Shown: positions 1 to 64,000 of the stretch, piece after piece
Layout: every line of letters starts with the position of its first letter
Position numbering within the stretch: the stretch's first letter is position 1
Assembly (NCBI RefSeq): GCF_011751765.2
Contig: NZ_CP061169.1
Location: 2,728,001-2,792,000, forward strand
Direction: 5' to 3'
Source: Paramicrobacterium chengjingii
GTDB taxonomy: Bacteria > Actinomycetota > Actinomycetes > Actinomycetales > Microbacteriaceae
DNA length: 64,000 bases
Made by a program: the position numbers and the translations under genes
The notes under the pieces: generated by a model
What the model saw: only the letters and a program-made list of their open reading frames with translations
Databases searched by the model: none
Told to the model about the DNA's origin: nothing

Positions 1-26
1 GCGTCGCGATCGGCGCGCTTCGGGTC

Positions 27-65
27 TCCCCCTGCCCGGGGGAATGTGTTCCCCGCGCGGGGGAA
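27..65 (-). terminator. Tandem hairpin terminator after the first response regulator
   Basis: Two adjacent hairpins lie just past the minus-strand stop codon at 67-69. One pairs TCCCCC (27-32) with GGGGGA (38-43); the other pairs TTCCCC (49-54) with GGGGAA (60-65). There is no U-tract, as is common in high-GC actinobacteria. Read from sequence; terminator function is inferred. Confidence 0.55.
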
Positions 66-66
66 A

Positions 67-735
67 TCAGCGAGTTTCGTTCCTTGGCAAGGCTGCACCT
101 GGTTCGATGAAGCCCGATTCGTATGCGGCGATCACAGCCTGCGTGCGGTCGCGTGCCGCGAGCTTCATCAGGATGCTGGCGACATGGGATTTCACGGTCT
201 CCGCCCCGACGAAGAGTTCCGATGCAATCTGTGCGTTCGACAGTCCGCGTGCAACGCCACGCAGCACGTCTTTCTCGCGTTCGCTGAGGTGCGCCGTCGC
301 CAGCTTGTCTCCTCGCGAACTTTGCCGTGTTGCGAGCCGGCGGATGCGCGCGGGGTAGAGAAGCGAGTCGCCCTCGGCGACGATCCGCACGGCACGCACG
401 AGCTCCGCCGGCTCCGCGCGTTTCACGACGAAGCCGTCCGCGCCGGCTTTCAACGCCTCGTAGACGTGGTCGTCGCTGTCGAACGTGGTGAGAATCAGAA
501 CGCGAGGACTGTCCGGGCGCTGTCGAAGAAGCCGGGTCGCCTCGATGCCGCTCACCCGCGGCATGCGTACGTCCATGACCAGCAGATCGGGTGTGAACTC
601 GTCGACGAGGTTCAGCACGTCTTCGCCATCCGACCCCTCGCAGACGACGCTCAAGCCAGGCTCAGCATCGAGAATTGCGCGCAGTCCCGCGCGAACCAGA
701 GGTTCGTCGTCGACAAGTGCCAGACGAATGCTCAC
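67..735 (-). CDS. NarL/LuxR-type two-component response regulator
   Basis: 222 aa. It is the DNA-binding output partner of the histidine kinase just upstream, whose stop it overlaps by 4 bases (ATGA), so the two are translationally coupled. Residues 1-120 are a receiver domain with an acidic DD pair at 9-10 and the phospho-acceptor Asp55 in VMDVRMP; a conserved Lys follows near 104 (FVVKRAEP). Residues 150-215 are a LuxR/GerE helix-turn-helix (LSEREKDVLRGVARGLSNAQ, then TVKSHV). Full length for the family. Targets are unknown; in this family the partner operon is often an ABC transporter, but none is adjacent here. Confidence 0.93.
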   Translation of the reverse strand: MSIRLALVDDEPLVRAGLRAILDAEPGLSVVCEGSDGEDVLNLVDEFTPDLLVMDVRMPRVSGIEATRLLRQRPDSPRVLILTTFDSDDHVYEALKAGADGFVVKRAEPAELVRAVRIVAEGDSLLYPARIRRLATRQSSRGDKLATAHLSEREKDVLRGVARGLSNAQIASELFVGAETVKSHVASILMKLAARDRTQAVIAAYESGFIEPGAALPRNETR

Positions 736-1973
736 GCGGCACCTCCCGCTGGTCCGTGCGTCGGTAGCGTGGCGGCAAGCCGCCAGCGCCCGTCGCTGAC
801 GTCAATCTGGCATTCGCCGCCCAGCACAGATACCCGCTCGCGCAGGCCGGTGAGCCCGCGCCCGTCGATCACGCGGATCGCCTCCGTGTCGTTGTCGATG
901 CGAATACTGAGTTGATCGCGCCCGACCACGATCTCAATGGTGATGCATGGCGTCGCCGAGTATCGCAGGGCGTTTGTGACCCCTTCTTGCACCACGCGGT
1001 ACGCCTCGCGGCCCAGACTCGCGGGCAGTCGCTCCGGGTCGCCATCCAGGCACAGTTCGACGCTGAAACCAGCCGCACGTGTCTCCTCGGCGAGCAGTGC
1101 GACATCACCCAGCGTGCGACGGTTGGGGGCATGGTCGTCTCGTGCCGCTTCTCTGTCGCGCAGCACAGAGAGCACGTAGTCGAGTTCGGCAACAGCGCTG
1201 CGCGACACCCGTTCTATCTCAGAGAGCGCAGCACGCGCGGCATCCGAGTCGCTCTCCATCGTTCGGCGGGCGACGATCGCCTGCATTGTCGTGACGGTGA
1301 GGGCGTGGCCGACCGAGTCGTGTACGTCACGCGCGAGTGCTCCGCGACGTCGAGTGGCAGACGCCTCTTCGGCGTCGCGGGCGCGCTGCTCGTCACGAGA
1401 TGGCCCGAGCAGCAGGGTCGCATACCACGGCAGAAGGTACCCGGCCCCGATCGTGAACGCGACGATGAGCACCGAAGCAACAGCGCACAGCACGAGTGCT
1501 GTCGCATGATCGACAACGGAAACGGCGAAGGCGTCACGCATCAGCTCGGCGCCCGTTTCTTTGTCGCCCAGAGCATCGCCGATCAGCACGGCAAGCAGCG
1601 GAAAGACGAAGGCGACTCCCACGATCAGGATGCCGCCCGAGGCGATATGCCCGGCGAAGAAAAGTGCGCCTCGCGCCGTGTCGGCGAACGTTGCGCGCGC
1701 CCGAGGTTCGGCAACGACGGAGTCGAGCAGCTGTGACGCAACAGTGCGCTCAAGAGCGCGCGTCACCGGAAGCGTCGCCGGAACGATCAGCAGCGCGGCG
1801 ACAGCGATGCTCGACCAGCGCGCATACCAAGCGATGTCGTCGCCTGTCCAGAGGGCAACACCCCAGATGAGGATCGCTCCGTACGGAATGGCAACGAGCC
1901 CGCCGATGAGCAGCACAAGCAGACGTCGCCACGCAGCCCCAACGAGAGACGCCACCTTCGAATGCCCGGTCAC
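732..1973 (-). CDS. Membrane sensor histidine kinase (HisKA_3 family)
   Basis: 413 aa, GTG start at 1973. Four to six hydrophobic segments lie in residues 15-190 with little extracytoplasmic loop, suggesting intramembrane sensing. The HisKA_3 phospho-acceptor is His218 in DVHDSVGHALT. A C-terminal HATPase_c domain follows, with NALRYSA (N box) and GRGLTGLRERV (G box). It presumably phosphorylates Asp55 of the coupled response regulator. The start is uncertain because no clear ribosome binding site precedes it and the transcript may be leaderless. Confidence 0.9.
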   Translation of the reverse strand: MTGHSKVASLVGAAWRRLLVLLIGGLVAIPYGAILIWGVALWTGDDIAWYARWSSIAVAALLIVPATLPVTRALERTVASQLLDSVVAEPRARATFADTARGALFFAGHIASGGILIVGVAFVFPLLAVLIGDALGDKETGAELMRDAFAVSVVDHATALVLCAVASVLIVAFTIGAGYLLPWYATLLLGPSRDEQRARDAEEASATRRRGALARDVHDSVGHALTVTTMQAIVARRTMESDSDAARAALSEIERVSRSAVAELDYVLSVLRDREAARDDHAPNRRTLGDVALLAEETRAAGFSVELCLDGDPERLPASLGREAYRVVQEGVTNALRYSATPCITIEIVVGRDQLSIRIDNDTEAIRVIDGRGLTGLRERVSVLGGECQIDVSDGRWRLAATLPTHGPAGGAA

Positions 1974-2000
1974 GAGTCCATCGTGCCGGACAACGGCGCA

Positions 2001-2030
2001 GGCCGCTTCCCCCGCGCGGGGGAAGCGGCC
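2001..2030 (-). terminator. Perfect 30-bp palindrome, clpB terminator
   Basis: Bases 2001-2015 are the exact reverse complement of 2016-2030 (half-site GGCCGCTTCCCCCGC). It begins 9 bases beyond the clpB stop on the minus strand and lies before the kinase gene. It is the longest uninterrupted palindrome I found in the window. A GC-rich hairpin without U-tract is the likely terminator; a protein site is the alternative. Confidence 0.7.
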
Positions 2031-2039
2031 GAATCGCGA

Positions 2040-4190
2040 TCAGACCGAGGCGACCGTGAGATGATCACCAGCGGAGTCAAAGTCGACCCGCACCGTATCT
2101 CCGTCGTGAATCTCGCCGCCGAGGAGCGCCGTAGCCAGACGATCGTCGATCTCTTTCTGCATCAACCGGCGAAGCGGGCGAGCTCCGTAAATCGGATCGT
2201 AGCCGCGATCCGCGAGCCACGACCGTGCATCGGGCGTGACGGCGAGCTCGAGGCGTCGTTCGACAAGCCGTCGCTGCAGTCTGTCGATGTAGAGCTCGAC
2301 GATCTCGCCCAGCTCCTCCTGCGTGAGCGCGGAGAAGACGACGATGTCGTCAAGCCGATTGACGAACTCGGGTTTGAAGGCCTGCCGCACGAGTTCATGC
2401 ACCGACCGCTCTTTCTCATCCCACGACAGAGTCTGGTCGATAAGAAACTGCGATCCCAGGTTTGACGTGAGAATCAAGATGGTGTTGCGAAAGTCGACGG
2501 TGCGGCCCTGACCGTCGGTCAGCCGTCCATCATCGAGCACCTGAAGCAGCACATCGAATACCTCGGGGTGGGCCTTCTCAATTTCATCGAGCAGGATCAC
2601 CGAGTAGGGGCGCCGGCGCACCGCCTCGGTGAGCTGACCGCCCTGTTCATACCCGACGTACCCGGGAGGTGCGCCGACCAAGCGCGACACAGTGTGCTTC
2701 TCGCCGTACTCCGACATGTCGATGCGCACCATGGCTTTCTCATTGTCGAAGAGAAACTCAGCGAGAGCCTTTGCCAGCTCGGTCTTTCCGACGCCCGTAG
2801 GGCCAAGGAACATAAACGAGCCGGTCGGGCGATTCGGGTCTGAGATACCCGCTCGACTGCGGCGAACAGCATCCGCCACAGCAGTCACTGCTGGCTTCTG
2901 ACCGATCAGTCGCTTGCCCAGCTCTGACTCGAGGTGTAGAAGCTTCTCGGTCTCGCCCTGAAGAAGTCGACCGACGGGAATGCCGGTCCAGGCAGCAATG
3001 ACCGCGGCGATGTCGTCGTCTGTCACCTGCTCATTCACCATGCGCGGCTCGTCAGGCTCGCTCTCGTTCTCGGCCTGCTCGAGCTGCTCGGTGAGCTGCT
3101 TGATCGTTGTGTACTCGAGCTTCGAGGCTTCGGCGTAGTTCGCCTCGCGCATCGCTTTGTCACGCGAGGTCTTTGCCTCGTCAAGCTTCTTCTTGAGGTC
3201 TCCGACTTTGTTGAGTCCCGTCCGCTCGCGTTCCCATCTCGCCTGAAGATGCGACAGTTCCTCCTGGTTGACCGAGAGCTCCTCGCGCAGCTTGGCGAGT
3301 CGCTCTTTTGAGGCCTCGTCTTTCTCCTTCTTGAGGGCGAGCTCCTCGATCTTCATGCGGTCAACCTGTCGTTTGAGTTCGTCAATCTCAACCGGCGACG
3401 AGTCGATCTCCATCTTGAGGCGGCTCATCGCCTCGTCGATCAAGTCGATCGCCTTATCGGGAAGCTGACGCGATGTGATGTAGCGATTGCTGAGCGATGC
3501 CGCCGCCACGAGAGCAGCATCGGTGATCGTCACTCCGTGATGCGCTTCATAGCGTCCCTTCAGCCCACGCAGAATCGCGATGCTGTCTTCAACGCTGGGC
3601 TCCCCCACGTACACCTGCTGAAAGCGCCGTTCGAGTGCGGCATCCTTCTCGATATATTCGCGGTACTCGTCGAGGGTCGTCGCGCCGATGAGGTGCAACT
3701 CACCGCGTGCCAGCATGGGCTTGAGCATGTTGGATGCCGCGACGGAACCTTCTCCGCCGCCTGCTCCCATCAGCAGATGAAGCTCGTCGACGAAGGTGAT
3801 GATCTCGCCTTCGGCGTCGTTGATCTCTTTCAGAACACCCTTGAGGCGCTCTTCGAACTGACCTCGGTACATTGCTCCGGCGACGAGCGCCGAGATGTCG
3901 AGTGAGACAAGCTGCTTGTCCTTGAGCGACTCGGGAACGTCACCGGCGACGATGCGCTGGGCGAGCCCTTCGACGACGGCCGTCTTGCCGACTCCGGGTT
4001 CTCCGATGAGTACCGGGTTGTTCTTGGTGCGACGCGTCAGTACCTGGCTGACTCGACGAATCTCGGCATCTCGACCGATCACCGGGTCGAGTTTGCCCGC
4101 TCGAGCAATTTCGGTGAGATTGACGCCGAACTGCTCAAGTGCGCTCTTGGCGTCCTCCTGCGTGGAGGGCGCACCTTGCATGTTTGCCAT
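2040..4190 (-). CDS. clpB: ClpB-type AAA+ disaggregase lacking the N-terminal domain
   Basis: 716 aa against about 860 for classical ClpB. It re-solubilises aggregated proteins together with DnaK-DnaJ-GrpE. AAA-1 begins almost at once: Walker A GEPGVGKT at 63-70, Walker [11 protein letters not shown], arginine finger region [12 protein letters not shown] Lys/Glu-rich coiled-coil M domain at about 260-400 marks it as ClpB rather than ClpC. AAA-2 has [14 protein letters not shown] near 460 and [15 protein letters not shown]. The usual substrate-binding N-domain of about 140 residues is missing, leaving a 20-residue leader. The ATG at 4190 is preceded by AGGAAGGA, so the short form is the primary product and not an internal start. 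It is controlled by the HAIR at 4262-4282, hence in the HspR regulon encoded at 23.7 kb. Confidence 0.95.
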
Positions 4191-4228
4191 GTGTGTCCTT
4201 CCTGCCTGCGCACATCACTGGTGCATAT

Positions 4229-4264
4229 GAATCAATACTGGAATCAATACTGGAATCAAAACTT
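4229..4264. repeat. Three 12-bp tandem repeats in the clpB leader
   Basis: GAATCAATACTG occurs at 4229-4240 and 4241-4252, then a degenerate third copy (GAATCAAAACTT) at 4253-4264 runs into the HAIR. If transcription starts near the HAIR, the repeats lie in the clpB 5' untranslated region, 38 bases or more before the start codon. They are AT-rich against a GC-rich background. Function is unknown: a second protein site or an RNA element are both possible. Confidence 0.75.
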
Positions 4265-4282
4265 GAGTCGTTGATACTCAAG
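4262..4282 (-). promoter_or_regulatory. HAIR operator (HspR-associated inverted repeat) of clpB
   Basis: CTTGAGT (4262-4268), 7-bp spacer, ACTCAAG (4276-4282): an exact match to the actinobacterial HAIR consensus CTTGAGT-N7-ACTCAAG. A minus-strand TAAACT -10-like element (reverse complement of 4281-4286) overlaps its edge, so HspR binding should block RNA polymerase. HspR itself is encoded in this window at 23669-24088. Confidence 0.93.
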
Positions 4283-4359
4283 TTTACAACGTGTCTGTCT
4301 CCGACACCAGTTCAGGGACCCTCTTTGGAAGATTTTCCGCTGACCCGTAATGTGTGGGC

Positions 4360-4857
4360 ATGACAACCCCGGCAGATGCAGCACTGCTTGCACGACTCGA
4401 AAGTCAACGTCAACATGTACTCGGCATCGTCGAGGGGCTCGACGACGAGGCAATGGGAAAACGTGTGCTGCCCAGTGGGTGGTCGATCACGTCGATGCTG
4501 CATCACCTGACCCTCGATGACGAACGGTTCTGGTTCGGAGGCACCGTTGCCGGCGACCGGGCTGTCATCGACTGGGTCGGGTCTGGCGGCGACGGGTGGA
4601 ACGTGCCTGGGCATCTCACCGGCTCGCAGGCTATCGCCCTCTACACAGACGCGATCGAGCGCTCAAACGCCATCCTCGCATCCGCATCCTTCGACGCTCC
4701 GCCCGCCTGGTGGCCCGCTGACCTCTTCGGCGAATACCGACTCGCCACAGTGCGCGACGTCGTGCTGCACGTGCTCACCGAGACAGCCACCCACGCGGGT
4801 CATCTCGATGCAGTTCGCGAGATCATCGACGGGCGGCAATGGCTCGTCTTCGAGTAG
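4360..4857 (+). CDS. DinB/mycothiol-dependent maleylpyruvate isomerase-like protein
   Basis: 165 aa from ATG 4360 (an in-frame GTG lies two codons earlier). Four-helix DinB fold features: LLARLESQRQHVLGIVEGL at the N-terminus, a His-containing GWSITSMLHHLTLDDERFW segment, and a C-terminal LTETATHAGHLDAVREI with the third metal-ligand His. These fit the DUF664/DinB superfamily of metal-dependent thiol-using enzymes, which in actinobacteria often use mycothiol. Substrate unknown. A TAATGT element just upstream suggests a leaderless transcript. It converges on the next response regulator with 4 bases between the two stops. Confidence 0.82.
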   Translation: MTTPADAALLARLESQRQHVLGIVEGLDDEAMGKRVLPSGWSITSMLHHLTLDDERFWFGGTVAGDRAVIDWVGSGGDGWNVPGHLTGSQAIALYTDAIERSNAILASASFDAPPAWWPADLFGEYRLATVRDVVLHVLTETATHAGHLDAVREIIDGRQWLVFE

Positions 4858-4861
4858 TAGG

Positions 4862-5467
4862 TCACACCCAGCCGTTTCGCCGTGCCAGCTGAAGAGCCTC
4901 TGCGCGGTTGCGTGCCCCGAGCTTGCCGATCGCAGCAGACAGGTAATTGCGCACCGTCGCTGGTGACAGATGCAGCTGCGCGGCGATCTCAGAAATCGGG
5001 ATGCCGCCGTCACTCGTGCCGAGTACGTCAACCTCGCGATCGCTCAGCGGGTTCTCCCCCGCGCTGAGCGCCTGAGCCGCGAGCAGCTGGTCAATGATCG
5101 TCTCGCCCGCGACGACCCGCCTGATGGATGCGGCAAGCTCCTCAACCGGGTTGTCTTTGACGAGGAACCCACGCGCGCCGGCATCCATCGCTCGACGCAG
5201 ATACCCCGCACGTCCAAACGTCGTGACGACGATGACAGCTGTGTCCGGGTTCTCACGCCGCACGTCGGAAATCGCGTCAAGGCCGGACTTCCCCGGCATC
5301 TCGATGTCGAGAAGTGCGACGTCGGGCGTGTGCTCCCGGATTGCGAGGGCGATCTCATCGCCGCGCCCGACACCGGCGACAACGCTCAGGTCTTCTTCCA
5401 GCTCGAGCAGGGTGGTCAGCGCCGACCGCATCATTGTCTGGTCTTCAGCGATCACTATCGAAATCAC
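4862..5467 (-). CDS. NarL/LuxR response regulator (DesR-like)
   Basis: 201 aa from GTG 5467. This start was chosen because AAGGGAG precedes it and the GTG overlaps the kinase stop by 4 bases (GTGA). A longer in-frame reading to 5590 has no domain content. Receiver domain with Asp54 (ALLDIEMPG) and Lys near 103 (FLVKDNPVEE); C-terminal LuxR helix-turn-helix (LSDREVDVLGTSDGG, then ATVRNYLSAAIGKL). It pairs with the DesK-type kinase encoded upstream. Target genes unknown; the DUF6069 membrane protein at the head of the cluster is a candidate. Confidence 0.92.
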   Translation of the reverse strand: MISIVIAEDQTMMRSALTTLLELEEDLSVVAGVGRGDEIALAIREHTPDVALLDIEMPGKSGLDAISDVRRENPDTAVIVVTTFGRAGYLRRAMDAGARGFLVKDNPVEELAASIRRVVAGETIIDQLLAAQALSAGENPLSDREVDVLGTSDGGIPISEIAAQLHLSPATVRNYLSAAIGKLGARNRAEALQLARRNGWV

Positions 5468-6588
5468 GTGGTGCTCCCTTCTGTCGGAACGCTCACCGTC
5501 AGAGTGAACCCTCTGGCATCGGATGCGATGTCGAGGGTACCGCCTGCGCGCGATGCGCGTTCGCGCATTCCGCGAATGCCCGAACCCCATTCGGCGGCGA
5601 CGGCACCATGACCGTTGTCTGCGATCTCAATCGTGTCGCCCGCGTCATCGGATGTGATGCGCACAGTGCACCGGGTGGCGTGTGAGTGTCGCAGAACGTT
5701 TGTAGTCGCCTCGCGCACCACCCAGGCGAAAAGCGAGTCCACCTTCGGTGACAATGAGGGCGTCGGGCTCGATGTTTCCGCGCTCACCTCAGCATCCGTC
5801 ATCGCTTCGATTGCGCCGGCCAGTTCGTGTTCAAGCTGCAGCTCGCGATAGCCCGCGACGGTCTGGCGAACGTCGGCAAGCGCGGTGCGCCCGACGTCTT
5901 CAATGCCACGTGCGTGGATCACGACAGCATCAGAGTCGGATGCCGCGAGGCGACGAATCGCCTCAGCCTTCACCACGATCACCGACAGCGTGTGCCCCAG
6001 CAGGTCGTGCAGGTCGCGGGAGAAGCGTTGCCGCTCTTCTGCGACCGCGAGTCCGGCGAGCCGCCGCCTGGTCGCGCGCAGGTCGGACACTGTGTCGATG
6101 AGGTAGCGAATGAGGTAGGTGCTCATTCCCGCCATCACGCTCGCAAAGCCGAAGAGCAATGCGCTCGAGAGTGACAGTGACTCGAATCCCTCGGTGACAG
6201 CTCCACTGATTGACAGCGCCATCACAACGCCGGGGGCGTAGCGAAAACGAATAGCCGTGGCTGCCGCGATCGCGAGTAGCGGATACAGAAAACTCTGTCC
6301 CGATCCCGAAATCACGAATTGCAGAACAACCAAGACGGTCAGAACGATAACCGCTACTTCTCCGTACCACCGCGGAACATCGCGGTACGAAAGCACAACA
6401 GTCAGGATGTACCAGGCGGCAATCACGACGTAAGCGATTAGTTCGACGGCGCGCCCCGACGTTGCACTCGTCACCACGGGCGCGATCAACAGAATGGGCA
6501 GCCATACGAGCGCAAACCAGGGGCTGCGCTTCATGAGTGCTCCAACCGCCCAATCGTCGCACTCTGCTGTCATGTTTCGGTCGGTCAT
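5464..6588 (-). CDS. DesK-type membrane sensor histidine kinase
   Basis: 374 aa from ATG 6588, preceded by AGGGAG; a longer in-frame reading would overlap the neighbour and lacks domain content. Five or six transmembrane segments occupy residues 22-165. HisKA_3 phospho-acceptor His194 in RDLHDLLGHTLS, then HATPase_c with TTNVLRHSHATRC and GSGIRGMRERASRAGG. The DLHDLLGHxLS signature is that of the DesK/YvfT group, whose members sense membrane state. Coupled to the downstream regulator by a GTGA overlap. Confidence 0.92.
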   Translation of the reverse strand: MTDRNMTAECDDWAVGALMKRSPWFALVWLPILLIAPVVTSATSGRAVELIAYVVIAAWYILTVVLSYRDVPRWYGEVAVIVLTVLVVLQFVISGSGQSFLYPLLAIAAATAIRFRYAPGVVMALSISGAVTEGFESLSLSSALLFGFASVMAGMSTYLIRYLIDTVSDLRATRRRLAGLAVAEERQRFSRDLHDLLGHTLSVIVVKAEAIRRLAASDSDAVVIHARGIEDVGRTALADVRQTVAGYRELQLEHELAGAIEAMTDAEVSAETSSPTPSLSPKVDSLFAWVVREATTNVLRHSHATRCTVRITSDDAGDTIEIADNGHGAVAAEWGSGIRGMRERASRAGGTLDIASDARGFTLTVSVPTEGSTT

Positions 6589-6610
6589 CAGTGTTCTCCC
6601 TGAGTTCACG

Positions 6611-7057
6611 TTACGCGTTCGTCTGCTGAGTGAGGCCATGCCGGGCAGAGAGACGCAGCCCAACAATGAGCGCGATGCCCACGACGACATGCATGATCTC
6701 CAGAACTCCCAGCACGGGGCCGCTCGCGCCCGAGAGCGCAGGCCCGCCGAGGGACAGCGCAAGCACAACAGCTCCGATGGCCGTCCACGCGTTCAGCCCG
6801 GTGCGGCTGCGTGCCATGAACGCCCGCAGTCCCCACGCAGCCAACCCGGCAAGTACAACGGATGTCGCGATGGCTGCCGGCCCGACGGTCGTCCCCGCCT
6901 GAGGCACGACGAGCTCGATGCCCGCGAGAGGAACGGCAATTGCCCACACGAGCTCAGCGGCAAGTGCGGCGATGATGATGGTCAGGATGCTGGTGAGCGA
7001 ACGCCGTGCGTTACGGTTGCGTTTTGTCGCCCGACCAGTCGTCTGTGTTGCAGTCAT
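6611..7057 (-). CDS. DUF6069-like four-helix membrane protein
   Basis: 148 aa from ATG 7057 with AGGGAA upstream. A basic N-terminus (ATKRNRNARR) precedes four predicted transmembrane helices at about 20-42, 58-80, 92-112 and 118-138. The pattern, ending in a polar HGLTQQTNA tail, resembles the DUF6069 family common in actinobacteria, whose function is unknown. It is 22 bases upstream of the DesK-type kinase on the same strand, so it probably shares its transcript and may be part of the sensory unit or its output. Confidence 0.72.
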   Translation of the reverse strand: MTATQTTGRATKRNRNARRSLTSILTIIIAALAAELVWAIAVPLAGIELVVPQAGTTVGPAAIATSVVLAGLAAWGLRAFMARSRTGLNAWTAIGAVVLALSLGGPALSGASGPVLGVLEIMHVVVGIALIVGLRLSARHGLTQQTNA

Positions 7058-7243
7058 GGTGTTTCCCTTCGTCACTGTCGACGATAGGAATTGCACGGGT
7101 CGTGGAGGCAGAGAGCGATATCCCGACATTTGCAGGACAAATGTCACAGAGCTTCATCTCGCGCAGTAACCGCAGAGCACACTCCATGTAGCGCTTCGAG
7201 TACTTTGACTCGTGCGTGGTGTTCCCTCGGGGCCGCCGCGTAC

Positions 7244-8710
7244 TCAGGTGCGCGGCCTGGTATCTCGGCCAGGGCCCGGCGGGTCGCGGCCGTCGTCTGG
7301 CGAGCTGTCCCCGGGTTTGCGCCGCCTGCCGAGATACCGTCGGTTGACGTACCAGTCTGGTGGAACGAGTCTCGGTTGCCCTGTGTTGTCGCGGGTGAGG
7401 GACCATTCGCCGCGTTCAACCAGACGGTGATGAAACCAACACAGCATGACACCGTTCGTGGTGTCGGTTTTGCCGTCTTTTGCCCACCCGTGTACGTGGT
7501 GTGCTTCACAGAGCCAGGCGGGGATGTCACAGTCGGCAGCAACACACGTGCCGCCGTCGCGTGCGATGAGGGCGAGGCGTTGCTTCGGGGTGAACTCTCG
7601 TTTGGCGTACCCGAGGTTCAACACGTCACCGTGCTCATCGATACGCACCTGTCGGGTGTCGCCGTCGCATCGCATCTGTTTCACAAACGACATGGGTAAC
7701 GGTGCTGGTGTGCCCGGTGACCAGGCAGCACCCGTACCCGTTTCGAGGTCGTGATCTTTCACGGTGACGAGCACGGTGGGTCCTCTGCCGTGGAGTTTCG
7801 GTGCGGACTTCTGTTTCCCGGTGCCGCCGATGATCGCTGTGAACACGTCGGCACGTTCCTGCTGCCTCGACCGTGCTTCCGGTTCCTGGCCGTGGGCGGC
7901 TAACTCTTCGGTCTCCATGAACTTCGGGCTGGTGCGTTTGGACATGAATGCGTCAAACACGGGTGTCACCTGTGCTGCCTGTTCCGGGGAGAGAGTGCCG
8001 GTGATTTTCATGCTGCCATCATCCCGATGACGAAACAGCAGAGCGCGTGCTTGATGGAGTTCTTCCGCTGTGGGTTCCACACCATCCGGATCCAACGCAA
8101 CACAAAACATGCGTGCCTGCTGCCGCAGAGCATCCGCCGACACCGGCACCTCACCGTATGCACCGGTGGCGTTACCCAACAGTGTGCTCTCGGCCCACTC
8201 TGCTTGTTCCGGTGCCACCCGAGACAGTACCGGCGCCAACGCCGACGTGATCACCTCGGCAACATCCAAACCGATCGTGCCCTCAGCAAGCGCCGCAGCC
8301 GTCTGGGTGAAGACCGGATCCAACGGCAACCCCGTGTCAGACACCCGCGGTGTGGTCTGTTCGGCGACTTTCGCGTACCGGTGCGCTGTGGAGTTCTTCA
8401 CCCCCGTCACCTTCTCAAACAATGCCGTCGGGGACGACGATCCGTGACGGGCAGCCACACCATCAAACCCCGCATCCGTATCCGAGCGCCGGGCAATGTC
8501 TCCGACGTTGGAGATTTGGCGGCCCTCGACAATGCGGGCGATGTTTCCCAGAAGACCGACATAGGTCAGCAGCGTGTTGGAGGTAAGAGTGGCCGGGTCA
8601 ACATCGGCGAGCTTCGCAACGGCCGCCACTGCTACTTCCGCGGCACGCACAGCAGCAGCATCCGGACCCTCCACAGGCTCGAATCCCGGTATCGCCGCTG
8701 TGTTCTGCAT
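7244..8710 (-). CDS. DUF222 / HNH endonuclease-signature protein (13E12 type)
   Basis: 488 aa from ATG 8710 (a GTG two codons earlier is possible; GGAAGA precedes both). Residues 20-330 match the DUF222 region typical of actinobacterial 13E12-repeat proteins. The C-terminus at about 400-450 is an HNH module: CVAADCDIPAW, CEAHHVHGW, then NGVMLCWFHHRLV, giving zinc ligands and the HNH histidines. Microbacteriaceae genomes carry several divergent copies. The role is unknown; a link to DNA processing or mobile elements is suspected for the family. The tail after residue 465 is Pro/Arg-rich and low-complexity. Confidence 0.88.
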   Translation of the reverse strand: MQNTAAIPGFEPVEGPDAAAVRAAEVAVAAVAKLADVDPATLTSNTLLTYVGLLGNIARIVEGRQISNVGDIARRSDTDAGFDGVAARHGSSSPTALFEKVTGVKNSTAHRYAKVAEQTTPRVSDTGLPLDPVFTQTAAALAEGTIGLDVAEVITSALAPVLSRVAPEQAEWAESTLLGNATGAYGEVPVSADALRQQARMFCVALDPDGVEPTAEELHQARALLFRHRDDGSMKITGTLSPEQAAQVTPVFDAFMSKRTSPKFMETEELAAHGQEPEARSRQQERADVFTAIIGGTGKQKSAPKLHGRGPTVLVTVKDHDLETGTGAAWSPGTPAPLPMSFVKQMRCDGDTRQVRIDEHGDVLNLGYAKREFTPKQRLALIARDGGTCVAADCDIPAWLCEAHHVHGWAKDGKTDTTNGVMLCWFHHRLVERGEWSLTRDNTGQPRLVPPDWYVNRRYLGRRRKPGDSSPDDGRDPPGPGRDTRPRT

Positions 8711-8825
8711 GACCACAGTCTTCCAGCAGCCACCGACATTCCTACCGACACAAACCCCCGATCACACCACCATTGTGGACAACTCGCAAAACTTTCTACC
8801 TGTGGACGACAAAGCGAGAAGAAGC

Positions 8826-10478
8826 TCAATCCTCGATACCAGCGTTGGGGGTCGAGTCATCACGCGAGCGACGCAGCCCCGTCGAGGCGATCGCGCCGAG
8901 AGCGAGGAAGATCCCCGCGGCACCGAGCGAGATGCGGGTGGCATCCGCCATGCCCGTGGACAGCGCTTCCACGACATCCGGTGCCGCATCCCCGAGCTTG
9001 CCGTGTGTCCCCTGCTCGCGCAGTGGCTCGATCGTGCCGCCCGCTGCATTGACCGTGGCATCGGTAATCGCCGTCGCGTGGTGCGACGGGAGTCCCTCGA
9101 CGGCGTCCAACTGCCCCGGAATCACTCCGGCGAGCGACGCCGCAAGCACCGTGCCGATCACGGCGGTGCCCAACGCCGACCCCACCTGCCGCACTGTGCT
9201 TTGAGTCGCAGAGCCCTGCCCCGACTCGCCAACCGGAATGTCCGCGAGCACCGTTCCCGTGAGCTGCGCCGACGCGAGCCCCAGACCAAGCCCGTAGACG
9301 ACGAGCACCGCGGCGAGAAGCCATAGCGAAACGGATGCCGTCACCACGAAGACCAGTGCAATGACGGCGATCGTCTCGAGCACGAGCCCGATCAGCACGG
9401 TTGTCGGTGCCGAGAAGCGGGCCGCCAGGTGGCGCGCCTGGGCGCCGGCGACAAACGCGCCGAGCCCCATCGCGGCGAGCGCGAGCCCTGCTTGAAGCGT
9501 GCTGACGCCGAGCGCATTGACAATGAACAGGGGCAGTGCGAAAAGCAGACCAAACTCCCCAATCGCGACGCAGAGGGCGACGAGGTTTCCCCAGCGAAAC
9601 GTGCGCACACGGAACAGACTGAGATCGAGAATCGCCGAACGAGCCAACCTCGCACGGCGCAGCTCCCAGCGAACGAACCCGACGAGGGACGCCGAGCCAA
9701 GCAGCAGCGCGAGAGGAACCGCAGAGATCGCGGCATCCGTTCCCCAGGTCCACGAGAAGATCGTGAGCTCAGACGTCGGCGTCCACCACCCGAGAGACTC
9801 CCCTTCGATGAGCCCAAAGACGAGCAGCCCAAAGCCGGCGACGCTGAGCAGAAGACCACCGACATCGAGACCGGGAATCTCGATCTTTTCACGCGATTCG
9901 TCAACGGTGAGCAGAACCCCGACGATGAGCAGCACTCCGAGTGGAGCGTTGACAATGAAGATCCATTGCCATGTGAACGACGTGGTGATCCAACCGCCAA
10001 CAAGCGGCCCGAGCGCTGCCATGCCCGAGATCACGGCGCCCCACACACCAAATGCAATGGCGCGATCTTTACCGCGGAACGTGGCGTTGACGCTAGAGAG
10101 CGTCGTCGGCAGAATCAGTGCGCCACCAACGCCTTGCACTACTCTCGCGGCAATCAACGTACCCGCCGAGGAGGCCAGGGCTGCAATAGCACTGCCCGCG
10201 ACGAAGATGACAATGCCGATGATCAGAAGTCGGCGTCGGCCAAACCGGTCGCCAAGCCGGCCCGTCGTCAACAGCAGCGCGGCGAACACGACGGAATAGA
10301 TGCCGTTCACCCACTGCGCCTCGCTCACATCGAGGCCGAGATCGGCAATGAGCGTCGGAAGAGCAACGCCGACGATCGTGCCGTCGAGCACGATCATCGA
10401 CAGCGATGCCGCAAGCATTCCCAGGCCGATCCAACGACGTTTGCCCGTGCTCGTCTGCTGCGTGCTGACCGATGACAT
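8826..10478 (-). CDS. DHA2-family MFS drug exporter (14 TM)
   Basis: 550 aa from ATG 10478 with AGAAAGAAG upstream. The MFS motif A is visible as GRLGDRFGRRRLLIIG, and motif C-like glycines as WGAVISGMAALGPLVGGWIT, placing it with the EmrB/QacA group of proton-coupled multidrug exporters. About 14 hydrophobic segments and a long extracytoplasmic loop near 455-510 (VEGLPSHHATA). No regulator gene is adjacent. It is transcribed apart from the monooxygenase gene, from which a strong hairpin separates it. Confidence 0.92.
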   Translation of the reverse strand: MSSVSTQQTSTGKRRWIGLGMLAASLSMIVLDGTIVGVALPTLIADLGLDVSEAQWVNGIYSVVFAALLLTTGRLGDRFGRRRLLIIGIVIFVAGSAIAALASSAGTLIAARVVQGVGGALILPTTLSSVNATFRGKDRAIAFGVWGAVISGMAALGPLVGGWITTSFTWQWIFIVNAPLGVLLIVGVLLTVDESREKIEIPGLDVGGLLLSVAGFGLLVFGLIEGESLGWWTPTSELTIFSWTWGTDAAISAVPLALLLGSASLVGFVRWELRRARLARSAILDLSLFRVRTFRWGNLVALCVAIGEFGLLFALPLFIVNALGVSTLQAGLALAAMGLGAFVAGAQARHLAARFSAPTTVLIGLVLETIAVIALVFVVTASVSLWLLAAVLVVYGLGLGLASAQLTGTVLADIPVGESGQGSATQSTVRQVGSALGTAVIGTVLAASLAGVIPGQLDAVEGLPSHHATAITDATVNAAGGTIEPLREQGTHGKLGDAAPDVVEALSTGMADATRISLGAAGIFLALGAIASTGLRRSRDDSTPNAGIED

Positions 10479-10577
10479 CGGTGCTTCTTTCTGCCGGAGA
10501 CAACCCGGCACACTCAGAGACTACGCATCTGAAATCGTCCTGGCATCGACCGAAAGTTTTATCACTCGCCCGAACGG

Positions 10578-10616
10578 CATGGATGCTGTCGAGCGCAGCG
10601 CCCGACAGCATCCATG
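10578..10616 (-). terminator. Hairpin terminator after the flavin monooxygenase gene
   Basis: CATGGATGCTGTCG (10578-10591) pairs perfectly with CGACAGCATCCATG (10603-10616) around an 11-base loop. It begins 9 bases beyond the minus-strand stop at 10626. Both arms carry the recurrent GGATGC/GCATCC motif of this genome. Confidence 0.75.
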
Positions 10617-10625
10617 TGAGTAGTT

Positions 10626-12014
10626 TCAGGCCCCCTGCGAGACCCGATTGCGGTAGCTGTACTGAGCGGCACGGTGCTCCGGGGACACACGATCGCCCTT
10701 CTCCTGCAGCTTGTTGCGCAGAGTTCCGGGCGTGTAGTCCGTCTGATAGGCGCCGCGTGACTGCAAAACGGGAATCACGTGCTCAACGATGTCTTCGAAC
10801 GTGCCGGGCGTCACCGCGTATGCCAGGTTGAAGCCGTCGACGTCTGAATGCTCCGCAATCTCCTGGAGCTGGTCAGCGATCTCTTCGCCGCTTCCCACAA
10901 TGTACGGCCCGAGCCCACCGATCGCGCCTTGCTTTGCAATGTCGCCGACCGTCCACACAGTGCCGTCGTCGGCACCGCGCTGAACATTGGCGACGGCGGA
11001 CTGGATGGCGTTGCTCTTGACGTTGCCCACGGGCTCGTCGAGCGAGTACTTCGACAGGTCGACGCCCATCCAGCCCGAAAGGAAGACTGCTGCGCCCTCG
11101 GGGCTCGCATAGCTGAGATAATCGTCAAGTTTCGCCTGGGCCTTCTCCGGCGTGGAGTCCGTGATCACCGTGATAAGCGCGTAAATGCGCGCGTCATAGC
11201 GGCCGCGGCCCGCTGCCTCGAGGCCATCCCGAATGCGCGTGACTGTCTCTTTCAGTCCATCTTTCGTCGAGTTGGCGATGAAGATAGCCTCGGCGTTCTC
11301 CGCAGCGAATTTCACGCCGCGCGGCGACGCGCCAGCCTGGTAGATCACGGGCGTTCGCTGCGGGCTTGGCTCAGAGATGTGGATGCCGGGAACTGTGAAG
11401 TTCTTTCCCTCATGCCCGATCTCGTGCACCTTGCTCGGGTCCGTGAACACTCCCGACTCACGGTCGAACTGCACGGCGTCGTCTTCCCACGAGCCTTCCC
11501 ACAGCTTGTAGAGCACCTCGAGGTACTCATCGGCGTAGTCGTAACGGTCGTCGTGCTCCATCTGGTCGTCGTGTCCCATGTTGCGGGCCGCGCTGGGGAG
11601 GTATCCCGTCACGACGTTCCAGCCGACGCGACCCTTCGTGAGATGATCGAGCGTCGTCAGGCGGCGCGCAAACGGGTACGGGTGCTCGTAGGCAGTGCCC
11701 GCCGTCACGCCGAAGCCGAGGTTCTCTGTGACGGCGGCCATTGCCGACACCAGCAGAAGCGGATCGTTCACGGGCACCTGCGCTCCGTGTTTGATCGCTC
11801 CCTCGTTGCTCGAGCCATACACATCGTAGGTGCCGAGCACATCGGCGATGAACAGCCCGTCAAACTTGCCGCGCTCCAGCAGCTGCGCGAGACGAGTCCA
11901 GTACTCGATCGTGTTGTAGTCACGCGACCGGTCATCCGGATGCCGCCACAGCCCAGAGGACTGGTGTGCGACGCAGTTCATGTCGAAGGCGTTGAAGCGA
12001 ATCTGGCGAGTCAT
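10626..12014 (-). CDS. NtaA/SnaA/DszA-family flavin-dependent monooxygenase
   Basis: 462 aa, full length for this branch of the bacterial-luciferase-like superfamily. Residues 40-320 carry the TIM-barrel features: FDGLFIADVLGTYDVYGSS, then LTTLDHLTKGRVGWNVVTGY and the insertion ARNMGHDDQMEHDDRYDYAD typical of NtaA/SnaA/SoxA. Such enzymes use FMNH2 from a separate reductase to oxidise sulfur- or nitrogen-containing substrates. No reductase or transporter gene is adjacent, so the substrate cannot be inferred. ATG start at 12014. Confidence 0.9.
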   Translation of the reverse strand: MTRQIRFNAFDMNCVAHQSSGLWRHPDDRSRDYNTIEYWTRLAQLLERGKFDGLFIADVLGTYDVYGSSNEGAIKHGAQVPVNDPLLLVSAMAAVTENLGFGVTAGTAYEHPYPFARRLTTLDHLTKGRVGWNVVTGYLPSAARNMGHDDQMEHDDRYDYADEYLEVLYKLWEGSWEDDAVQFDRESGVFTDPSKVHEIGHEGKNFTVPGIHISEPSPQRTPVIYQAGASPRGVKFAAENAEAIFIANSTKDGLKETVTRIRDGLEAAGRGRYDARIYALITVITDSTPEKAQAKLDDYLSYASPEGAAVFLSGWMGVDLSKYSLDEPVGNVKSNAIQSAVANVQRGADDGTVWTVGDIAKQGAIGGLGPYIVGSGEEIADQLQEIAEHSDVDGFNLAYAVTPGTFEDIVEHVIPVLQSRGAYQTDYTPGTLRNKLQEKGDRVSPEHRAAQYSYRNRVSQGA

Positions 12015-12098
12015 TCACCAAGGATGCGCCGTCGAGCGGCATCCGTCACGTTGGCCGTTTCACATTTCGTCACAGTTCTCGCGCGAGCACTGTCTGAA

Positions 12099-13283
12099 TC
12101 AGGCGGTGACGCGCTCATAGATCTCGATCATGCGCGCTGTCTGAGCGCTCTGGCGCAGCGTTTCGGCCGCACTGGGAGAGGGACGACTGAGCTCACCGGA
12201 TGCTGTGGAGTCGACGACCCGTGTGATTGTCGCTGCGAGCGCGTCGATCGAATCGTTCTCTGGCTCGGCATAGACGCCCTCGGGAAGCTCCGCCGCGATC
12301 TGCGGGTCGCACACAATCGACGTCGTTCCGAGCGCCGCCGCCTCGAAAACCGTCATGCCCTGAGTCTCGAAACCGATGGAGGTCTGCGCGAGTGCATCGG
12401 CGTTGGCGATCGCCGCGAGTGCATCCCGATAGGGGACCTTTCCGACAAAGACGACGCGGTCTCGCAGCTTGTGCTTCGCCACGAACTCTCTCGCCTTCGA
12501 GAGCAGGAGTCCCTGACCGTAGAGCCGCACCTCGGCGTTGACTCCGGATCGCTTGACCGCCTGAAGAAACTCGAGAATGCGCTTCTCGTGACTCATGCGC
12601 CCCATCCACACGAGGCTGGGGCGAGGCTTCTTCGCATCACGGTCGAGGCCGGCAAGTACATCGTCAATCACGTCGTCGTCTGCACCCGTGCGCACAACGT
12701 CGATCTCTTGCGCGACACCTTTCGTGCGAAGAAGCGCCGCGAAGTGGTTGCTGGGCGCCGTGACAGCATCCGCCCTCAGGGCAAGCTCGTTGAGGTACCG
12801 CCACGCGTCAGGGCGAAGCAGCGACATCTGGCCGCCGAGCGAACGCCCCTCGAGACTCAGCAGCATCTTCGTCGCGAGTTTCGGAAACGGCACGGTCTTG
12901 CGCAGGCCAAACTCCATGTTGTTGTGAAACGTGAGCACAACGGGAATGCCGTGGCGCCGCGCGAAACGCAGCCCGATGACAGCGCCCCAGAAATCGCCTT
13001 GGATGTGCACCACGTCGACGGGGCCGCGGCGCGCCATCTCGGCGTCAAGTGTGCGATCGCTTCTGCGGCCGGGGCGCGTCAACGCGTATTCGCGGTCAAA
13101 CGTGATGGGAAACGACGGAAGCTCGACATAGCAGGGGTCGCGCGGATGCTCCCTGTGCATGCCCGGGGCCACGATCGTCACCTGATGGCCGGCCTTCTCA
13201 AGAAACTTCTTCTGCAGCCGAATCGAAACCTGCGCACCGCCGAGCGACTCAGGATGCTGGTCGGTCGCGATCATGATGTGCAT
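12099..13283 (-). CDS. GT4-type glycosyltransferase
   Basis: 394 aa from ATG 13283 (starts MHIMIATDQHPESLGGAQ). GT-B fold: N-terminal acceptor half with GGAQVSIRLQKKFLEKAGH, C-terminal donor half with VWMGRMSHEKRILEFLQAV, then TSIGFETQGMTVFEAAALGT, the GT4 E-x7-E region. Likely retaining transfer of a nucleotide-sugar-derived sugar to a lipid or glycan at the membrane. A reading extended to 13442 is rejected because it runs antisense through an ATPase remnant. TATTGT about 15 bases before the ATG suggests a leaderless transcript. The isolated position gives no clue to the acceptor. Confidence 0.88.
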   Translation of the reverse strand: MHIMIATDQHPESLGGAQVSIRLQKKFLEKAGHQVTIVAPGMHREHPRDPCYVELPSFPITFDREYALTRPGRRSDRTLDAEMARRGPVDVVHIQGDFWGAVIGLRFARRHGIPVVLTFHNNMEFGLRKTVPFPKLATKMLLSLEGRSLGGQMSLLRPDAWRYLNELALRADAVTAPSNHFAALLRTKGVAQEIDVVRTGADDDVIDDVLAGLDRDAKKPRPSLVWMGRMSHEKRILEFLQAVKRSGVNAEVRLYGQGLLLSKAREFVAKHKLRDRVVFVGKVPYRDALAAIANADALAQTSIGFETQGMTVFEAAALGTTSIVCDPQIAAELPEGVYAEPENDSIDALAATITRVVDSTASGELSRPSPSAAETLRQSAQTARMIEIYERVTA

Positions 13284-13343
13284 TGTCTGCCCACAATACC
13301 GGGCGTCCTTTTGCAGTGGCAGTGAGGTTCGCGCAGAGCGTGT

Positions 13344-13572
13344 GCGTCGGACATCGTTCTCGACGAGAAGATCGGGACGCGTCATCGCCATAGACGTCAA
13401 GGCCTCGGCAACGGCATGTGCCGAAGATTTCCGTGGGCTCACGCATCTTCGCGATCGACTCGGCGAGGACGTGATCGCGGGTTACGTTCTCTATACCGGA
13501 CAGGAAACGCTGCCTTTCGGCCCCACATTTCGAGCGGCCCCCATCAGCGCGCTGTGGGAGCTGCGTCCATGA
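13344..13572 (+). pseudogene. Frameshifted C-terminal remnant of a DUF4143-type ATPase
   Basis: On the plus strand one frame reads ASDIVLDEKIGT from 13344; after a frameshift near 13378 the next reads VIAIDVKASATACAEDF, then DFRGLTHLRDRLGEDV and AGYVLYTGQETLPFG, ending PISALWELRP and TGA at 13570-13572. This succession (VDxVLE, IEVKAS, DFRGLRxL, GVVLYTGxxTLPFG, PISALW) is the C-terminal nuclease-like end of AAA/DUF4143 proteins. The ATPase part is absent and the start is replaced by the glycosyltransferase promoter. I infer a decayed gene left after a deletion. Confidence 0.65.
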
Positions 13573-13658
13573 GGTTGCGTCGCGCGTTCGCATCGACCAC
13601 CACACGAGCAGACGACTGCTCCTCGAACCTGTACGCTCAGGGCATTCGCGTGATCTTC

Positions 13659-13689
13659 TTGACCTTGCCCCTTGGGCACAGTCGAGAGT
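13659..13689 (+). promoter_or_regulatory. MerR-type promoter with 19-bp spacer
   Basis: TTGACC (13659-13664), a 19-bp spacer, then GAGAGT (13684-13689). The spacer holds the dyad TGCCC-CTT-GGGCA (13666-13678). An over-long 19-bp spacer with a central dyad is the hallmark of promoters twisted into activity by MerR-family regulators. It lies 40 bases before the MerR gene it should control, so autoregulation is expected. Confidence 0.7.
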
Positions 13690-13728
13690 GTCGATGCGGC
13701 ACTTGCCGCACGAGGTTACGGAGGAGCG

Positions 13729-14547
13729 ATGGACGAGTTGACGGCCGGGGAATTCCGGCATCGCACTAGGCTGAGCGCGAAGATGCTCAGACTCTACGCC
13801 GATGCCGATTTGCTCACGCCGGCGCGCATCGATCCGTTCAACCAGTATCGCTATTACGACGAGAGTCAGATTCCACTCGCACGATTGATCGTCCTGTTGC
13901 GAGGACTCAAGATGCCGCTCGCGGACATCGGGAGGCTCCTCGAAGCTCATGACGACCAGCGTCCGGGCATCGTCGACGCGTACTGGCAGCGGGTCGAGTC
14001 CGAGCACGCGACAACGCGCGCTCTCGCGAACTACGTGATCTCGCAATTCGATCCCGAAAGGACACCGACAATGTCAGTGCACACGAGAACAGTGAACGAG
14101 ACCACGTACGTCACCGAAAAGAAGACAGTGCGGCCGGAGCAGATTCCGTCGTTCATTGAAGAATCAGGACATCGGCTTTTCACTGTCGCCAGCCGGTTCG
14201 GCGGCCCCGCCGGTGCGCTGACGACCATCTACAACCAGGAGGTGAACGACGAGTCCTCTGGCGAGATCGAGAATGCGGTGCCAGTCGCCGGCGCTATCTC
14301 AGAATCCGATGTCTCCGCACCAGTCTCGGTGCTGACCGAACCAGCCGGCGAGCACGCCTACACACGCATCTCAAAGGCGCAGGTGCGATTTCCGCAGATC
14401 CTGCAGGCGTACGACGAAGTGTTCGCATGGCTGGAGAAACAGAGCCTCACCCCGACGGGGCGACCACGTGAGGTCTACTTCGCCGACTGGGCTGAGATCG
14501 GCCCCGATGACCCGGCGTGCGACATCGCCGTTCCATTCACCCGGTAA
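13729..14547 (+). CDS. MerR-family regulator with GyrI-like effector domain (BmrR-like)
   Basis: 272 aa from ATG 13729 behind GGAGGAG. Residues 1-75: winged helix (GEFRHRTRLSAKMLRLYADA, then QYRYYDESQIPLARLIVLLR). A helical linker follows to about 115. Residues 125-272 form a GyrI-like/AraC effector-binding domain (YVTEKKTVRPEQIPSFIEES; closing DWAEIGPDDPACDIAVPFTR). BmrR-type proteins sense amphipathic drugs and activate exporters; the only exporter nearby is the DHA2 gene at 8.8 kb. Its stop directly abuts the convergent hydroquinone-reductase-like gene, with no spacer. Confidence 0.9.
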   Translation: MDELTAGEFRHRTRLSAKMLRLYADADLLTPARIDPFNQYRYYDESQIPLARLIVLLRGLKMPLADIGRLLEAHDDQRPGIVDAYWQRVESEHATTRALANYVISQFDPERTPTMSVHTRTVNETTYVTEKKTVRPEQIPSFIEESGHRLFTVASRFGGPAGALTTIYNQEVNDESSGEIENAVPVAGAISESDVSAPVSVLTEPAGEHAYTRISKAQVRFPQILQAYDEVFAWLEKQSLTPTGRPREVYFADWAEIGPDDPACDIAVPFTR

Positions 14548-15573
14548 CTAGGCGGATCGCAGTTTCGGCACGCCCTCACTTTCGCGCGACGGGGGTGGGG
14601 GCGTGCCGTCTCCAAAGGGGCGACCGCCGAGTTCTTCACGCCCATGTGGGGTGAGCCACACGGTCTCGTCTGGCCCGAGCGGCACGATGCCGCTCGGGTT
14701 GATGTCACGGTGAACGATGTAATAGTGCGCTTTGCTCTGCGCGAAGTCGATCGTGTCGCCAAATCCGGGAGTCTGGAAGAGATCGCGCGCATACGCCCAG
14801 AGCACGGGCATCTCGGCAAGTTTCGACCGATTGCACTTGAAGTGCCCGTGGTACACGGCGTCGAAGCGCGCGAGCGTTGTGAACAGCCGCACATCGGCCT
14901 CGGTGATGCTGTCACCCACAAGAAAGCGCTGCCGTTCGAGGCGCTCGCTCAGCCAGTCGAGACGATCGAAGAGTGTGTTGAATGCGCGTTCGTACGCCTT
15001 CTGAGATCCGGCGAAACCCGCCTTGTACACACCATTATTGACGTCGTGATAGACGATTTCGCTCACCTCGTCGATCTCGCTCCGCAGTGCATCGGGATAG
15101 AGATCCGGCGCACCGTCGCGGTGGAAGGCGCTCCACTCCGTCTCGAAGTCGAGAGTGATCTGAGGGAAGTTATTGGTGACAACGGCCCCGGTGGGAACGT
15201 CGACGATTGCCGGCACCGTGATGCCGCGCGGGTAGTCGCTGAAGCGCGTGAAGTAGGCCTGTTGCAACCGCTCGATCCCGAGCACGGGGTCGACCCCGCC
15301 CGGGTCGAGGTCGAACGTCCAGCTGCGCTGATCGTGTGTCGGCCCAGGCAGGCCGAGCGAAATCGCGTCTTCGAGCCCGAGCAGGCGCCGCACAATGATC
15401 GTGCGGTTCGCCCAGGGGCACGCACGCGCAGCGATCAGCCGGTAGCGTTCCGCTTCAACGGGCCAGCCATCACGCCCATCTCGGGTAATCCGATCTTCAA
15501 TGTAGTTCGTGTCGCGATCGTAGGGCTGCCCCGGCTCTACGTAGCGCCCGTCAGCATCCGTCGATTCAGCCAT
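14548..15573 (-). CDS. Glutathionyl-hydroquinone reductase-like (Gto/ECM4) thiol transferase
   Basis: 341 aa from ATG 15573, preceded by a TATGGT element 6 bases upstream (leaderless). The catalytic region AARACPWANRTIIVRRLLGL holds the CPWA motif of the Omega/Xi-class GSTs that reduce glutathionyl-hydroquinones. C-terminal all-helical domain: QRFLVGDSITEADVRLFTT and FDAVYHGHFKCNRSKLAE. Actinobacteria of this family make mycothiol, not glutathione, so the natural co-thiol is probably mycothiol (inference). The C-terminal tail PFGDGTPPPPSRE is low-complexity. A longer N-terminal reading has no conserved content. Confidence 0.87.
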   Translation of the reverse strand: MAESTDADGRYVEPGQPYDRDTNYIEDRITRDGRDGWPVEAERYRLIAARACPWANRTIIVRRLLGLEDAISLGLPGPTHDQRSWTFDLDPGGVDPVLGIERLQQAYFTRFSDYPRGITVPAIVDVPTGAVVTNNFPQITLDFETEWSAFHRDGAPDLYPDALRSEIDEVSEIVYHDVNNGVYKAGFAGSQKAYERAFNTLFDRLDWLSERLERQRFLVGDSITEADVRLFTTLARFDAVYHGHFKCNRSKLAEMPVLWAYARDLFQTPGFGDTIDFAQSKAHYYIVHRDINPSGIVPLGPDETVWLTPHGREELGGRPFGDGTPPPPSRESEGVPKLRSA

Positions 15574-15743
15574 GTCTCGACCATACGTCGCAATTGAACG
15601 TCCGGCGCTGCTCTGAGCAGATTGATCCCCATCGAACAGGAGCGCCCCGTACGGTTGACGTGGCACGTGCGAGGCACGCAGAGCTTCGCTCCCGGCATTA
15701 CCCATGCCTATCCGCACACGCTCAATCACAGAAGGAACGCATT

Positions 15744-16448
15744 ATGGAATTGATCTTCGTTCACGGAGCGCTTGTGCGAGACGGGCAATGGTGGTGGCAG
15801 CCGACTGCCGAGCTTCTGCAGAAACGCACGGGGGTCCAGAGTCGCTCGGTTGCGTTGCCCTCGTGCGGTGAGACCTCTCTCGACGAACTTTCCGGCGGCC
15901 TCGCTGCAGACGCCGCGGCGCTTCGCCGTGAGCTCGACAATGTGAATTCGGCGATCGTCGTCGGGCATTCCTACGGCGGCACGGTCATCGCCGAAGCCGG
16001 CCATCATGACGCCGTCGAGCACCTGCTCTACGTGTCGTCGTATCTTCCTGATGCCGGAACGTCGCAGGGCGCGATCATGAGCGGTGAGAGCGATCCCGTC
16101 TCGATCGGCGACAACGGCGACGGCACGCTGAGCGTCTCTGGCTACGACGCTGCGTCGTTCGGAGCCCGCTTCCTTCACGACGCCGACGACGAAACTCAGC
16201 GCCGGGGGTGGGACAGAGTGACTGCGCAGTCCGCCGGGGCCTTCATGACGCCGACCAGTGCTGCCGGCTGGCAGGGGGTCGATTCGACGTACATCGTCTG
16301 CGAGCACGACCACAGCACATCCGTCGAACTGCAACGGTTCCACGCCGACCGGGCGACACGCTCATTCGAGGTGCCGACCGGTCACCACCCGTTCATCACT
16401 CGTCCCGACCTGATCGTCGAACAGCTGGAGGCGCTTCTTCAGCAGTGA
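15744..16448 (+). CDS. Small alpha/beta hydrolase
   Basis: 234 aa from ATG 15744 behind AAGGAAC. Oxyanion-hole segment FVHGALVRDGQWWW at 4-17, nucleophile elbow VVGHSYGGTV with Ser near 77, and a C-terminal His in TGHHPFITRP, giving a complete Ser-Asp-His set. It resembles the EstC/salicylate-esterase-like branch of the fold. Substrate unknown. Its promoter region is divergent from the thiol-transferase gene (15574-15743), so the two may respond to related xenobiotic stress. Confidence 0.85.
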   Translation: MELIFVHGALVRDGQWWWQPTAELLQKRTGVQSRSVALPSCGETSLDELSGGLAADAAALRRELDNVNSAIVVGHSYGGTVIAEAGHHDAVEHLLYVSSYLPDAGTSQGAIMSGESDPVSIGDNGDGTLSVSGYDAASFGARFLHDADDETQRRGWDRVTAQSAGAFMTPTSAAGWQGVDSTYIVCEHDHSTSVELQRFHADRATRSFEVPTGHHPFITRPDLIVEQLEALLQQ

Positions 16449-16490
16449 CCACCAGGTGGCCGTCGGTCGCAGAAACCGACGTGAGGTGCA

Positions 16491-17015
16491 TCAGCGGGCA
16501 TCGAGCTCCTCAACCGCCTCGATCAGGGTGCCCTGCACAAATGTCAGCCAGTCGTACATGCCCTGCAACGACTCGACGTCTTCGTCGCTGAGCTCCGCCG
16601 CGAGCTCGTCGGTCGGCTCGGCGATGCGCGAGTCGAGACTGAGTCGCAAGTCGGTGAGCGATCGCATCCAGCGCAGTGCGCGTTCGCGATCAAGACGCAC
16701 CGCTGTCGTGTGCCCCATCGACACAGGAAGGGCGCCGTGATCGCGAAACGTCTCGAGCACAGCATCCGCGTCTGCCCTCTTGCCCTGTGTCAGGTCATCG
16801 ACGGTGAATCGCCGGAACTCCTCGGCCGACTCGTCATCACGCAGGTACGCGGGCGGAAATAGCCGTGACCCGGCCGCATCGCCGACGGCACCGCCTGCCG
16901 CAATCCCGTCGATTAGGGCTTGCAGCTGCTCGGTGAGGTTGGTGAGCACCGATACCTCAATGTCTTCGAACTGCGCCTCGATGTGCTCACCCGAACGCCG
17001 AAAAGCCCGCATCAT
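16491..17015 (-). CDS. DUF2017 protein downstream of clpS
   Basis: 174 aa from ATG 17015 (a second ATG follows at once). Soluble helical protein: MRAFRRSGEHIEAQFEDIE at the N-terminus, then LFPPAYLRDDESAEEFRRFT, a segment conserved in DUF2017. It begins 16 bases after the clpS stop. The clpS-DUF2017 pair is widespread in actinobacteria, which suggests a role with the ClpS adaptor or N-degron pathway, but the biochemical function is not known. Confidence 0.85.
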   Translation of the reverse strand: MMRAFRRSGEHIEAQFEDIEVSVLTNLTEQLQALIDGIAAGGAVGDAAGSRLFPPAYLRDDESAEEFRRFTVDDLTQGKRADADAVLETFRDHGALPVSMGHTTAVRLDRERALRWMRSLTDLRLSLDSRIAEPTDELAAELSDEDVESLQGMYDWLTFVQGTLIEAVEELDAR

Positions 17016-17031
17016 TGCACCACCGTCGTCA

Positions 17032-17313
17032 TCAGTCCGCCTTCTGCAACGTCGACATGAGACCGTAACCATGCATCGCGGCGACGTGCCTCTCCATCTC
17101 TTCGCGCGTGCCGGTTGCTACGACAGCCCGCCCGTCGTTGTGCACTCGCAACATCAACCTCTCTGCCTGATCTCGGCTCATGCCAAAGTAGCTCCGGAAC
17201 ACAAAGGCCACGTACGTCATGAGATTCACCGGGTCGTCCCACACGATCGTCACCCACGGCGAGCCGAGAGTCAGCTGCTCGTCGAGTCTGGTGTCTTCGT
17301 CGGTCTGCGGCAT
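17032..17313 (-). CDS. clpS: ClpS N-degron adaptor for the Clp protease
   Basis: 93 aa from ATG 17313; an upstream extension is unlikely. The core [19 protein letters not shown] carries the ClpS signature (DDPVN-x-M-x-YV) that forms the N-end residue pocket, followed by [20 protein letters not shown] with the conserved hydrophobic helix and His. ClpS hands proteins with destabilising N-termini to ClpC/ClpA-ClpP. The dedicated ATPase is not in the window; an unusual ClpP pair is at 50.7-52 kb. Confidence 0.93.
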
Positions 17314-17377
17314 ACCTCTATGCTGACACTTCGCGAGCTGCGAAGCATCCGCCAAGCCCTCAGATTTCTGTCTGCGG

Positions 17378-18316
17378 TCAGATCAACCCGACAGGAGCAC
17401 CGGATGCTGCCGAGCGATGCGCCGCTTCGGCAATGCGCACGGCGGCGAGCCCATCGATCGCGGTGACCCGTGTCGGTGCGCCGTCGGTGATCGCGTCGCT
17501 GAAGTCGCTGAGCTGTGCGAGGTACGCGTCTTCGTGCGCAGCGGCAGACTCGGTCTCATGCTCCGCTGGCGAATCATGATCGATCATTCCCATATCGCCC
17601 TCGATGCGGAATGCGGTGCGAAATTTCGTCTCGGGTGGTCCCCAACGCCCCGTCACTTCGGTGACAGCGCCACCGACGTGGGTAAGAATCACACGCGCCT
17701 CAACGAGCGTCGGCACGACGCCCTCGATAGTCGCGGGTATCTGCGTCGCTTCGACTCGTTGCACATCGCCGAACATCCAGCGCGCCTGATCGTAATCGTG
17801 AATGAGAAAGTCCACCAGAATTCCGCCCGAGGCTGCATCGTCGTCGAACCATGATCCGCCGGCCGGTGTTGCTGCCTCGCGAGTGAACTCCGAGCGCACT
17901 ATACGGCCGAGCGCACCGGATGCGACACTCGAGCGGGCTGTCGCGTAGGGCTCCATGTATCGCACGACGTGGGCGGGAAACAGCGGAACACCCGCAGCCT
18001 CAGCTGAGAGCACCAGGTCTCGTGCCACGTCTGTAGTGCGGGCTAGCGGCTTCTCGCACACGAGGGGCAGATCGACAGAGATCGCGGCACGAATCTGCTC
18101 AGCGTGGTACGGGGTCGGCGACGTGATGTCGACGATCGTCGCATGGCGCAAGAGGTCTTCAATGGATGCCGCGGCAGTCACGCCGTGCTCGACTGCGAAC
18201 ACGCCTGCCGAACGCGGCGACCACACGACAACATTGGCGCCGAGCTGTTTCCACGCCGTGGTGTGAGTCGCCGCCATGAAGCCGGCGCCGATGAGTCCGA
18301 TCGTGTGCTGTGCCAT
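17378..18316 (-). CDS. Gfo/Idh/MocA-family NAD(P)-dependent oxidoreductase
   Basis: 312 aa, ATG 18316 behind GAAGGAGC. N-terminal Rossmann fold [20 protein letters not shown], the family motif CEKPLAR near 95, and a C-terminal beta-sheet substrate domain with [20 protein letters not shown] (the His-Asp pair next to the active site). Members oxidise or reduce sugars, inositols and related polyols. No sugar transporter is adjacent, so the substrate is open. Confidence 0.9.
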
Positions 18317-18395
18317 CGAAGCTCCTTCGCTTGAAGCTAACGTAGCAGTGTGGTGTCGCCGCTTCGCGTTCGCGCCCTCGCGCGTCGATCGACGG

Positions 18396-18833
18396 TCAGT
18401 CCGTCGTCAGTTTTTCCGCGAGCATCACGATGATGCCGCTCGGCCCGCGCACGTATGCGAGCTTGTAGACGTCTTCATAGGTTGCCACGCCGCGAAGAGG
18501 CTGACAGCCGTGCCCTGCTGCTATCTCAAGCGCTTTGTCAATGTCATCGACGGAGAAGGCAACGCGGTGCATGCCGATCTCATTAGGCTGAGCGGGTTGT
18601 GACTCGATGGCATCGGGGTGAATGTATTCGAAGAGCTCAAGTCGGCCCACTCCATCTGGTGTTTGGAGCACTGCGATCTTTGCGTGGTTGCCATCAAGCC
18701 CGACGGCAGTGTCGGCCCAATCGCCACTGATCGTGTCACGGCCGACCACCGTGAGCCCGAGGTCGGTGAAGAACGCGATCGTTGCGTCAATATCGCGAAC
18801 CGCGATGCCGACATTCTCCATTGTGATACCCAT
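18396..18833 (-). CDS. VOC-family (glyoxalase/dioxygenase fold) protein
   Basis: 145 aa from ATG 18833; TACAGT just upstream suggests a leaderless mRNA. Two beta-alpha-beta-beta-beta modules: ITMENVGIAVRDIDATIAFF and GMHRVAFSVDDIDKALEIAA, with metal-ligand candidates His in GMHRVAF and Glu in LELFEY. It is close to the methylmalonyl-CoA epimerase/glyoxalase-like branch, but the substrate cannot be told. Confidence 0.85.
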   Translation of the reverse strand: MGITMENVGIAVRDIDATIAFFTDLGLTVVGRDTISGDWADTAVGLDGNHAKIAVLQTPDGVGRLELFEYIHPDAIESQPAQPNEIGMHRVAFSVDDIDKALEIAAGHGCQPLRGVATYEDVYKLAYVRGPSGIIVMLAEKLTTD

Positions 18834-18893
18834 GGTTCGCACTGTACCGAGCCAAGCTGTTCAGCTCCAGTGGTACGCGTCGCACGTCGAGAG

Positions 18894-19361
18894 TTAGCGA
18901 TGCAGCCGCTCGAACGACACGAAGTCGAAGCCCTCGCGGCAATCACGCGCCACTTCGCGCCAGTCGGCATCCAGCCACTCAGGAAACACGGTGTCGCCGT
19001 CGGGCTCGGCATCGATGAACGTGAGCTCCATGTGGTCGGCGAGATCCATCGCCTGCGCATAGATTTGACCACCGCCGACGATCGAGACCCGTGCATCACC
19101 TGCGAGCGCGAGCGCAGCGCCGAGCGAATGCGCGGTCTCGACGCCGTCGCGGTGCCACCCGGCATCCCGTGTCACAACGATCGTGCGTCGGCCAGGCAGC
19201 GGTCGACCGATCGAGTCGAATGTGCGACGACCCATGATCATCGTCGTTCCGAGAGTCACCGCTTTGAAGTGCTTGAGGTCTTCGGGCAGGTGCCACGGCA
19301 TGCCGCCCTCCGCGCCGATCACCAGGTTTCGCCCCATGGCCGCGACGAGTGTGACGCTCAT
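18894..19361 (-). CDS. folA: Dihydrofolate reductase
   Basis: 155 aa. Reduces dihydrofolate to tetrahydrofolate with NADPH. Visible motifs: [20 protein letters not shown] (active-site loop), the catalytic acid in [11 protein letters not shown], and the NADPH-binding [18 protein letters not shown]. Overlaps the end of thyA by 4 bases, so it is co-translated and regenerates the folate oxidised by thymidylate synthase. Confidence 0.97.
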
Positions 19362-20152
19362 ACAGCGATCGGTGCCTTGATGCTGGGGGCCGCCTCGTAG
19401 TTCTCGAGCGTGAAGTCCGCGATCTCGAACGAATCGATCTGCGTGCGTTCGGGATTGATGCGCATGGTGGGCAACGGCCCCGGCTCACGCGACAGCTGCA
19501 GCTTCGTCTGCTCCAGGTGATTCAGGTACAGGTGCGCATCGCCGAACGTGTGCACGAATTCGCCCACTTTCAGTCCGGTGACCTGTGCCACCATCATGGT
19601 GAGAAGTGCGTAGGAGGCAATGTTGAACGGCACTCCGAGAAAGACGTCGGCCGAGCGCTGGTACAGCTGACACGAGAGTGCGCCGTTCGCCACATAAAAT
19701 TGGAACATCGTGTGACACGGCGGCAGAGCCATGTCGTCGACCTCGGCGACATTCCATGCGTTGACGATGTGCCGCCGTGAGTCGGGGTTGGACTTCAGCG
19801 ACTCAATCACCTTCGCGATCTGATCGATGTGCCCTCCGTTCGGCGTCGGCCAGGAACGCCACTGGTGACCGTAAACCGGCCCGAGGTCTCCGTTCTCGTC
19901 TGCCCACTCATCCCAGATCTTCACGTTGTTCTCGTGCAGCCAGGCCACGTTCGTGTCGCCGCGCAAAAACCACAGCAGTTCGCCGATGATGCTTCGCAGG
20001 TGCAGCTTCTTCGTGGTGAGAACGGGAAAACCCGCCTGCAGATCGAACCGCATCTGGTGCCCGAACACGCTGAGAGTTCCGGTTCCGGTGCGGTCGGATT
20101 TTTCGACGCCCTCGTCGAGAACACGCTGCATCAAGTCAAGGTATTGGCGCAT
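19358..20152 (-). CDS. thyA: Thymidylate synthase ThyA
   Basis: 264 aa, the usual length. Methylates dUMP to dTMP using methylene-tetrahydrofolate. Catalytic Cys in [12 protein letters not shown], dUMP-phosphate arginines in [13 protein letters not shown], substrate loop [20 protein letters not shown], and the C-terminal closing Val of IKAPIAV. First gene of a thyA-folA pair. The genome therefore relies on the folate-dependent ThyA route, at least in part. Confidence 0.98.
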
Positions 20153-20182
20153 GACACCAGCGTAATCGACCCGGCCGACAGA

Positions 20183-21310
20183 TCAGTCGGGTCGACGTGA
20201 CGCGGTCACCGTAAATTTCGCGTTGCGACCCAGCTGCGTCGTGCGACCGACCAGACGCTCGAGCTGCGCACGATAGCGCAGGTGCGAATTCCACACGGCA
20301 AGCAGCGTGCCCCCGGGCCTGAGCACGCGCGCGGCTTCGGCGAAGAGCTTCAGCGCGATGCCAGCGTGAACCGAGGCGCCGATGTGAAATGGCGGGTTCA
20401 GCAGCACCGCATCAACGGATGCGTCAGGCAGGGCAGACATCCCATCGTCGCGCTGAACGGTGACCCGATCACCAACACCGTTTGCCTCGGCCGTGAGGCC
20501 GGCGGATGCCGCCGCGGCTGCCGACTGATCGGTCGCTGTGACGAACGCATCCGGCCGTCGCTTCGCAAAATCGGTGGCGAGCACCCCCGTACCACAGCCC
20601 AGGTCGACGACGTCGCGTGCTCCGGCGGGCACAGCATCGAGATAGTCGAGCAGAAACCGTGTTCCCACGTCGATCTGGTTTCCCGCAAAGGCTGCCCCGT
20701 GCGCCCAGATGGTCAGCCCGAGGTCGTCGTGTCTGCGCGATTGTGGCCACCTCTGCGTGCCACACGGTTGAGGAGCGGATGCCGTGATCACACGCGATTT
20801 CTGGCGTGCAAGCCCCGCGTTCACACTGCCGAAAGACTTACCGAGAACCTCGTTCATCGCCGATGTCATGTGCTTGACACGACCGCCGGCGAAAACGCGA
20901 ACATCCGGCGATGCCGCGCGCGCGATCAGCCCGGCGATCTCGTCGAGCGCATCGAGCGAACGGGGAAGCTGCACCAGAATCACGCGAGCACCACTCACCA
21001 GATCGTCGTCGAGAGGTCGCATGACAATGCGTTCGCTGAGGCCGAATCGCTCGGCATTCGCGACAATGGCATGTTCCTGCGAGAGACCATCTTGATGCAC
21101 GCGGATGCCGGCGGCGCTGTGCAGCGCGGCCGCACCCAGCGCGAGGGCACCGTAGCGGTCCCCGATCGCCACGACGCTGTCTTTCTCAGCATCCGCCAGC
21201 TCTGCTTTTGCAGTGTCAAGCAGCAGCCGGTCGGTCGCATCCACTGCGTAGAGATTGGGCGCTTCGATATCTGGCCACCGACGGAGCAAGTCAAAGGAGA
21301 ATGACGTCAC
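20183..21310 (-). CDS. RsmC/RlmG-like SAM-dependent rRNA methyltransferase
   Basis: 375 aa, GTG start 21310. The N-terminal half is the degenerate methyltransferase-like domain seen in RsmC/RlmG; the C-terminal half is the active MTS domain with VVDLGCGTGVLATDFAKRRP (SAM motif I) and VDAVLLNPPFHIG, the NPPF motif of N2-guanine methyltransferases. Likely modifies a guanine in 16S or 23S rRNA; which one cannot be decided. It begins 4 bases after the stop of the membrane-protein gene upstream, so they may be co-transcribed. Confidence 0.85.
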   Translation of the reverse strand: MTSFSFDLLRRWPDIEAPNLYAVDATDRLLLDTAKAELADAEKDSVVAIGDRYGALALGAAALHSAAGIRVHQDGLSQEHAIVANAERFGLSERIVMRPLDDDLVSGARVILVQLPRSLDALDEIAGLIARAASPDVRVFAGGRVKHMTSAMNEVLGKSFGSVNAGLARQKSRVITASAPQPCGTQRWPQSRRHDDLGLTIWAHGAAFAGNQIDVGTRFLLDYLDAVPAGARDVVDLGCGTGVLATDFAKRRPDAFVTATDQSAAAAASAGLTAEANGVGDRVTVQRDDGMSALPDASVDAVLLNPPFHIGASVHAGIALKLFAEAARVLRPGGTLLAVWNSHLRYRAQLERLVGRTTQLGRNAKFTVTASRRPD

Positions 21311-21314
21311 CCTC

Positions 21315-21947
21315 TCAGGCTACGACGTGCGCAGGCGAACGCAGCACGTGTGCAGCCAGCCACCAACTGAGCGAGCCGACCAGGGCACAACTGACGATCG
21401 CCATTCCGATAATCAGCACAGTGAGAAACTGGCTCGCGGCATCGGGGCTCCCCAGCCACGGCCAGTGCCCATTTCCCCAGAAATATGCCACAACGAAGAG
21501 TCCCGCGACGGCCGACCACGCCACCAGTGCGATGCCTGAGCCGAGCAGCGTTGTGAGGTTGAGCCGGTGAACGTTGCCAACGCGCAGCACCGACAGGCTC
21601 GCCGCATAGCCGAGCCCGAATGCGAGAAAACAGCTGAACGTGGCGACTGCTCCCTGACCGAGAACCAGGTCGATCGTCTCGCCGAGCTCCTCGCCTGCCC
21701 CAAGCGCCAATTGCCATGTCCCGGCAAAGAGCAGGAGCATCCCGAGACGCATGACTGTGTAAACGAGCACGATAACGCCAGCCCCGATGAGCAGAAAGCT
21801 GAGGCCACCCGCAAGCTGCGCGCACGTGCGCTGACGCAGAACGAGCGGTGGCTTCGCAACCATCAGCCTCGAAGCCGGAGAATCTTGTTGTGGGCTCGTC
21901 CGCGAGCGCGGCGCAAACGTCATTCGTGGGTCGCGAGCGTTCGTCAT
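21315..21947 (-). CDS. Membrane protein, third of three tandem paralogs
   Basis: 210 aa, ATG 21947 behind AAGGA. About 35 polar residues precede four or five transmembrane helices, ending VGSLSWWLAAHVLRS. The start of the membrane part (LVLRQRTCAQLAGGLSFLLI) and the SWW-x-AH terminus match the two upstream genes, showing shared origin, but it is the most diverged and lacks the RPPLTR motif. No known domain. Possibly co-transcribed with the methyltransferase gene 4 bases away. Confidence 0.72.
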   Translation of the reverse strand: MTNARDPRMTFAPRSRTSPQQDSPASRLMVAKPPLVLRQRTCAQLAGGLSFLLIGAGVIVLVYTVMRLGMLLLFAGTWQLALGAGEELGETIDLVLGQGAVATFSCFLAFGLGYAASLSVLRVGNVHRLNLTTLLGSGIALVAWSAVAGLFVVAYFWGNGHWPWLGSPDAASQFLTVLIIGMAIVSCALVGSLSWWLAAHVLRSPAHVVA

Positions 21948-22021
21948 GCGCGGTCCTTCCCTGTCGGCAGGACTTCACCGTCGCAGACAGCGCCTCAGCT
22001 CGACACCCGCCCGTGGCAGTG

Positions 22022-22030
22022 TGTGGATAA
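22022..22030 (-). promoter_or_regulatory. Isolated DnaA-box match
   Basis: TGTGGATAA, the exact reverse complement of the DnaA box TTATCCACA, stands alone in the 152-bp spacer upstream of the membrane-protein gene at 21315-21947. There is no cluster, AT-rich unwinding element or dnaN nearby, so it is not an origin; it could be a DnaA regulatory site or chance. Confidence 0.35.
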
Positions 22031-22099
22031 GCGTGCTCGGGCGGCTGCCAGTGGACGACAATGGTCGGCGTCCTGAGCGCGTCCAGCGTGTGCTTTCGC

Positions 22100-22810
22100 T
22101 CAGGTGGCGCGCTGTCCGTCCGCGTACAGCTGCGCTGGGCGACGCGCCCGCAAGCAGTGCGCCATCCACCACCAAGCGAAGCTGCCCACCGCCGCGCTGG
22201 CAACGGCAAGCACGACTGTCCACACGATCAGGTACACCGGGCTGTCATTGAAGCTGCTCGAACTGCCGTCCAGGCGAAAGAAAGGGACGATCTGGAACAG
22301 CGTGCCAATCACTGTCGAGACTATCCACCAGGCAACGGCCCCAACCCCGATCCCCGCCCACGTCGTACCGATGGGATGGTTGACTCGGGCACGCTTCATC
22401 ACGAGCACGCTCGTGAGATAGCCGGCAACCCAGGCCACAACTGCGGCGAGAGCAATGCCGCAGACAATCCACCAGGCGTCGTTCCAAAGCTCGGCCAAGC
22501 TTCTCGTGAATACTTCGGATTCACTGCTGGTGCCGTCTACCCAGGCACCCGTCGCCTCCGCTAGAGTCCCAACGAGCAAGAGCGTGCACACAACGGTCAG
22601 CAGTGCGACGCCGAGCGACATCAGCGGAAATCCGACGCCTCCCGCGGCAAGCGCAGCTCTTCTCTGTGCCCGTGTCAATGGTGGGCGCGGATAACGCACC
22701 GGCGGCACGGCGTATGCGGTGGGTGACGGGCCGTAGGTTGGCTGCTGCCCGTATCCCAGTCGATTGGCTTTGCCATTCTGATCTTCAGGGTTCAGGTTCT
22801 CGTTAGACAT
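22100..22810 (-). CDS. Membrane protein, second of three tandem paralogs
   Basis: 236 aa, ATG 22810. A Tyr/Pro/Gln-rich cytoplasmic N-terminus (GYGQQPTYGPSPTAYAVPP) is followed by PRPPLTRAQRRAALAAGGVG, four transmembrane helices and the closing signature FAWWWMAHCLRARRPAQLY. The start overlaps the end of the upstream paralog by 8 bases, so translation is coupled. Function unknown. The RPPLTR-x-Q-x-R lead-in and WWWMAHC end are shared with that paralog and mark a local family. Confidence 0.75.
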   Translation of the reverse strand: MSNENLNPEDQNGKANRLGYGQQPTYGPSPTAYAVPPVRYPRPPLTRAQRRAALAAGGVGFPLMSLGVALLTVVCTLLLVGTLAEATGAWVDGTSSESEVFTRSLAELWNDAWWIVCGIALAAVVAWVAGYLTSVLVMKRARVNHPIGTTWAGIGVGAVAWWIVSTVIGTLFQIVPFFRLDGSSSSFNDSPVYLIVWTVVLAVASAAVGSFAWWWMAHCLRARRPAQLYADGQRAT

Positions 22811-23534
22811 AATAAGGCTCGCCCCCGTACCGTTGCGCCGGGTGGCGCTCCCGCATGCAATGCGCCATCCACCACCAGCTCAATGCCCCGGCGATCGCCC
22901 AAACAACGGTGCTCAACACGAGGAAGACGCCGGTGTAGATCAAGAAATTGACACCCGCAGCGTCGGTGTTGAGGAGCGCGACGAAGAATCCTCCTATGGC
23001 GAAGATAATCTGCCCCAGCCACATCAAGATGAATCCGGCACAGCTGGCGATGCCGAGACCCGCCCACGTCACGCCCGTTGTTTTGTTGACGTGGCCGGCC
23101 TTGGCGATGCCGATGCTCGCGCCGTAACCAGCACCCCAGATAAGCAGTCCAGCTACGAGCACGAGCGCGAATACCCACCAGTAACTTCGAATCGCCTCTA
23201 GTTCGGCGAGCATTTTGAGCGTGTCTTCGTCTTTGTTCTCTACCCGAGCGGCAATGCCGGCGATGAGTCCCGCAATGGCCGACCATCCCAGCAGGGTTAC
23301 GACAATGCTGAACCCCAAGGTCATGAGAGGAAACCCGATGGCTCCCGACCAGAGCGCAGATCGCTTCTGAGTGCGGGTGAGCGGCGGGCGTACGCGGCTC
23401 ATCGGGCGATATTGCTGATACGGCTGCTGGGCATACGGAGCACCAGGGGTCGGCATGCCAGGGGCCGGACCGCCAGGGGCCGGACCGCCATATCCCTGTG
23501 GCGGATTCGGGTAGCTCGGGTACTGGATCGTCAC
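22803..23534 (-). CDS. Membrane protein, first of three tandem paralogs
   Basis: 243 aa, GTG 23534 behind AGGAGC. The N-terminus is a Pro/Gly/Tyr-rich disordered segment with short tandem units (PAPGG, PAPGM, PTPGA), then VRPPLTRTQKRSALWSGAIG, four transmembrane helices, and a SWWWMAHCMRERHPAQRYGG terminus. It heads the three-paralog operon. No named domain; Pro-rich tail plus four-helix proteins of this kind are common in Microbacteriaceae and uncharacterised. Confidence 0.75.
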   Translation of the reverse strand: MTIQYPSYPNPPQGYGGPAPGGPAPGMPTPGAPYAQQPYQQYRPMSRVRPPLTRTQKRSALWSGAIGFPLMTLGFSIVVTLLGWSAIAGLIAGIAARVENKDEDTLKMLAELEAIRSYWWVFALVLVAGLLIWGAGYGASIGIAKAGHVNKTTGVTWAGLGIASCAGFILMWLGQIIFAIGGFFVALLNTDAAGVNFLIYTGVFLVLSTVVWAIAGALSWWWMAHCMRERHPAQRYGGEPYYV

Positions 23535-23619
23535 GACGTTGCTCCTGTTCTGCTCGTTCTCTCACTGTTGCAGAACGCCGACGCGCTGTCTGTGGGAAGA
23601 AGTCCCCGTACCCATACGA

Positions 23620-23658
23620 ATGACGTCGGCCACCGAACGGGTCGGTGGCCGACGTCAT
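23620..23658 (-). terminator. Terminator of the dnaK operon
   Basis: ATGACGTCGGCCACCGA (23620-23636) and its exact reverse complement (23642-23658) form a 17-bp stem with a 5-base loop. The hairpin lies 10 bases after the hspR stop codon on the minus strand. Confidence 0.85.
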
Positions 23659-23668
23659 ATGAATTTCG

Positions 23669-24088
23669 TCACACGTCGTCGCGTCGCGGGCGCCACACGA
23701 CGATTTCCGTGCGTCTCTGTGTGCGTGTTCCGCTTCTCAAGGGAATGACGTCACCGTGCTCACCCGCGGCGAAGACTCGCCGACCCTGCGATTTCAGCAC
23801 CTGGTCGGCAAGCGCGTTCTCGAGTTCGCGCACGCGACCGGAAAGTCGGGTGACTTCGTTCTCGAGACTCAGAATGCGCGCGATCCCCTCCAAGCTCACG
23901 CCCTCTCCGCTCAGACGCTGCACTTCACGCAGTTGCTCAACGTCTCGCATTGAGTAGCGGCGAGAACGCCCGGCCGTTCGTTTGGGCTCCACGAGCCCAA
24001 TGCGGTCGTACTGCCGGAGCGTCTGAGGGTGCATCCCCGCAAGCTCGGCAGCGATTGCGATCGCGAAGACCGGTGAGTTCTCGTCCAT
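23669..24088 (-). CDS. hspR: HspR, MerR-family heat-shock repressor
   Basis: 139 aa. The MerR-type winged helix fills residues 8-75: FAIAIAAELAGMHPQTLRQY, then DRIGLVEPKRT and SRRYSMRDVEQLREVQRL. This HspR sequence (AGMHPQTLRQYDRxGLV) is strongly conserved. It binds HAIR sequences, uses DnaK as co-repressor, and represses its own dnaK operon and clpB. Two HAIR-like sites lie at the dnaK promoter and an exact one at clpB, all in this window. It is last in the dnaK-grpE-dnaJ-hspR operon, 2 bases after dnaJ. Confidence 0.96.
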   Translation of the reverse strand: MDENSPVFAIAIAAELAGMHPQTLRQYDRIGLVEPKRTAGRSRRYSMRDVEQLREVQRLSGEGVSLEGIARILSLENEVTRLSGRVRELENALADQVLKSQGRRVFAAGEHGDVIPLRSGTRTQRRTEIVVWRPRRDDV

Positions 24089-24090
24089 GA

Positions 24091-25068
24091 TCAGCCTCGT
24101 GCCCTCGCAAGAATCTCATCACGAGGGTTCTCGCCCGGCTCAAGGTCGTGGTAGGCCTTGAGAGCGGCTTCGGCTTCCGATGACAGGTGAGCCGGAACGG
24201 CGACCTGTATCTCGGCGAGCAGATCACCCGTTCCCTTTGACGTCTCGACGCCGCGACCTTTCACACGGAGCACCCGGCCGCTCGGCGTACCGGCAGCCAC
24301 CTTGAGCTTCACTGGTGCGCCGTCAAGCGTCGGCACCTCGATCGTTGCACCGAGGGTCGCCTCAACGAACGTCACGGGAACCCGCACGCGCAGGTTCAGG
24401 TTCTCCCGTTCGAACACGGGATGCTTGCGCACATGAACCGTGAGCACGATGTTGCCTGGCTCTCCGCCGTCGGGCGAGGGCTGCCCTTTTCCGCGCAGCT
24501 TGATCTTCTGTCCATCCGATACCCCAGCGGGGATCTTCACTTTGATGGGCCGCCCGTCGGCCGTCTGCAGAGTGATGGTGTCACCCTTGGTGGCCGTCGT
24601 GAAGTCGAGAGTCGTGGATGCTGTCACATCACGTCCCGGTGTCGGGCCGCCGAACCCGCGGTATCCGCCGCTCGGCTGCCCGAAGCGACCTCCGCCGAAC
24701 ATCCCGCCGAGGATGTCGTCGAAGTCGGCCTGCTGGTAGCCACCGCCACCGCCTCCGCCGAACATCCCGCCGAAGACGTCCTCGAAGCCGCCGTTCCCGC
24801 CACTGGAACCCGGCGCCGTAAATCGGGCGCCGGATCCCATCGCGCGAACCTGATCGTACTCCTTGCGCTGCGCCTCATCGGAGAGCACCGAGTACGCCTC
24901 GGAGATCTCCTTGAATTTCGACTCAGCCGCGATGTCGCCTGGGTGCGAGTCCGGGTGGTATTTGCGAGCCAGCTTTCGGTAGGTCTTCTTGAGATCTGCC
25001 TGGCTCACGCTCTTGTCGACACCGAGGACTTTGTAGAAGTCCTTGTCGAACCAATCTTGACTTGCCAT
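24091..25068 (-). CDS. dnaJ: DnaJ co-chaperone without zinc finger (CbpA-like)
   Basis: 325 aa. J domain 1-75 with the HPD motif at 38-40 (RKLARKYHPD), a Gly/Phe-rich linker at about 80-140 with repeated GGMFGGG, and two C-terminal beta domains (VKIPAGVSDGQKIKLRGKG; VKLKVAAGTPSGRVLRVKG). The four CXXCXGXG zinc-finger repeats of type I DnaJ are absent, so this is a type II J-protein. It stimulates DnaK ATPase. Its place in the dnaK operon shows it is the principal stress-coupled partner; a type I copy may lie elsewhere. Confidence 0.95.
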   Translation of the reverse strand: MASQDWFDKDFYKVLGVDKSVSQADLKKTYRKLARKYHPDSHPGDIAAESKFKEISEAYSVLSDEAQRKEYDQVRAMGSGARFTAPGSSGGNGGFEDVFGGMFGGGGGGGYQQADFDDILGGMFGGGRFGQPSGGYRGFGGPTPGRDVTASTTLDFTTATKGDTITLQTADGRPIKVKIPAGVSDGQKIKLRGKGQPSPDGGEPGNIVLTVHVRKHPVFERENLNLRVRVPVTFVEATLGATIEVPTLDGAPVKLKVAAGTPSGRVLRVKGRGVETSKGTGDLLAEIQVAVPAHLSSEAEAALKAYHDLEPGENPRDEILARARG

Positions 25069-25073
25069 GGCAC

Positions 25074-25739
25074 CTACTCGGCAGGAACAGCGACGACCAC
25101 CTTGGCCGCTCGCAGCAGTGTGTCTCCCACAAAGTATCCGGTCTGAACGACGTCGACGATAGTCTCTGTCTCCACGTCCTGGCTGGGCTGTTGGAAGATC
25201 GCCTCGTGCTGATTATGGTCGAAGGCGTCACCCTCGGCACCAAACTTCGCAAGACCGAGCCGTTCCACCGAGAGGCGCAGCTTCGACGCGATCTGCGAGA
25301 ACGCCGAATCACCCTCAAGGTCACCGTGCTTCTCGGCGAGGTCAAGATCGTCGAGCACGGGGAGCAGTGCGTTCAGCACGTTACCCGTTGCTCTCTCTTT
25401 CTCGACCTCGCGGTTGCCTTCCGTGCGACGACGGTAGTTGGCGTATTCAGCGTTCACGCGTTTGAGGTCGCTCAGCAGCTCGGCTTCGCGCACATTCTCG
25501 GCGTCTGCCTCGTCGTCGCCAAGAGTCTCGTCATCAGCGGCGGCAAGTATGTCGTCGACCGTGAGCTCGTCGTCAGACGCTGCCTGCTCGGCAGCGTCGT
25601 CCTGTGCCGAGGGGCCGGAGGCTTCTGCCTCCGACCCCGCGGTCGCCTCAGGCTGACGAACCTCACCGGTCTCCGGGTCGATGCGACGTTTGTCGGTGAC
25701 TCTCGGCTCTTCTTCCGGGTTCTGGTTCTTGTCAGTCAT
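25074..25739 (-). CDS. grpE: GrpE nucleotide-exchange factor
   Basis: 221 aa. An acidic disordered N-terminus to about residue 80 (AAEQAASDDELTVDDILAAA) precedes the long coiled-coil (RVNAEYANYRRRTEGNREVE) and the beta-wing domain, with DAFDHNQHEAIFQQPSQD and VQTGYFVGDTLLRAAKVVVA. It releases ADP from DnaK. It lies 2 bases after dnaK and 5 bases before dnaJ. Confidence 0.97.
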   Translation of the reverse strand: MTDKNQNPEEEPRVTDKRRIDPETGEVRQPEATAGSEAEASGPSAQDDAAEQAASDDELTVDDILAAADDETLGDDEADAENVREAELLSDLKRVNAEYANYRRRTEGNREVEKERATGNVLNALLPVLDDLDLAEKHGDLEGDSAFSQIASKLRLSVERLGLAKFGAEGDAFDHNQHEAIFQQPSQDVETETIVDVVQTGYFVGDTLLRAAKVVVAVPAE

Positions 25740-25741
25740 TC

Positions 25742-27607
25742 CTACTTCTTCTCGTCCTCATCGTCGACAACCTCGGCGTCGACGACATCGTCGTCGGAGT
25801 TCTCGTCGGCAGCGGGCTCTTCGCCTGCGGCCTGAGCCTGCTCGCCTTCTGCCTGCGCCTGCGAGTAAATGGCCTCGCCGAGCTTCACCTGGCTTTCATT
25901 GAGCTTATCGAAGGCTGTCTTGACAGCATCCTCGTCTTCGCCGGCGAGAGCCGACTTGAGAGTGTCAACGTCTCCCTGCACCTCGGACTTGACGTCGTCG
26001 GGCAGTTTGTCGTCGTTGTCCTTGATGAGCTTCTCGATCGAGAAGGCGAGCTGCTCCGCGCTGTTGCGCGTCTCAGCCTGTTCACGGCGCTGCTTGTCTT
26101 CGGCAGCATTCTCCTCGGCTTCGCGCACCATACGGTCGATGTCGTCCTTCGAGAGCGACGAACCACCCGTGATGGTCATCGACTGCTCGGTGCCCGTGCC
26201 CTTGTCCTTTGCGGACACGTGCACAATGCCGTTTGCGTCGATGTCGAAGGTGACCTCAACCTGGGGAACGCCACGAGGAGCCGGAGCGATGCCCGTGCCC
26301 GTCAACTCGAAGGTTCCGAGGTTCTTGTTGTCACGCGTGAACTCACGCTCGCCCTGGAATACCTGGATCGCGACCGACGGCTGGTTGTCGTCAGCGGTCG
26401 TGAAGGTTTCGCTTCGCTTGGTCGGAATGGCCGTGTTGCGCTCGATGAGCTTGGTCATCATTCCACCCTTGGTCTCGATACCGAGGCTCAGAGGGGTGAC
26501 GTCGATGAGCAGAACGTCCTTGCGCTCGCCCTTCAGAACACCGGCCTGGAGTGCGGCGCCGACGGCGACGACCTCATCGGGGTTGACGCCCTTGTTGGCG
26601 TCTTTACCGGTCTCCTTCTTCACGATCTCGGCAACGGCCGGCATACGCGTCGAGCCGCCGACGAGCACCACGTGCGCAATGTCGGAGACCTTGATTCCCG
26701 CCTCGCGAATGACATCAGAGAACGGCTTCTTCGTGCGCTCGAGCAGGTCGCTCGTCATGTTCTCGAACTGTGCGCGAGAGAGGGTCTCATCGAGGTTGGC
26801 TGGCCCGTTCTCTGTCAGCGACAGGTACGGCAGCTGGATGCTCGTGCTCGTCGAGCTGGAGAGCTCCTTCTTCGCCTGCTCGGCAGCTTCCTTGAGGCGC
26901 TGCTTGGCGATCTTGTCGTTCGAGACATCGACGCCGGTCGACTCCTTGAACTTGGTGATCAGCCAGTCGACGACGCGCTGGTCCCAGTCGTCTCCACCGA
27001 GGCGGTTGTCACCGGAGGTGGAGCGCACCTGGATTGTCGAGAAGTCGTCGTCCTTGCCCACTTCCAGAAGTGAGACGTCAAACGTTCCGCCACCGAGGTC
27101 GAAGACGAGAATCAGCTCGTCCTCCTTGCCTTTGTCGAGCCCGTAGGCGAGAGCGGCGGCAGTTGGCTCGTTGATGATGCGCAGCACATTGAGGCCAGCG
27201 ATCTCGCCGGCTTCCTTCGTCGACTGGCGCTCGGCGTCGTTGAAGTACGCAGGAACCGTGATGACCGCGTCGGTAACGGTGTCGCCAAGGTACTGCTCGG
27301 CATCGCGCTTCAGCTTCTGCAGAATACGAGCCGAGATCTCCTGGGCCGTGTACTTCTTGTCGTCGACGGGGAACGACCAGTCGGTGCCCATGTGGCGCTT
27401 CACCGATGCGATTGTGCGATCGACGTTCGTGACAGCCTGGCGCTTCGCGGTCTCACCGACGAGCACCTCGTTGTCTTTGGTGAATGCGACAACCGAGGGG
27501 GTTGTGCGCATGCCCTCGGCGTTGGCAATGACGGTGGGTTCGCCACCCTCAAGAACGCTCACCACCGAGTTGGTGGTTCCGAGGTCGATTCCTACTGCAC
27601 GTGACAT
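25742..27607 (-). CDS. dnaK: DnaK (Hsp70) chaperone
   Basis: 621 aa, full length. Nucleotide-binding domain begins [31 protein letters not shown] [34 protein letters not shown]. Linker [14 protein letters not shown] marks the substrate domain, then a helical lid and an acidic tail. First gene of the dnaK-grpE-dnaJ-hspR operon, with an HspR-controlled promoter 100 bases upstream. It also acts as HspR co-repressor, closing the feedback loop. Confidence 0.99.
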
Positions 27608-27686
27608 GTGTTTTCTCCTTCTGACCAGCCAGGTCTCTTGGCATGGCGCGTCTGATGCGGGTGGGTAAAGTCATAAGGCACTCGTA

Positions 27687-27707
27687 GTTGAGTGCCTACG
27701 GCTCAAG
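27687..27707 (-). promoter_or_regulatory. Proximal HAIR of the dnaK operon
   Basis: GTTGAGT (27687-27693), 7-bp spacer, GCTCAAG (27701-27707): two mismatches to the HAIR consensus CTTGAGT-N7-ACTCAAG. It abuts the dnaK -10 element, so HspR would occlude the start site. Confidence 0.85.
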
Positions 27708-27733
27708 TTTACTCGACACGGTCGCGCTGTCAA
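27706..27733 (-). promoter_or_regulatory. dnaK promoter
   Basis: On the minus strand TTGACA (complement of 27728-27733) and TAAACT (complement of 27706-27711) are separated by 16 bp. The -35 is a perfect sigma70-type hexamer. The -10 overlaps the proximal HAIR by two bases. Confidence 0.75.
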
Positions 27734-27748
27734 TTTCTCCCAGCCAAT

Positions 27749-27769
27749 CTTGAGCATACTTGACTCAAC
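27749..27769 (-). promoter_or_regulatory. Distal HAIR of the dnaK operon
   Basis: CTTGAGC (27749-27755), 7-bp spacer, ACTCAAC (27763-27769), with one mismatch in each arm. It lies upstream of the -35, centred 62 bp from the proximal HAIR, close to six helical turns, which would allow cooperative HspR binding across the promoter. Confidence 0.85.
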
Positions 27770-28002
27770 TTTCTGGCGAGCGGTTTTGTTCCGTATCATC
27801 GAGGCGGTGCTGTGGATATCTCGCTGCATGCACGACGAACGCACCGCTGTGCAGACGATCACCCTTGTCCTCGGTTCAGATTGCGCACTGCAACGCCGCG
27901 CGCGAATCATAAGCGTCGTGCTCCACCAGATCCGCAGGTCTATTACGCTTATTTCGTGACCCCGATGGGTGCGGTCACTGTCTGTGACGAGAGGATGCTG
28001 CG

Positions 28003-29400
28003 ATGCACGTCGAGTGGTGGAGCATCCTCCCCTTTGTTGCTCTGCTGCTGTGCATTGCCGTTCTCCCGCTGATTCCCGCGACCGAGAAGGCGTGGGACCA
28101 CAACCTGGTCAAGCTCATTGTGGCGCTTGTGCTCGGTGTGCCGATCGCTCTGTGGTTCACCTTCGCCGGTCACCAGGGCATCGTCACCGGTGCCCTCATC
28201 GAGTACTCGCAGTTCATCGTGCTGCTCGGCTCGCTATTCGTCGCCTCAGGCGGCATCTTCCTCTCTGGCGACATCAAAGCCACGCCGCGCAACAATACGA
28301 TCTTTCTCGCCATCGGCGGCGTTCTCGCATCGTTTATCGGAACAACCGGCGCGGCAATGCTGCTCATCCGCCCGATTCTCAATACCAACCAGGAGCGCAA
28401 GCACCGCGTTCATACGGTGGTCTTCACGATCTTCATCGTTGCCAACTGCGGCGGGTTGCTGACACCTCTCGGTGACCCGCCACTCTTTCTCGGGATGCTT
28501 CGAGGAGTACCGTTCGAATGGACACTCGGCCTCTGGCCTTATTGGCTGTTCGTCAATGTGATGCTTCTTCTGACGTTCTATGCGCTCGACAAGCGTTCCT
28601 ACGCGACCGAGTCGGCGGAGACAATTGAAAACGACAACGCTGCGCAGACCAAATTGGGCCTGCGCGGTGGCAGCGGCCTCCTGTTTCTCGCCGTTATCAT
28701 CGTCGCCGTTGCCTTTGTGCCGTCCGTTGATGCACATGCAATTGAGCACGGCACCGCCGAGTTCGCCGATTGCATTCCCTGGCGCGAAATCGTCATGATT
28801 GCCGCGGCTGTCGGATCGCTCCTCATCGGCAATCGCGCCGCCCGCTACGTTGACAACAAGTTCACGTGGGCACCGATTCTCGAGGTAGCGGCACTCTTCA
28901 TCGGAATCTTCCTCACTATGATGCCCGCGCTCGAATACCTCGGACAGGTTGCGCCCAAGCTGCCGCTCACGAACATCACTCTGTTCATCTTCTCTGGTGG
29001 GCTCTCCTCTGTGCTCGACAACGCTCCCACATACGCAACGTTCTTCGAGATGGCATCGCACGTCGATGGCCAGAACCTGGTGGCCGGAGTGCCCGAGATT
29101 CTCCTCATCGCCATCTCCCTCGGTTCGGTGCTGGGCGGGGCGATGACCTACATCGGCAACGGCCCCAACTTCATGACTAAGTCGGTCGCAGACTCGGCCG
29201 GAGTCTCGATGCCAAGCTTTGGTGGTTACATTCGCTGGTCGCTCACATACCTCGCTCCCGTGCTCGTTGCGATGGTGCTGATGTTTCTCACTGACGGCCT
29301 CTGGTGGAAGGTGCTCGGCCTTGTGCTGTCGCTTCTGCTTGTCGCACGAGCCGTCTGGATGATTGCGAAGCCAGCCAGGGAACGCACGCCGCAGGCCTGA
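28003..29400 (+). CDS. NhaD-like sodium:proton antiporter
   Basis: 465 aa, ATG 28003 behind GAGAGGA. About 12 transmembrane helices. Ion-transporter-superfamily signatures: ASGGIFLSGDIKATPRNNT, FIGTTGAAMLLIRPIL, NCGGLLTPLGDPPLFLGMLR, and GGLSSVLDNAPTYATFFE, with the conserved DNAPT and GDPP that mark NhaD/ArsB-type exchangers. Likely exports Na+ in exchange for protons. Divergent from dnaK, so possibly stress-linked, but no regulatory evidence beyond position. Confidence 0.88.
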   Translation: MHVEWWSILPFVALLLCIAVLPLIPATEKAWDHNLVKLIVALVLGVPIALWFTFAGHQGIVTGALIEYSQFIVLLGSLFVASGGIFLSGDIKATPRNNTIFLAIGGVLASFIGTTGAAMLLIRPILNTNQERKHRVHTVVFTIFIVANCGGLLTPLGDPPLFLGMLRGVPFEWTLGLWPYWLFVNVMLLLTFYALDKRSYATESAETIENDNAAQTKLGLRGGSGLLFLAVIIVAVAFVPSVDAHAIEHGTAEFADCIPWREIVMIAAAVGSLLIGNRAARYVDNKFTWAPILEVAALFIGIFLTMMPALEYLGQVAPKLPLTNITLFIFSGGLSSVLDNAPTYATFFEMASHVDGQNLVAGVPEILLIAISLGSVLGGAMTYIGNGPNFMTKSVADSAGVSMPSFGGYIRWSLTYLAPVLVAMVLMFLTDGLWWKVLGLVLSLLLVARAVWMIAKPARERTPQA

Positions 29401-29410
29401 GTCGGATGCC

Positions 29411-29419
29411 TGTGGATAA
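29411..29419 (-). promoter_or_regulatory. Isolated DnaA-box match before the lipoprotein gene
   Basis: TGTGGATAA at 29411-29419 is a second exact DnaA-box complement, 40 bases before the lipoprotein start. Isolated; chance or a local DnaA-responsive promoter. Confidence 0.3.
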
Positions 29420-29458
29420 CTTCCACGCGGGAGCCCCGATTTTTCTACGCTATTCCGT

Positions 29459-30016
29459 ATGCGTTTCTCGAGGGCCTGGCGTGCGGTGGTGACGCTCGCA
29501 TGTGTCGGCGCGCTCGCCCTGGGTGTGACTGCCTGTGTCCCCTCCGAGCCCAAGCCAACGCCGACTCCAACGAAAACGGCGATTTTCGCCAGCGAAGACG
29601 AGGCGCTGCAGGCGGCGGTCGATGTCTACCAGCAGTTCAACGCGGTTCTTGACGGAATTAGTCAATCTAGTAAACCATCTCCAGACGAGTTGAAACCACT
29701 TGTATCCGCAGATTTCTATTCGAGGATCTCAAACGATCTGACCAATTCGAATGATGGGGAATACACCATCGGCAGTTCTGCGTTTCGCGATCAAAAGCTG
29801 ATTTCGGTCTCACAATCGAAGGAAGACGCCACCATTTCGATCGGTATCTGTCGGGACTTGACCCACGTCAAGGTCTACGACGCAAGTGGCGCAGACATTA
29901 CAGAATCACGCAAGGTAGACGTTGTTCCATTGGAGGTCTCCTTTGTGTGGAATACAGATGATTCCCGACTCGTAATAGATGGATTGGACGCATGGCACGA
30001 GTCAGAATCCTGCTAA
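29459..30016 (+). CDS. Secreted lipoprotein of unknown function
   Basis: 185 aa. Signal peptide with lipobox LGVTAC, lipid-attached Cys26, then a Pro/Thr-rich spacer (PTPTPTKTAI). The mature part is a compact alpha/beta domain from about 45 (SEDEALQAAVDVYQQFNAVL) to the end, with one CxDL-type Cys in IGICRDLTHVKVYDASGAD, recalling SnoaL/NTF2-like lipoproteins, though I cannot assign it. The last 25 bases overlap the next gene, so both are co-translated. From about 29650 the DNA becomes AT-rich, unlike the signal-peptide part. Confidence 0.8.
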   Translation: MRFSRAWRAVVTLACVGALALGVTACVPSEPKPTPTPTKTAIFASEDEALQAAVDVYQQFNAVLDGISQSSKPSPDELKPLVSADFYSRISNDLTNSNDGEYTIGSSAFRDQKLISVSQSKEDATISIGICRDLTHVKVYDASGADITESRKVDVVPLEVSFVWNTDDSRLVIDGLDAWHESESC

Positions 30017-30792
30017 TTGTTGGGGTAATCGTCGCTTTCAGTCTGTTCCCAACGTCTGCTCAAGCTGCGAGTTGCACTGAGTTGGACTATGCCAATGGGG
30101 ATTGTGTCGCCGATGGAGACACAATCGAGGTTGGTGGGGACAAGACTGATCCTGGCAACGGCGGATCAGATGGGCGCGATGACGGCGGCGGGGGCGGCAG
30201 CGACAACTCTGGTGGCGACAACGGCGATGGGGACGCTAACGGCAAGCCAAAGGCTCATCTTGAGTTTCCATGCCAGTTCGTGGGCACCTGCCCTGACGAG
30301 GGCTCCGATCCAATCACCATTCACGACCTCGCGTCGTTCACCCCCGAGCAGGCTCACGTGACCATGGAGCCAGACGGATGGATGATCGTTGGACTGCCCG
30401 CGAACTTCTACGCAGACGCCGATGTGAACACAGACTCGGGAGAACTGTTCGACTTTCCGATCACCGTACGGTTCACGCCCACCAGCTACAGCTGGTCATG
30501 GGGAGACGGATCATCCTCGACCACCGACAGTGGCGGCAGCTCGTGGAAGGACCTCGGAGTGAAAGAGTTCACCGCCACGGCGACGAGCCATACGTTCACG
30601 GAGAAGGGCACGTATACGGTGTCGCTAACCGTGAACTACTCCGTGGAGATCAAGACGTCGGGTACAGGCTGGCTTCCGGTTCAAGGAACACTGACGAAGG
30701 CAGCATCCGGAGTCACCGCCATCGCCACTACTGCCAACTCCGTCATTGTCGACAAGGAGTGCAACCGCAATCCTTCCGGCCCCGGATGCTGA
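29992..30792 (+). CDS. Secreted PKD-domain protein
   Basis: 266 aa. N-terminal signal peptide ending near SAQAAS, a Gly/Asp/Asn-rich linker at about 45-85, then a conserved mid-region (ITIHDLASFTPEQAHVTMEP) and a PKD fold: SYSWSWGDGSSSTT, ATSHTFTEKGTYTVSLTVNY, with the classic WDFGDG-like and HTYxxPGxYTV-like strands. No sorting signal or membrane anchor is seen. Starts inside the lipoprotein gene in another frame; the pair is probably exported and works together at the cell surface. Confidence 0.8.
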   Translation: MARVRILLIVGVIVAFSLFPTSAQAASCTELDYANGDCVADGDTIEVGGDKTDPGNGGSDGRDDGGGGGSDNSGGDNGDGDANGKPKAHLEFPCQFVGTCPDEGSDPITIHDLASFTPEQAHVTMEPDGWMIVGLPANFYADADVNTDSGELFDFPITVRFTPTSYSWSWGDGSSSTTDSGGSSWKDLGVKEFTATATSHTFTEKGTYTVSLTVNYSVEIKTSGTGWLPVQGTLTKAASGVTAIATTANSVIVDKECNRNPSGPGC

Positions 30793-30793
30793 A

Positions 30794-31153
30794 TTAGTTT
30801 CGACGATTGCGGACGGAAGCGGCGACACCGGCAACGACAAGCAGCGCACCGAGGACGACGAGCGCGGTGATCGTCAGTGCGACCACGTCGACAGTGATTG
30901 TGGGGATGGCGAGTACCGCCATGACAACAGCGAAGACCAGGAGGATGATGCCCCAGAAGATCGTGCCGAAGATCGGCGCTCTGCGCGTCGACGCGGTCGC
31001 CGCGGCATCCGGACCTGACCCAGACTGCGGCCGATACGTAGGCTCGGACGCGAACGGAGCTGTCGAGCCGGTCTCCGGTTGAGAGAACAAGGACTCGGCC
31101 GGCTCAGTGCCGTCGGTATCTTTGCGATCTGGCGATGACGGTTCGGTACTCAT
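30794..31153 (-). CDS. Small two-helix membrane protein in the PspC operon
   Basis: 119 aa. About 58 disordered residues, then two transmembrane helices (IFGTIFWGIILLVFAVVMAV and ALTITALVVLGALLVVAGVA) and a basic end SVRNRRN. Overlaps the PspC-domain gene stop by 4 bases (ATGA), so it is the distal gene of that operon. Function unknown; small helical-hairpin proteins often accompany PspC-Toastrack proteins. Confidence 0.75.
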   Translation of the reverse strand: MSTEPSSPDRKDTDGTEPAESLFSQPETGSTAPFASEPTYRPQSGSGPDAAATASTRRAPIFGTIFWGIILLVFAVVMAVLAIPTITVDVVALTITALVVLGALLVVAGVAASVRNRRN

Positions 31154-32712
31154 GGTGTCTTCCTTACTGTGACGTCGGCTGTGCCGAACATGACGCGCAC
31201 GTGCACTGTTGTGATGTCGGAGTCGGCGGCGCTCTCCGCCGCATCGGATTGGATGACGGCCGAGGGAAAGAGCCCGCTTGGCGTGCCATTGGCATCGTCG
31301 ACTCCATTGGAATTAAGCGTCGCGGCCGCCCCACTGAATCGAATCTCTATGGGCACGTCGTCTGGAATGACGACATCTGTCGTTCCGAACCCGAGCCACA
31401 GATCAATGTCGCCTCCCTCTGCCGACGTGTCGAGCTCGCGCAGGTCCAGAGTCGCCCGGCCGAAACCCACGACGTAGTTCTGCGACTGCGCGGACCCTAC
31501 CTCTGACACCCGCCACGTCGTGTCGCCGAATGCAGAGAAGTGCGACGCCTGCGGGACAATTCCGACGAACACGAGAGCGATGACCGCGACCGTCGAGAAG
31601 AATCCAAGTCCGCCGTTTTCACGGCCACGAATGCCCGCAATGATCGTGGCGACCGCAAGCACGACGAGGGCACCAGAGACTCCGAAGACAAGGGTGCTCT
31701 GTGTCCAGCCAAGACTGAGTGCCGCGAGGGCCGCGAGCGCACCGCCGACGACGGCGAGCCCCAAGCTGATGGCGATATAGCCGGCGCCGGGCTGACGCTC
31801 ACGCCAGCGGGCAGCATTCTCGGCACGGCGCTGCGCGTTCTCTCGCATGCGCGCTTCGTGCTGGGCGCGCGCGGCGGCCTGACGCTGCTGCGCAGCAACG
31901 TAACGATCGTTGGCGGGTGTCGATGCCCACGTCGGCCCGGATGTGTACCCGGGGTACGTCGCGTACGGCTCGCTCTGTGGCGCGGCATACGGAGGGCTCT
32001 GCGGCGGCTGCTCGTCCGCCGGTGGGGCGGGCGCGTCGTTCGCGGCATCCGCCGTTTCGGTGTGAGCCGCAGGCTCCGCGGATCCGTTGGTCCCGGCCGC
32101 AAAGCTTGCTTGTTGTTCACCCACAGGGCTGGTCGGACCGGTGGGGCCAGCCTGGCCGGAGCTCCAGTAATCGGTGTGCGTGCGGGGACCGTTGGGATCA
32201 TGAGGGCCGCGTTGTGATGCCTTTCGCGAGATCACCACGATTAGCCAGATGAATCCGGCCACGAGCACGATGATCCACCCAGCACGCAGCATGCCCTCAA
32301 GCCAGCCGGGCATTCCCCACCAGCCCGGCGTTCCCTGCCACCAAAGGCCCTGCGAGAACGGAACAAACATCAAGACGAGCAGCACGCCGATCGCTATCAA
32401 TGCGGGATCGAAGATTCCCTGCAGCATCCGTTCAACGTGAATGCGCCCCGTCGTGTCGGGCAGCAGCGCCCAGCCGACGGCGTATGCCAAGAAGATCGGG
32501 CCGCCAAGCAGCGCGACGATAATGGCAATTCCGCGCACCAGCATCGGGTCGAGCCCTGTGCGCTCTGCCACCCCTCCGCAGACACCGGCTACCCATTTGT
32601 CGTCTGTGCGACGCACATTGATGCCCCGGATCCAGTCGAAGAATCCACCCGGCGCGGACCACCCATTTGGGTTGGCCCCGGGCCGTTGCGATTGTCCATT
32701 GTCGTTCGTCAT
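31150..32712 (-). CDS. PspC-domain protein with C-terminal Toastrack/LiaF-like domain
   Basis: 520 aa. PspC domain at about 28-90 (KWVAGVCGGVAERTGLDPML, then LLGGPIFLAYAVGWALLPDT), a Pro/Ala/Gln-rich cytoplasmic linker at 165-290, three hydrophobic helices near 297-385 and a C-terminal beta-rich region (WRVSEVGSAQSQNYVVGFGR to VHVRVMFGTADVTVRKT) of the LiaF/DUF2154 'Toastrack' type. Such proteins pair with PspC-kinase/LuxR systems in envelope-stress sensing. Divergent from just such a kinase-regulator pair (32827-34703), with a shared 114-bp promoter region. Confidence 0.88.
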   Translation of the reverse strand: MTNDNGQSQRPGANPNGWSAPGGFFDWIRGINVRRTDDKWVAGVCGGVAERTGLDPMLVRGIAIIVALLGGPIFLAYAVGWALLPDTTGRIHVERMLQGIFDPALIAIGVLLVLMFVPFSQGLWWQGTPGWWGMPGWLEGMLRAGWIIVLVAGFIWLIVVISRKASQRGPHDPNGPRTHTDYWSSGQAGPTGPTSPVGEQQASFAAGTNGSAEPAAHTETADAANDAPAPPADEQPPQSPPYAAPQSEPYATYPGYTSGPTWASTPANDRYVAAQQRQAAARAQHEARMRENAQRRAENAARWRERQPGAGYIAISLGLAVVGGALAALAALSLGWTQSTLVFGVSGALVVLAVATIIAGIRGRENGGLGFFSTVAVIALVFVGIVPQASHFSAFGDTTWRVSEVGSAQSQNYVVGFGRATLDLRELDTSAEGGDIDLWLGFGTTDVVIPDDVPIEIRFSGAAATLNSNGVDDANGTPSGLFPSAVIQSDAAESAADSDITTVHVRVMFGTADVTVRKTP

Positions 32713-32748
32713 GGCTTAAGACTGCCAACCTGATCGGAACGACACCAT

Positions 32749-32760
32749 GGGGGTTCCCCC
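32749..32760. promoter_or_regulatory. Candidate operator between divergent PspC genes
   Basis: GGGGGTTCCCCC: five-base inverted arms around TT, centrally placed between the PspC gene (start 32712) and the PspC kinase (start 32827). A plausible site for the LuxR regulator encoded at 34035. Inferred from symmetry and position only. Confidence 0.4.
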
Positions 32761-32826
32761 TGAACCAACCCTGACATCACACCCCGAAGTACTCAATTCC
32801 CGCCCCGGAGATGCTTGGATTGTCCC

Positions 32827-34038
32827 ATGCAGACCGCCACAATCGTTCGACCGCGCTTGCGCGTGATCGGTGGCGTCTGCGCTGGGTTCGCCGAACACAC
32901 CGGAATTCCCGTGGGCGCTGTACGCGCTGTGACCGCAATTCTCACGCTCTGCGGAGGCGCGGGCTTGCTGCTCTACGCATGGCTCTGGGCGACAACTCCG
33001 ATCAGCGAGGGCCACACGCCCGTGAAGAATGTGCTCACCCGCCCCAACACTCAAGACGAGCGGGCGGATGCTGCGGGCTCGCGCGCGCCCGTGACAGAGA
33101 TTCTTCTCGGCATTGCCCTGCTTCTGGCCGGCGCCGCCATGATTGCGACTCGGCTGGGCGCTGATATTCCGCTCGCGTTCATCGTTCCCGCCGTCGTCGT
33201 GGTCGCCGGCGCCGGACTCGCCTGGCGGCAGTTCGACGGGCTGCGGCGCGGAAGAGTCGCCGGACGCTCGGCCCTCGTCGTTCGCGCCATGGGCGCCCTT
33301 GTACTCGTAGTGCTGGGTATTTTGCTGTTCTTCGTGACAGACAACGAGCCCAACATCTGGACTGTGTTTTTCGCAGCATCCGCTGTATTGCTCGGCGTCG
33401 CCGTGGTCGTGGCACCGTGGGTTCTGCGCCTAGCGCGCGACCTCGCCGACGAGCGCGCGGCGAGAGCCCGCGACATCGAGCGCTCGGAGGTGGCAGCGCA
33501 CCTGCACGACTCGGTGCTGCAGACTCTTGCCCTTATTCAGCAAAAGGCTGAGCCGGGCTCTGATGCATCGCGGTTGGCTCGCGCACAAGAACGCGAGCTG
33601 CGCGAGTGGCTCTTCGCCGAGAACGTCGGCGGGCCACTCGACCTTTCGGCTGAGCTGCGGCGAGCAGCATCCTCTCTTGAAAACGACTTCGCAGCCCGCA
33701 TCGATGTGATCACGACGGGCGTCGCGGTGCCCGAAGCGCCCGAGGGCCTGCTCGCGGCCGCGCGCGAAGCAATGCTGAACGCAGCCCAACACGCAGGCGG
33801 TACAGTGACCGTGTATTCCGAATCGTCGCCATCGAGCATCGAGATCTCGGTCTCGGATCGCGGCCCTGGATTCGACGTCGATGCGATTCCTGACGGACAT
33901 TTCGGAGTGCGCGAGTCGATCGTGGGACGCATGACTCGACTAGGCGGATCGGCGACGATTCGCCTAGGGCCCGGCGAAACCGGCACCGAGGTACTGTTGC
34001 GAATGCCATTCGCACAGGGAACGAAGGAGGACGCATGA
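32827..34038 (+). CDS. PspC-domain sensor histidine kinase
   Basis: 403 aa from ATG 32827, probably leaderless. Residues 8-60 are a PspC domain (RLRVIGGVCAGFAEHTGIPV) with a transmembrane helix, followed by four more helices to about 200. HisKA_3-like His227 in EVAAHLHDSVLQTLALIQQK, then HATPase_c with AAREAMLNAAQHAGG, DRGPGF and HFGVRESIVGRM. The fusion of PspC to the kinase makes this a membrane-stress sensor. Overlaps the response regulator gene by 4 bases. Confidence 0.92.
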   Translation: MQTATIVRPRLRVIGGVCAGFAEHTGIPVGAVRAVTAILTLCGGAGLLLYAWLWATTPISEGHTPVKNVLTRPNTQDERADAAGSRAPVTEILLGIALLLAGAAMIATRLGADIPLAFIVPAVVVVAGAGLAWRQFDGLRRGRVAGRSALVVRAMGALVLVVLGILLFFVTDNEPNIWTVFFAASAVLLGVAVVVAPWVLRLARDLADERAARARDIERSEVAAHLHDSVLQTLALIQQKAEPGSDASRLARAQERELREWLFAENVGGPLDLSAELRRAASSLENDFAARIDVITTGVAVPEAPEGLLAAAREAMLNAAQHAGGTVTVYSESSPSSIEISVSDRGPGFDVDAIPDGHFGVRESIVGRMTRLGGSATIRLGPGETGTEVLLRMPFAQGTKEDA

Positions 34039-34703
34039 CCGCAGAAGAAGAGCAGGGTCTTGCAACGCTCATCGTCGATGATCACTCGATCTTCCGTTCA
34101 GGGCTCCGCGCCGACTTGGCCAGCGACATCCACGTGGTCGGCGAGGCCGCGAGCGTCGACGAGGCGATCGCGCTCGTTACTCGACTCAAGCCTCGCGTCG
34201 TTCTTCTCGACGTGCACCTTCCCGGCGGCTCCGGTGGCGGAGGTGCCGAAGTCGTCACGCGCGCAGCACCAGCTTCACCCGAAACCCTGTTTCTGGCACT
34301 CAGCGTCTCGGATGCTGCCGACGACGTCGTGCGTGTTATCAGGGCCGGTGCCCGTGGGTACATCACCAAGAGCTCGTCCGGCGCCGATGTGTCGGATGCA
34401 GCACGGCGAGTCGCCGAGGGCGACGCCGTGTTCTCTCCCCGGCTCGCCGGATTCGTACTCGACGCGTTCGGCGCGATCAGCGGCGAAACCGCGCAGGCCG
34501 ACCATGAGCTTGATCGCCTCTCGAAACGGGAGCAGGAAGTCATGAGGCTCATCGCTCGCGGCTACGCATATAAAGAGGTGGCCGCAGATCTCTTCATCTC
34601 AATCAAGACCGTTGAGACCCACGTGTCGAGCGTGCTGCGCAAGCTGCAGCTGTCGTCACGCCACGAGCTCACTGCGTGGGCGCTGGAGCGAAAGTTGCTC
34701 TAA
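34035..34703 (+). CDS. LuxR-type response regulator of the PspC kinase
   Basis: 222 aa. Receiver with acidic pair DD at 15-16, phospho-acceptor Asp59 in VVLLDVHLPGG, and a Gly-rich insertion just after it (SGGGGAEVV). C-terminal LuxR helix-turn-helix: LSKREQEVMRLIARGYAYKE, then SIKTVETHVSSVLRKL. ATGA-coupled to its kinase. Expected targets are the divergent PspC operon and itself, through the inverted repeat at 32749-32760. Confidence 0.93.
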   Translation: MTAEEEQGLATLIVDDHSIFRSGLRADLASDIHVVGEAASVDEAIALVTRLKPRVVLLDVHLPGGSGGGGAEVVTRAAPASPETLFLALSVSDAADDVVRVIRAGARGYITKSSSGADVSDAARRVAEGDAVFSPRLAGFVLDAFGAISGETAQADHELDRLSKREQEVMRLIARGYAYKEVAADLFISIKTVETHVSSVLRKLQLSSRHELTAWALERKLL

Positions 34704-34763
34704 CCCTGGCACGGGCAGAACTCCCCCTCGGAACACTCCACGATGAAAGATAGGTTTAACGAT

Positions 34764-35456
34764 ATGACTGACAACAACGTGCCTCCGGCTTCGCCGGAGC
34801 CCAGCGACACCCCGGCAACTCCTGCTGAGGAGAAGCTGGCCGACGAAACGCAGGCCAACGAACAGCAGGCATCACAGGCTCAGCCACAGCAGTCGCCCCC
34901 TGAGGTGCACGAGCAGCAAGCGCCGCCCGCTCCAGGCCCGGCCCCGCAAGTTCATCCTCAGCAGGGTCCGCCTCAGCACGAGCAACAAACACCTCCGGCA
35001 CCGCAGCACCACCAGGCTCCTCCAGCGCCACAGCACCAGCCACAGCAGCCTCCACAGGTACCACCTGTTCAACCTCAGCAGGCTCCACAGGGCCAGCCCC
35101 AGCAGCCTGCGCCCGGCTATGGCCAGCCTGATCAGGGATACGCGCAGCCGGGGCAGGGATACGGGCAGCAACCATACGCACAACAGCAGCCGTATGGGCA
35201 ACAGCCGGGCTATGCCGGGCCAAACGACCCGTATGCAAAGAGCCGACTCGCCGCAGGACTTCTGGGAATCTTCCTCGGCGGATGGGGAATCCACCGTTTC
35301 TACCTCGGCTATGCCGGCATCGGCATCGCGCAAATCATCGTCACAATCGTGACGTTCGGCTTCGGCGCACTTTGGGGATTCATCGAGGGCATCATGGTTC
35401 TCGCTCGCGCCCAGTCGTTCCAGACGGATGCCGAAGGTCGCCCGCTGCGCGATTAA
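34764..35456 (+). CDS. TM2-domain membrane protein with Pro/Gln-rich N-terminus
   Basis: 230 aa from ATG 34764 (AAAGATAGG upstream; an ATG seven codons earlier is possible). Residues 1-155 are disordered and Pro/Gln/Ala-rich, with repeated QQAPP, PPAPQH and QPGQGYGQQ units. Residues 160-220 are a TM2 domain: KSRLAAGLLGIFLGGWGIHR and FYLGYAGIGIAQIIV, two helices with the conserved G-x2-H-R-F-Y-L-G turn. Downstream of the PspC regulator by 60 bases, possibly in the same envelope-related unit. Confidence 0.88.
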   Translation: MTDNNVPPASPEPSDTPATPAEEKLADETQANEQQASQAQPQQSPPEVHEQQAPPAPGPAPQVHPQQGPPQHEQQTPPAPQHHQAPPAPQHQPQQPPQVPPVQPQQAPQGQPQQPAPGYGQPDQGYAQPGQGYGQQPYAQQQPYGQQPGYAGPNDPYAKSRLAAGLLGIFLGGWGIHRFYLGYAGIGIAQIIVTIVTFGFGALWGFIEGIMVLARAQSFQTDAEGRPLRD

Positions 35457-35468
35457 CAGGCAACGTCT

Positions 35469-35516
35469 CTTCGTCTCGCCCCGCACCCGGCACGCCGGTG
35501 GCGGGGCGAGACGAAG
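35469..35516 (+). terminator. Terminator after the TM2 gene
   Basis: CTTCGTCTCGCCCCG (35469-35483) pairs perfectly with CGGGGCGAGACGAAG (35502-35516), 15 bp, with an inner partly self-paired loop. Begins 12 bases after the stop and is followed by TTAA. It separates the gene from the next transporter. Confidence 0.85.
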
Positions 35517-35543
35517 TTAACGTCGTCCCGATAGCCTGTGTGC

Positions 35544-36974
35544 ATGAGCAAAGATGCGTCGGGCACGAGCGGGCGGCCACCCACTGGAGAGAACCGCACG
35601 ACGGGGCCCATCGTCGGTCTGACCGATAACGCTCAGATTCCGAAGACACGGGTGATCTCGTGGGCTCTCTGGGACTGGGGCTCTGCATCGTTCAACGCTG
35701 TCGTCACGACATTCGTCTTCAGCACATACCTTGCAAGCTCACTCTTCGTCGACCCTGCGGTCGTGGACGCTGCGGGCGGCGACGCAAGCGATCCCGACCT
35801 GAAGCTGGCGCTGGCGACGAACGCCACACACCTCAGCACTGGCTTGCTCATAGCCGGCATCCTTGTTGCTCTTCTCGCGCCGGTGATGGGGCAACGCTCT
35901 GACGGATCGGGCAAGCGCAAGTTCTGGCTCGGCGTCAATACACTTCTCGTCGTGATCGCCATGGCCGCGATGGTCTTCGTCGAGGGGTCACCTGCTTACC
36001 TTGTGCTCGGCATCGTGCTGATCTCGGCTGGCAACGTCTTTTTCGAGTTCGCGAGTGTGAACTACAACGCCATGCTTGTGCAGGTGTCGAACCGCGGCAA
36101 TGTGGGCAAGGTCTCCGGTATAGGGTGGGGGCTCGGTTATGTCGGCGGCATTGTGCTGCTCGCTCTACTCCTTCTTCTGTTCATCCAGAGCTTCGGAACT
36201 GAGGGGCACGCCGGCATCCTTGGAGTCACGACCGCTGACGGGCTCAACATTAGGCTGGCCATCCTCTTCTCGGCCGTGTGGTTCGCCGTCTTCGCGATTC
36301 CGCTCATGCTCAAAGTGCCCGAGATCCCTCGCATCACGCGACGCAATCGAACCTCATTCTTCGCCTCTTATGCGTCGCTTCTTCGCACGATCGGGCGCCT
36401 CGCCAAGAACAGCCCTCAGGTGCTGGTCTTTCTCATCGCGAGCGCGGTCTTCAGAGACGGACTCGCCGGAGTCTTCACATTTGGCGCCATCATCGCCGCC
36501 CAGGTGTTCCATTTCTCGAGTTCCGAAGTGCTCTATTTCGCCGTCGCCGCGAATCTCGTGGCAGGCATCGGAACGTTTGCCGGCGGTTGGCTCGACGACC
36601 GCGTCGGCGCGAAGAACATCATCATGGTGTCACTCGTCGGTCTCGTAATCTTCGGGGCAGCGGTGCTCTTCGTCGGAGATGCACAAATCGGGTTCTGGAT
36701 CTGCGGGCTGTTCCTCTGCCTCTTCGTCGGTCCGGTGCAATCCGCGAGCCGCAGCTTCCTTTCGCGCATCACCCCGCCCGGACGCGAAGGAGAGATCTTC
36801 GGCCTCTACGCAACGACAGGACGCGCCGTCAGCTTCCTCGCGCCCGGCCTGTTCACCCTGTTCGTCGCACTGACGGGCGACACCCGCTTCGGCATCCTGG
36901 GCATTGTCATCGTTCTGCTCGCGGGTTTGCTGCTGATGCTGCCGGTGAAGGCCAAACAGTCCACCATCGCGTAA
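35544..36974 (+). CDS. UMF1/Atg22-like MFS transporter
   Basis: 476 aa from ATG 35544. Twelve hydrophobic segments. The N-terminal signature ISWALWDWGSASFNAVVTTF (W-D-W/F-G-x-S-x-x) and FEFASVNYNAMLVQVSNRGN, GKVSGIGWGLGYVGG identify the UMF1 family, related to yeast Atg22 amino-acid effluxers. Substrate is unknown in bacteria. The cytoplasmic loop after helix six is short and basic (PRITRRNRTS). Confidence 0.88.
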   Translation: MSKDASGTSGRPPTGENRTTGPIVGLTDNAQIPKTRVISWALWDWGSASFNAVVTTFVFSTYLASSLFVDPAVVDAAGGDASDPDLKLALATNATHLSTGLLIAGILVALLAPVMGQRSDGSGKRKFWLGVNTLLVVIAMAAMVFVEGSPAYLVLGIVLISAGNVFFEFASVNYNAMLVQVSNRGNVGKVSGIGWGLGYVGGIVLLALLLLLFIQSFGTEGHAGILGVTTADGLNIRLAILFSAVWFAVFAIPLMLKVPEIPRITRRNRTSFFASYASLLRTIGRLAKNSPQVLVFLIASAVFRDGLAGVFTFGAIIAAQVFHFSSSEVLYFAVAANLVAGIGTFAGGWLDDRVGAKNIIMVSLVGLVIFGAAVLFVGDAQIGFWICGLFLCLFVGPVQSASRSFLSRITPPGREGEIFGLYATTGRAVSFLAPGLFTLFVALTGDTRFGILGIVIVLLAGLLLMLPVKAKQSTIA

Positions 36975-37043
36975 CGCAGCTGCCGGCTCAGCTCGCCCAC
37001 CCATTTCATGCCACACTGACCTATTTTTGTTCCGCGTTGCTTG

Positions 37044-37142
37044 CTATTGTTTGTGCAGTACCGGATGAAAGGAGGAAGTGCCATGACTGTCTTCAGTCTG
37101 CCTACGACGTTAAATTCCTCCGAGGTCGCCCCACTCAGCTGA
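37044..37142 (+). promoter_or_regulatory. Leader region with competing anti-SD segments before the RIO-kinase gene
   Basis: A TATTGT -10-like element (37044-37049) precedes a leader with an extreme Shine-Dalgarno, AAAGGAGGAA. GGAGGAA (37071-37077) can pair with TTCCTCC (37115-37121) inside the leader ORF, while GAAAGGAGG can alternatively pair, with one bulge, with CCTCCCTTTC about 37156-37165 between the leader ORF and the kinase start. Two mutually exclusive pairings suggest translational attenuation. Seen in sequence; function inferred. Confidence 0.4.
37083..37142 (+). CDS. 19-residue leader ORF upstream of the RIO kinase
   Basis: ATG 37083 with AAAGGAGGA at optimal spacing, the strongest ribosome binding site I saw in the window. 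Reads MTVFSLPTTLNSSEVAPLS, then TGA. It ends 38 bases before the kinase GTG, in another frame. Contains TTA (Leu), a rare codon in high-GC actinobacteria. Could be a translated regulatory leader peptide or a small conserved protein; I do not recognise the sequence. Confidence 0.5.
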   Translation: MTVFSLPTTLNSSEVAPLS

Positions 37143-37180
37143 CGCACGCGAGCGGCCTCCCTTTCTCTGGAGTTCGCACC

Positions 37181-38002
37181 GTGTCTTTCGACGCACTCAG
37201 CTTCTCACCATCCGATCTCGCCGAGCCCGGCCCTGACCAGCGCTGGTCAACCTGGCCTGAAACTTCCCCAACAGAACGGGGACCTCTGCCGCATCCTGAC
37301 TGGATCATCACCGAATCCGCCGCGCTCGACACCGAGCTTGGCATTGTCAAGACTGGTAAAGAGGCTGAGGTCTTCCTCATCGAACGCGCGGTTCCCGGCG
37401 ACCCGTCGCGCTCCTGCGTTCTCGCAGCAAAGCGCTACCGAACGTCGGCGCACCGAGACTTCACGCGCAGCACGCAGTACGTCGAGGGTCGGCGTACAAG
37501 GAGCATGCGAGATGAGCGCGCTCTCGGCAAGAAGTCGACGTATGGCCGCGAACTTGCCGCGACAAACTGGGCCTTCGCCGAGTTTGAGGCTCTGCGACGC
37601 CTGTATGTAGAGGGCGCACCCGTGCCATACCCGGTGCAGATTCACAACGACGAGATTCTGATGGAGTTTGTGGGACACGGCATCACAGCTGCCCCGCGTC
37701 TCGCGCAGATCAGAGCGGATGCGGCGGAAACGGCTCTGCTCTTCGAACAGGTGGTCGAAGCGATGCACGTCTTTGCTCACGCCGGATTCGCGCACGGCGA
37801 CCTCTCGCCGTACAACATCCTGATTCACAAGGGGCGCGTCGTCGTGATCGATGTGCCGCAGATCGTCGATCTCGCCGCGAACCCGAGTGGCCTCGATCTG
37901 CTGCATCGTGATTGCAACAACGTGACGACATGGTTTGCGAGGCACGGCGCACACGTCGATGCCGAATCATTGTTCGCAGAGCTCGTCGCCGAGGTGTTCT
38001 AG
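37181..38002 (+). CDS. RIO1-type serine/threonine kinase
   Basis: 273 aa from GTG 37181 with GGAG nine bases upstream; a longer in-frame reading back into the MFS gene is not real. Motifs of the RIO fold: GIVKTGKEAEVFLIERA (nucleotide loop), AAKRYR (catalytic Lys), a long RIO insertion (HRDFTRSTQYVEGRRTRSMR), AHGDLSPYNILIHKG (catalytic loop with Asp and Asn) and VVIDVPQIVDLAANPSG (metal-binding Asp). Bacterial RIO kinases are poorly understood. Its TAG stop shares the CTAG palindrome with the convergent sugar-kinase gene. Confidence 0.92.
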   Translation: MSFDALSFSPSDLAEPGPDQRWSTWPETSPTERGPLPHPDWIITESAALDTELGIVKTGKEAEVFLIERAVPGDPSRSCVLAAKRYRTSAHRDFTRSTQYVEGRRTRSMRDERALGKKSTYGRELAATNWAFAEFEALRRLYVEGAPVPYPVQIHNDEILMEFVGHGITAAPRLAQIRADAAETALLFEQVVEAMHVFAHAGFAHGDLSPYNILIHKGRVVVIDVPQIVDLAANPSGLDLLHRDCNNVTTWFARHGAHVDAESLFAELVAEVF

Positions 38003-39033
38003 CCTGCCCAGACCTCTCTCGCGCGGAACGGCAGAACTGTCGCCCCGCGCGGGGCGGACTCGTCGAGTGCGCTGATCAGTGCCACATGAGCATCAGCCGA
38101 CGCTCCCTCCGCATCGAGAGCAAGCAGCGCTGCACCAGTGACGGGTGCCGTGGTGATGACACTCAAGTTCGCCGCCGGAACACGACGTGCCAATTCGCTT
38201 TCAACGCGATCGATGAGCACCGGATGCTTGCCTGAGACAACGCCGCCCCCGATAATGACCGGGACCTCGGTGTCGCCGAGTCCGAGCCGTTTCATCGTGG
38301 TCACCGCAGTCGTGACGATCTCGTCCGCCTGCCGAGTGATGATCGAGCGCGCGACCTCGTCGCCGGCATCGGTGAGGTCGAAGATGCCGGGAACCAGCTC
38401 AATCAGACGCCCCCTGTCTAATTCGCCCCGATGGATGGCCTCGGTGACGGCGGCGACCGAGTTTCGTTCGAAGTATCGCGGAATCCACGATTGGAGGGCC
38501 GTCGGCTCCCCCCGGCCGTCTTCGCTGCGGGCCGCAAACCACAGGGCCGTTTCGCCGAGCCCAAAACCGCCGCCCCAGTCCCCCGAAATCATCCCGAGAG
38601 ACGCATACGTAACTTCGGCTCCGTCTCGACGTACACCAATGCAGTTTGTGCCTGACCCGCAGATCACCGCTACGGCATCCTCTGCCTCGGTTCCTGCTCG
38701 CAAAACGGCGAAAAGGTCGTTTTTCACGACAAGGTTGCGGCTGAATTCGGGGGCAGACACTGTGAACGCGTGTCGAAACTCCGTGATCTCGATGGGAAGG
38801 TCAAGTCCGGAAAGGTAGATATGCACGGCATCAATATTGGATGCCGTCATGCCTGCGCATGCCTCGCGGATTGCGCCGACGAGCGTTGCCACCGACTGCG
38901 CCAGCCCTTCGAGGTGCGGGCTGGACCCACCCGCGCGAATACGTGCGTGTATCGTTCCTTTGCGATCGAACGCGACAACGTCTGTCTTCGAGCCGCCGCC
39001 ATCGACGGCGATCAGAAGCCCCGAGCCGGTCAT
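37999..39033 (-). CDS. BadF/BadG-family sugar kinase (N-acetylglucosamine-kinase-like)
   Basis: 344 aa. ASKHA fold: phosphate-1 LLIAVDGGGSKTDVVAFDRK, then AVICGSGTNCIGVRRDG and SGDWGGGFGLGETALWFAAR, EVPVIIGGGVVSGKHPVLID. Such proteins phosphorylate GlcNAc or related sugars with ATP. Last gene of the ROK-ABC-GH4 operon, overlapping the GH4 gene by 4 bases, so it probably primes the substrate or processes the product of the glycosidase. Stop TAG shares bases with the convergent RIO kinase stop. Confidence 0.88.
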   Translation of the reverse strand: MTGSGLLIAVDGGGSKTDVVAFDRKGTIHARIRAGGSSPHLEGLAQSVATLVGAIREACAGMTASNIDAVHIYLSGLDLPIEITEFRHAFTVSAPEFSRNLVVKNDLFAVLRAGTEAEDAVAVICGSGTNCIGVRRDGAEVTYASLGMISGDWGGGFGLGETALWFAARSEDGRGEPTALQSWIPRYFERNSVAAVTEAIHRGELDRGRLIELVPGIFDLTDAGDEVARSIITRQADEIVTTAVTTMKRLGLGDTEVPVIIGGGVVSGKHPVLIDRVESELARRVPAANLSVITTAPVTGAALLALDAEGASADAHVALISALDESAPRGATVLPFRAREVWAG

Positions 39034-40304
39034 GCCAACCAGGGAAGGTAAGCCGCATTCTCGCTGAGCAAGAGGTCGGTGAGCTTTTCTGCGCGGTCAT
39101 ACTGCTGCACGAGCGGGTGCGCCATCATGGCCGCCAGAACGCGATCCCGACCGCCGTGCGTGGCCGCGTCGAGCGCGAGCCGCTCATACGCGGCAACGTG
39201 CGCGACGAGGCCCTGCTTGTCAGCCTCGAGCGGAGCGATAGGCAGTGCAGTGAGCCCGCGGGATGACACCGATGCCGACACCTCGATCACGTGGTCGTCG
39301 GGCAGAAACGGCATAGCGCCGTCATTTCGAACATTGACAACCTGCGTATCTCCCGTGTCTGATCGCAACGATGCGATGAGCTCAACGGCGGCCTCTGAGT
39401 AGAACGCACCGCCGCGCCTCAACAGCGCCTCGGGTTTCGTCACGACAGCCTCGTCTGCGTACTGCGCGAGGAGGTCGCGCTCCACCTCCATCACGGCTTC
39501 AGCGCGAGTTGGCTCGCGCCTCTGCTCGTGGAGCACGATGTCGTGCGCGTAGAAGTACCGCAGATAGTATGACGGAACCGCGTTCTGCAGGCGCAGCAGT
39601 TGCTCGGGCAGATGCACATCATCGGCCACCCAGCTCGCGTGCTTGTCGAGAAGTTCGGGAAGACGGTCGCTGACTATTCCCGATGCGTCCCGAACGAAGA
39701 CATTGCGCTCCCACGACAGATGGTTCAGGCCCACGTGGCCCAACGTGAGGTGTGAGGGTGCGACGCCGAGACGCTCGGCAAAGCGACGCTGGAAGCCGAT
39801 GGCGACATTGCACAGCCCGACGGCTCTATGGCCCGCGTTCAGCAGAGCGCGCGTCACAATGCCAACCGGGTTCGTGAAGTCGACGATCCACGCATCTTTC
39901 GCCGCGTGCTCCCGAATCACGTTTGCAATCTCGAGCACAACGGGCACCGTGCGAAGTGCCTTCGCGAATCCACCGGGTCCCGTGGTCTCCTGCCCGATGC
40001 AGCACGCGTCGTGCGGCCATGCCTCGTCGGCTTTGCGAGCATCCTGCCCCCCGATTCTGAGTTGGATCAGAACCGTGTCGGCGCCCGAGACCGCGGCGAC
40101 AAGATCGTCTGTCGCATGTACTTTCGCTTCGTGATCAGATGCGGCAAGCATGCGCGTTGCCATTCCGCCGACGAGACGGCGACGCTCTTCAGACGGGTCG
40201 TAGAGCCAGATCTCGCTGAGGGGGAGCACGTCACGGTAGCGGATGAAGCCGTCGATGAGCTCGGGCGTATACGTCGATCCGCCGCCGATGATGGCGAGTT
40301 TCAT
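39030..40304 (-). CDS. GH4 family 6-phospho-beta-glucosidase-like hydrolase
   Basis: 424 aa. NAD+ and Mn2+-dependent glycosidase family: N-terminal LAIIGGGSTYTPELIDGFI, substrate loop VDFTNPVGIVTRALL (143-155), metal-ligand Cys165 in GLCNVAIG and His195 in VGLNHLSW. The Cys-Asn pair is that of 6-phospho-beta-glucosidases (CNxP), not of alpha-galactosidases (CHS). Acts in the cytoplasm on phosphorylated glycosides. There is no PTS gene nearby; the neighbouring importer delivers free sugar, so the overlapping kinase may supply the phosphate. Confidence 0.92.
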   Translation of the reverse strand: MKLAIIGGGSTYTPELIDGFIRYRDVLPLSEIWLYDPSEERRRLVGGMATRMLAASDHEAKVHATDDLVAAVSGADTVLIQLRIGGQDARKADEAWPHDACCIGQETTGPGGFAKALRTVPVVLEIANVIREHAAKDAWIVDFTNPVGIVTRALLNAGHRAVGLCNVAIGFQRRFAERLGVAPSHLTLGHVGLNHLSWERNVFVRDASGIVSDRLPELLDKHASWVADDVHLPEQLLRLQNAVPSYYLRYFYAHDIVLHEQRREPTRAEAVMEVERDLLAQYADEAVVTKPEALLRRGGAFYSEAAVELIASLRSDTGDTQVVNVRNDGAMPFLPDDHVIEVSASVSSRGLTALPIAPLEADKQGLVAHVAAYERLALDAATHGGRDRVLAAMMAHPLVQQYDRAEKLTDLLLSENAAYLPWLA

Positions 40305-40306
40305 TT

Positions 40307-41197
40307 TTATCCTTTCACTCCGGAGAGCCTGATTCCTTCAACGAACGTTCGCTGCGCGAAGAAGAAGACGATGACGACGGGTACCATGACGAGCATTGTG
40401 AGGGCCATCGTCAAGCCCCAATCGGTTCCGTGCGTTCCTCTGAAGGTGGCGAGCGCGTATGAGACGGGCCACCAGCTCGGGTCTTCCGATGCGTAGAGCA
40501 GGGGTCCGAAGTAGTCGTTCCATGCTTTGAAGAAGAGGAAGATTCCCGCGGCGGCGATTCCCGGCTTCGCCATCGGAACGGCGACGCGAGCGAGAACTTG
40601 CCATTCGTTGCAGCCGTCCATGCGCGCCGCGTCGATGTATTCGGTGGGGATCGTCAGAAAGAACTGGCGCAACAGAAAGATTGAGAATGCGTCGCCGAGA
40701 AGGTTCGGCAGGATCAGCGGCCACAGCGTTCCCGTCAGATCAAGCTGCGCCCACATGATATACACGGGAACGGCGGTCACCTGCGGCGGCAGAAGCATCG
40801 CGATAATGATCGCGACAAAGATCGCGTTCGCGTACCGGATGCGGATCTTCGCGAGAACGTACGCGGCAGGAACGGACGACAGCAGCATGAAGATCGTCGC
40901 GAGCCCCGCATAAAGCGCCGAGTTTCCAAACCAGCGGATGAGGGGAGTGCTTGTGAACGCGTCAACGTAGTTCTCCCACCGCCACGGGTCGGGAATGAGC
41001 GCACCCGTCAGCGTCTGGTCGCTGGACATCAGCGAGGTGAGAAAGACGAAGACGACGGGCGCGATGAAGACCACGGCGAGAGCCGTCAGAAGGGTGTGCT
41101 CGGCGATCCACATCAGCATCGAACGAGGCCCGCGTGCATGCCTGCGACGTTCTGGGGCGTCGCCCGCCGTCATTTGTCGTGTGGCCGTCACAGTCAT
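40307..41197 (-). CDS. Sugar ABC transporter permease (MalG type)
   Basis: 296 aa from ATG 41197, ATGA-overlapping the upstream permease. A basic N-terminus (PERRRHARGP), six transmembrane helices, and the EAA loop EYIDAARMDGCNEWQVLARVA that docks the ATPase. CUT1-family inner-membrane subunit. It is followed 2 bases later by the GH4 gene. Confidence 0.93.
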   Translation of the reverse strand: MTVTATRQMTAGDAPERRRHARGPRSMLMWIAEHTLLTALAVVFIAPVVFVFLTSLMSSDQTLTGALIPDPWRWENYVDAFTSTPLIRWFGNSALYAGLATIFMLLSSVPAAYVLAKIRIRYANAIFVAIIIAMLLPPQVTAVPVYIMWAQLDLTGTLWPLILPNLLGDAFSIFLLRQFFLTIPTEYIDAARMDGCNEWQVLARVAVPMAKPGIAAAGIFLFFKAWNDYFGPLLYASEDPSWWPVSYALATFRGTHGTDWGLTMALTMLVMVPVVIVFFFAQRTFVEGIRLSGVKG

Positions 41198-42186
41198 TTT
41201 GCTCCCTCCGGGTTGAAGGCCGAGACCCTGCGCAACAGGAAGATCAGGAACACGGCTGCGACAACGAACAGCAGCACGGCAAGCGCCGACGCGTAGCCAA
41301 GTTGGTAATTGGCGAACCCGCGAACGTACAGCCACTCGGTGAACGTAAGGAGTGAGCCGTTGGGGTATCCCAGTGTCATTCCCGTCCCCTCGCCGACCGT
41401 CGCTTTACCCGAGGCCACGCCCGAGGCCACAGCTGCTTCTGTGAAGTACTGCAGTGCGGCGATGATGCCGGTGATGAGGGCGAAGATCAGCACGGGGACG
41501 ATGTTCGGAAGGGTGACGTAGCGCACCTTCTGCAGTCCGTTTGCACCGTCAAGCGACGCTGCTTCGTACTGGTCGCTCGGAACGTCGAGCAGTGCGGCGA
41601 GGAAGATCACCATGATGTCGCCCATCACCCAGATCCCGAGAAGCAGCAGCGAGGGTTTCGCTAGTGCCGGGTCGTTGAACCACAGCGGCCCCTCGATGCC
41701 GAAGAACCCCAGAATCTGGTTGACCGGGCCGGTTCCTGGGTTGAACAGGAAGACAAATGCGACAACGGATGCGACAGGGGGCACGAGTGCGGGAAGGTAA
41801 AACAGAGTCCGCCAGAACCCGGCAGCTCGTTTTGCCCGCGCGAGCAGGCCCGCGACCCCGAGTGCCATCACGATTTTCACGGGCGTGAGAAACACGACGA
41901 ACCACAGCGTGTTGAGCGCTGCCATCCAGACCTTGGGATCCTTCGTGAAGAGATATTCGTAGTTGCGCAGTCCGATCCATTCGGGGTCGGAGACAAGGTC
42001 GTAGCGCGTGAACGAAAAGAACACCGAGGCAATCAGCGGGTAGACGAAGAAGACTCCGAGGCCGAGCAGTGCGGGTGTGAGCATCACCGCGGCGAAAACA
42101 CGGCGAGGCTTACGGGTGCGACGGCCCGGGGCGCCGGGGAGAGCTGCGACTCCCCCCGGTGCCCCGCGAGGTGGTGCGATAGTCAC
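41194..42186 (-). CDS. Sugar ABC transporter permease (MalF type)
   Basis: 330 aa. Six transmembrane helices after a 25-residue basic N-terminus; PALLGLGVFFVYPLIASVFF is the first helix. The EAA loop is QYEAASLDGANGLQKVRYVT. Pairs with the MalG-type permease. The start overlaps the stop of the binding-protein gene by 4 bases. No ATP-binding subunit is encoded in the operon, so a shared MsmK/UgpC-type ATPase elsewhere is expected. Confidence 0.93.
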   Translation of the reverse strand: MTIAPPRGAPGGVAALPGAPGRRTRKPRRVFAAVMLTPALLGLGVFFVYPLIASVFFSFTRYDLVSDPEWIGLRNYEYLFTKDPKVWMAALNTLWFVVFLTPVKIVMALGVAGLLARAKRAAGFWRTLFYLPALVPPVASVVAFVFLFNPGTGPVNQILGFFGIEGPLWFNDPALAKPSLLLLGIWVMGDIMVIFLAALLDVPSDQYEAASLDGANGLQKVRYVTLPNIVPVLIFALITGIIAALQYFTEAAVASGVASGKATVGEGTGMTLGYPNGSLLTFTEWLYVRGFANYQLGYASALAVLLFVVAAVFLIFLLRRVSAFNPEGAK

Positions 42187-43535
42187 GGTCCACTCACCAA
42201 ATCGATGGAATCGTTGATCTGCTTATCAACCTCGGCGAGGCCCTTCGTGAGATCGCCACCGTCACCCGCCTGATACCTGGTCCAGTAGTCGCCAAAGGCC
42301 TGTTCATAGCCAGCGCCAACGGGACTCGGCGGAGTCGTCGTGGTCTTCGGGTTGAGAGCGATGTCGATGAACGTCTGATATTGCTCCGTCACCTCGAGGT
42401 CGGGGGATTGCAGAGCGGATGTGGTCGTCGGTACGTTCTTCAGTCCGTTTGCCATTTTGACGAGTGCGTCTGTGTCGGTTGACAGATACTTCAACAACGC
42501 CCACGCCAGTTCAGGATGCTTGGATCCCTGTGCGATTCCCGCGATGTTCCCGACGATGTAGCCCGATCCGTAGAGGTCTTCGTAGCCTTTCGCCGTGGGG
42601 AACGGCGCGGTTCCGTAGTTGAGGTCGGGAGCCTGATCGTCGATGAACGCTGTGCGATACTCCCCGTCGACGGCCATCGCCAGCTGCCCCGTGTGGAAGG
42701 CGTTCTCAGCCGAGAACTCTTGGCCGAGACCGGCGGTGAACGCCTGCAGTTTGTCGTAGCCGATCTCATCGACGAAGTCTTTCTGCCACGTCATCAGAAC
42801 TGGCCAGCCGTCGTCGCTGCCGATCGCACTGCGGCCGTCGTCTGTGAGCCATTGTCCACCGACGGCAGGGCCGAAGTGCGCGGGAGAATTCTCGTACATG
42901 CCCATGAACGGGTTGAATCCCAGTCGCTTGATCGAGCCGTCGTCGTTATACTCCGTGAGCTGGAGCGCGAGTTCTTTCAGCCCGTCGAGCGTCTTGGGCA
43001 TCTCAGTGACGCCGGCTTCGGCAAGGATGTCCTTGTTGTAGTAAAGCGCGTTGACATCGGCGAGCACGGGCATAGCGCAGCGCGTGCCCTCATATTCCGA
43101 GTATGACTTCACGGTGTCGGAGAATTCGGTCATGTCGACCTTGTCGCGATCGATGTACGGTCCGAGATCCTGAAAGGCTCCCGTGGAACAGAAGTTGCCG
43201 ACCACGGCCGTTGAATATGAGAGCGCAACGTCGATGTCTCCGCCCGACGCGATGACTTTGCGTACTTTCTCGTCGTCTTGGCCTTCGTGCACGTCCACGG
43301 TGACACCGGGATTGTCCTCTTCGAAGTCATCGATGACGTTTTGAATCACGTCGGCTTCTCGATCGCTGAAGAAGTGCCAGAGCGACACTGTGCCTTCAAG
43401 CTTCGTCGGCGCCTCGTCCGCAATGTCTGCGGAGGTTGCGCCCGACGAGCATCCGGTGAGTGTAATTGCTGTCGCGATTGTCGCGATCCCGGCGATCGCT
43501 AAGCGTCCGCGATGGGAATGGGAGCGTTGTTGCAT
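42183..43535 (-). CDS. Sugar-binding lipoprotein of the ABC importer
   Basis: 450 aa. Signal peptide with lipobox LTGC and lipid-attached Cys29. Family-1 solute-binding fold: GTVSLWHFFSDREADVIQNV, then INDIVDDFEE-like VIDDFEEDNPGVTVDVHEGQ and ALYYNKDILAEAGVTEMPKT. Binds an oligo- or monosaccharide outside the membrane for the two downstream permeases. The GH4 partner suggests a beta-glucoside or chito-oligosaccharide ligand. Confidence 0.93.
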   Translation of the reverse strand: MQQRSHSHRGRLAIAGIATIATAITLTGCSSGATSADIADEAPTKLEGTVSLWHFFSDREADVIQNVIDDFEEDNPGVTVDVHEGQDDEKVRKVIASGGDIDVALSYSTAVVGNFCSTGAFQDLGPYIDRDKVDMTEFSDTVKSYSEYEGTRCAMPVLADVNALYYNKDILAEAGVTEMPKTLDGLKELALQLTEYNDDGSIKRLGFNPFMGMYENSPAHFGPAVGGQWLTDDGRSAIGSDDGWPVLMTWQKDFVDEIGYDKLQAFTAGLGQEFSAENAFHTGQLAMAVDGEYRTAFIDDQAPDLNYGTAPFPTAKGYEDLYGSGYIVGNIAGIAQGSKHPELAWALLKYLSTDTDALVKMANGLKNVPTTTSALQSPDLEVTEQYQTFIDIALNPKTTTTPPSPVGAGYEQAFGDYWTRYQAGDGGDLTKGLAEVDKQINDSIDLVSGP

Positions 43536-43652
43536 CAGTGAAACCTCGCTTTTCGTGTGTATATGTAATGGGCAGATGGCGCTGGTTTTGAGCGCACTCG
43601 GGGAAGCGCAATGCCGGTTGTCGGCGTGCGCGGGTGTCGTGTGGTGGTTGTC

Positions 43653-44831
43653 TTAGGGCCTGGTGATCGCCGCGATGAGCCCTTCGGTGAGACGTTCTTT
43701 GAGCACGCACGCCGCCCCCGCAAGGACGGGCGGCTGTGTCACTCCAGTGCTCTGAATAAGGGGATGCCAGCGTGTGTGATTCTCGATGGCGGCGGCCACT
43801 TCGCGAGCGAGAACATCTCCGCCCATCACGCCGACGGGTCCGCTGAGAATCACCGCTTCAGGGTCGAGCACGGCAAGCACAGGCGCAATGCCGAGGGCAA
43901 CGCGTTCGGCGATCTGTGTCAGCATCCCGTCCCGCTCGTTCGATGCGTCGATAGCAGCAAGCAGGTCTTCAAAACGCTCCGCGCTGACACCGTATGCCTG
44001 GGCTATCGACGCGATCGCATCGCCGCTGATGAGATCTTGCAGATCACGCGCCCGGGGGTCGAGGTCTGCGGCTCTCAACGGAGCAGACAGATAACCGATC
44101 TCACCAGCGCCACCGCTAGCCCCGGCAAGCACCTCGCCTCGAATATCGAATGCGACGCCGAGCCCGTTTCCCACCCAGAACAACGCGAAACTGCCCAGGT
44201 CTTTTCCCACGCCGATTTCGCGCTCGGCGACGGCGGCAACCTTGACGTCGTTCCAGACGACAACATCGAATCCGAGGTCGGCAGACAACCGCGTGTTGAT
44301 GTTCTCGCGCGGCCACCCCGGCATCTCATCGGTGAACGATAGCTCCCCCGTCGATGCGTTGACTGCCGCCTGCACACCGACCACGGCTCCGCGCACACGA
44401 GCCGGGTCGACGCCGGCCTGCGCACACGCCCTGTGAACCGCGCCGGTCAGTTCCGTGGCAGCATCCTTGTCTCCACGCGACCGTGCGTGAAAGTCCTCGA
44501 CGACGGGGTAATCACCTCCGGCGGCATCGATCACCACGGAACGAGTGACTTCAGGCTGCACATCGATAGCCACGCCGATCGCCAGTTTCCGGCGCACCCC
44601 ATAGCTCATGGCGGTGGGGCCCCGAGAGCCTGCGATCTCCCCCACTGGTTCGATCAGTCCGGCCGCCTCCAACCGAGATACCATCTGCGACGCCGTCGGC
44701 TTCGACAGCCCCGAGAGTTCACCCAGTCGATTGCGAGTGAGCACGCCGTACTCAAGCAGAAGGGCGAGTGCCTTCTGGTCGTTTGTCGCGCCCAGCCACG
44801 ACGGCGTACCGGGGAGTGACTTCGTTGCCAT
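43653..44831 (-). CDS. ROK-family transcriptional regulator
   Basis: 392 aa. N-terminal winged helix (LLLEYGVLTRNRLGELSGLS, then KPTASQMVSRLEAAGLIEPV) joined to a ROK sugar-kinase-like domain with FALFWVGNGLGVAFDIRGEV. The zinc-binding CxCGxxGC signature of ROK repressors is not visible, and the kinase catalytic motif EIG is altered. Expected to repress the ABC-GH4-kinase operon of which it is the first gene, binding sugar or sugar phosphate as inducer. Operator candidates lie at 44870-44896. Confidence 0.9.
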   Translation of the reverse strand: MATKSLPGTPSWLGATNDQKALALLLEYGVLTRNRLGELSGLSKPTASQMVSRLEAAGLIEPVGEIAGSRGPTAMSYGVRRKLAIGVAIDVQPEVTRSVVIDAAGGDYPVVEDFHARSRGDKDAATELTGAVHRACAQAGVDPARVRGAVVGVQAAVNASTGELSFTDEMPGWPRENINTRLSADLGFDVVVWNDVKVAAVAEREIGVGKDLGSFALFWVGNGLGVAFDIRGEVLAGASGGAGEIGYLSAPLRAADLDPRARDLQDLISGDAIASIAQAYGVSAERFEDLLAAIDASNERDGMLTQIAERVALGIAPVLAVLDPEAVILSGPVGVMGGDVLAREVAAAIENHTRWHPLIQSTGVTQPPVLAGAACVLKERLTEGLIAAITRP

Positions 44832-44869
44832 TGCTGTCCTGTCTCTGTGGGTGAAATTTAATGTACAGG

Positions 44870-44896
44870 AAAGATTCTTAATAGTAAAGATTCTTT
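44870..44896 (-). promoter_or_regulatory. Direct-repeat operator before the ROK gene
   Basis: AAAGATTCTT occurs at 44870-44879 and 44886-44895, 16 bp apart, 39-65 bases before the ROK start. Each copy is itself an odd palindrome (AAGA-T-TCTT); the second extends to AAAGATTCTTT. AT-rich in a GC-rich background and near a TACTAT -10-like element. Likely autoregulatory ROK site. Confidence 0.6.
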
Positions 44897-45043
44897 TCTA
44901 TACTGCTCGAGCATGCGCCAAAACTGGCGAGGTCCTCGCCCGAATTCCTGACCCCTTTTGGCGTTAGCTCTGAAACTGCGGGGCACGGGCATCAGGCACG
45001 ATAGCGTGAAGTGAGACAGGCAACGCACCGAGGGAGGGCGGAG

Positions 45044-46501
45044 ATGCTCGACGCAGTCGTGGTGGGTTCCGGACCTAACGGCCTCGCCGCCGCCGTCACG
45101 CTCGCTCGCGCCGGACTCAGCGTTCGTGTATATGAAGGTTCGGAGCACCTCGGCGGCGGATCGCAGACCGCCGAACTGACCGAACCGGGCTTTCACCACG
45201 ACGTGTGCTCTGCCGTGCATCCCATGGCCTACGCCTCGGAGTTCTTTCACCGCTTCGGCCTCGCCGAACGCCTCGAATTCATCACCCCGCCTGTCTCGTA
45301 TGCCAACCCGCTCACTTCGACCCACGCCGCGCTGGCCTGGCGCGACCTCGAACGCACAGCAGAGAGTCTCGGCCGTGACGCCCAATCGTGGCGAGCACTC
45401 CTGCGCCCTCTTCTGAACAGCCTTGCCGCCATTTCCGACGCGGTGGCTCACCCGATTCTGCGCGTGCCGCGGCATCCTGTGCCTCTCGCTCGATTTGCTG
45501 CGCGCGCGATTGAGCAGGGCTCTCCCCTCTGGAATCTCGCGTGGCACGGCGACGATGCCCCCGCGCTGCTGACCGGTGTGATCGCGCATTCGATCCGCCC
45601 ACTGCCGAGCATCGCCCCCACTGCTGCCGGACTCGTTCTCGCCGCATATGCACACGCCGGCGGCTGGCCGATTCCTGTGGGCGGCAGCCAGATGATCACC
45701 GATGCGCTCGTTGCCGACGCTGTCTCGCACGGCGTCGAATTCGTCACGGACCACCACGTGGGGTCGCTCAGCTTGCTTCCTCCTGCCCGCGCCGTCATCG
45801 CCGACACCGGTGTCGGCGGCCTCAGCACACTCGCCGGCGATCGGATGCCGCGAGACTACGCGCGCGCCCTTGAACGGTTTCGCCCGGGCAACGCCGCGTC
45901 GAAAGTGGACTTCGCGCTGTCCGGCCCGATCCCCTGGGCCAACCCCGACCTGGCACGCACGGCAACGCTGCATCTCTGTGGCACCCGAGCCGACGTTGCG
46001 CGAGCCGAGAACCAGGTGGCCCGCGGTAACCACGCGGACAACCCGTATGTTCTGCTCTCTCAGCCGAGTGTGTTCGACCCGACGCGCGCACCGTCGGGCA
46101 TGCATGCGGTATGGGCATACACGCACGTTCCACGAGGATCGACGATCGACCAGACCGAAGCCGTCACGCGCCAGATCGAGCGTTTTGCACCGGGGTTCCG
46201 CGATCTGATCATCTCGTCAGCGACGCGCACGGCCTCCGAACTTCACAATCACAACCCCAACTTCATCGGCGGTGACATTGCAACGGGTGATGTCTCGCTT
46301 CGCCAGCTCGTCGCGCGCCCCGTTCCGTCGTTCGACCCCTGGCGAACGCCTATGCCCGGTGTCTACCTGTGCTCGGCGGCAACGCCACCCGGCCCCGGCG
46401 TACACGGGCTTGGTGGCTGGAGGGCCGCGCTCTCCGCACTGCGCAACGAGTTTGGCATCCACCGCGAGCCGGATCTTTCGCCCCGCCGCCGCCGCCGCTG
46501 A
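45044..46501 (+). CDS. FAD-dependent phytoene-desaturase-like oxidoreductase
   Basis: 485 aa from ATG 45044 behind GGGAGGGCGG. Dinucleotide-binding motif [20 protein letters not shown] at 3-22, and a C-terminal FAD motif [20 protein letters not shown]. Member of the CrtI/PDH-like (NAD(P)/FAD amine oxidoreductase) family also called pyridine-nucleotide-disulfide-oxidoreductase-domain protein 2 type. No carotenoid genes are adjacent, so a carotenoid role is not supported; substrate unknown. Confidence 0.87.
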
Positions 46502-46676
46502 GAACACAAATCCGCTCACGCATTCGGAAAAGCGTGCCGACACGCCGCTAAACAGGCAACGGCGCACCGCAACACGCCAGGAGATTCCGAATGCCTGAAC
46601 ACAGCAAGATCCGTCGCGCGGATGACGCGTGTGAGAAGTGAAATCCGTAGTGTGGCAGAGCAACGAAAGGGGAATC

Positions 46677-47435
46677 GTGCAGTCAGCAGCTCTCTCAATC
46701 CGTGGCCTCGTCAAGCATTTCGGGGCGAAAGTGGCGGTCTCCGGCATCGATCTCGACGTGCCCGCCGGCTCGTTCTACGGTCTGGTCGGCCCCAACGGCG
46801 CAGGCAAGACGACGACGCTCTCAATGGCAACAGGGCTTTTGCGTCCGGATGCCGGTGGCATCAGCATCCATGGCGTCGACGTGTGGCAGAACCTCGTTGA
46901 AGCGAAAAAGCTCGTCGGTGTGCTCTCCGACGGCGTCGCTTTGTTCGACAGGCTCACGGGTCAGCAGCTCGTCACCTACGCCGGCATGCTGTGCGGTCTC
47001 GACCGAAGCAGCGCAGTCGAGCGCACCACAGACCTGCTTACAATGCTCGATCTCACCGACGCGGGAAGCTCGCTCGTCGTCGACTACTCCGCGGGTATGA
47101 CCAAGAAGATCGCGCTCGCCTGCGCTCTCGTTCATGCGCCGCGCGTGCTGGTGCTCGACGAGCCCTTCGAGTCGGTCGACCCGGTGTCGGCGGCGAACAT
47201 CCGTGACATCCTTGCCGAGTATGCGCGCGGTGGAGGAACGGTCATTGTCTCCAGCCACTCCATGGACCTCGTTCAGCGCATGTGCGACCACGTTGCCATC
47301 GTCTCCCAGGGCCAGATCGTCGCCGCGGGCACCGTCGATGACGTGCGCGCAGGGTCGACGCTCGAAGACCGTTTCGTCGAGCTCGTCGGCGGGCGCCGTC
47401 ACACAGAGGGGCCGTCATGGTTGCAGTCCTCGTAA
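46677..47435 (+). CDS. ABC transporter ATP-binding protein (export type)
   Basis: 252 aa from GTG 46677 with AAAGGGGAA just upstream. Walker A GLVGPNGAGKTTTLSMATGL, signature region DYSAGMTKKIALACALVHAP (YSAGM in place of LSGGQ), Walker B RVLVLDEPFESVDPVSAANI. The degenerate signature is frequent in the Ecs/YhcH-like ABC-2 group. Overlaps the permease gene by 19 bases, forming a two-gene exporter whose substrate is unknown. Confidence 0.9.
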   Translation: MQSAALSIRGLVKHFGAKVAVSGIDLDVPAGSFYGLVGPNGAGKTTTLSMATGLLRPDAGGISIHGVDVWQNLVEAKKLVGVLSDGVALFDRLTGQQLVTYAGMLCGLDRSSAVERTTDLLTMLDLTDAGSSLVVDYSAGMTKKIALACALVHAPRVLVLDEPFESVDPVSAANIRDILAEYARGGGTVIVSSHSMDLVQRMCDHVAIVSQGQIVAAGTVDDVRAGSTLEDRFVELVGGRRHTEGPSWLQSS

Positions 47436-48985
47436 GTCTGCGGTTCCGCTCGCTGTGGAACTCCCTCAGACGCAGCCCCTGGCAGATGGTCGGAGCAGCA
47501 TTCGGCGCGTTCTACGGGCTCGGGATGCTGGGCCTGCTGTTCGTCGGATTTGTGCTGCTCAGCATCGCACCACTTGAGCTCGCGCGCCCCATTGTCGTCG
47601 GAGCAGGTTCCGTTCTTCTTCTCGGGTGGCTGATTGGCCCCCTCGTCACCGTCGGCACCGATCAGACGCTCGACCCGATCAAGCTCTCGCCGTTCCCGAT
47701 CTCGCGAGACACCCTGTTCATCGCTCTGACAGCAAGCGGAGTGCTGGGCATTCCCGGCATCGTCACGACGGTTGCCGCACTGGGGTCGGCCATCATCTGG
47801 TGGCGGCATCCGCTCGCCCTCATCGTGTCGATCGTGTGCGCGGCAATTGCCGTGCTCACGTGCATTACAGCGTCACGCGCGTTCACAACCGCCTCGGCGG
47901 GCGTCAGCTCTGGCCGGCGCTTCCGTGAGCTGTCTGGCGTGCTTCTGTTCATTCCGCTCATTCTTCTGGGGCCGATCATCATCGCCGTCACCGAGGGAGC
48001 GCGGTCGATCGCCGATCTACTTCCCGCAATCGCGTCGGTGCTCAGTTGGACGCCGCTCGGCGCGGCCTGGGCCGTGCCCGGCGATGTCGCTGCGGGCGAG
48101 TGGGGTGCCGCTGCGGCACGGTTCGCCATGGCTCTAGCCACACTCGCCGTGTGCCTCGTCCTGTGGCGTCGAGGTCTCGACCGGATGCTGTCGAGCCCAC
48201 TGCGCTCGAGCGCATCCGCGCAGTCCCACACCGGTCTCGGCTTGTTCAACGTTGTCCCCGACTCACGCATGGGCGCCGTCATGGCCCGATCGCTCACGTA
48301 TTGGATGCGGGATCCACGCTATGCGCGGCAGATGCTCGTCGTACCTCTGATTGTTGCGCTCATGCTGTTCTACGGCATGCTGGGTGCCGGCGGCATGGGC
48401 ATGGTGACGTTTGGAGTCATCTTCGCAGCGTTCATGATCTCGACAAGCCTGTATGCCGATATCGCATTCGATGGCACTGCCTTTGCCCTGCACATGGCGT
48501 CGGGCGTACGCGGTGTCGCCGATCGAACGGGTCGTGCTTTCGCCGTGGCATCGTTCGGCGTGCCGCTGATGGTCGTGATCACTGTCGTTGTCGCCGCTGT
48601 GAGGGGAGATTTCGCGGGAGTGCCGTCGCTTTTGGGTGTTGTGCTCAACATCACGCTCGCGGGCTTCGGGGCTGCAAGCATTACGTCGGTGCTCCTCGTG
48701 TTCCCCGTGCCGAAGCCGGGAGACAGTCCGTTCAAATCTCAACCCGGCGCGGGACTGCCGTCAACGGTTGCCATGCTGGGAACCTTTGGCGCCACGGCTG
48801 TGCTCTCCATCCCAACTTTCGCCCTGGGCATCAGCTACATCGTGACGGGCAGCTCGCTCATTGGGTGGATCGGGCTCGCGGTGGGCGTCATCGTGGGGTG
48901 CGCAGCCTTTGCCGGCGGCATGGCGATCGGTGGCCGAATCTACAATGCTCGAGCGCCCGAGCTCCTCGCGACGCTGCGAAAGTAG
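47417..48985 (+). CDS. ABC-2-like exporter permease
   Basis: 522 aa, ATG 47417 behind GAGGGG. About 12 transmembrane segments, with an early RFRSLWNSLRRSPWQMVGAA cytoplasmic-entry segment and a central soluble loop (RMLSSPLRSSASAQSHTGLG, MRDPRYARQ). Fits the ABC-type transporter permeases of the EcsB/YhhJ-like type. Works with the preceding ATP-binding protein. Substrate unknown. Confidence 0.85.
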   Translation: MVAVLVSLRFRSLWNSLRRSPWQMVGAAFGAFYGLGMLGLLFVGFVLLSIAPLELARPIVVGAGSVLLLGWLIGPLVTVGTDQTLDPIKLSPFPISRDTLFIALTASGVLGIPGIVTTVAALGSAIIWWRHPLALIVSIVCAAIAVLTCITASRAFTTASAGVSSGRRFRELSGVLLFIPLILLGPIIIAVTEGARSIADLLPAIASVLSWTPLGAAWAVPGDVAAGEWGAAAARFAMALATLAVCLVLWRRGLDRMLSSPLRSSASAQSHTGLGLFNVVPDSRMGAVMARSLTYWMRDPRYARQMLVVPLIVALMLFYGMLGAGGMGMVTFGVIFAAFMISTSLYADIAFDGTAFALHMASGVRGVADRTGRAFAVASFGVPLMVVITVVVAAVRGDFAGVPSLLGVVLNITLAGFGAASITSVLLVFPVPKPGDSPFKSQPGAGLPSTVAMLGTFGATAVLSIPTFALGISYIVTGSSLIGWIGLAVGVIVGCAAFAGGMAIGGRIYNARAPELLATLRK

Positions 48986-49016
48986 CGGCATCCGCGCTCT
49001 CCCTTAGGATCGGGGC

Positions 49017-50627
49017 ATGAGTTCTCCACCGCAGATCGACGGCTACAGCTATGTGAAGCTGCTCGGCCGCGGTGGTTTCTCTGACGTGTACCTGTATCAC
49101 CAGCAGCTTCCCAACCGGTTCGTCGCCATCAAAGTGCTGCGCACCGATGCCCTCAGCGAGACCCTGCGCCGGCAGTTCACTGCCGAGGCAAACCTGATGG
49201 CGCGGGTGTCATCGCACTCGGCCATCGGCACGATTTTCTCGGCGGGTGTGGATGCCGAAGAGCAGCCGTATCTCGTGATGGAGTACTGCTCCGGCGGCAG
49301 CCTTGGGGCGCGCTTTCGCCACGCGCCGCTCGACGTCGCCGATGTTCTACATATCGGCGTGCGTGTGGCATCCGCCCTGGAGTCGGCGCACCGCGTCGGC
49401 GTTGTGCATCGTGATGTGAAGCCGGCAAACATCCTGATCAATGACTACGGTGCCGCCGTTCTCACCGATTTCGGTATCTCCGCAATCGCCGACGGCTTCC
49501 CCGAAGCCACACGCATGCGCGAACAGGCATATGCAACGCAGTCCGCCGTTGACAACAATGCGAGCTCGCTCGGAATGAGTATTCCGTGGGCGGCCCCCGA
49601 GAACTTCGACGATGAACCGCGCGTTGATGTTCGCAGTGATGTCTTCTCGCTCGCCGCGACGCTTTTCTCCCTGCTTGAGGGACGCAGCCCCTTCGAGGTG
49701 CCCGGGGGTTCCAATCGCGGCGCACACCTGGTCGCCCGCATTCAAAACGGAAGCGTAACTCCGATGCAGCGTCAGGGTCTGCCCCCTGTCGTCGTCGATG
49801 CGCTCATGAGAGGGCTCAGCCATGAGCCCTCGCAGCGTTTCCCGACGGCGCTCGACTTCGCGCAGAGGCTTCAGCAACTGGAACGCGACCTCGGTCTCGC
49901 ACCGACGCGCATTGAAGTTCCCTCCGTGCCGAGCGACGTGCCCGCGGCCGAAACAACGGTCCGTGCGGAAGCCACTGCAGAAAAACCCCTTTCCGGCTAC
50001 GCGCCCGTTGCGCATTCGGCCGTTCCGGCGCAGACGCAGATGTCGCACGTCACCGAGCCGCCGACGCACGCCTCACGTCCCCGAAAGCACCCCCGATGGC
50101 GTCTCGGGGTGATCATCGCGGCAGCGGCCGCTGTGATTCTCGTTCTCGGCATCGGCATCCCACTCGCCGTGAACAGTGCGGCAAGCAATCATCCGACGCA
50201 GACCCCGACGGCGCAGCCCCCGCTCACCATCGACAGTCTTGACATCGTCGAAGGAGACGACGAATGGTCTGTCACCGTCCCCGAAGACCTCGCTCCACCA
50301 ACCGAGCGCGAAGGAAAAGTGCTTCTCGAGGGCGAGAGCTCAACGACGATTACCGATTCCAGCCGAGTGTCGTTCGGGTACGACGAGGCAACGTGGGATT
50401 ACGGGTGGGAGTCTCACCTCTCACCGCCTGACTCCGGCACATTCAGCTCGGCGACGACGTCGGGCCGCGCCCTTTCGCAGTTTCTCGGGGTAGACCTCGA
50501 AGGGATGCCCGTCGGCACCGTTGTGATCGCCGCCGCGCCCCAGGGCTACTTCGCTCAGCACTCCCCGCTCACTGATGCTGAGATGACAACGCAGATCGTC
50601 ATCGTGCGCATCAATGCCCTCACCTGA
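49017..50627 (+). CDS. Transmembrane Ser/Thr protein kinase without PASTA domains
   Basis: 536 aa. Hanks-type kinase at about 8-280: Gly loop LLGRGGFSDVYLYHQQ, ATP Lys39, HRDVKPANILIN with catalytic Asp133, DFGISAIADG at 151-160, IPWAAPENFDDEPRVDVRSD. A Pro/Ala linker, one transmembrane helix at about 363-386 (VIIAAAAAVILVLGIGIPLA) and an extracytoplasmic C-terminus of 150 residues without PASTA repeats. Unlike PknB-type kinases it sits alone. TAGGAT just before the ATG suggests a leaderless mRNA. Last gene before the clpP regulatory array. Confidence 0.92.
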   Translation: MSSPPQIDGYSYVKLLGRGGFSDVYLYHQQLPNRFVAIKVLRTDALSETLRRQFTAEANLMARVSSHSAIGTIFSAGVDAEEQPYLVMEYCSGGSLGARFRHAPLDVADVLHIGVRVASALESAHRVGVVHRDVKPANILINDYGAAVLTDFGISAIADGFPEATRMREQAYATQSAVDNNASSLGMSIPWAAPENFDDEPRVDVRSDVFSLAATLFSLLEGRSPFEVPGGSNRGAHLVARIQNGSVTPMQRQGLPPVVVDALMRGLSHEPSQRFPTALDFAQRLQQLERDLGLAPTRIEVPSVPSDVPAAETTVRAEATAEKPLSGYAPVAHSAVPAQTQMSHVTEPPTHASRPRKHPRWRLGVIIAAAAAVILVLGIGIPLAVNSAASNHPTQTPTAQPPLTIDSLDIVEGDDEWSVTVPEDLAPPTEREGKVLLEGESSTTITDSSRVSFGYDEATWDYGWESHLSPPDSGTFSSATTSGRALSQFLGVDLEGMPVGTVVIAAAPQGYFAQHSPLTDAEMTTQIVIVRINALT

Positions 50628-50649
50628 CGCGGCTGTGCTGCCGCCGTTG

Positions 50650-50704
50650 GATCTGCTCTACTCCGATCTGCTCTACTCCGATCTGCTCTGAGCAGTTCTG
50701 CTCT
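50650..50704 (+). repeat. Four CTGCTCT half-sites at exact 15-bp steps upstream of clpP1
   Basis: CTGCTCT begins at 50653, 50668, 50683 and 50698. The first two lie in perfect 15-bp tandem copies of GATCTGCTCTACTCC (50650-50679); the third is the left arm of the near-perfect operator CTGCTC-T-GAGCAG (50683-50695); the fourth abuts the place of the -35. The regular spacing points to ordered regulator binding, probably by the XRE protein encoded at 51983-52354. Confidence 0.8.
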
Positions 50705-50743
50705 GGGCCGCATCAGCTTCCCTCGGTATGCTCTCGCGAGCAT
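50704..50743 (+). promoter_or_regulatory. clpP1 promoter with weak -35 and palindrome over the -10
   Basis: TATGCT (50727-50732) is a fair -10; the hexamer 17 bp upstream (TGGGCC, 50704-50709) is not a sigma70 -35, as expected for an activator-dependent promoter. A second inverted pair, ATGCTC-TCGC-GAGCAT (50728-50743), overlaps the -10 and start site and uses the same TGCTC/GAGCA half-site as the upstream array. Leader of about 14 bases to the ATG at 50753. Confidence 0.55.
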
Positions 50744-50752
50744 GCTCGAGTC

Positions 50753-51364
50753 ATGGCACATGACGACACTTCACCACCGCTCTTCACCGAACGCATGCGC
50801 GAGCAGCTGCTACACAAACGCGTGCTCGTTCTCGACGGCGTGCTCGACGACGACAACGGCACGCTGCTCGCCAGTCAGCTCCTTCTGCTGGCCGCCGAAG
50901 ACTCGAACTCCGACGTCGCACTGTGGATCCATTCTCCGGGTGGCAGTGTCCCGTCGATGCTCGCGATCCGAGACATCATGCGGCTCGTGCCGTGCGACGT
51001 CTCGACCCTTGCACTCGGCCTCGCGTGCAGTGCTGGGCAGTTTCTGTTGTCGGCCGGCACACCGGGAAAACGAAGTGCCCTTCCGCACGCCCGAATTCTC
51101 ATGCACCAGGGCTCGGCCGGCATCGGCGGCTCAGCCGTGGAGGTCGAGGCGCAGGCCGCCGACCTGCGCCACAACCGCGACACCGTCCTGGGGCTCATCG
51201 CCGACGATACGGGCCAGCCCATCGAGCGCATCTTCGAAGACTCGCTGCACGACCGCTGGTACACGACAGAGCAGGCGAAGGAGTACGGGTTCATCGACAG
51301 CATCGTTTCGGGCTTCGACCAGGTCATGCCCGATCGCAGAAATCCAATTGGACTGGGGGTCTGA
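50753..51364 (+). CDS. clpP: ClpP-type protease subunit, catalytically complete
   Basis: 203 aa. Complete serine-protease triad: Ser93 in [14 protein letters not shown], His118 in [11 protein letters not shown], Asp167 in [19 protein letters not shown]. Oxyanion strand HSPGGSV present. It forms heptameric proteolytic rings that need a Clp ATPase. The neighbour's active-site loss means this chain would supply all catalysis in a mixed ring. It is the second-operon kind of ClpP (compare Streptomyces ClpP3) judged by the adjacent PopR-like regulator; the housekeeping clpP1P2 normally next to clpX is not in this window. Confidence 0.95.
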
Positions 51365-51365
51365 C

Positions 51366-51974
51366 ATGAGCTCATACACAATCCCGAACGTCGTGGCGCA
51401 GCATCCGCGAGGCGAACGCATCATGGACGTTTACTCAAACCTGCTCACCGAGCGCATCATCTACCTCGGCACTCCCGTCGACTCAGGCGTCGCAAACGCC
51501 ATCATCGCCCAGCTGCTGCATCTGGAATCCGAGAGCTCGGGCGAACCGATCAACCTCTACATCAACTGCGAAGGCGGCGACCTCGCCGCGATGCTCGCCG
51601 TGTACGACACGATGCAGTATGTGCAGTCCCCCATCGCGACAACATGCGTCGGCCAGGCCATCGCCGCCGGCGCCGTGCTTCTCGCCGCGGGGACGCCGGG
51701 TCGGCGCGCTGTTCTGCCGCACACGCGCGTCGTGCTGCATCAGCCGGCTGCAGAAGGGCGAGGGGCGATCCCCGACCTTATCCTGCAAGCAGACGAAGTT
51801 GTTCGCATCCGGTCCGAGATCGAAGAGATCCTCAGCACCCACACCGGTCAGACCGTGCAGACGCTTCGTCGCGATACCGATCGAGACCGCGTTTTCACGT
51901 CGGGGCAAGCGCTCGATTACGGACTCGTCGACCAGGTGCTGACGCCGAGGGGACAAGCGGATGCTGCGGCGTGA
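51366..51974 (+). CDS. ClpP paralog lacking the catalytic serine (ClpR-like)
   Basis: 202 aa from ATG 51366, one base after the previous stop. ClpP fold throughout, but the active-site segment reads [16 protein letters not shown], where ClpP has GQAASMGA: the nucleophilic Ser is Ala100 (codon GCC). His125 (VVLHQPAA) and Asp174 ([19 protein letters not shown]) remain. The frame is intact and the rest is well conserved, so it is no pseudogene. By analogy with cyanobacterial ClpR it should be a structural partner that shapes the ring or ATPase docking. Translation is likely coupled to clpP1. Confidence 0.93.
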
Positions 51975-51982
51975 CTCTCCGC

Positions 51983-52354
51983 TCAGGCCGCGAGCAGCAG
52001 CGCGTCGACGCCGTTCGTGGTGCTCTGTCGCTGCGGCCCGGCCGCCACCTCGCCCGCGAGTTCGATGAGCGATGTTTCGAGCGCTCCGGCGATCGCCGCG
52101 ATCATCTCGCTCGACGGCTCCTTGCGCCCGCGCTCAACCTCCGAGAGGTATTGCGGTGAGACGCCGGCAGCCTTGGCTGTCTCGATGAGTTTCTCTCCGC
52201 GCCGGCTCCGATGCTCCCGAAGCCGTTCTCCAAGTTCTTCGCGCCACAGCCTCTCCGGCTGCGGGCGCTCGGGCGGCCGCCGTTCCGAATGCTGTCCGCG
52301 CTCCGCATTGGCACGACGACGTCGCGCCACCTTCATGTCCACGATCTCAGCCAT
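51983..52354 (-). CDS. XRE-family regulator of the PopR/ClgR type with LAA tail
   Basis: 123 aa. A basic N-terminus (VARRRRANAERG) precedes an HTH_3 domain at about 37-98: LREHRSRRGEKLIETAKAAG, VSPQYLSEVERGRKEPSSEM. The YLSEVERG-x-KEPSSE segment is that of ClgR/PopR, actinobacterial activators of clp genes. The C-terminus DALLLAA resembles the ssrA-like degron by which PopR and ClgR are themselves destroyed by ClpP. Convergent with clpP2, 8 bases between stops. It should bind the half-site array before clpP1 and the matching site before itself. Confidence 0.9.
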   Translation of the reverse strand: MAEIVDMKVARRRRANAERGQHSERRPPERPQPERLWREELGERLREHRSRRGEKLIETAKAAGVSPQYLSEVERGRKEPSSEMIAAIAGALETSLIELAGEVAAGPQRQSTTNGVDALLLAA

Positions 52355-52395
52355 GCTTCACCCTAAAACGGGCGGCGCACTGCTGTCTCGCGATT

Positions 52396-52411
52396 CTGCT
52401 CAGAGCGGATC
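52396..52411 (-). promoter_or_regulatory. Operator copy upstream of the XRE regulator
   Basis: Minus strand reads GATCCGCTCTGAGCAG; the clpP1 array has GATCTGCTCTGAGCAG at 50680-50695, one difference in 16. It lies 42-57 bases before the regulator's ATG. The plus-strand core TGCTCAGAGCG differs at one position from the ClgR motif CGCYNANRGCG as I recall it, and the layout TCTGC-N5-GC fits the PopR box. Confidence 0.7.
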
Positions 52412-52412
52412 G

Positions 52413-53018
52413 CTACTGCCCGGCCCGGCCCGCGTCTGTAACGCTCACGTCTGTGCGGTGAAAGTTTGCGAACGAGCGGGATGCCGTCGGGCCGCGCTGT
52501 CCCTGATACCGCGAGCCGTATTCCGACGATCCGTATGGGCGTTCGGTCGGGGACGTGAGTCTGAAGAAGCAGAGCTGCCCGATCTTCATGCCTGGCCACA
52601 GCTTGATGGGCAATGTCGCAACATTGCTGAGCTCCAGCGTGACGTGGCCAGAGAACCCGGGGTCGATGAACCCTGCCGTCGAGTGTGTGAGCAGGCCGAG
52701 CCTGCCGAGCGAGCTCTTACCCTCGAGGCGCGCAGCGGCGTCATCGGGCAGTGACACCCGCTCGTAGGTTGAGCCGAGCACAAACTCCCCGGGGTGCAGA
52801 ATGAACGACTCGTTCGGCTCCACCTCGATCAGTCGCGTCAGCTCCGGCTGATCCTGCGATGGGTCGATGAATGGGTACTTGTGGTTATCGAACAAGCGAA
52901 AGAACCGGTCGAGGCGCACGTCAACGCTCGAGGGCTGAACCATGTCAACGTCATATGGATCGAGCCCGATGCGTGAAGCGGCCAGCTCTGCTTTGATGTC
53001 GCGATCTGAGAGAAGCAC
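52413..53018 (-). CDS. dcd: dCTP deaminase
   Basis: 201 aa. Deaminates dCTP to dUTP; some actinobacterial enzymes also hydrolyse it to dUMP. Trimeric dUTPase-like fold: [60 protein letters not shown] and [13 protein letters not shown] with the catalytic Glu, [19 protein letters not shown] near the C-terminal substrate-closing arm. Divergent from the tRNA-Gly gene. Confidence 0.96.
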
Positions 53019-53074
53019 GTTGTCAGTGTATCCGTCAGAACTTGCTAGTATGTCGAGGTGCCCTCGAGCACTCT

Positions 53075-53145
53075 GCGGATGTAGTTCAATGGTAGAACTT
53101 CAGCTTCCCAAGCTGATAGCGCGGGTTCGATTCCCGTCATCCGCT
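53075..53145 (+). tRNA. tRNA-Gly(CCC)
   Basis: Full cloverleaf: acceptor GCGGATG pairs with CATCCGC (53138-53144), D-arm GTTCAATGGTAGAAC, anticodon stem TCAGC/GCTGA with loop TTCCCAA (anticodon CCC), T-arm GCGGG-TTCGATT-CCCGT. The 3' CCA is encoded (53146-53148). A TAGTAT -10 lies at 53046-53051. The gene marks the left edge of a lower-GC block, the common location of integrated islands. Confidence 0.97.
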
Positions 53146-53172
53146 CCAGTTATGCACACACGCAGCACGTTC

Positions 53173-54489
53173 TTACACCGAACACCATCTGAGCGCCGTT
53201 CGTGCCATTGTGCGAGCTGCGATTGGGATGAGTTCAAGATCGACTGACTCGTCGGCTGCGTGTGCACATAGAAGATCGCCAGGCCCACTGACTACGGCCG
53301 GGATCCCCTGCGCCTCATAAAACGAGGCGTCCGACTGTGCTCCGGCTGGTATGACACCTGCATCCAGGTAGTCTTGCCCGGCGACCGAGTTCCGGGCCGC
53401 AAGAGCGGTGCGTACGAAGTCGGCACCCGGGTCGCTGAACGCAGGTGGCCACGACGCATACCATTCGAACTCTGGAGGATGCTCGCGCAGCCACGGGTCT
53501 AGCGCGCATGCCGCGTGAATATGCTGCTCCACTTCGGCCTTGATCTGTTCAAATGCGTCGCCAGGCGGAAACGACAATAGATAGTCGAACCGGGCACGAT
53601 CGGGGAAGTAGGGCGCAGCTTCGATACCTACGTCTGCTTTGAGCACGCCCGGATGAATGATAAATGCACCGGGCAGGAACTGAGGATGTGCTTTTGAGAT
53701 TCCCCACTGTTCCTCGAGTTGTCGCATCGCGTTGTATACGTATACACCCTTGTCGATTGCATTCACTCCGATGGAGTCTCCGCCTCCCCCCGGTCGAATG
53801 GCCAGATTGCGGGACGCCCAGTGTGCTGATTTGCCGCGCACCGTAACGGAGAAGAGCGCGTTACCAGGTGCGGTGTTGGACATCTGCAATAAGTTCCCTG
53901 AGCTCGTGGGCTCAGGGACAAAGGCGGCGTCAACTTGGTATCCGGCGTTGAGTACAGCCGTTGTGCCAATCTCGTGGCTCATAGTTTCTTCGCCAACTAC
54001 GGAGTGGATATGTAGGTCTCCGTCAAGTCGTACGCCGACTTCAGCGAGCGCTTTAACCGCGAGCCACATTGCCGCGTGCCCAGCCTTCATGTCGGTCGCC
54101 CCCAGCCCGAATAAACGGTTTCCCTCGCGCACTGCTGTCCATGGATCGACAAATCGGCCTTCCTGAGGAGCGACAGTATCTATGTGCCCGTTGAACGCTA
54201 GGGAACGTCCTTGGCCGGCACCTCGCAGAATAGCAACGAGGTTGGCACGACCTTCCTCTATCTCGACGTAGTCGATATGCATGCCTAGGTCACGAAGGTG
54301 AGTTGCGAATAGTTTGTTTGCTCGCGACTCTCCTCCGATGTGATCAGTTTTATTCACACCTGGCTGCTCAGGGTTGACACTTGGAACGGCAACGAGCTCT
54401 TCTAGGAGGGTTTCCGCTCGTCCACTAAAGCGAGAGATTGTCGCATCGATCGCGTTCTCAATCTTTTCAAGATCTGGTTGCGTCGTCAC
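53173..54489 (-). CDS. M20-family amidohydrolase/peptidase (ArgE/DapE type)
   Basis: 438 aa. Di-zinc hydrolase: LAFNGHIDTVAPQEG supplies the first His-x-Asp, LGATDMKAGHAAMW the bridging Asp, HIHSVVGEETMSHEIGT the catalytic Glu pair, and the last ligand His in GDLLCAHAADESVDLELI. It cleaves an amide or peptide bond of a small N-acyl or dipeptide substrate in the cytoplasm. Start shares one base with the stop of the ABC ATPase gene (TGATG), so it is the distal gene of the FrcBCA-like operon and probably acts on the imported compound. Confidence 0.9.
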   Translation of the reverse strand: MTTQPDLEKIENAIDATISRFSGRAETLLEELVAVPSVNPEQPGVNKTDHIGGESRANKLFATHLRDLGMHIDYVEIEEGRANLVAILRGAGQGRSLAFNGHIDTVAPQEGRFVDPWTAVREGNRLFGLGATDMKAGHAAMWLAVKALAEVGVRLDGDLHIHSVVGEETMSHEIGTTAVLNAGYQVDAAFVPEPTSSGNLLQMSNTAPGNALFSVTVRGKSAHWASRNLAIRPGGGGDSIGVNAIDKGVYVYNAMRQLEEQWGISKAHPQFLPGAFIIHPGVLKADVGIEAAPYFPDRARFDYLLSFPPGDAFEQIKAEVEQHIHAACALDPWLREHPPEFEWYASWPPAFSDPGADFVRTALAARNSVAGQDYLDAGVIPAGAQSDASFYEAQGIPAVVSGPGDLLCAHAADESVDLELIPIAARTMARTALRWCSV

Positions 54490-55244
54490 TATGAAGCCTC
54501 CTCGAGCCCGGTAATTGCCTTAACGAGAGAATCCGCTGTGAACTGAGATGTTGGCGCGTTCGCTACTACTCGGCCAAGACGCAGGACGACAGTTCTGTCA
54601 CTTACCTCGAGGACGTGTGGCAAAGTATGCGAGATGAAGATGACGCCCAGACCGTTGGCCTTTGCCTTGAGGATCACCTCGAGTACTTCCGTTGACTGCT
54701 TTGCGCCGAGGTGGTTGGTTGGCTCGTCAAGAATAATGACTCGGCCTGCCCATGCAATTGCTCGGCCGATAGCGACAGCCTGCCTTTGTCCGCCAGAAAG
54801 CTTTGATACAGATCGTGCTGAGGCTGGAACGGCGATTCCTGCGTTCTGCAGGTCTCTGTGAGCTTGCTCATCCATCTTCTTTTTCGCAAGGAATCCCAGC
54901 TTCCCTCTCAGGCCAGGGGCCTTCAGCTCACGCCCTAGGAAGACGTTTGCGCTCACTGAGAGGTGCGGCGCTAAGCTCGAGTCTTGGTACAAGGTCTCAA
55001 TTCCTCTATGGAGCGCGTCTTGCGGTGAAGACCACTCCACTTCCTCTCCATCCAAATACATCTGCCCAGAATCTGGCTTGTGCGCGCCGGATAGTGCTTT
55101 CACGAGTGTGGACTTTCCCGCACCGTTGTCTCCGACCAGCGCTACGACCTCCCCCGCTTCGACACCAAAATCAACACCATCGAGAGCTACAACGCTCCCG
55201 TATCGTTTGCTTGCTCCGCGTACTTCGTACAAATTGTTGCTCAT
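54489..55244 (-). CDS. Single-domain ABC ATPase of a CUT2 sugar importer (FrcA-like)
   Basis: 251 aa. Walker A VALVGDNGAGKSTLVKALSG, signature KLSGGQRQAVAIGRA, Walker B VIILDEPTNHLGAKQS. Typical ribose-type ATPases (RbsA) are twice as long with two domains; the single-domain form matches the fructose importer FrcA. Encoded between the permease (11-base gap) and the M20 hydrolase. Confidence 0.93.
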   Translation of the reverse strand: MSNNLYEVRGASKRYGSVVALDGVDFGVEAGEVVALVGDNGAGKSTLVKALSGAHKPDSGQMYLDGEEVEWSSPQDALHRGIETLYQDSSLAPHLSVSANVFLGRELKAPGLRGKLGFLAKKKMDEQAHRDLQNAGIAVPASARSVSKLSGGQRQAVAIGRAIAWAGRVIILDEPTNHLGAKQSTEVLEVILKAKANGLGVIFISHTLPHVLEVSDRTVVLRLGRVVANAPTSQFTADSLVKAITGLEEAS

Positions 55245-55255
55245 GTTCGTAACCT

Positions 55256-56299
55256 CTAGACAGTTGATCGATTGCGGCCGATACCTTGAACTGCTACCGC
55301 GAATGCGATGAGAATTCCTACGACGATCTGCTGCGCATTCGGCTCGACCCCGATGAGGATGAGGCCGCTCAACACACTTGCGGTAATCAATGCGCCCAGA
55401 ATTGTTCCGGTGATTCTTCCCACGCCGCCGAATAGGCTGACTCCGCCAATCACGGCTGCCGCGATCGCTTGGAGTTCGCCTCCGCGTCCTGAAGATGGTG
55501 AGCCTGATCCGAGTCGGAAGTACACGAATAGACCAGCCAGCGATGCGAGTATCCCGCCAATCACGTAGACCTTGACGAGGTGCTTGTCGACGTTGATGCC
55601 TGCCACGCGTGCTGCAAAACGGTTTGAGCCGATTGCGTATGAGTGGCGGCCGAACTGGGTACGCGAAAGAACCAGCCAGGCGATCAGCAGCACAACAATT
55701 ACGACAATCAACGGAACCGTGAGGACACCAAAAAACCTAGTGTTTCCTATAGAGATAAGTTCCCGGGGTGCGCCCGCGATTTGCACACCGCCCGTAACTA
55801 CGAGCGTGGTGCCTGTGCAAACGCCCATCATCGCGAGGGTCGCGATGAATGGCGCTAGTTTGACACGCGTGATAAGGAAAGCGTTGATACCGCCAACGAG
55901 GGCGCCAACAAGGATGGCCGTGCCAACGCCGGCCAAGATGCTGGCGGTGGGAGAAGCACCGCTTTCGTTTGCCCACCGCACTGCTAGGGCTGCAGAGACT
56001 CCGCTGAGCCCAAGCAAAGCACCTACCGAAAGGTCAATTCCACCGGTCAGCATGATGAAAGTTTGTGCAGTCGCCATCAGCATTACTGGACCAAAGTCCT
56101 GGAGGACGTTGCTAAACGCGGCGGCGGAGAAAAACCTTGGATTGATGATGGTGAACACCAACACCATCACGATGAATACGCCTATCAAGAGAGTTTCTTG
56201 CTTCGACCCAAGATTCTTCAGCCGTTCGATACCAGCATCCGAGGTTGTCTGACCGTTTCCTGCCATCGGTCCTTTCCCCTCCGTCTTCAGGTTCGTCAT
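55256..56299 (-). CDS. CUT2 sugar ABC transporter permease (RbsC/FrcC-like)
   Basis: 347 aa. Eight to ten transmembrane helices, with the BPD_transp_2 features: LMATAQTFIMLTGGIDLSVG (the GGIDLSVG motif), GVNAFLITRVKLAPFIATLA-like GGINAFLITRVKLAPFIATL and GRGGELQAIAAAVIGGVSLF. Start overlaps the binding-protein stop by 4 bases. Carries a small sugar or sugar conjugate across the membrane. Confidence 0.94.
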   Translation of the reverse strand: MTNLKTEGKGPMAGNGQTTSDAGIERLKNLGSKQETLLIGVFIVMVLVFTIINPRFFSAAAFSNVLQDFGPVMLMATAQTFIMLTGGIDLSVGALLGLSGVSAALAVRWANESGASPTASILAGVGTAILVGALVGGINAFLITRVKLAPFIATLAMMGVCTGTTLVVTGGVQIAGAPRELISIGNTRFFGVLTVPLIVVIVVLLIAWLVLSRTQFGRHSYAIGSNRFAARVAGINVDKHLVKVYVIGGILASLAGLFVYFRLGSGSPSSGRGGELQAIAAAVIGGVSLFGGVGRITGTILGALITASVLSGLILIGVEPNAQQIVVGILIAFAVAVQGIGRNRSTV

Positions 56300-57276
56300 T
56301 CTGCGTACTGATATTTCTTGGTCTCACCAAGGTTGTCCCGGTTGATGACGACGTTCGGAATCACAACTTCTCGTTCAATATCTTCTTTTCCCTCACCAGT
56401 AACTTGTGCGTAGGCGTACTGAAGAGCCAGTCGCGCTTCCTCGGCGGGGTCCTGCGCGATCAAAGCCGACACAACGCCTTCTTCAAGGTCCTGGACCTGG
56501 TTCGAATAAGCGTCATAGCAAATCAGGTTGACGTCGTCAGTGGCTTTGGCACTCCGAAGCGCAGCTGCCGCACCTGTGCAAGATGTCCCATCAACAGCAA
56601 ACACACCTTCAAGGTCAGAGTACTCAAGCAGAGTGGTGTTCAAAATGGTCGTCGCCTTTGCCGGTTCACTGTAGGCATATTGCACGGGAAGGACGTTCAA
56701 ACCGTCGTACGCGCTATCAACTGCGTCCTGAAAGCCCTCGACGCGCTGGGTCCCAGTTGTGTTCGTAGGAGAGGCGGAGATCACGAGCACTTTACCGTCG
56801 CCGTCTAATTGGGAACTCATCTCTTCCGCGGCTCGCTCGCCCCCATCGTGGTTGTCCCCAGTGATATGCGACACCAACGTACTGGTATCACTCACCGTCG
56901 TATCAACAGTCACCACTGGAATGTCCATGGATGCTGCCTTGTCGACACTTGGCTGGAGCGCATCTGCATCGGTCGGAACAAGCACCAAGGCATCAACACC
57001 TTGTGTGAGAGCAGAATCGACGAAGGGGAGCTGCGACTCGGGGGAATATTCGTCAGAAGCGCCTTGCCAAATCAGCTCGATTCCGAGTTTTTTCGCCTCG
57101 TCCTTCGCCGCGATTTCCATCGCGCGAAAGAACGGATCCGACGCAATACCTGGAACGAAAGCAATCTTGACCTCGTCCTCCGAACCCCCGGGATCGCCCG
57201 AGGAACATGCGCTAAGCACTAGTCCCAGACTTACAGCCCCTGCCGCCGCCGCTATCACCGGTCGCGTCTTTGCCAT
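56296..57276 (-). CDS. Periplasmic-binding-like sugar lipoprotein (RbsB/FrcB-like)
   Basis: 326 aa from ATG 57276 behind AAAGGAG. Signal peptide with lipobox LSAC (Cys24). Family-1 (type I) binding fold: KIAFVPGIASDPFFRAMEIA, LVLVPTDADALQPSVDKAAS, IPVVTVDTTVSDTSTLVSHI, TGTQRVEGFQDAVDS. Delivers the ligand to the FrcC-like permease. First gene of a four-gene operon ending with the M20 hydrolase. Confidence 0.93.
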   Translation of the reverse strand: MAKTRPVIAAAAGAVSLGLVLSACSSGDPGGSEDEVKIAFVPGIASDPFFRAMEIAAKDEAKKLGIELIWQGASDEYSPESQLPFVDSALTQGVDALVLVPTDADALQPSVDKAASMDIPVVTVDTTVSDTSTLVSHITGDNHDGGERAAEEMSSQLDGDGKVLVISASPTNTTGTQRVEGFQDAVDSAYDGLNVLPVQYAYSEPAKATTILNTTLLEYSDLEGVFAVDGTSCTGAAAALRSAKATDDVNLICYDAYSNQVQDLEEGVVSALIAQDPAEEARLALQYAYAQVTGEGKEDIEREVVIPNVVINRDNLGETKKYQYAE

Positions 57277-57679
57277 ATCGCTCAGCTCCTTTGCTATTTG
57301 ATTCGCACCTATTGCAAACCAAAAGTCGACTTGTCCGACCACTATGCCATAGATATAGACAAGCTGGCTAGCTGTCAGTCAATCGTTACCATCGTGTATC
57401 CAAGTCGATATTCGCTTGGGTACGCCCAGTGGCATCTCGCCACGATGCAGGCAAACTTCAGTGGCACTGATCGCTACGGGCTACCGATCATTGCTGATTA
57501 TTGCTGATTATTCTCAGCAGGCAGGTTTTGGCGGCGTCCTCCTATCTGCCAAGTTCGCGGCATGGGTAGCGAAGCGCCCAGAACCACGCGAAAAGCACAA
57601 TCTTGGTCATGCTTCTGTGCGCTGGGGACTTGCGCAGGTTATGGCGGAGCTGCCCGTTTCGTTCGCGATGGGCTGCGAT
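57277..57679. other. 403-bp spacer between the two sugar-uptake operons
   Basis: Holds the promoter of the FrcB-like gene (minus strand) and two copies of TTGCTGATTA at 57491-57510. Bases 57525-57679 look denser in GC and could be decayed coding DNA, but no frame resembles a known protein. No RNA gene recognised. Confidence 0.4.
57354..57382 (-). promoter_or_regulatory. Candidate promoter of the FrcBCA-like operon
   Basis: Minus strand TTGACT (complement of 57377-57382), 17-bp spacer, TCTATA (complement of 57354-57359). The spacer contains the palindrome GCTAGC. Good -35, poor -10; 78 bases before the ATG at 57276. Confidence 0.35.
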
Positions 57680-58471
57680 CTACGGATCTTGCGGGAACCC
57701 ACCCCTGTGCTGGCATGTCTTTGCTGCCACCGCAGCACCTGCGCGCATACAGTCAAGTACAGATTTTCCTTGAGCCCGCGCAGCCACGAATCCGGCAATG
57801 TAACTGTCGCCAGCTCCTGTTGTGTCGACGACGGCCGGAATCTCGACTGCGGGAACGCTGAACCAGTCCCGCCCATCGAACGCAATACTTCCATCCGCGC
57901 CGCGAGTGACGATCGCTAGTTGCGCCCCACCATCTATCGCTTCCCGAGCCATAGTATGCGCCTCTGCGGATTCCTCACCTGCAGAACAGAACGCAACGTC
58001 CAAGTGCTCAAAGCCTTCACTTACGGCACAGTCCTGACTGATCTGCACACCTCGGCTCGCTAACTCGTTGCGAATGCGTGATGCAAACGGACTCATTCCA
58101 ATATGCACAAACGCACGCGTTGCTATGTCATCGAGGTCATCGGCGCTCGGCATGTAAGTTGCGCTCACCTCAAAGTTGTCCTGCGCGATTATGCGATCGC
58201 CGCTGGGCTCGACACGTATGAGCGTCGTGGACGTTTTACCGGGGAGCTCAGTGAGCCCGTCGGTGTTGACCTTGTTCTTCGCCAAAGCCTCCCTCACGCG
58301 GAAGCCGAGGTCATCAGACCCGACTGCGCCGTAGTATCCCGCACGGGCACCCATGAGACTCCATTGAACAGCCGTATTGAGCGCGTTTCCCCCGATAAAG
58401 CTCTCGTCATCGGCTCCATAGTAAATATCAACGGTGTTATCGCCCACTGCCGCAAGTGATAAGTTGTTCAT
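57680..58471 (-). CDS. PfkB-family sugar kinase, FrlD (fructosamine 6-kinase)-like
   Basis: 263 aa. Ribokinase fold: MNNLSLAAVGDNTVDIYYGA, PfkB signature 1 FIGGNALNTAVQWSLMGARA, signature 2 VDTTGAGDSYIAGFVAARAQ with catalytic Asp. Short for the family and opening in the manner of fructoselysine 6-kinase. The preceding genes in the operon are binding protein, permease, permease, so the order equals frlO-frlN-frlM-frlD of Bacillus subtilis. Predicted to phosphorylate an imported fructosyl-amino acid at O6. The frlB-type deglycase is not in the window. Overlaps the upstream permease by 4 bases. Confidence 0.85.
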   Translation of the reverse strand: MNNLSLAAVGDNTVDIYYGADDESFIGGNALNTAVQWSLMGARAGYYGAVGSDDLGFRVREALAKNKVNTDGLTELPGKTSTTLIRVEPSGDRIIAQDNFEVSATYMPSADDLDDIATRAFVHIGMSPFASRIRNELASRGVQISQDCAVSEGFEHLDVAFCSAGEESAEAHTMAREAIDGGAQLAIVTRGADGSIAFDGRDWFSVPAVEIPAVVDTTGAGDSYIAGFVAARAQGKSVLDCMRAGAAVAAKTCQHRGGFPQDP

Positions 58472-59301
58472 TTTCCTACTCCCTCTGCGAGACCTCGAAT
58501 AAAGAAACGTTGGCCCAGTATGAAGAGAATGATCATGGGCACCGCCGCGATCGCCATTCCCGCGAACACAGCAGGGAAGTCGGTTGTTGCACGCGAAGAA
58601 AGATTAGCGAGCCCAACCGGTAGCGTCTTGAGTGAATCATCTCCGACAAATACGAGCGCGAATAGGAATTCGTTCCAAGCGAATATCACGTGCAAGATAA
58701 CGGCAGAAGCCATAATCGGCTTTGACATGGGCAAGATGACGCGCCAAAAAATCTGACGAGTCTTTGCTCCGTCAATGATGGCTGCCTCATCGACCTCTCG
58801 CGGCAGACCGACCATGTATGACCTGATCAGGAAGGTCGTAAACGGAATCCGAAACGCCGTGTAGAGAAGAATAAGCGCCCAATAGGTGTTGTAAATTCCC
58901 CAAGACTGCATCAGTTTGACGAGTGGGACCAGCGCTACTGCCGGCGCGAGCATCAACCCTCCCACAATGAGCAGAAGAAAGATCCGGCTAAAGGGTATCT
59001 CGATTCGTGAAAGTCCAAACGCTGCCCAAGCGCTCACTAGCGTTGTCAAGAAAACGCTGACTACCGTGACGAGCGCGCTGTTGAAGAAGTACTGGCCGAC
59101 TCCTCGATCCCATGCGCGCGCGTAGCTTCCAAAATCGAGCGCCTGTGGCATCGCAAATGGGCTGCTGAGAATCTCATCATTCGTCTTAAGCGAGCTGATC
59201 CCCATCCATAACAATGGGTAGAGCACCACTATTGCGAGCCCAACGAGAAGTCCCAATAATAGTAGCTTTCCTGCGATCCGGAAAAGCCCGCTCGTCGTCA
59301 C
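58468..59301 (-). CDS. CUT1 sugar ABC permease (MalG/FrlM-like)
   Basis: 277 aa from GTG 59301, which overlaps the upstream permease stop by 4 bases (GTGA); AAAGGAGAG precedes. Six transmembrane helices; EAA loop REVDEAAIIDGAKTRQIFWR. C-terminal cytoplasmic end FFIRGLAEGVGK, where the ATPase docks. No ATPase gene in the operon, as in the Bacillus frl operon, which uses the shared MsmX. Confidence 0.92.
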   Translation of the reverse strand: MTTSGLFRIAGKLLLLGLLVGLAIVVLYPLLWMGISSLKTNDEILSSPFAMPQALDFGSYARAWDRGVGQYFFNSALVTVVSVFLTTLVSAWAAFGLSRIEIPFSRIFLLLIVGGLMLAPAVALVPLVKLMQSWGIYNTYWALILLYTAFRIPFTTFLIRSYMVGLPREVDEAAIIDGAKTRQIFWRVILPMSKPIMASAVILHVIFAWNEFLFALVFVGDDSLKTLPVGLANLSSRATTDFPAVFAGMAIAAVPMIILFILGQRFFIRGLAEGVGK

Positions 59302-60179
59302 CAATGGACTCTCCTTTTCTCCGTGTACCGTAGTTGAAATATCGCAAGTATGACCGTCACGATGAAGATGACAACGGCGATGGCCGCCGCGTAACCGAAG
59401 TCGTTCTTGATGAAGCCACTGACGTATAGCCAAGTTCCGAGCAGTTGAGTTGAGTTATCGGGACCTCCCGAGGTGGTCACCATCACTTCGTTGAAGACTT
59501 GGAACGCCTGCGAGACTGTCACGATCATGAGCAGCCCCGTCATCTCGCTGACGAGTGGCATCGTGACAGAGAATAGTCGGCGCGCCGGCCCAATCCCGTC
59601 GAGGGCAGCCGCTTCGTAGTACTCGCGCGGAATCCTTTGCATTGCGACCGCAAACAACAATGTTGTGTAACCGAAGCCTTGCCACTGACTCATCATGATG
59701 ATGGCGACCATCGCCGTGTCAGAATTACCCAGCCAAGCGTGCTGTAGCGATTCCAGCCCCACCGCCCCGAGCATTCCGTTCAGCAAACCGCCGGATGGGT
59801 GGTAGATGAAATAGAAAAGAAGGCCGGTGACGGTAAGCGAGATCGCAGACGGCATAAAGTAGATCGATCGCAGAATCGACTTGAACCGCTCGTTTCGCAG
59901 TCCTTCAATAGTCGCTGCGAGCGCAAGCGCAAAAAACACTTGAACGATTACCGAGATGACCGCATAAAGCGTGTTGTTTCCAAACGCTATCCAGAAAACG
60001 CGGTCATTCGCCATCTTTACGTAGTTCTGCAACCCCACGAAAGTCTGCGTTCCAGCAAAGATATTTGATTCTTCTACGCTGTACCGAAAATTCAGAATCA
60101 GCGGATAATAGACGAAGAGTAGGAGCCCCACGATGGCGGGTGCGATCCAAACTAGCCCTCTCTTTGAGACACGTTGCAT
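59298..60179 (-). CDS. CUT1 sugar ABC permease (MalF/FrlN-like)
   Basis: 293 aa from ATG 60179 with GAGG at -10; a TTG four codons upstream is possible. Six transmembrane helices (GLVWIAPAIVGLLLFVYYPL first); EAA loop REYYEAAALDGIGPARRLFS. Partner of the MalG-like permease, 77 bases after the binding-protein gene. Confidence 0.92.
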   Translation of the reverse strand: MQRVSKRGLVWIAPAIVGLLLFVYYPLILNFRYSVEESNIFAGTQTFVGLQNYVKMANDRVFWIAFGNNTLYAVISVIVQVFFALALAATIEGLRNERFKSILRSIYFMPSAISLTVTGLLFYFIYHPSGGLLNGMLGAVGLESLQHAWLGNSDTAMVAIIMMSQWQGFGYTTLLFAVAMQRIPREYYEAAALDGIGPARRLFSVTMPLVSEMTGLLMIVTVSQAFQVFNEVMVTTSGGPDNSTQLLGTWLYVSGFIKNDFGYAAAIAVVIFIVTVILAIFQLRYTEKRRVHW

Positions 60180-60256
60180 GAATAACCTCAAATAGTTTCC
60201 GAGGGCGCACGACTCGGTTAAGCCGTGCGCCCGCCCGTTGAAGGTGTGTCTACTAG

Positions 60257-61579
60257 CTAGCTGGCAGTGCTATCCGAGGCCTTCTTGACGTCCGACATCA
60301 CTTGTTCAGGTGATTTATTCCCACTTATGAGTCCTTGCACGCCTGAAAGATAAGCCTGCGCGACATCGGGTACTGTCACAGTGTCAAGCCAAACTGCGAG
60401 ACTCGAAGCCTCGTCCACCTGCTTCACACTTTCCTCCAACTGAGGAGTCACATCAGTCTCGGCTAAGCCATCTTTCGTTGCACTCGGGAATCCGATTGTC
60501 TCGTACAATGCAGCAGCGTTCTGCTTGTTTGTGGCGAACTCCATGAAGTCCACCGCGAGTGGCAAGTTCTCAGCGTTTGGGTTTACCAGGAAACCATCCG
60601 GCGCACCGGTGAGCGACCCTTGGTCGCCCTTGGCATCTTCTGGAACGGGGAGCTTGAAGACACCATAGCCGTCCTCCTCGGCGGCGCTACCTTCTGGCGT
60701 GGTAGCCGCAAACTCCACGTTCTCAACGTAGAACATAGCTACATCGCCGTCGCCGAAACGGTTGCGCTCAGAGTAGTAATCGGACCCGTTAGCCTGTTCC
60801 TGAGTGTCTGTGCAGTTCGTCAAGATCTCCTGGAACTGTTCCAGTGCTTTGACGTAGCCTGGATCTTCGAATTTGGCTGTAGCCGGTTCATAGTCTGCGC
60901 TGAGCGTCTCGGCAGGCACGTTGTAGCTGTTAAGCGATGTGATGAAGTGGATGGCAGGCCAGCCGTCTTTATTGCCAAACGACATGGGAGTGACCCCCTT
61001 ATCCGTGAGATCATCACAAGCTTGAATAAGTTCCTCATGGTTCCCAGGAACATCAACTCCAGACTCCGCGAACAATTTCTCGTTGTACAGCATGAACTTT
61101 GCATCCAGTGCAAGCGGGACACCGTAGTAGGAACCGTCGTCGCTGAACGTGTCTAGAGCCGCTTCGTTAAACGTGCCTCCCCATTCCGTGCTCGGGGCAA
61201 TAACGTCCGAGAGATCAAGAGCGAGGCCGTTGTCGAAGAACTGCGCAGCGTATTCACCGGGCCAAGAGAAATACACATCAGGAACGCTCTGAGAGGCGAC
61301 AAGTGTCTTGATCTTGTCCTTGTAACCCTGATCAGATTCCTGCTGCAGATCGATTGTCACGCCTTCGTGCTTTGCCTCGTAGTCTTTTGCGACTTGTTCA
61401 AAGAAAGCTGCATTCTCACCTGCGTAGCGGGTAATGACGCTTACCGAACCGTTGTAATCGACATCCGTTAGGTCTACATCACTTCCCGGAGCGGAGTCAG
61501 TGCTGCCTCCGGCTGTACATCCCACGAGAGCGACCGCAACGGCACTCCCGAGCGCAATTGCGCTTAGCCTCTTGCTCAA
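60257..61579 (-). CDS. Family-1 solute-binding lipoprotein (FrlO-like position)
   Basis: 440 aa. Signal peptide with lipobox LVGC, Cys21. VSVITRYAGENAAFFEQVAK, EAKHEGVTIDLQQESDQGYK, VYFSWPGEYAAQFFDNGLAL and LDAKFMLYNEKLFAESGVDV are typical of family-1 (MalE-like) binding proteins. First gene of the four-gene uptake-kinase operon; ligand predicted as a fructosyl-amino acid or similar glycoside from the kinase partner. Confidence 0.92.
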   Translation of the reverse strand: MSKRLSAIALGSAVAVALVGCTAGGSTDSAPGSDVDLTDVDYNGSVSVITRYAGENAAFFEQVAKDYEAKHEGVTIDLQQESDQGYKDKIKTLVASQSVPDVYFSWPGEYAAQFFDNGLALDLSDVIAPSTEWGGTFNEAALDTFSDDGSYYGVPLALDAKFMLYNEKLFAESGVDVPGNHEELIQACDDLTDKGVTPMSFGNKDGWPAIHFITSLNSYNVPAETLSADYEPATAKFEDPGYVKALEQFQEILTNCTDTQEQANGSDYYSERNRFGDGDVAMFYVENVEFAATTPEGSAAEEDGYGVFKLPVPEDAKGDQGSLTGAPDGFLVNPNAENLPLAVDFMEFATNKQNAAALYETIGFPSATKDGLAETDVTPQLEESVKQVDEASSLAVWLDTVTVPDVAQAYLSGVQGLISGNKSPEQVMSDVKKASDSTAS

Positions 61580-61645
61580 TTTGATCCTCCAAGCTCGCGT
61601 CTTCGCGAATCAGGTGCTGTGTCACAGAAACATCATAGACCTTGC

Positions 61646-61654
61646 TGTCTGACA
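61646..61654. promoter_or_regulatory. Candidate operator in the divergent spacer
   Basis: TGTC-T-GACA, a short odd palindrome, lies midway between the uptake operon (start 61579) and the oxidoreductase gene (start 61706). GntR-type sites often have this half-site form, and Bacillus frl is GntR-regulated; no regulator gene is in the window. Confidence 0.3.
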
Positions 61655-61669
61655 TCTCCTACAGGGATC

Positions 61670-61699
61670 TTACAACCAATGTTGATTGTCGGATAGCAT
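61670..61699 (+). promoter_or_regulatory. Promoter of the leaderless oxidoreductase gene
   Basis: TTACAA (61670-61675), 18-bp spacer, TAGCAT (61694-61699). The expected start point coincides with the A of the ATG at 61706, so the mRNA is probably leaderless. Confidence 0.55.
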
Positions 61700-61705
61700 G
61701 TTGCA

Positions 61706-63130
61706 ATGCGATCTACATTCCGCCTGCGCACTCCTGTCGCTTATAGCGACGATGACCGCTCGTATTGGTTGAGGGATGTTGTGCGCACACCGCAGCCTTC
61801 ACTCGATAGCAGCACCGTCGCCGACGTCGCTATCATTGGCGGAGGCCTCACAGGATTGTGGACAGCAATACGTATAGCGGAGTTGGAGCCCACTAAGAAG
61901 GTGGTGCTTCTTGAAGCCTCGCGATGCGGCGATGGGGCTTCCGGACGCAACGGGGGCCAACTCCATTCTTGGTTTGACAGCCTCAAAGCGCTGACAGATG
62001 TAACTAACGAGCGTGAGGCGCTAGATCTCGCCGGAATGACAGTCGAAGCCATAGAAGAGCTGCGTGCGCTTCAAGAGGACCAGGGTTATGACCTGGGCCT
62101 CCGTCTTGACGGCTGGCTTTGGACAGCAAGCGCGAGCTCACAAGAGGGTTCTTGGACCGAAACGCAGGAGAGTGCACGGCGAAACGGGAAACACCCCTAT
62201 CGAACGATTGATCGGGAAGAGATTCGACAGCGTACAGGTTCTGCAGTCTCGTATCTCGGCGTAGAAGAAGAGCTGGCCGGAACCGTGCATCCAGGCAAGC
62301 TGATGGTTAGCCTCGCGCATTACGCAATCTCTAAAGGCGTAGTCATATTTGAACAATCAGCAGTTCGCTCAATCACACTTGGGCGCCCAGTTGTAGTGTC
62401 CACTGAAAATGCCACAGTGAGTGCGACATCCTGCGTGTTAGCGACAAACGTATGGGCAAGCTCGATACCGGATATTCGCAAGCACATGTATGCGGTCGAC
62501 TCACAGGTGATAGCTACAGAGCCAATTCCTCAACGCCTTGATGACATCGGGTGGCGTGACGGGGAAGCAATTTGTGACTCACAGAACCAAGTTCTGTACT
62601 ACCAGCGCACGTTAGACGGACGAGTGGTTTTCGGACGCGGAAGCGGTGGACCCGTGTACCGTGACCACCTCGGCCAAAAGCAGAGCAGACATCCACGATG
62701 GAGAAAGGACACGATCAAGGAGTTCCACCGAGTTTATCCGTCGCTGAAAGACGTCGCGATTGATCATGACTGGGTGGGCGCCATCGACTGCGTACCGAGC
62801 CACATCCCGATTATTGGCCACCTTCGAGCCCAAAAGAACTTTGTCTACGCCGTCGGATGGAACGGAACCGGCCTTGCTCAAATTCCAGCATGCAGTCGAA
62901 TCATAGCGAACCTGGCTCTAGAGAAAGACAACCGGTGGGCACAAAGTGGTCTGGTCAATCAAAAGAACCTGAAGAGACTTCCTCCAGAACCATTCCGGTT
63001 CATCGGAGCTTGGATTGTCAGGGCAGCTATCGTCCGGCAGAACCGCGCAGCCATTTTAAATAAGAGTGTGGGCCCAGTGACCGCGCTCATCGTGAAGCTG
63101 ATGCCCAAGGGTACGAGCGAACACAGTTGA
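61706..63130 (+). CDS. DAO/DadA-type FAD-dependent amine oxidoreductase
   Basis: 474 aa. FAD-binding motif VADVAIIGGGLTGLWTAIRI at 38-57, then EASRCGDGASGRNGGQLHSW, the GASGRNGG segment of gamma-glutamylputrescine- and glycine-oxidase-like proteins. C-terminal FAD-closing VYAVGWNGTGLAQIPACSR. It oxidises a C-N bond, giving imine and H2O2 or reduced carrier. Fungal amadoriases belong to the same superfamily, so oxidative deglycation of a fructosyl-amino acid is a candidate role. Divergent from the uptake operon and followed by HAD and pfkA genes. Confidence 0.85.
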   Translation: MRSTFRLRTPVAYSDDDRSYWLRDVVRTPQPSLDSSTVADVAIIGGGLTGLWTAIRIAELEPTKKVVLLEASRCGDGASGRNGGQLHSWFDSLKALTDVTNEREALDLAGMTVEAIEELRALQEDQGYDLGLRLDGWLWTASASSQEGSWTETQESARRNGKHPYRTIDREEIRQRTGSAVSYLGVEEELAGTVHPGKLMVSLAHYAISKGVVIFEQSAVRSITLGRPVVVSTENATVSATSCVLATNVWASSIPDIRKHMYAVDSQVIATEPIPQRLDDIGWRDGEAICDSQNQVLYYQRTLDGRVVFGRGSGGPVYRDHLGQKQSRHPRWRKDTIKEFHRVYPSLKDVAIDHDWVGAIDCVPSHIPIIGHLRAQKNFVYAVGWNGTGLAQIPACSRIIANLALEKDNRWAQSGLVNQKNLKRLPPEPFRFIGAWIVRAAIVRQNRAAILNKSVGPVTALIVKLMPKGTSEHS

Positions 63131-63159
63131 CGCCGCGGCGAGGAGAGGGATAGACGAGA

Positions 63160-63852
63160 ATGTTCAATGGCATTGTCTTCGATTGCGACGGAGTACTCGT
63201 CGACACTGAGCCGCTAAGCATGCGAGTAACTCAGAAAGCCGTCGCCGAGCTAGGTTGGCACCCCACAGTTGAGGAGCTCTACCGACTATTCCTCGGGTGC
63301 TCGAAGGAGCATCTTCAAAAAATCGTTGAGAAAAAGACGGGGCGCAAACTTACGCGCGACTGGCTCACTCCCTATCGTGCGTTTCGCAACGACCTGTTTC
63401 GACGCGAACTCACAGAAATTCACGGAATTTCTTTCGCGCTCGATCGCATCGACATGCCGATTGCTCTCGCCTCAAACAGTAGTCACGCACATATCGAGTT
63501 GGCTCTAGAAATTGTGGGACTCTTTCCACGCTTTCAACGGAACATTTCGAGCGCTGAAGACGTCGCACAAGGCAAACCAGCTCCCGATGTTTATCTACAC
63601 GCCGCGAATCAGTTGGGGCTTGACCCAACTGAATGTATGGCTGTTGATGACAGCCGCGCGGGGGTTGAGTCGGCGAAGGCAGCTGGGATGTATGTCCTCG
63701 CATATGAAACGCCCCTCACCCCTCGGGGCTCGTTCGACGACCTTGGAGTGAGCACGTTTAACAACATGCGAGAACTCCCCGGGCTGGTGAACAAGATCCG
63801 CACCGCCACGACGCGGTCAAATAGCAATGCACAGTCAGCGACCAGTTCATAG
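63160..63852 (+). CDS. HAD-superfamily phosphatase / beta-phosphoglucomutase-like
   Basis: 230 aa, 29 bases after the oxidoreductase. HAD motifs: FDCDGVLVDTEPLS (nucleophile Asp and acid Asp), IALASNSSHAHIEL, GKPAPDVYLHAANQLG, AVDDSRAGVESAKAAG. The helical cap in residues 15-90 places it with beta-phosphoglucomutase and sugar-phosphate phosphatases. A sugar phosphate from the island's pathway is a likely substrate. The C-terminus is a Ser/Thr-rich tail. Confidence 0.9.
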   Translation: MFNGIVFDCDGVLVDTEPLSMRVTQKAVAELGWHPTVEELYRLFLGCSKEHLQKIVEKKTGRKLTRDWLTPYRAFRNDLFRRELTEIHGISFALDRIDMPIALASNSSHAHIELALEIVGLFPRFQRNISSAEDVAQGKPAPDVYLHAANQLGLDPTECMAVDDSRAGVESAKAAGMYVLAYETPLTPRGSFDDLGVSTFNNMRELPGLVNKIRTATTRSNSNAQSATSS

Positions 63853-63871
63853 CGTCACGAGGAGGAATCAA

Positions 63872-64000
63872 ATGAAAGTTGCCATGTTGACTAGCGGTGG
63901 AGATTCACCAGGGCTCAACGCTGTAATACGAGGCGCAGTGCTCAATGGCACGATTCGATACGGAGCCGAGTTCGTCGGGTTTCGCTTCGGCTGGCAAGGA
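63872..64000 (+). CDS. pfkA: 6-phosphofructokinase, N-terminal part (runs off the window)
   Basis: First 43 codons only. ATG 63872 behind GGAGGAAT. Reads KVAMLTSGGDSPGLNAVIRG, the PFK nucleotide-binding start (TSGGDxPGxNAxIR), with Ser where many have Cys. ATP versus pyrophosphate use cannot be told because the deciding residues lie beyond the window. Same strand as the oxidase and HAD genes; would channel fructose-6-phosphate into glycolysis. Confidence 0.93.
   Translation, partial: MKVAMLTSGGDSPGLNAVIRGAVLNGTIRYGAEFVGFRFGWQG

Follow-up and report, generated by a model that had tools for sequence, protein, structure and literature searches.

Introduction

The closest described relative of the locus reported here is the PopR/clpP3-clpP4 system of Streptomyces lividans, known from the work of Viala and Mazodier as recounted in the available portions of later papers (PMC9765437; PMC12607617; PMC9775585). 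In the available text of PMC9775585, the PopR site is given as TCTGCC-3N-GGCGAATCTGCC-3N-GGCAGA, and the two C-terminal alanines of PopR are considered very likely to be the main recognition site for its degradation by ClpP1/ClpP2. The ClpP3P4 protease of Streptomyces is described as ADEP-insensitive and as taking over in ADEP-resistant clpP1 mutants (PMC12607617, in part).

Several other systems share traits with this locus. ClgR, the activator of housekeeping clp genes, has the same XRE fold and is, like the regulator proposed here, a Clp-linked activator. However, its motif (GTTCGC-5N-GCG in the available text of PMC9775585) differs from the CTGC-5N-GCAG found in the window, and it falls on the other side of the regulator tree described below. 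The ClpR proteins of cyanobacteria and plastids are likewise inactive ClpP paralogues kept beside active ones. The present locus differs from them in having two genes in one operon, a ClpP2-type subunit as the one predicted to be dead, a popR gene, and triads that were lost through many residues; the comparison with ClpR covered these traits. ClpP_ADEP of S. hawaiiensis is also an accessory ClpP, one that assembles with a ClpP2 into a mixed core, but the available portions of PMC12607617 describe it as a self-resistance protein nearest to ClpP1 and not as a clpP3-clpP4 pair.

The system itself is thus known. What is new here is the repeated loss of the catalytic triad in the ClpP2-type subunit and, in Microbacteriaceae, an operator before the regulator gene. 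In the literature searched, which included the available parts of PMC9765437, PMC12607617, PMC9775585, PMC4416901 and PMC8182300, we found no statement that the second subunit of ClpP3P4 is dead or repeatedly inactivated; the original PopR papers (Viala 2000, 2002) may already mention the ClpP4 histidine.

Results

An accessory clpP pair with a convergent regulator gene

The window, a 64,000-nucleotide stretch of the Paramicrobacterium chengjingii genome (3.62 Mb, single contig), contains two of the four clpP genes of this organism; the other two form a housekeeping pair at 1.869 Mb. The first gene of the accessory pair, clpP1 (clpP3-like, ClpP1-type; 50753..51364, + strand; Pfam CLP_protease, 174.9 bits), has an intact Ser93-His118-Asp167 triad. 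The second, clpP2 (clpP4-like, ClpP2-type; 51366..51974, + strand; Pfam CLP_protease, 220.3 bits), begins one base after clpP1. In alignments the codon at its catalytic-serine position is GCC (51663..51665, + strand), and the triad reads Ala100-His125-Asp174, so that the nucleophile is replaced while the histidine and aspartate are kept. The product has a predicted ClpP fold, with 6iw7 (M. tuberculosis ClpP1P2, 47% identity) as the best PDB match, and is predicted to be catalytically dead. A popR-like XRE gene of 123 residues (51983..52354, - strand; HTH_31 and HTH_3 matches) is convergent with clpP2, with the stop codons of the two genes eight bases apart. An earlier note on this DNA had described an active clpP, a serine-less paralog one base behind it and a convergent XRE gene, and the Pfam matches and alignments bear out all of these.

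In a tree of 17 sampled loci, accessory ClpP1 grouped with housekeeping ClpP1 and accessory ClpP2 with housekeeping ClpP2 (SH-aLRT 100), which places the putatively dead subunit in the ClpP2 type. Among four congeners, dN/dS was 0.02-0.08 for the dead gene and 0.07-0.09 for the active gene. The dead gene is thus under purifying selection, and we rejected the possibility that it is a decaying pseudogene.

The accessory locus is patchy in Microbacteriaceae, with 42 loci in 41 of the 299 genomes surveyed (carriers defined by E <= 1e-66, leaving out about 10 genomes with a third, weaker ClpP match). It is absent from one genome of the same genus (G001), where a gene that we read as nucleosidase-like lies between dcd and a membrane-protein gene in place of the kinase gene, the clpP pair and popR. 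Because this congener is without the locus, the backup is dispensable.

Gene order is conserved across Actinomycetes

The earlier note had suggested looking for conserved synteny in related genomes, and the gene order proved to be conserved across Actinomycetes. The regulator gene lies beside the clpP pair in 38 of the 42 Microbacteriaceae loci and was not found beside it in the remaining four (L048, L050, L051 and L058). For the class we surveyed 394 genomes and took the 111 matches with E <= 6.1e-88, which stand above a visible gap; 98 of these loci have the regulator gene within the fetched flank; a few copies are 1-1.5 kb off, and some contigs end early. Loci of a large-genome genus coded f5/g91, the Streptomyces code, have the same layout as the window locus. 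A scan of named sequences with the ClpP4 of an f5/g91 locus as the query returned S. griseoviridis, identical to the query, as the top match, and popR was convergent in 80/80 of the resulting loci (the best 80 of at least 557 matches; 79 titled Streptomyces and one titled Actinobacteria bacterium only). A phylum survey, whose rows below the top ones were mostly housekeeping ClpP2, covered its first 30 loci. Because L095, L110 and L123 are duplicated between the class and family sets, the 149 ClpP2-type, 148 ClpP1-type and 132 regulator records correspond to 146, 145 and 129 distinct ones.

The regulator clusters with PopR and is separate from ClgR

The earlier note had called the regulator PopR/ClgR-like. 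In a tree of the DNA-binding domain (81 columns), 54 locus regulators sampled by family, Streptomyces included, and 31 ClgRs fell on opposite sides of a single branch with support of 100/99. The ClgRs were the best matches to the ClgR model, four of them above its cut-off. The first half of that label therefore stands, in that the regulator groups with Streptomyces PopR, and the second does not. The window regulator scored 64.7 bits against the ClgR model NF041677, below the 170-bit cut-off, which is a strict one that only 4/148 class genomes pass. The best PDB matches to its XRE fold are 3f51, a ClgR structure, and 5woq. We also considered whether the window regulator could be the ClgR of this genome, and rejected this on the basis of the tree and of a ClgR-like gene that lies apart from the accessory locus (G000:C1:1985033-1985317) and ends in Thr-Arg, not Ala-Ala. 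As far as can be told from sequence, the window regulator is a PopR orthologue.

Tandem operators precede clpP1

Near-identical 16-bp sites had been noted before clpP1 and before the XRE gene. Both are present, as GATCTGCTCTGAGCAG (50680-50695, + strand) and GATCCGCTCTGAGCAG (52396-52411, - strand), and differ by one base (15/16 identical). There are two exact matches to GATCNGCTCNGAGCAG in the 3.62-Mb genome, both at this locus; allowing one mismatch added 13 rows genome-wide, one of which is the clpP1 site on the opposite strand, and the core CYGCTCWGAGCRG occurs in three places. Two predicted operators lie before clpP1: operator 1, CTGCTCTGAGCAG (50683..50695, + strand), is centred at -64 from the ATG, and operator 2, CTGCTCTGGGCCG (50698..50710, + strand), is a second copy 15 bp downstream, centred at -49 and one base off the palindrome rule. 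Further upstream, and in phase with the operators, are two 15-bp repeats of GATCTGCTCTACTCC with operator half-sites (50650..50679, + strand). Operator 2 and these repeats had been overlooked in the earlier note.

The palindrome CYGC-5N-GCRG was found within 120 bp before clpP1 in 37/41 family loci (mean of 2.85 and largest count of 7 in 200 dinucleotide shuffles; L036 was excluded for its truncated contig). A 15-bp tandem, allowing up to one mismatch in all, was likewise found in 37/41 (shuffle mean 0.02, largest 1), and an exact tandem in 23/41 (shuffle mean 0). Because these patterns were derived from the family set, the class set tests them more fairly; there the palindrome preceded clpP1 at 100/110 loci (100 shuffles: mean 9.5, largest 16) and the tandem at 71/110 (shuffle mean 0.11, largest 1). 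Before clpP3 of the named loci (the best 80 of at least 557), 64/80 had the tandem with at most one mismatch, compared with 0 in 30 shuffles. These counts are far above those of the shuffled sequences, and we rejected chance as the source of the palindromes. Within one genome, the relaxed tandem pattern is not distinctive alone, because the reversed control gave 7 rows genome-wide and the pattern itself 3. At 15608-15620 a perfect palindrome stands 35 bp ahead of a gene that we take to be glutathionyl-hydroquinone-reductase-like. This gene was considered as a third member of the regulon and rejected; by eye, the palindrome is not seen at that gene in 4/4 congeners. The tandem operator of the window matches the S. 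lividans PopR site in the available text of PMC9775585, which has both palindromes at the same 15-bp spacing.

A further operator stands before the regulator gene in Microbacteriaceae

A further predicted operator, CCGCTCTGAGCAG (52396..52408, - strand), lies before the regulator gene, centred at -48 from its ATG. The palindrome was found within 120 bp before the regulator gene in 35/37 family loci (shuffle mean 1.9, largest 7; L063 was excluded because its start codon was not found). In the class sample it was found in 43/97 overall (shuffle mean 12.6, largest 22) and in 8/9 Microbacteriaceae, but in 0/16 loci of the Streptomyces-coded family f5 and 1/16 of family f96. Among the named loci (the best 80 of at least 557), 15/80 had a palindrome within 400 nt before popR, at scattered positions, compared with a shuffle mean of 12.9, and the sites before Streptomyces popR are therefore at chance level. 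Because most Microbacteriaceae loci have such a site and Streptomyces has it no more often than by chance, positive autoregulation is predicted for the window and its family and not for Streptomyces.

The spacing of these sites is regular. The nearest site is centred at -48 or -49 from the start codon in 28/35 regulator promoters and 22/37 clpP1 promoters, and a second exact site before clpP1 is at -63 or -64 in 20/24. Comparison of 41 loci pointed to CATGCT (50741..50746, + strand) as a weak -10 element of a predicted leaderless clpP1 transcript; across these loci the region follows CANNNT, in which A at -11 and T at -7 each occur in 35 loci and T at -12 in only 1. For the regulator, the family comparison suggests a leaderless transcript with TAGGGT (52360..52365, - strand) as its -10 element; TANNNT was found 11-13 nt before the ATG in 32/38 loci, a generous count because the choice of start codon favoured such an element. 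A scan for consensus sigma-70 promoters and terminators found 0 of each. Operators upstream of the -35 region, together with a poor clpP1 -10 element, would fit an activator, and their position favours activation without proving it.

The regulator ends in two alanines

The regulator of the window ends in ...DALLLAA, and the terminal Leu-Ala-Ala (51986..51994, - strand), which had also been overlooked earlier, is a predicted degron. The regulator ends in Ala-Ala in 127/132 records (129 distinct), though the tail before these residues hardly aligns, and lacks this end in 5 of the 132. Neighbouring proteins end this way in 2/148 (ClpP1) and 20/149 (ClpP2) records, and ClgRs in 13/31. The popR products of the named loci end in Ala-Ala in 76/80 (the best 80 of at least 557). 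Among 39 regulator database rows, hand-chosen from 120 listed and including the protein of the window itself, A122 is invariant and L121 and A123 are each at 90% or more. The structural model of the regulator has low pLDDT at both ends.

The triad of the ClpP2-type subunit has been lost repeatedly

The earlier note knew of no description of this arrangement with a dead subunit for Microbacteriaceae. The dead subunit is not peculiar to this family. In Microbacteriaceae the serine is missing from the ClpP2-type subunit in 42/42 loci (Ala in 24, Gly in 18), while the histidine is kept in 42/42 and the aspartate in 40/42. Across the class, the ClpP2-type triad is intact in 39/111 loci and changed in 72/111, of which 65 are without the serine or the histidine and 7 have the aspartate alone changed. 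The substitutions, which occur singly or combined, are Ala, Gly, Glu, Trp or Phe for the serine, Gly, Gln or Asp for the histidine, and Asn, His, Thr, Ser or Glu for the aspartate. Streptomyces ClpP4 has lost a different residue from the subunit of the window: among the named loci (the best 80 of at least 557) the catalytic histidine is Gly in 80/80 (SGD in 79, SGE in 1), whereas the window subunit has Ala in place of the nucleophile.

The partner subunit has not followed this course. The ClpP1-type triad is intact in 42/42 family loci, in 110/110 readable class loci and in all 148/148 records (145 distinct). ClpP3 of the named loci has SHD in 79/80 (again the best 80 of at least 557), with one Gln at the serine column. 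A control set of ClpPs presumed to be housekeeping, drawn from 21 loci of Microbacteriaceae and 13 of the phylum survey, had SHD in 55/55; for the 13 the housekeeping status is a presumption.

With the triad columns left out, a tree of 146 distinct rows requires at least 7 changes between intact and broken triads, or 6 if only loss of the serine or histidine is counted, and 27 changes of exact state. On our reading of this tree, in which 55/143 inner branches are weak, every one of these changes can be a loss from a backbone with intact triads. The idea that a dead serine is special to the genus or family was rejected, as the triad is also broken at many other loci of the class. Ser stands at the dead position in 9 of the 120 closest database relatives of the window ClpP2, 8 of the 9 at 76-81% identity, hinting at reversion or recent loss.

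Death of the ClpP2-type subunit is therefore common yet not required, since 39/111 class loci keep the triad. The seven subunits in which only the aspartate is changed need not be dead, because Listeria ClpP1, which has Asn at the aspartate position, turns active in a mixed particle (PMC9765437, in part). Dead ClpP2-type subunits form a recurring pattern and are no accident, and their convergent inactivation, Streptomyces included, is the part that a Clp specialist would not expect.

Discussion

Because gene order, regulator clade, tandem 15-bp operator and Ala-Ala end all agree, we identify the window locus, by sequence, as the PopR-clpP3-clpP4 system of Streptomyces. The earlier note had guessed the system correctly, and those of its predictions that sequence comparison can address are borne out. 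With S. lividans it shares the convergent popR, a regulator of the same clade, the tandem operator before clpP3 and the terminal alanines, as far as the available portions of the sources describe them, and in both the pair consists of one ClpP1-type and one ClpP2-type subunit, of which the second has a broken triad. The Microbacteriaceae version differs in that the clpP1 operator lies nearer to the start codon and in that an operator also stands before the regulator gene (35/37 loci, compared with 0/16 in Streptomyces).

We propose, with a probability of roughly 0.8, that this locus encodes a backup ClpP core under PopR control, which is gated by proteolysis of a self-amplifying regulator and combines one cutting with one non-cutting subunit type. 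In the normal state, the housekeeping Clp protease would destroy the regulator through its C-terminal Leu-Ala-Ala, and the accessory genes would be off. When housekeeping capacity drops through overload, inhibition or damage, the regulator would survive, bind the tandem operator at -64/-49 of the weak, leaderless clpP1 promoter and switch on clpP1-clpP2. It would likewise occupy the -48 operator of its own promoter, raising its own level and giving sharp switching. In the resulting mixed particle the ClpP1-type subunit alone would cut, and the ClpP2-type subunit may persist as a ring that does not cut but has a structural role or faces the unfoldase.

Many XRE proteins act as repressors, and an operator at a regulator's own promoter is the classic repressor layout. 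The regulator might accordingly repress both the accessory operon and itself, with its degradation inducing the genes. We consider this very unlikely. The operators are mostly at -48/-49 and -63/-64 of a leaderless start, upstream of the expected -35 and -10 elements; the -10 element of clpP1 is weak throughout, as in activator-dependent promoters; and the S. lividans PopR orthologue is described as an activator in the available parts of PMC9765437 and PMC9775585. A further possibility leaves the regulation aside and makes the dead subunit a regulatory or dominant-negative partner in ClpP particles, the housekeeping ones included, where it would lower or retune activity without any dedicated backup core. 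Triad loss that is repeated in one subunit only and accompanied by purifying selection would suit such a role, and plastid Clp cores do hold catalytically inactive subunits (PMC8182300 and PMC6508832, in part). However, an intact ClpP1-type partner is encoded alongside in 148/148 readable records, and the housekeeping ClpP1P2 of S. hawaiiensis is fully active with a dead ClpP2 (PMC9765437, in part), and we regard this explanation as improbable, if less so than repression.

A more serious alternative, which is compatible with the proposed switch, is neutral decay: if the ClpP2-type site is not needed in a rarely expressed backup protease, its triad could drift and the subunit die without gaining a function. 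Different residues have been lost in different ways and a few close relatives still have the serine, as such drift would predict. Moreover, S. hawaiiensis ClpP1P2 retains full activity after the ClpP2 serine is killed, with ClpP2 docking the unfoldase (available portions of PMC9765437), so catalysis by ClpP2 is dispensable in a housekeeping core and the parent machine may already have been able to do without the ClpP2-type site. This dispensability explains how the triad was lost, but not why the rest of the ClpP2-type subunit stays constrained. By dN/dS, constraint on the rest of the dead protein matches that on the active subunit, and the near-complete retention of the histidine and aspartate in the family is odd for a freely drifting site. 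On balance neutral decay is possible but somewhat doubtful.

Unfoldase docking would be a candidate role for the dead subunit of the proposed PopR-controlled backup core. At what we take to be the docking-pocket positions (E. coli numbering), its pocket is partly polar or small (His49, Asn or Gln60, Thr90, Ala112). Docking through this pocket is doubtful because of its partly polar character, and comparison of the pockets gave no answer as to which subunit docks the unfoldase.

More tentatively, and with reservations as strong as those that attach to neutral decay, we suggest that PopR-controlled Clp proteases may have been selected to carry a ClpP2-type ring that does not cut. Such a ring would have arisen at least six or seven times in Actinomycetes through different triad residues, would give the backup core a substrate or product profile that differs from that of the housekeeping protease, and in Microbacteriaceae would be placed under a self-amplifying switch gated by proteolysis.

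ClpP is a drug target, and the repeated inactivation of one subunit amounts to a natural mutagenesis series on why a two-ring protease keeps one ring silent. The locus would also provide a simple switch in which the predicted sensor is the regulator's own degradation.

Regulatory sequences and transcript ends

The window contains a third perfect copy of the palindrome CTGCTCTGAGCAG at 15608-15620, which lies 35 bp upstream of a putative glutathionyl-hydroquinone-reductase-like gene (14548-15573, minus strand; named by reading of the sequence). A TATGGT motif is located 12 nt upstream of the ATG of this gene. When the corresponding upstream region was inspected by eye in four congeners, no palindrome was seen. 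At two other surveyed loci (L060 and L061), clpP1 is preceded by four operator-like copies with a 15-bp period rather than by two, as judged by eye.

The stop codons of the convergent clpP2 and popR genes are separated by eight bases (51974-51983), and a terminator scan found no terminator-like site between them; because of this arrangement, the two transcripts may overlap. The ClgR-like protein of the same genome (in locus L020, G000:C1:1983533-1986817) ends in Thr-Arg, without Ala-Ala. AA was the C-terminal end in 13 of 31 ClgRs examined.

Evolution of the accessory clpP locus

Among the matches listed, eight proteins with 78-81% identity to the predicted dead subunit carry Ser at the catalytic position (P0143, P0152, P0153, P0154, P0157, P0160, P0163 and P0228, the last from Nocardia jejuensis). 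In these close relatives the serine was either regained or never lost. Separately, one of 80 ClpP3 proteins from the named loci (best 80 of at least 557 matches) has Gln in the catalytic serine column.

In the window, a membrane-protein gene and dcd flank the kinase, clpP1, clpP2 and popR. A genome of the same genus (G001, locus L337) has a single putative nucleosidase-like gene in place of this block, so the whole kinase-clpP1-clpP2-popR block was gained or lost. Because rows from seven family codes are intermixed within the Ala-type clade of the class tree, in which many branches are weak, these sequences suggest that the locus moved horizontally between actinobacterial families.
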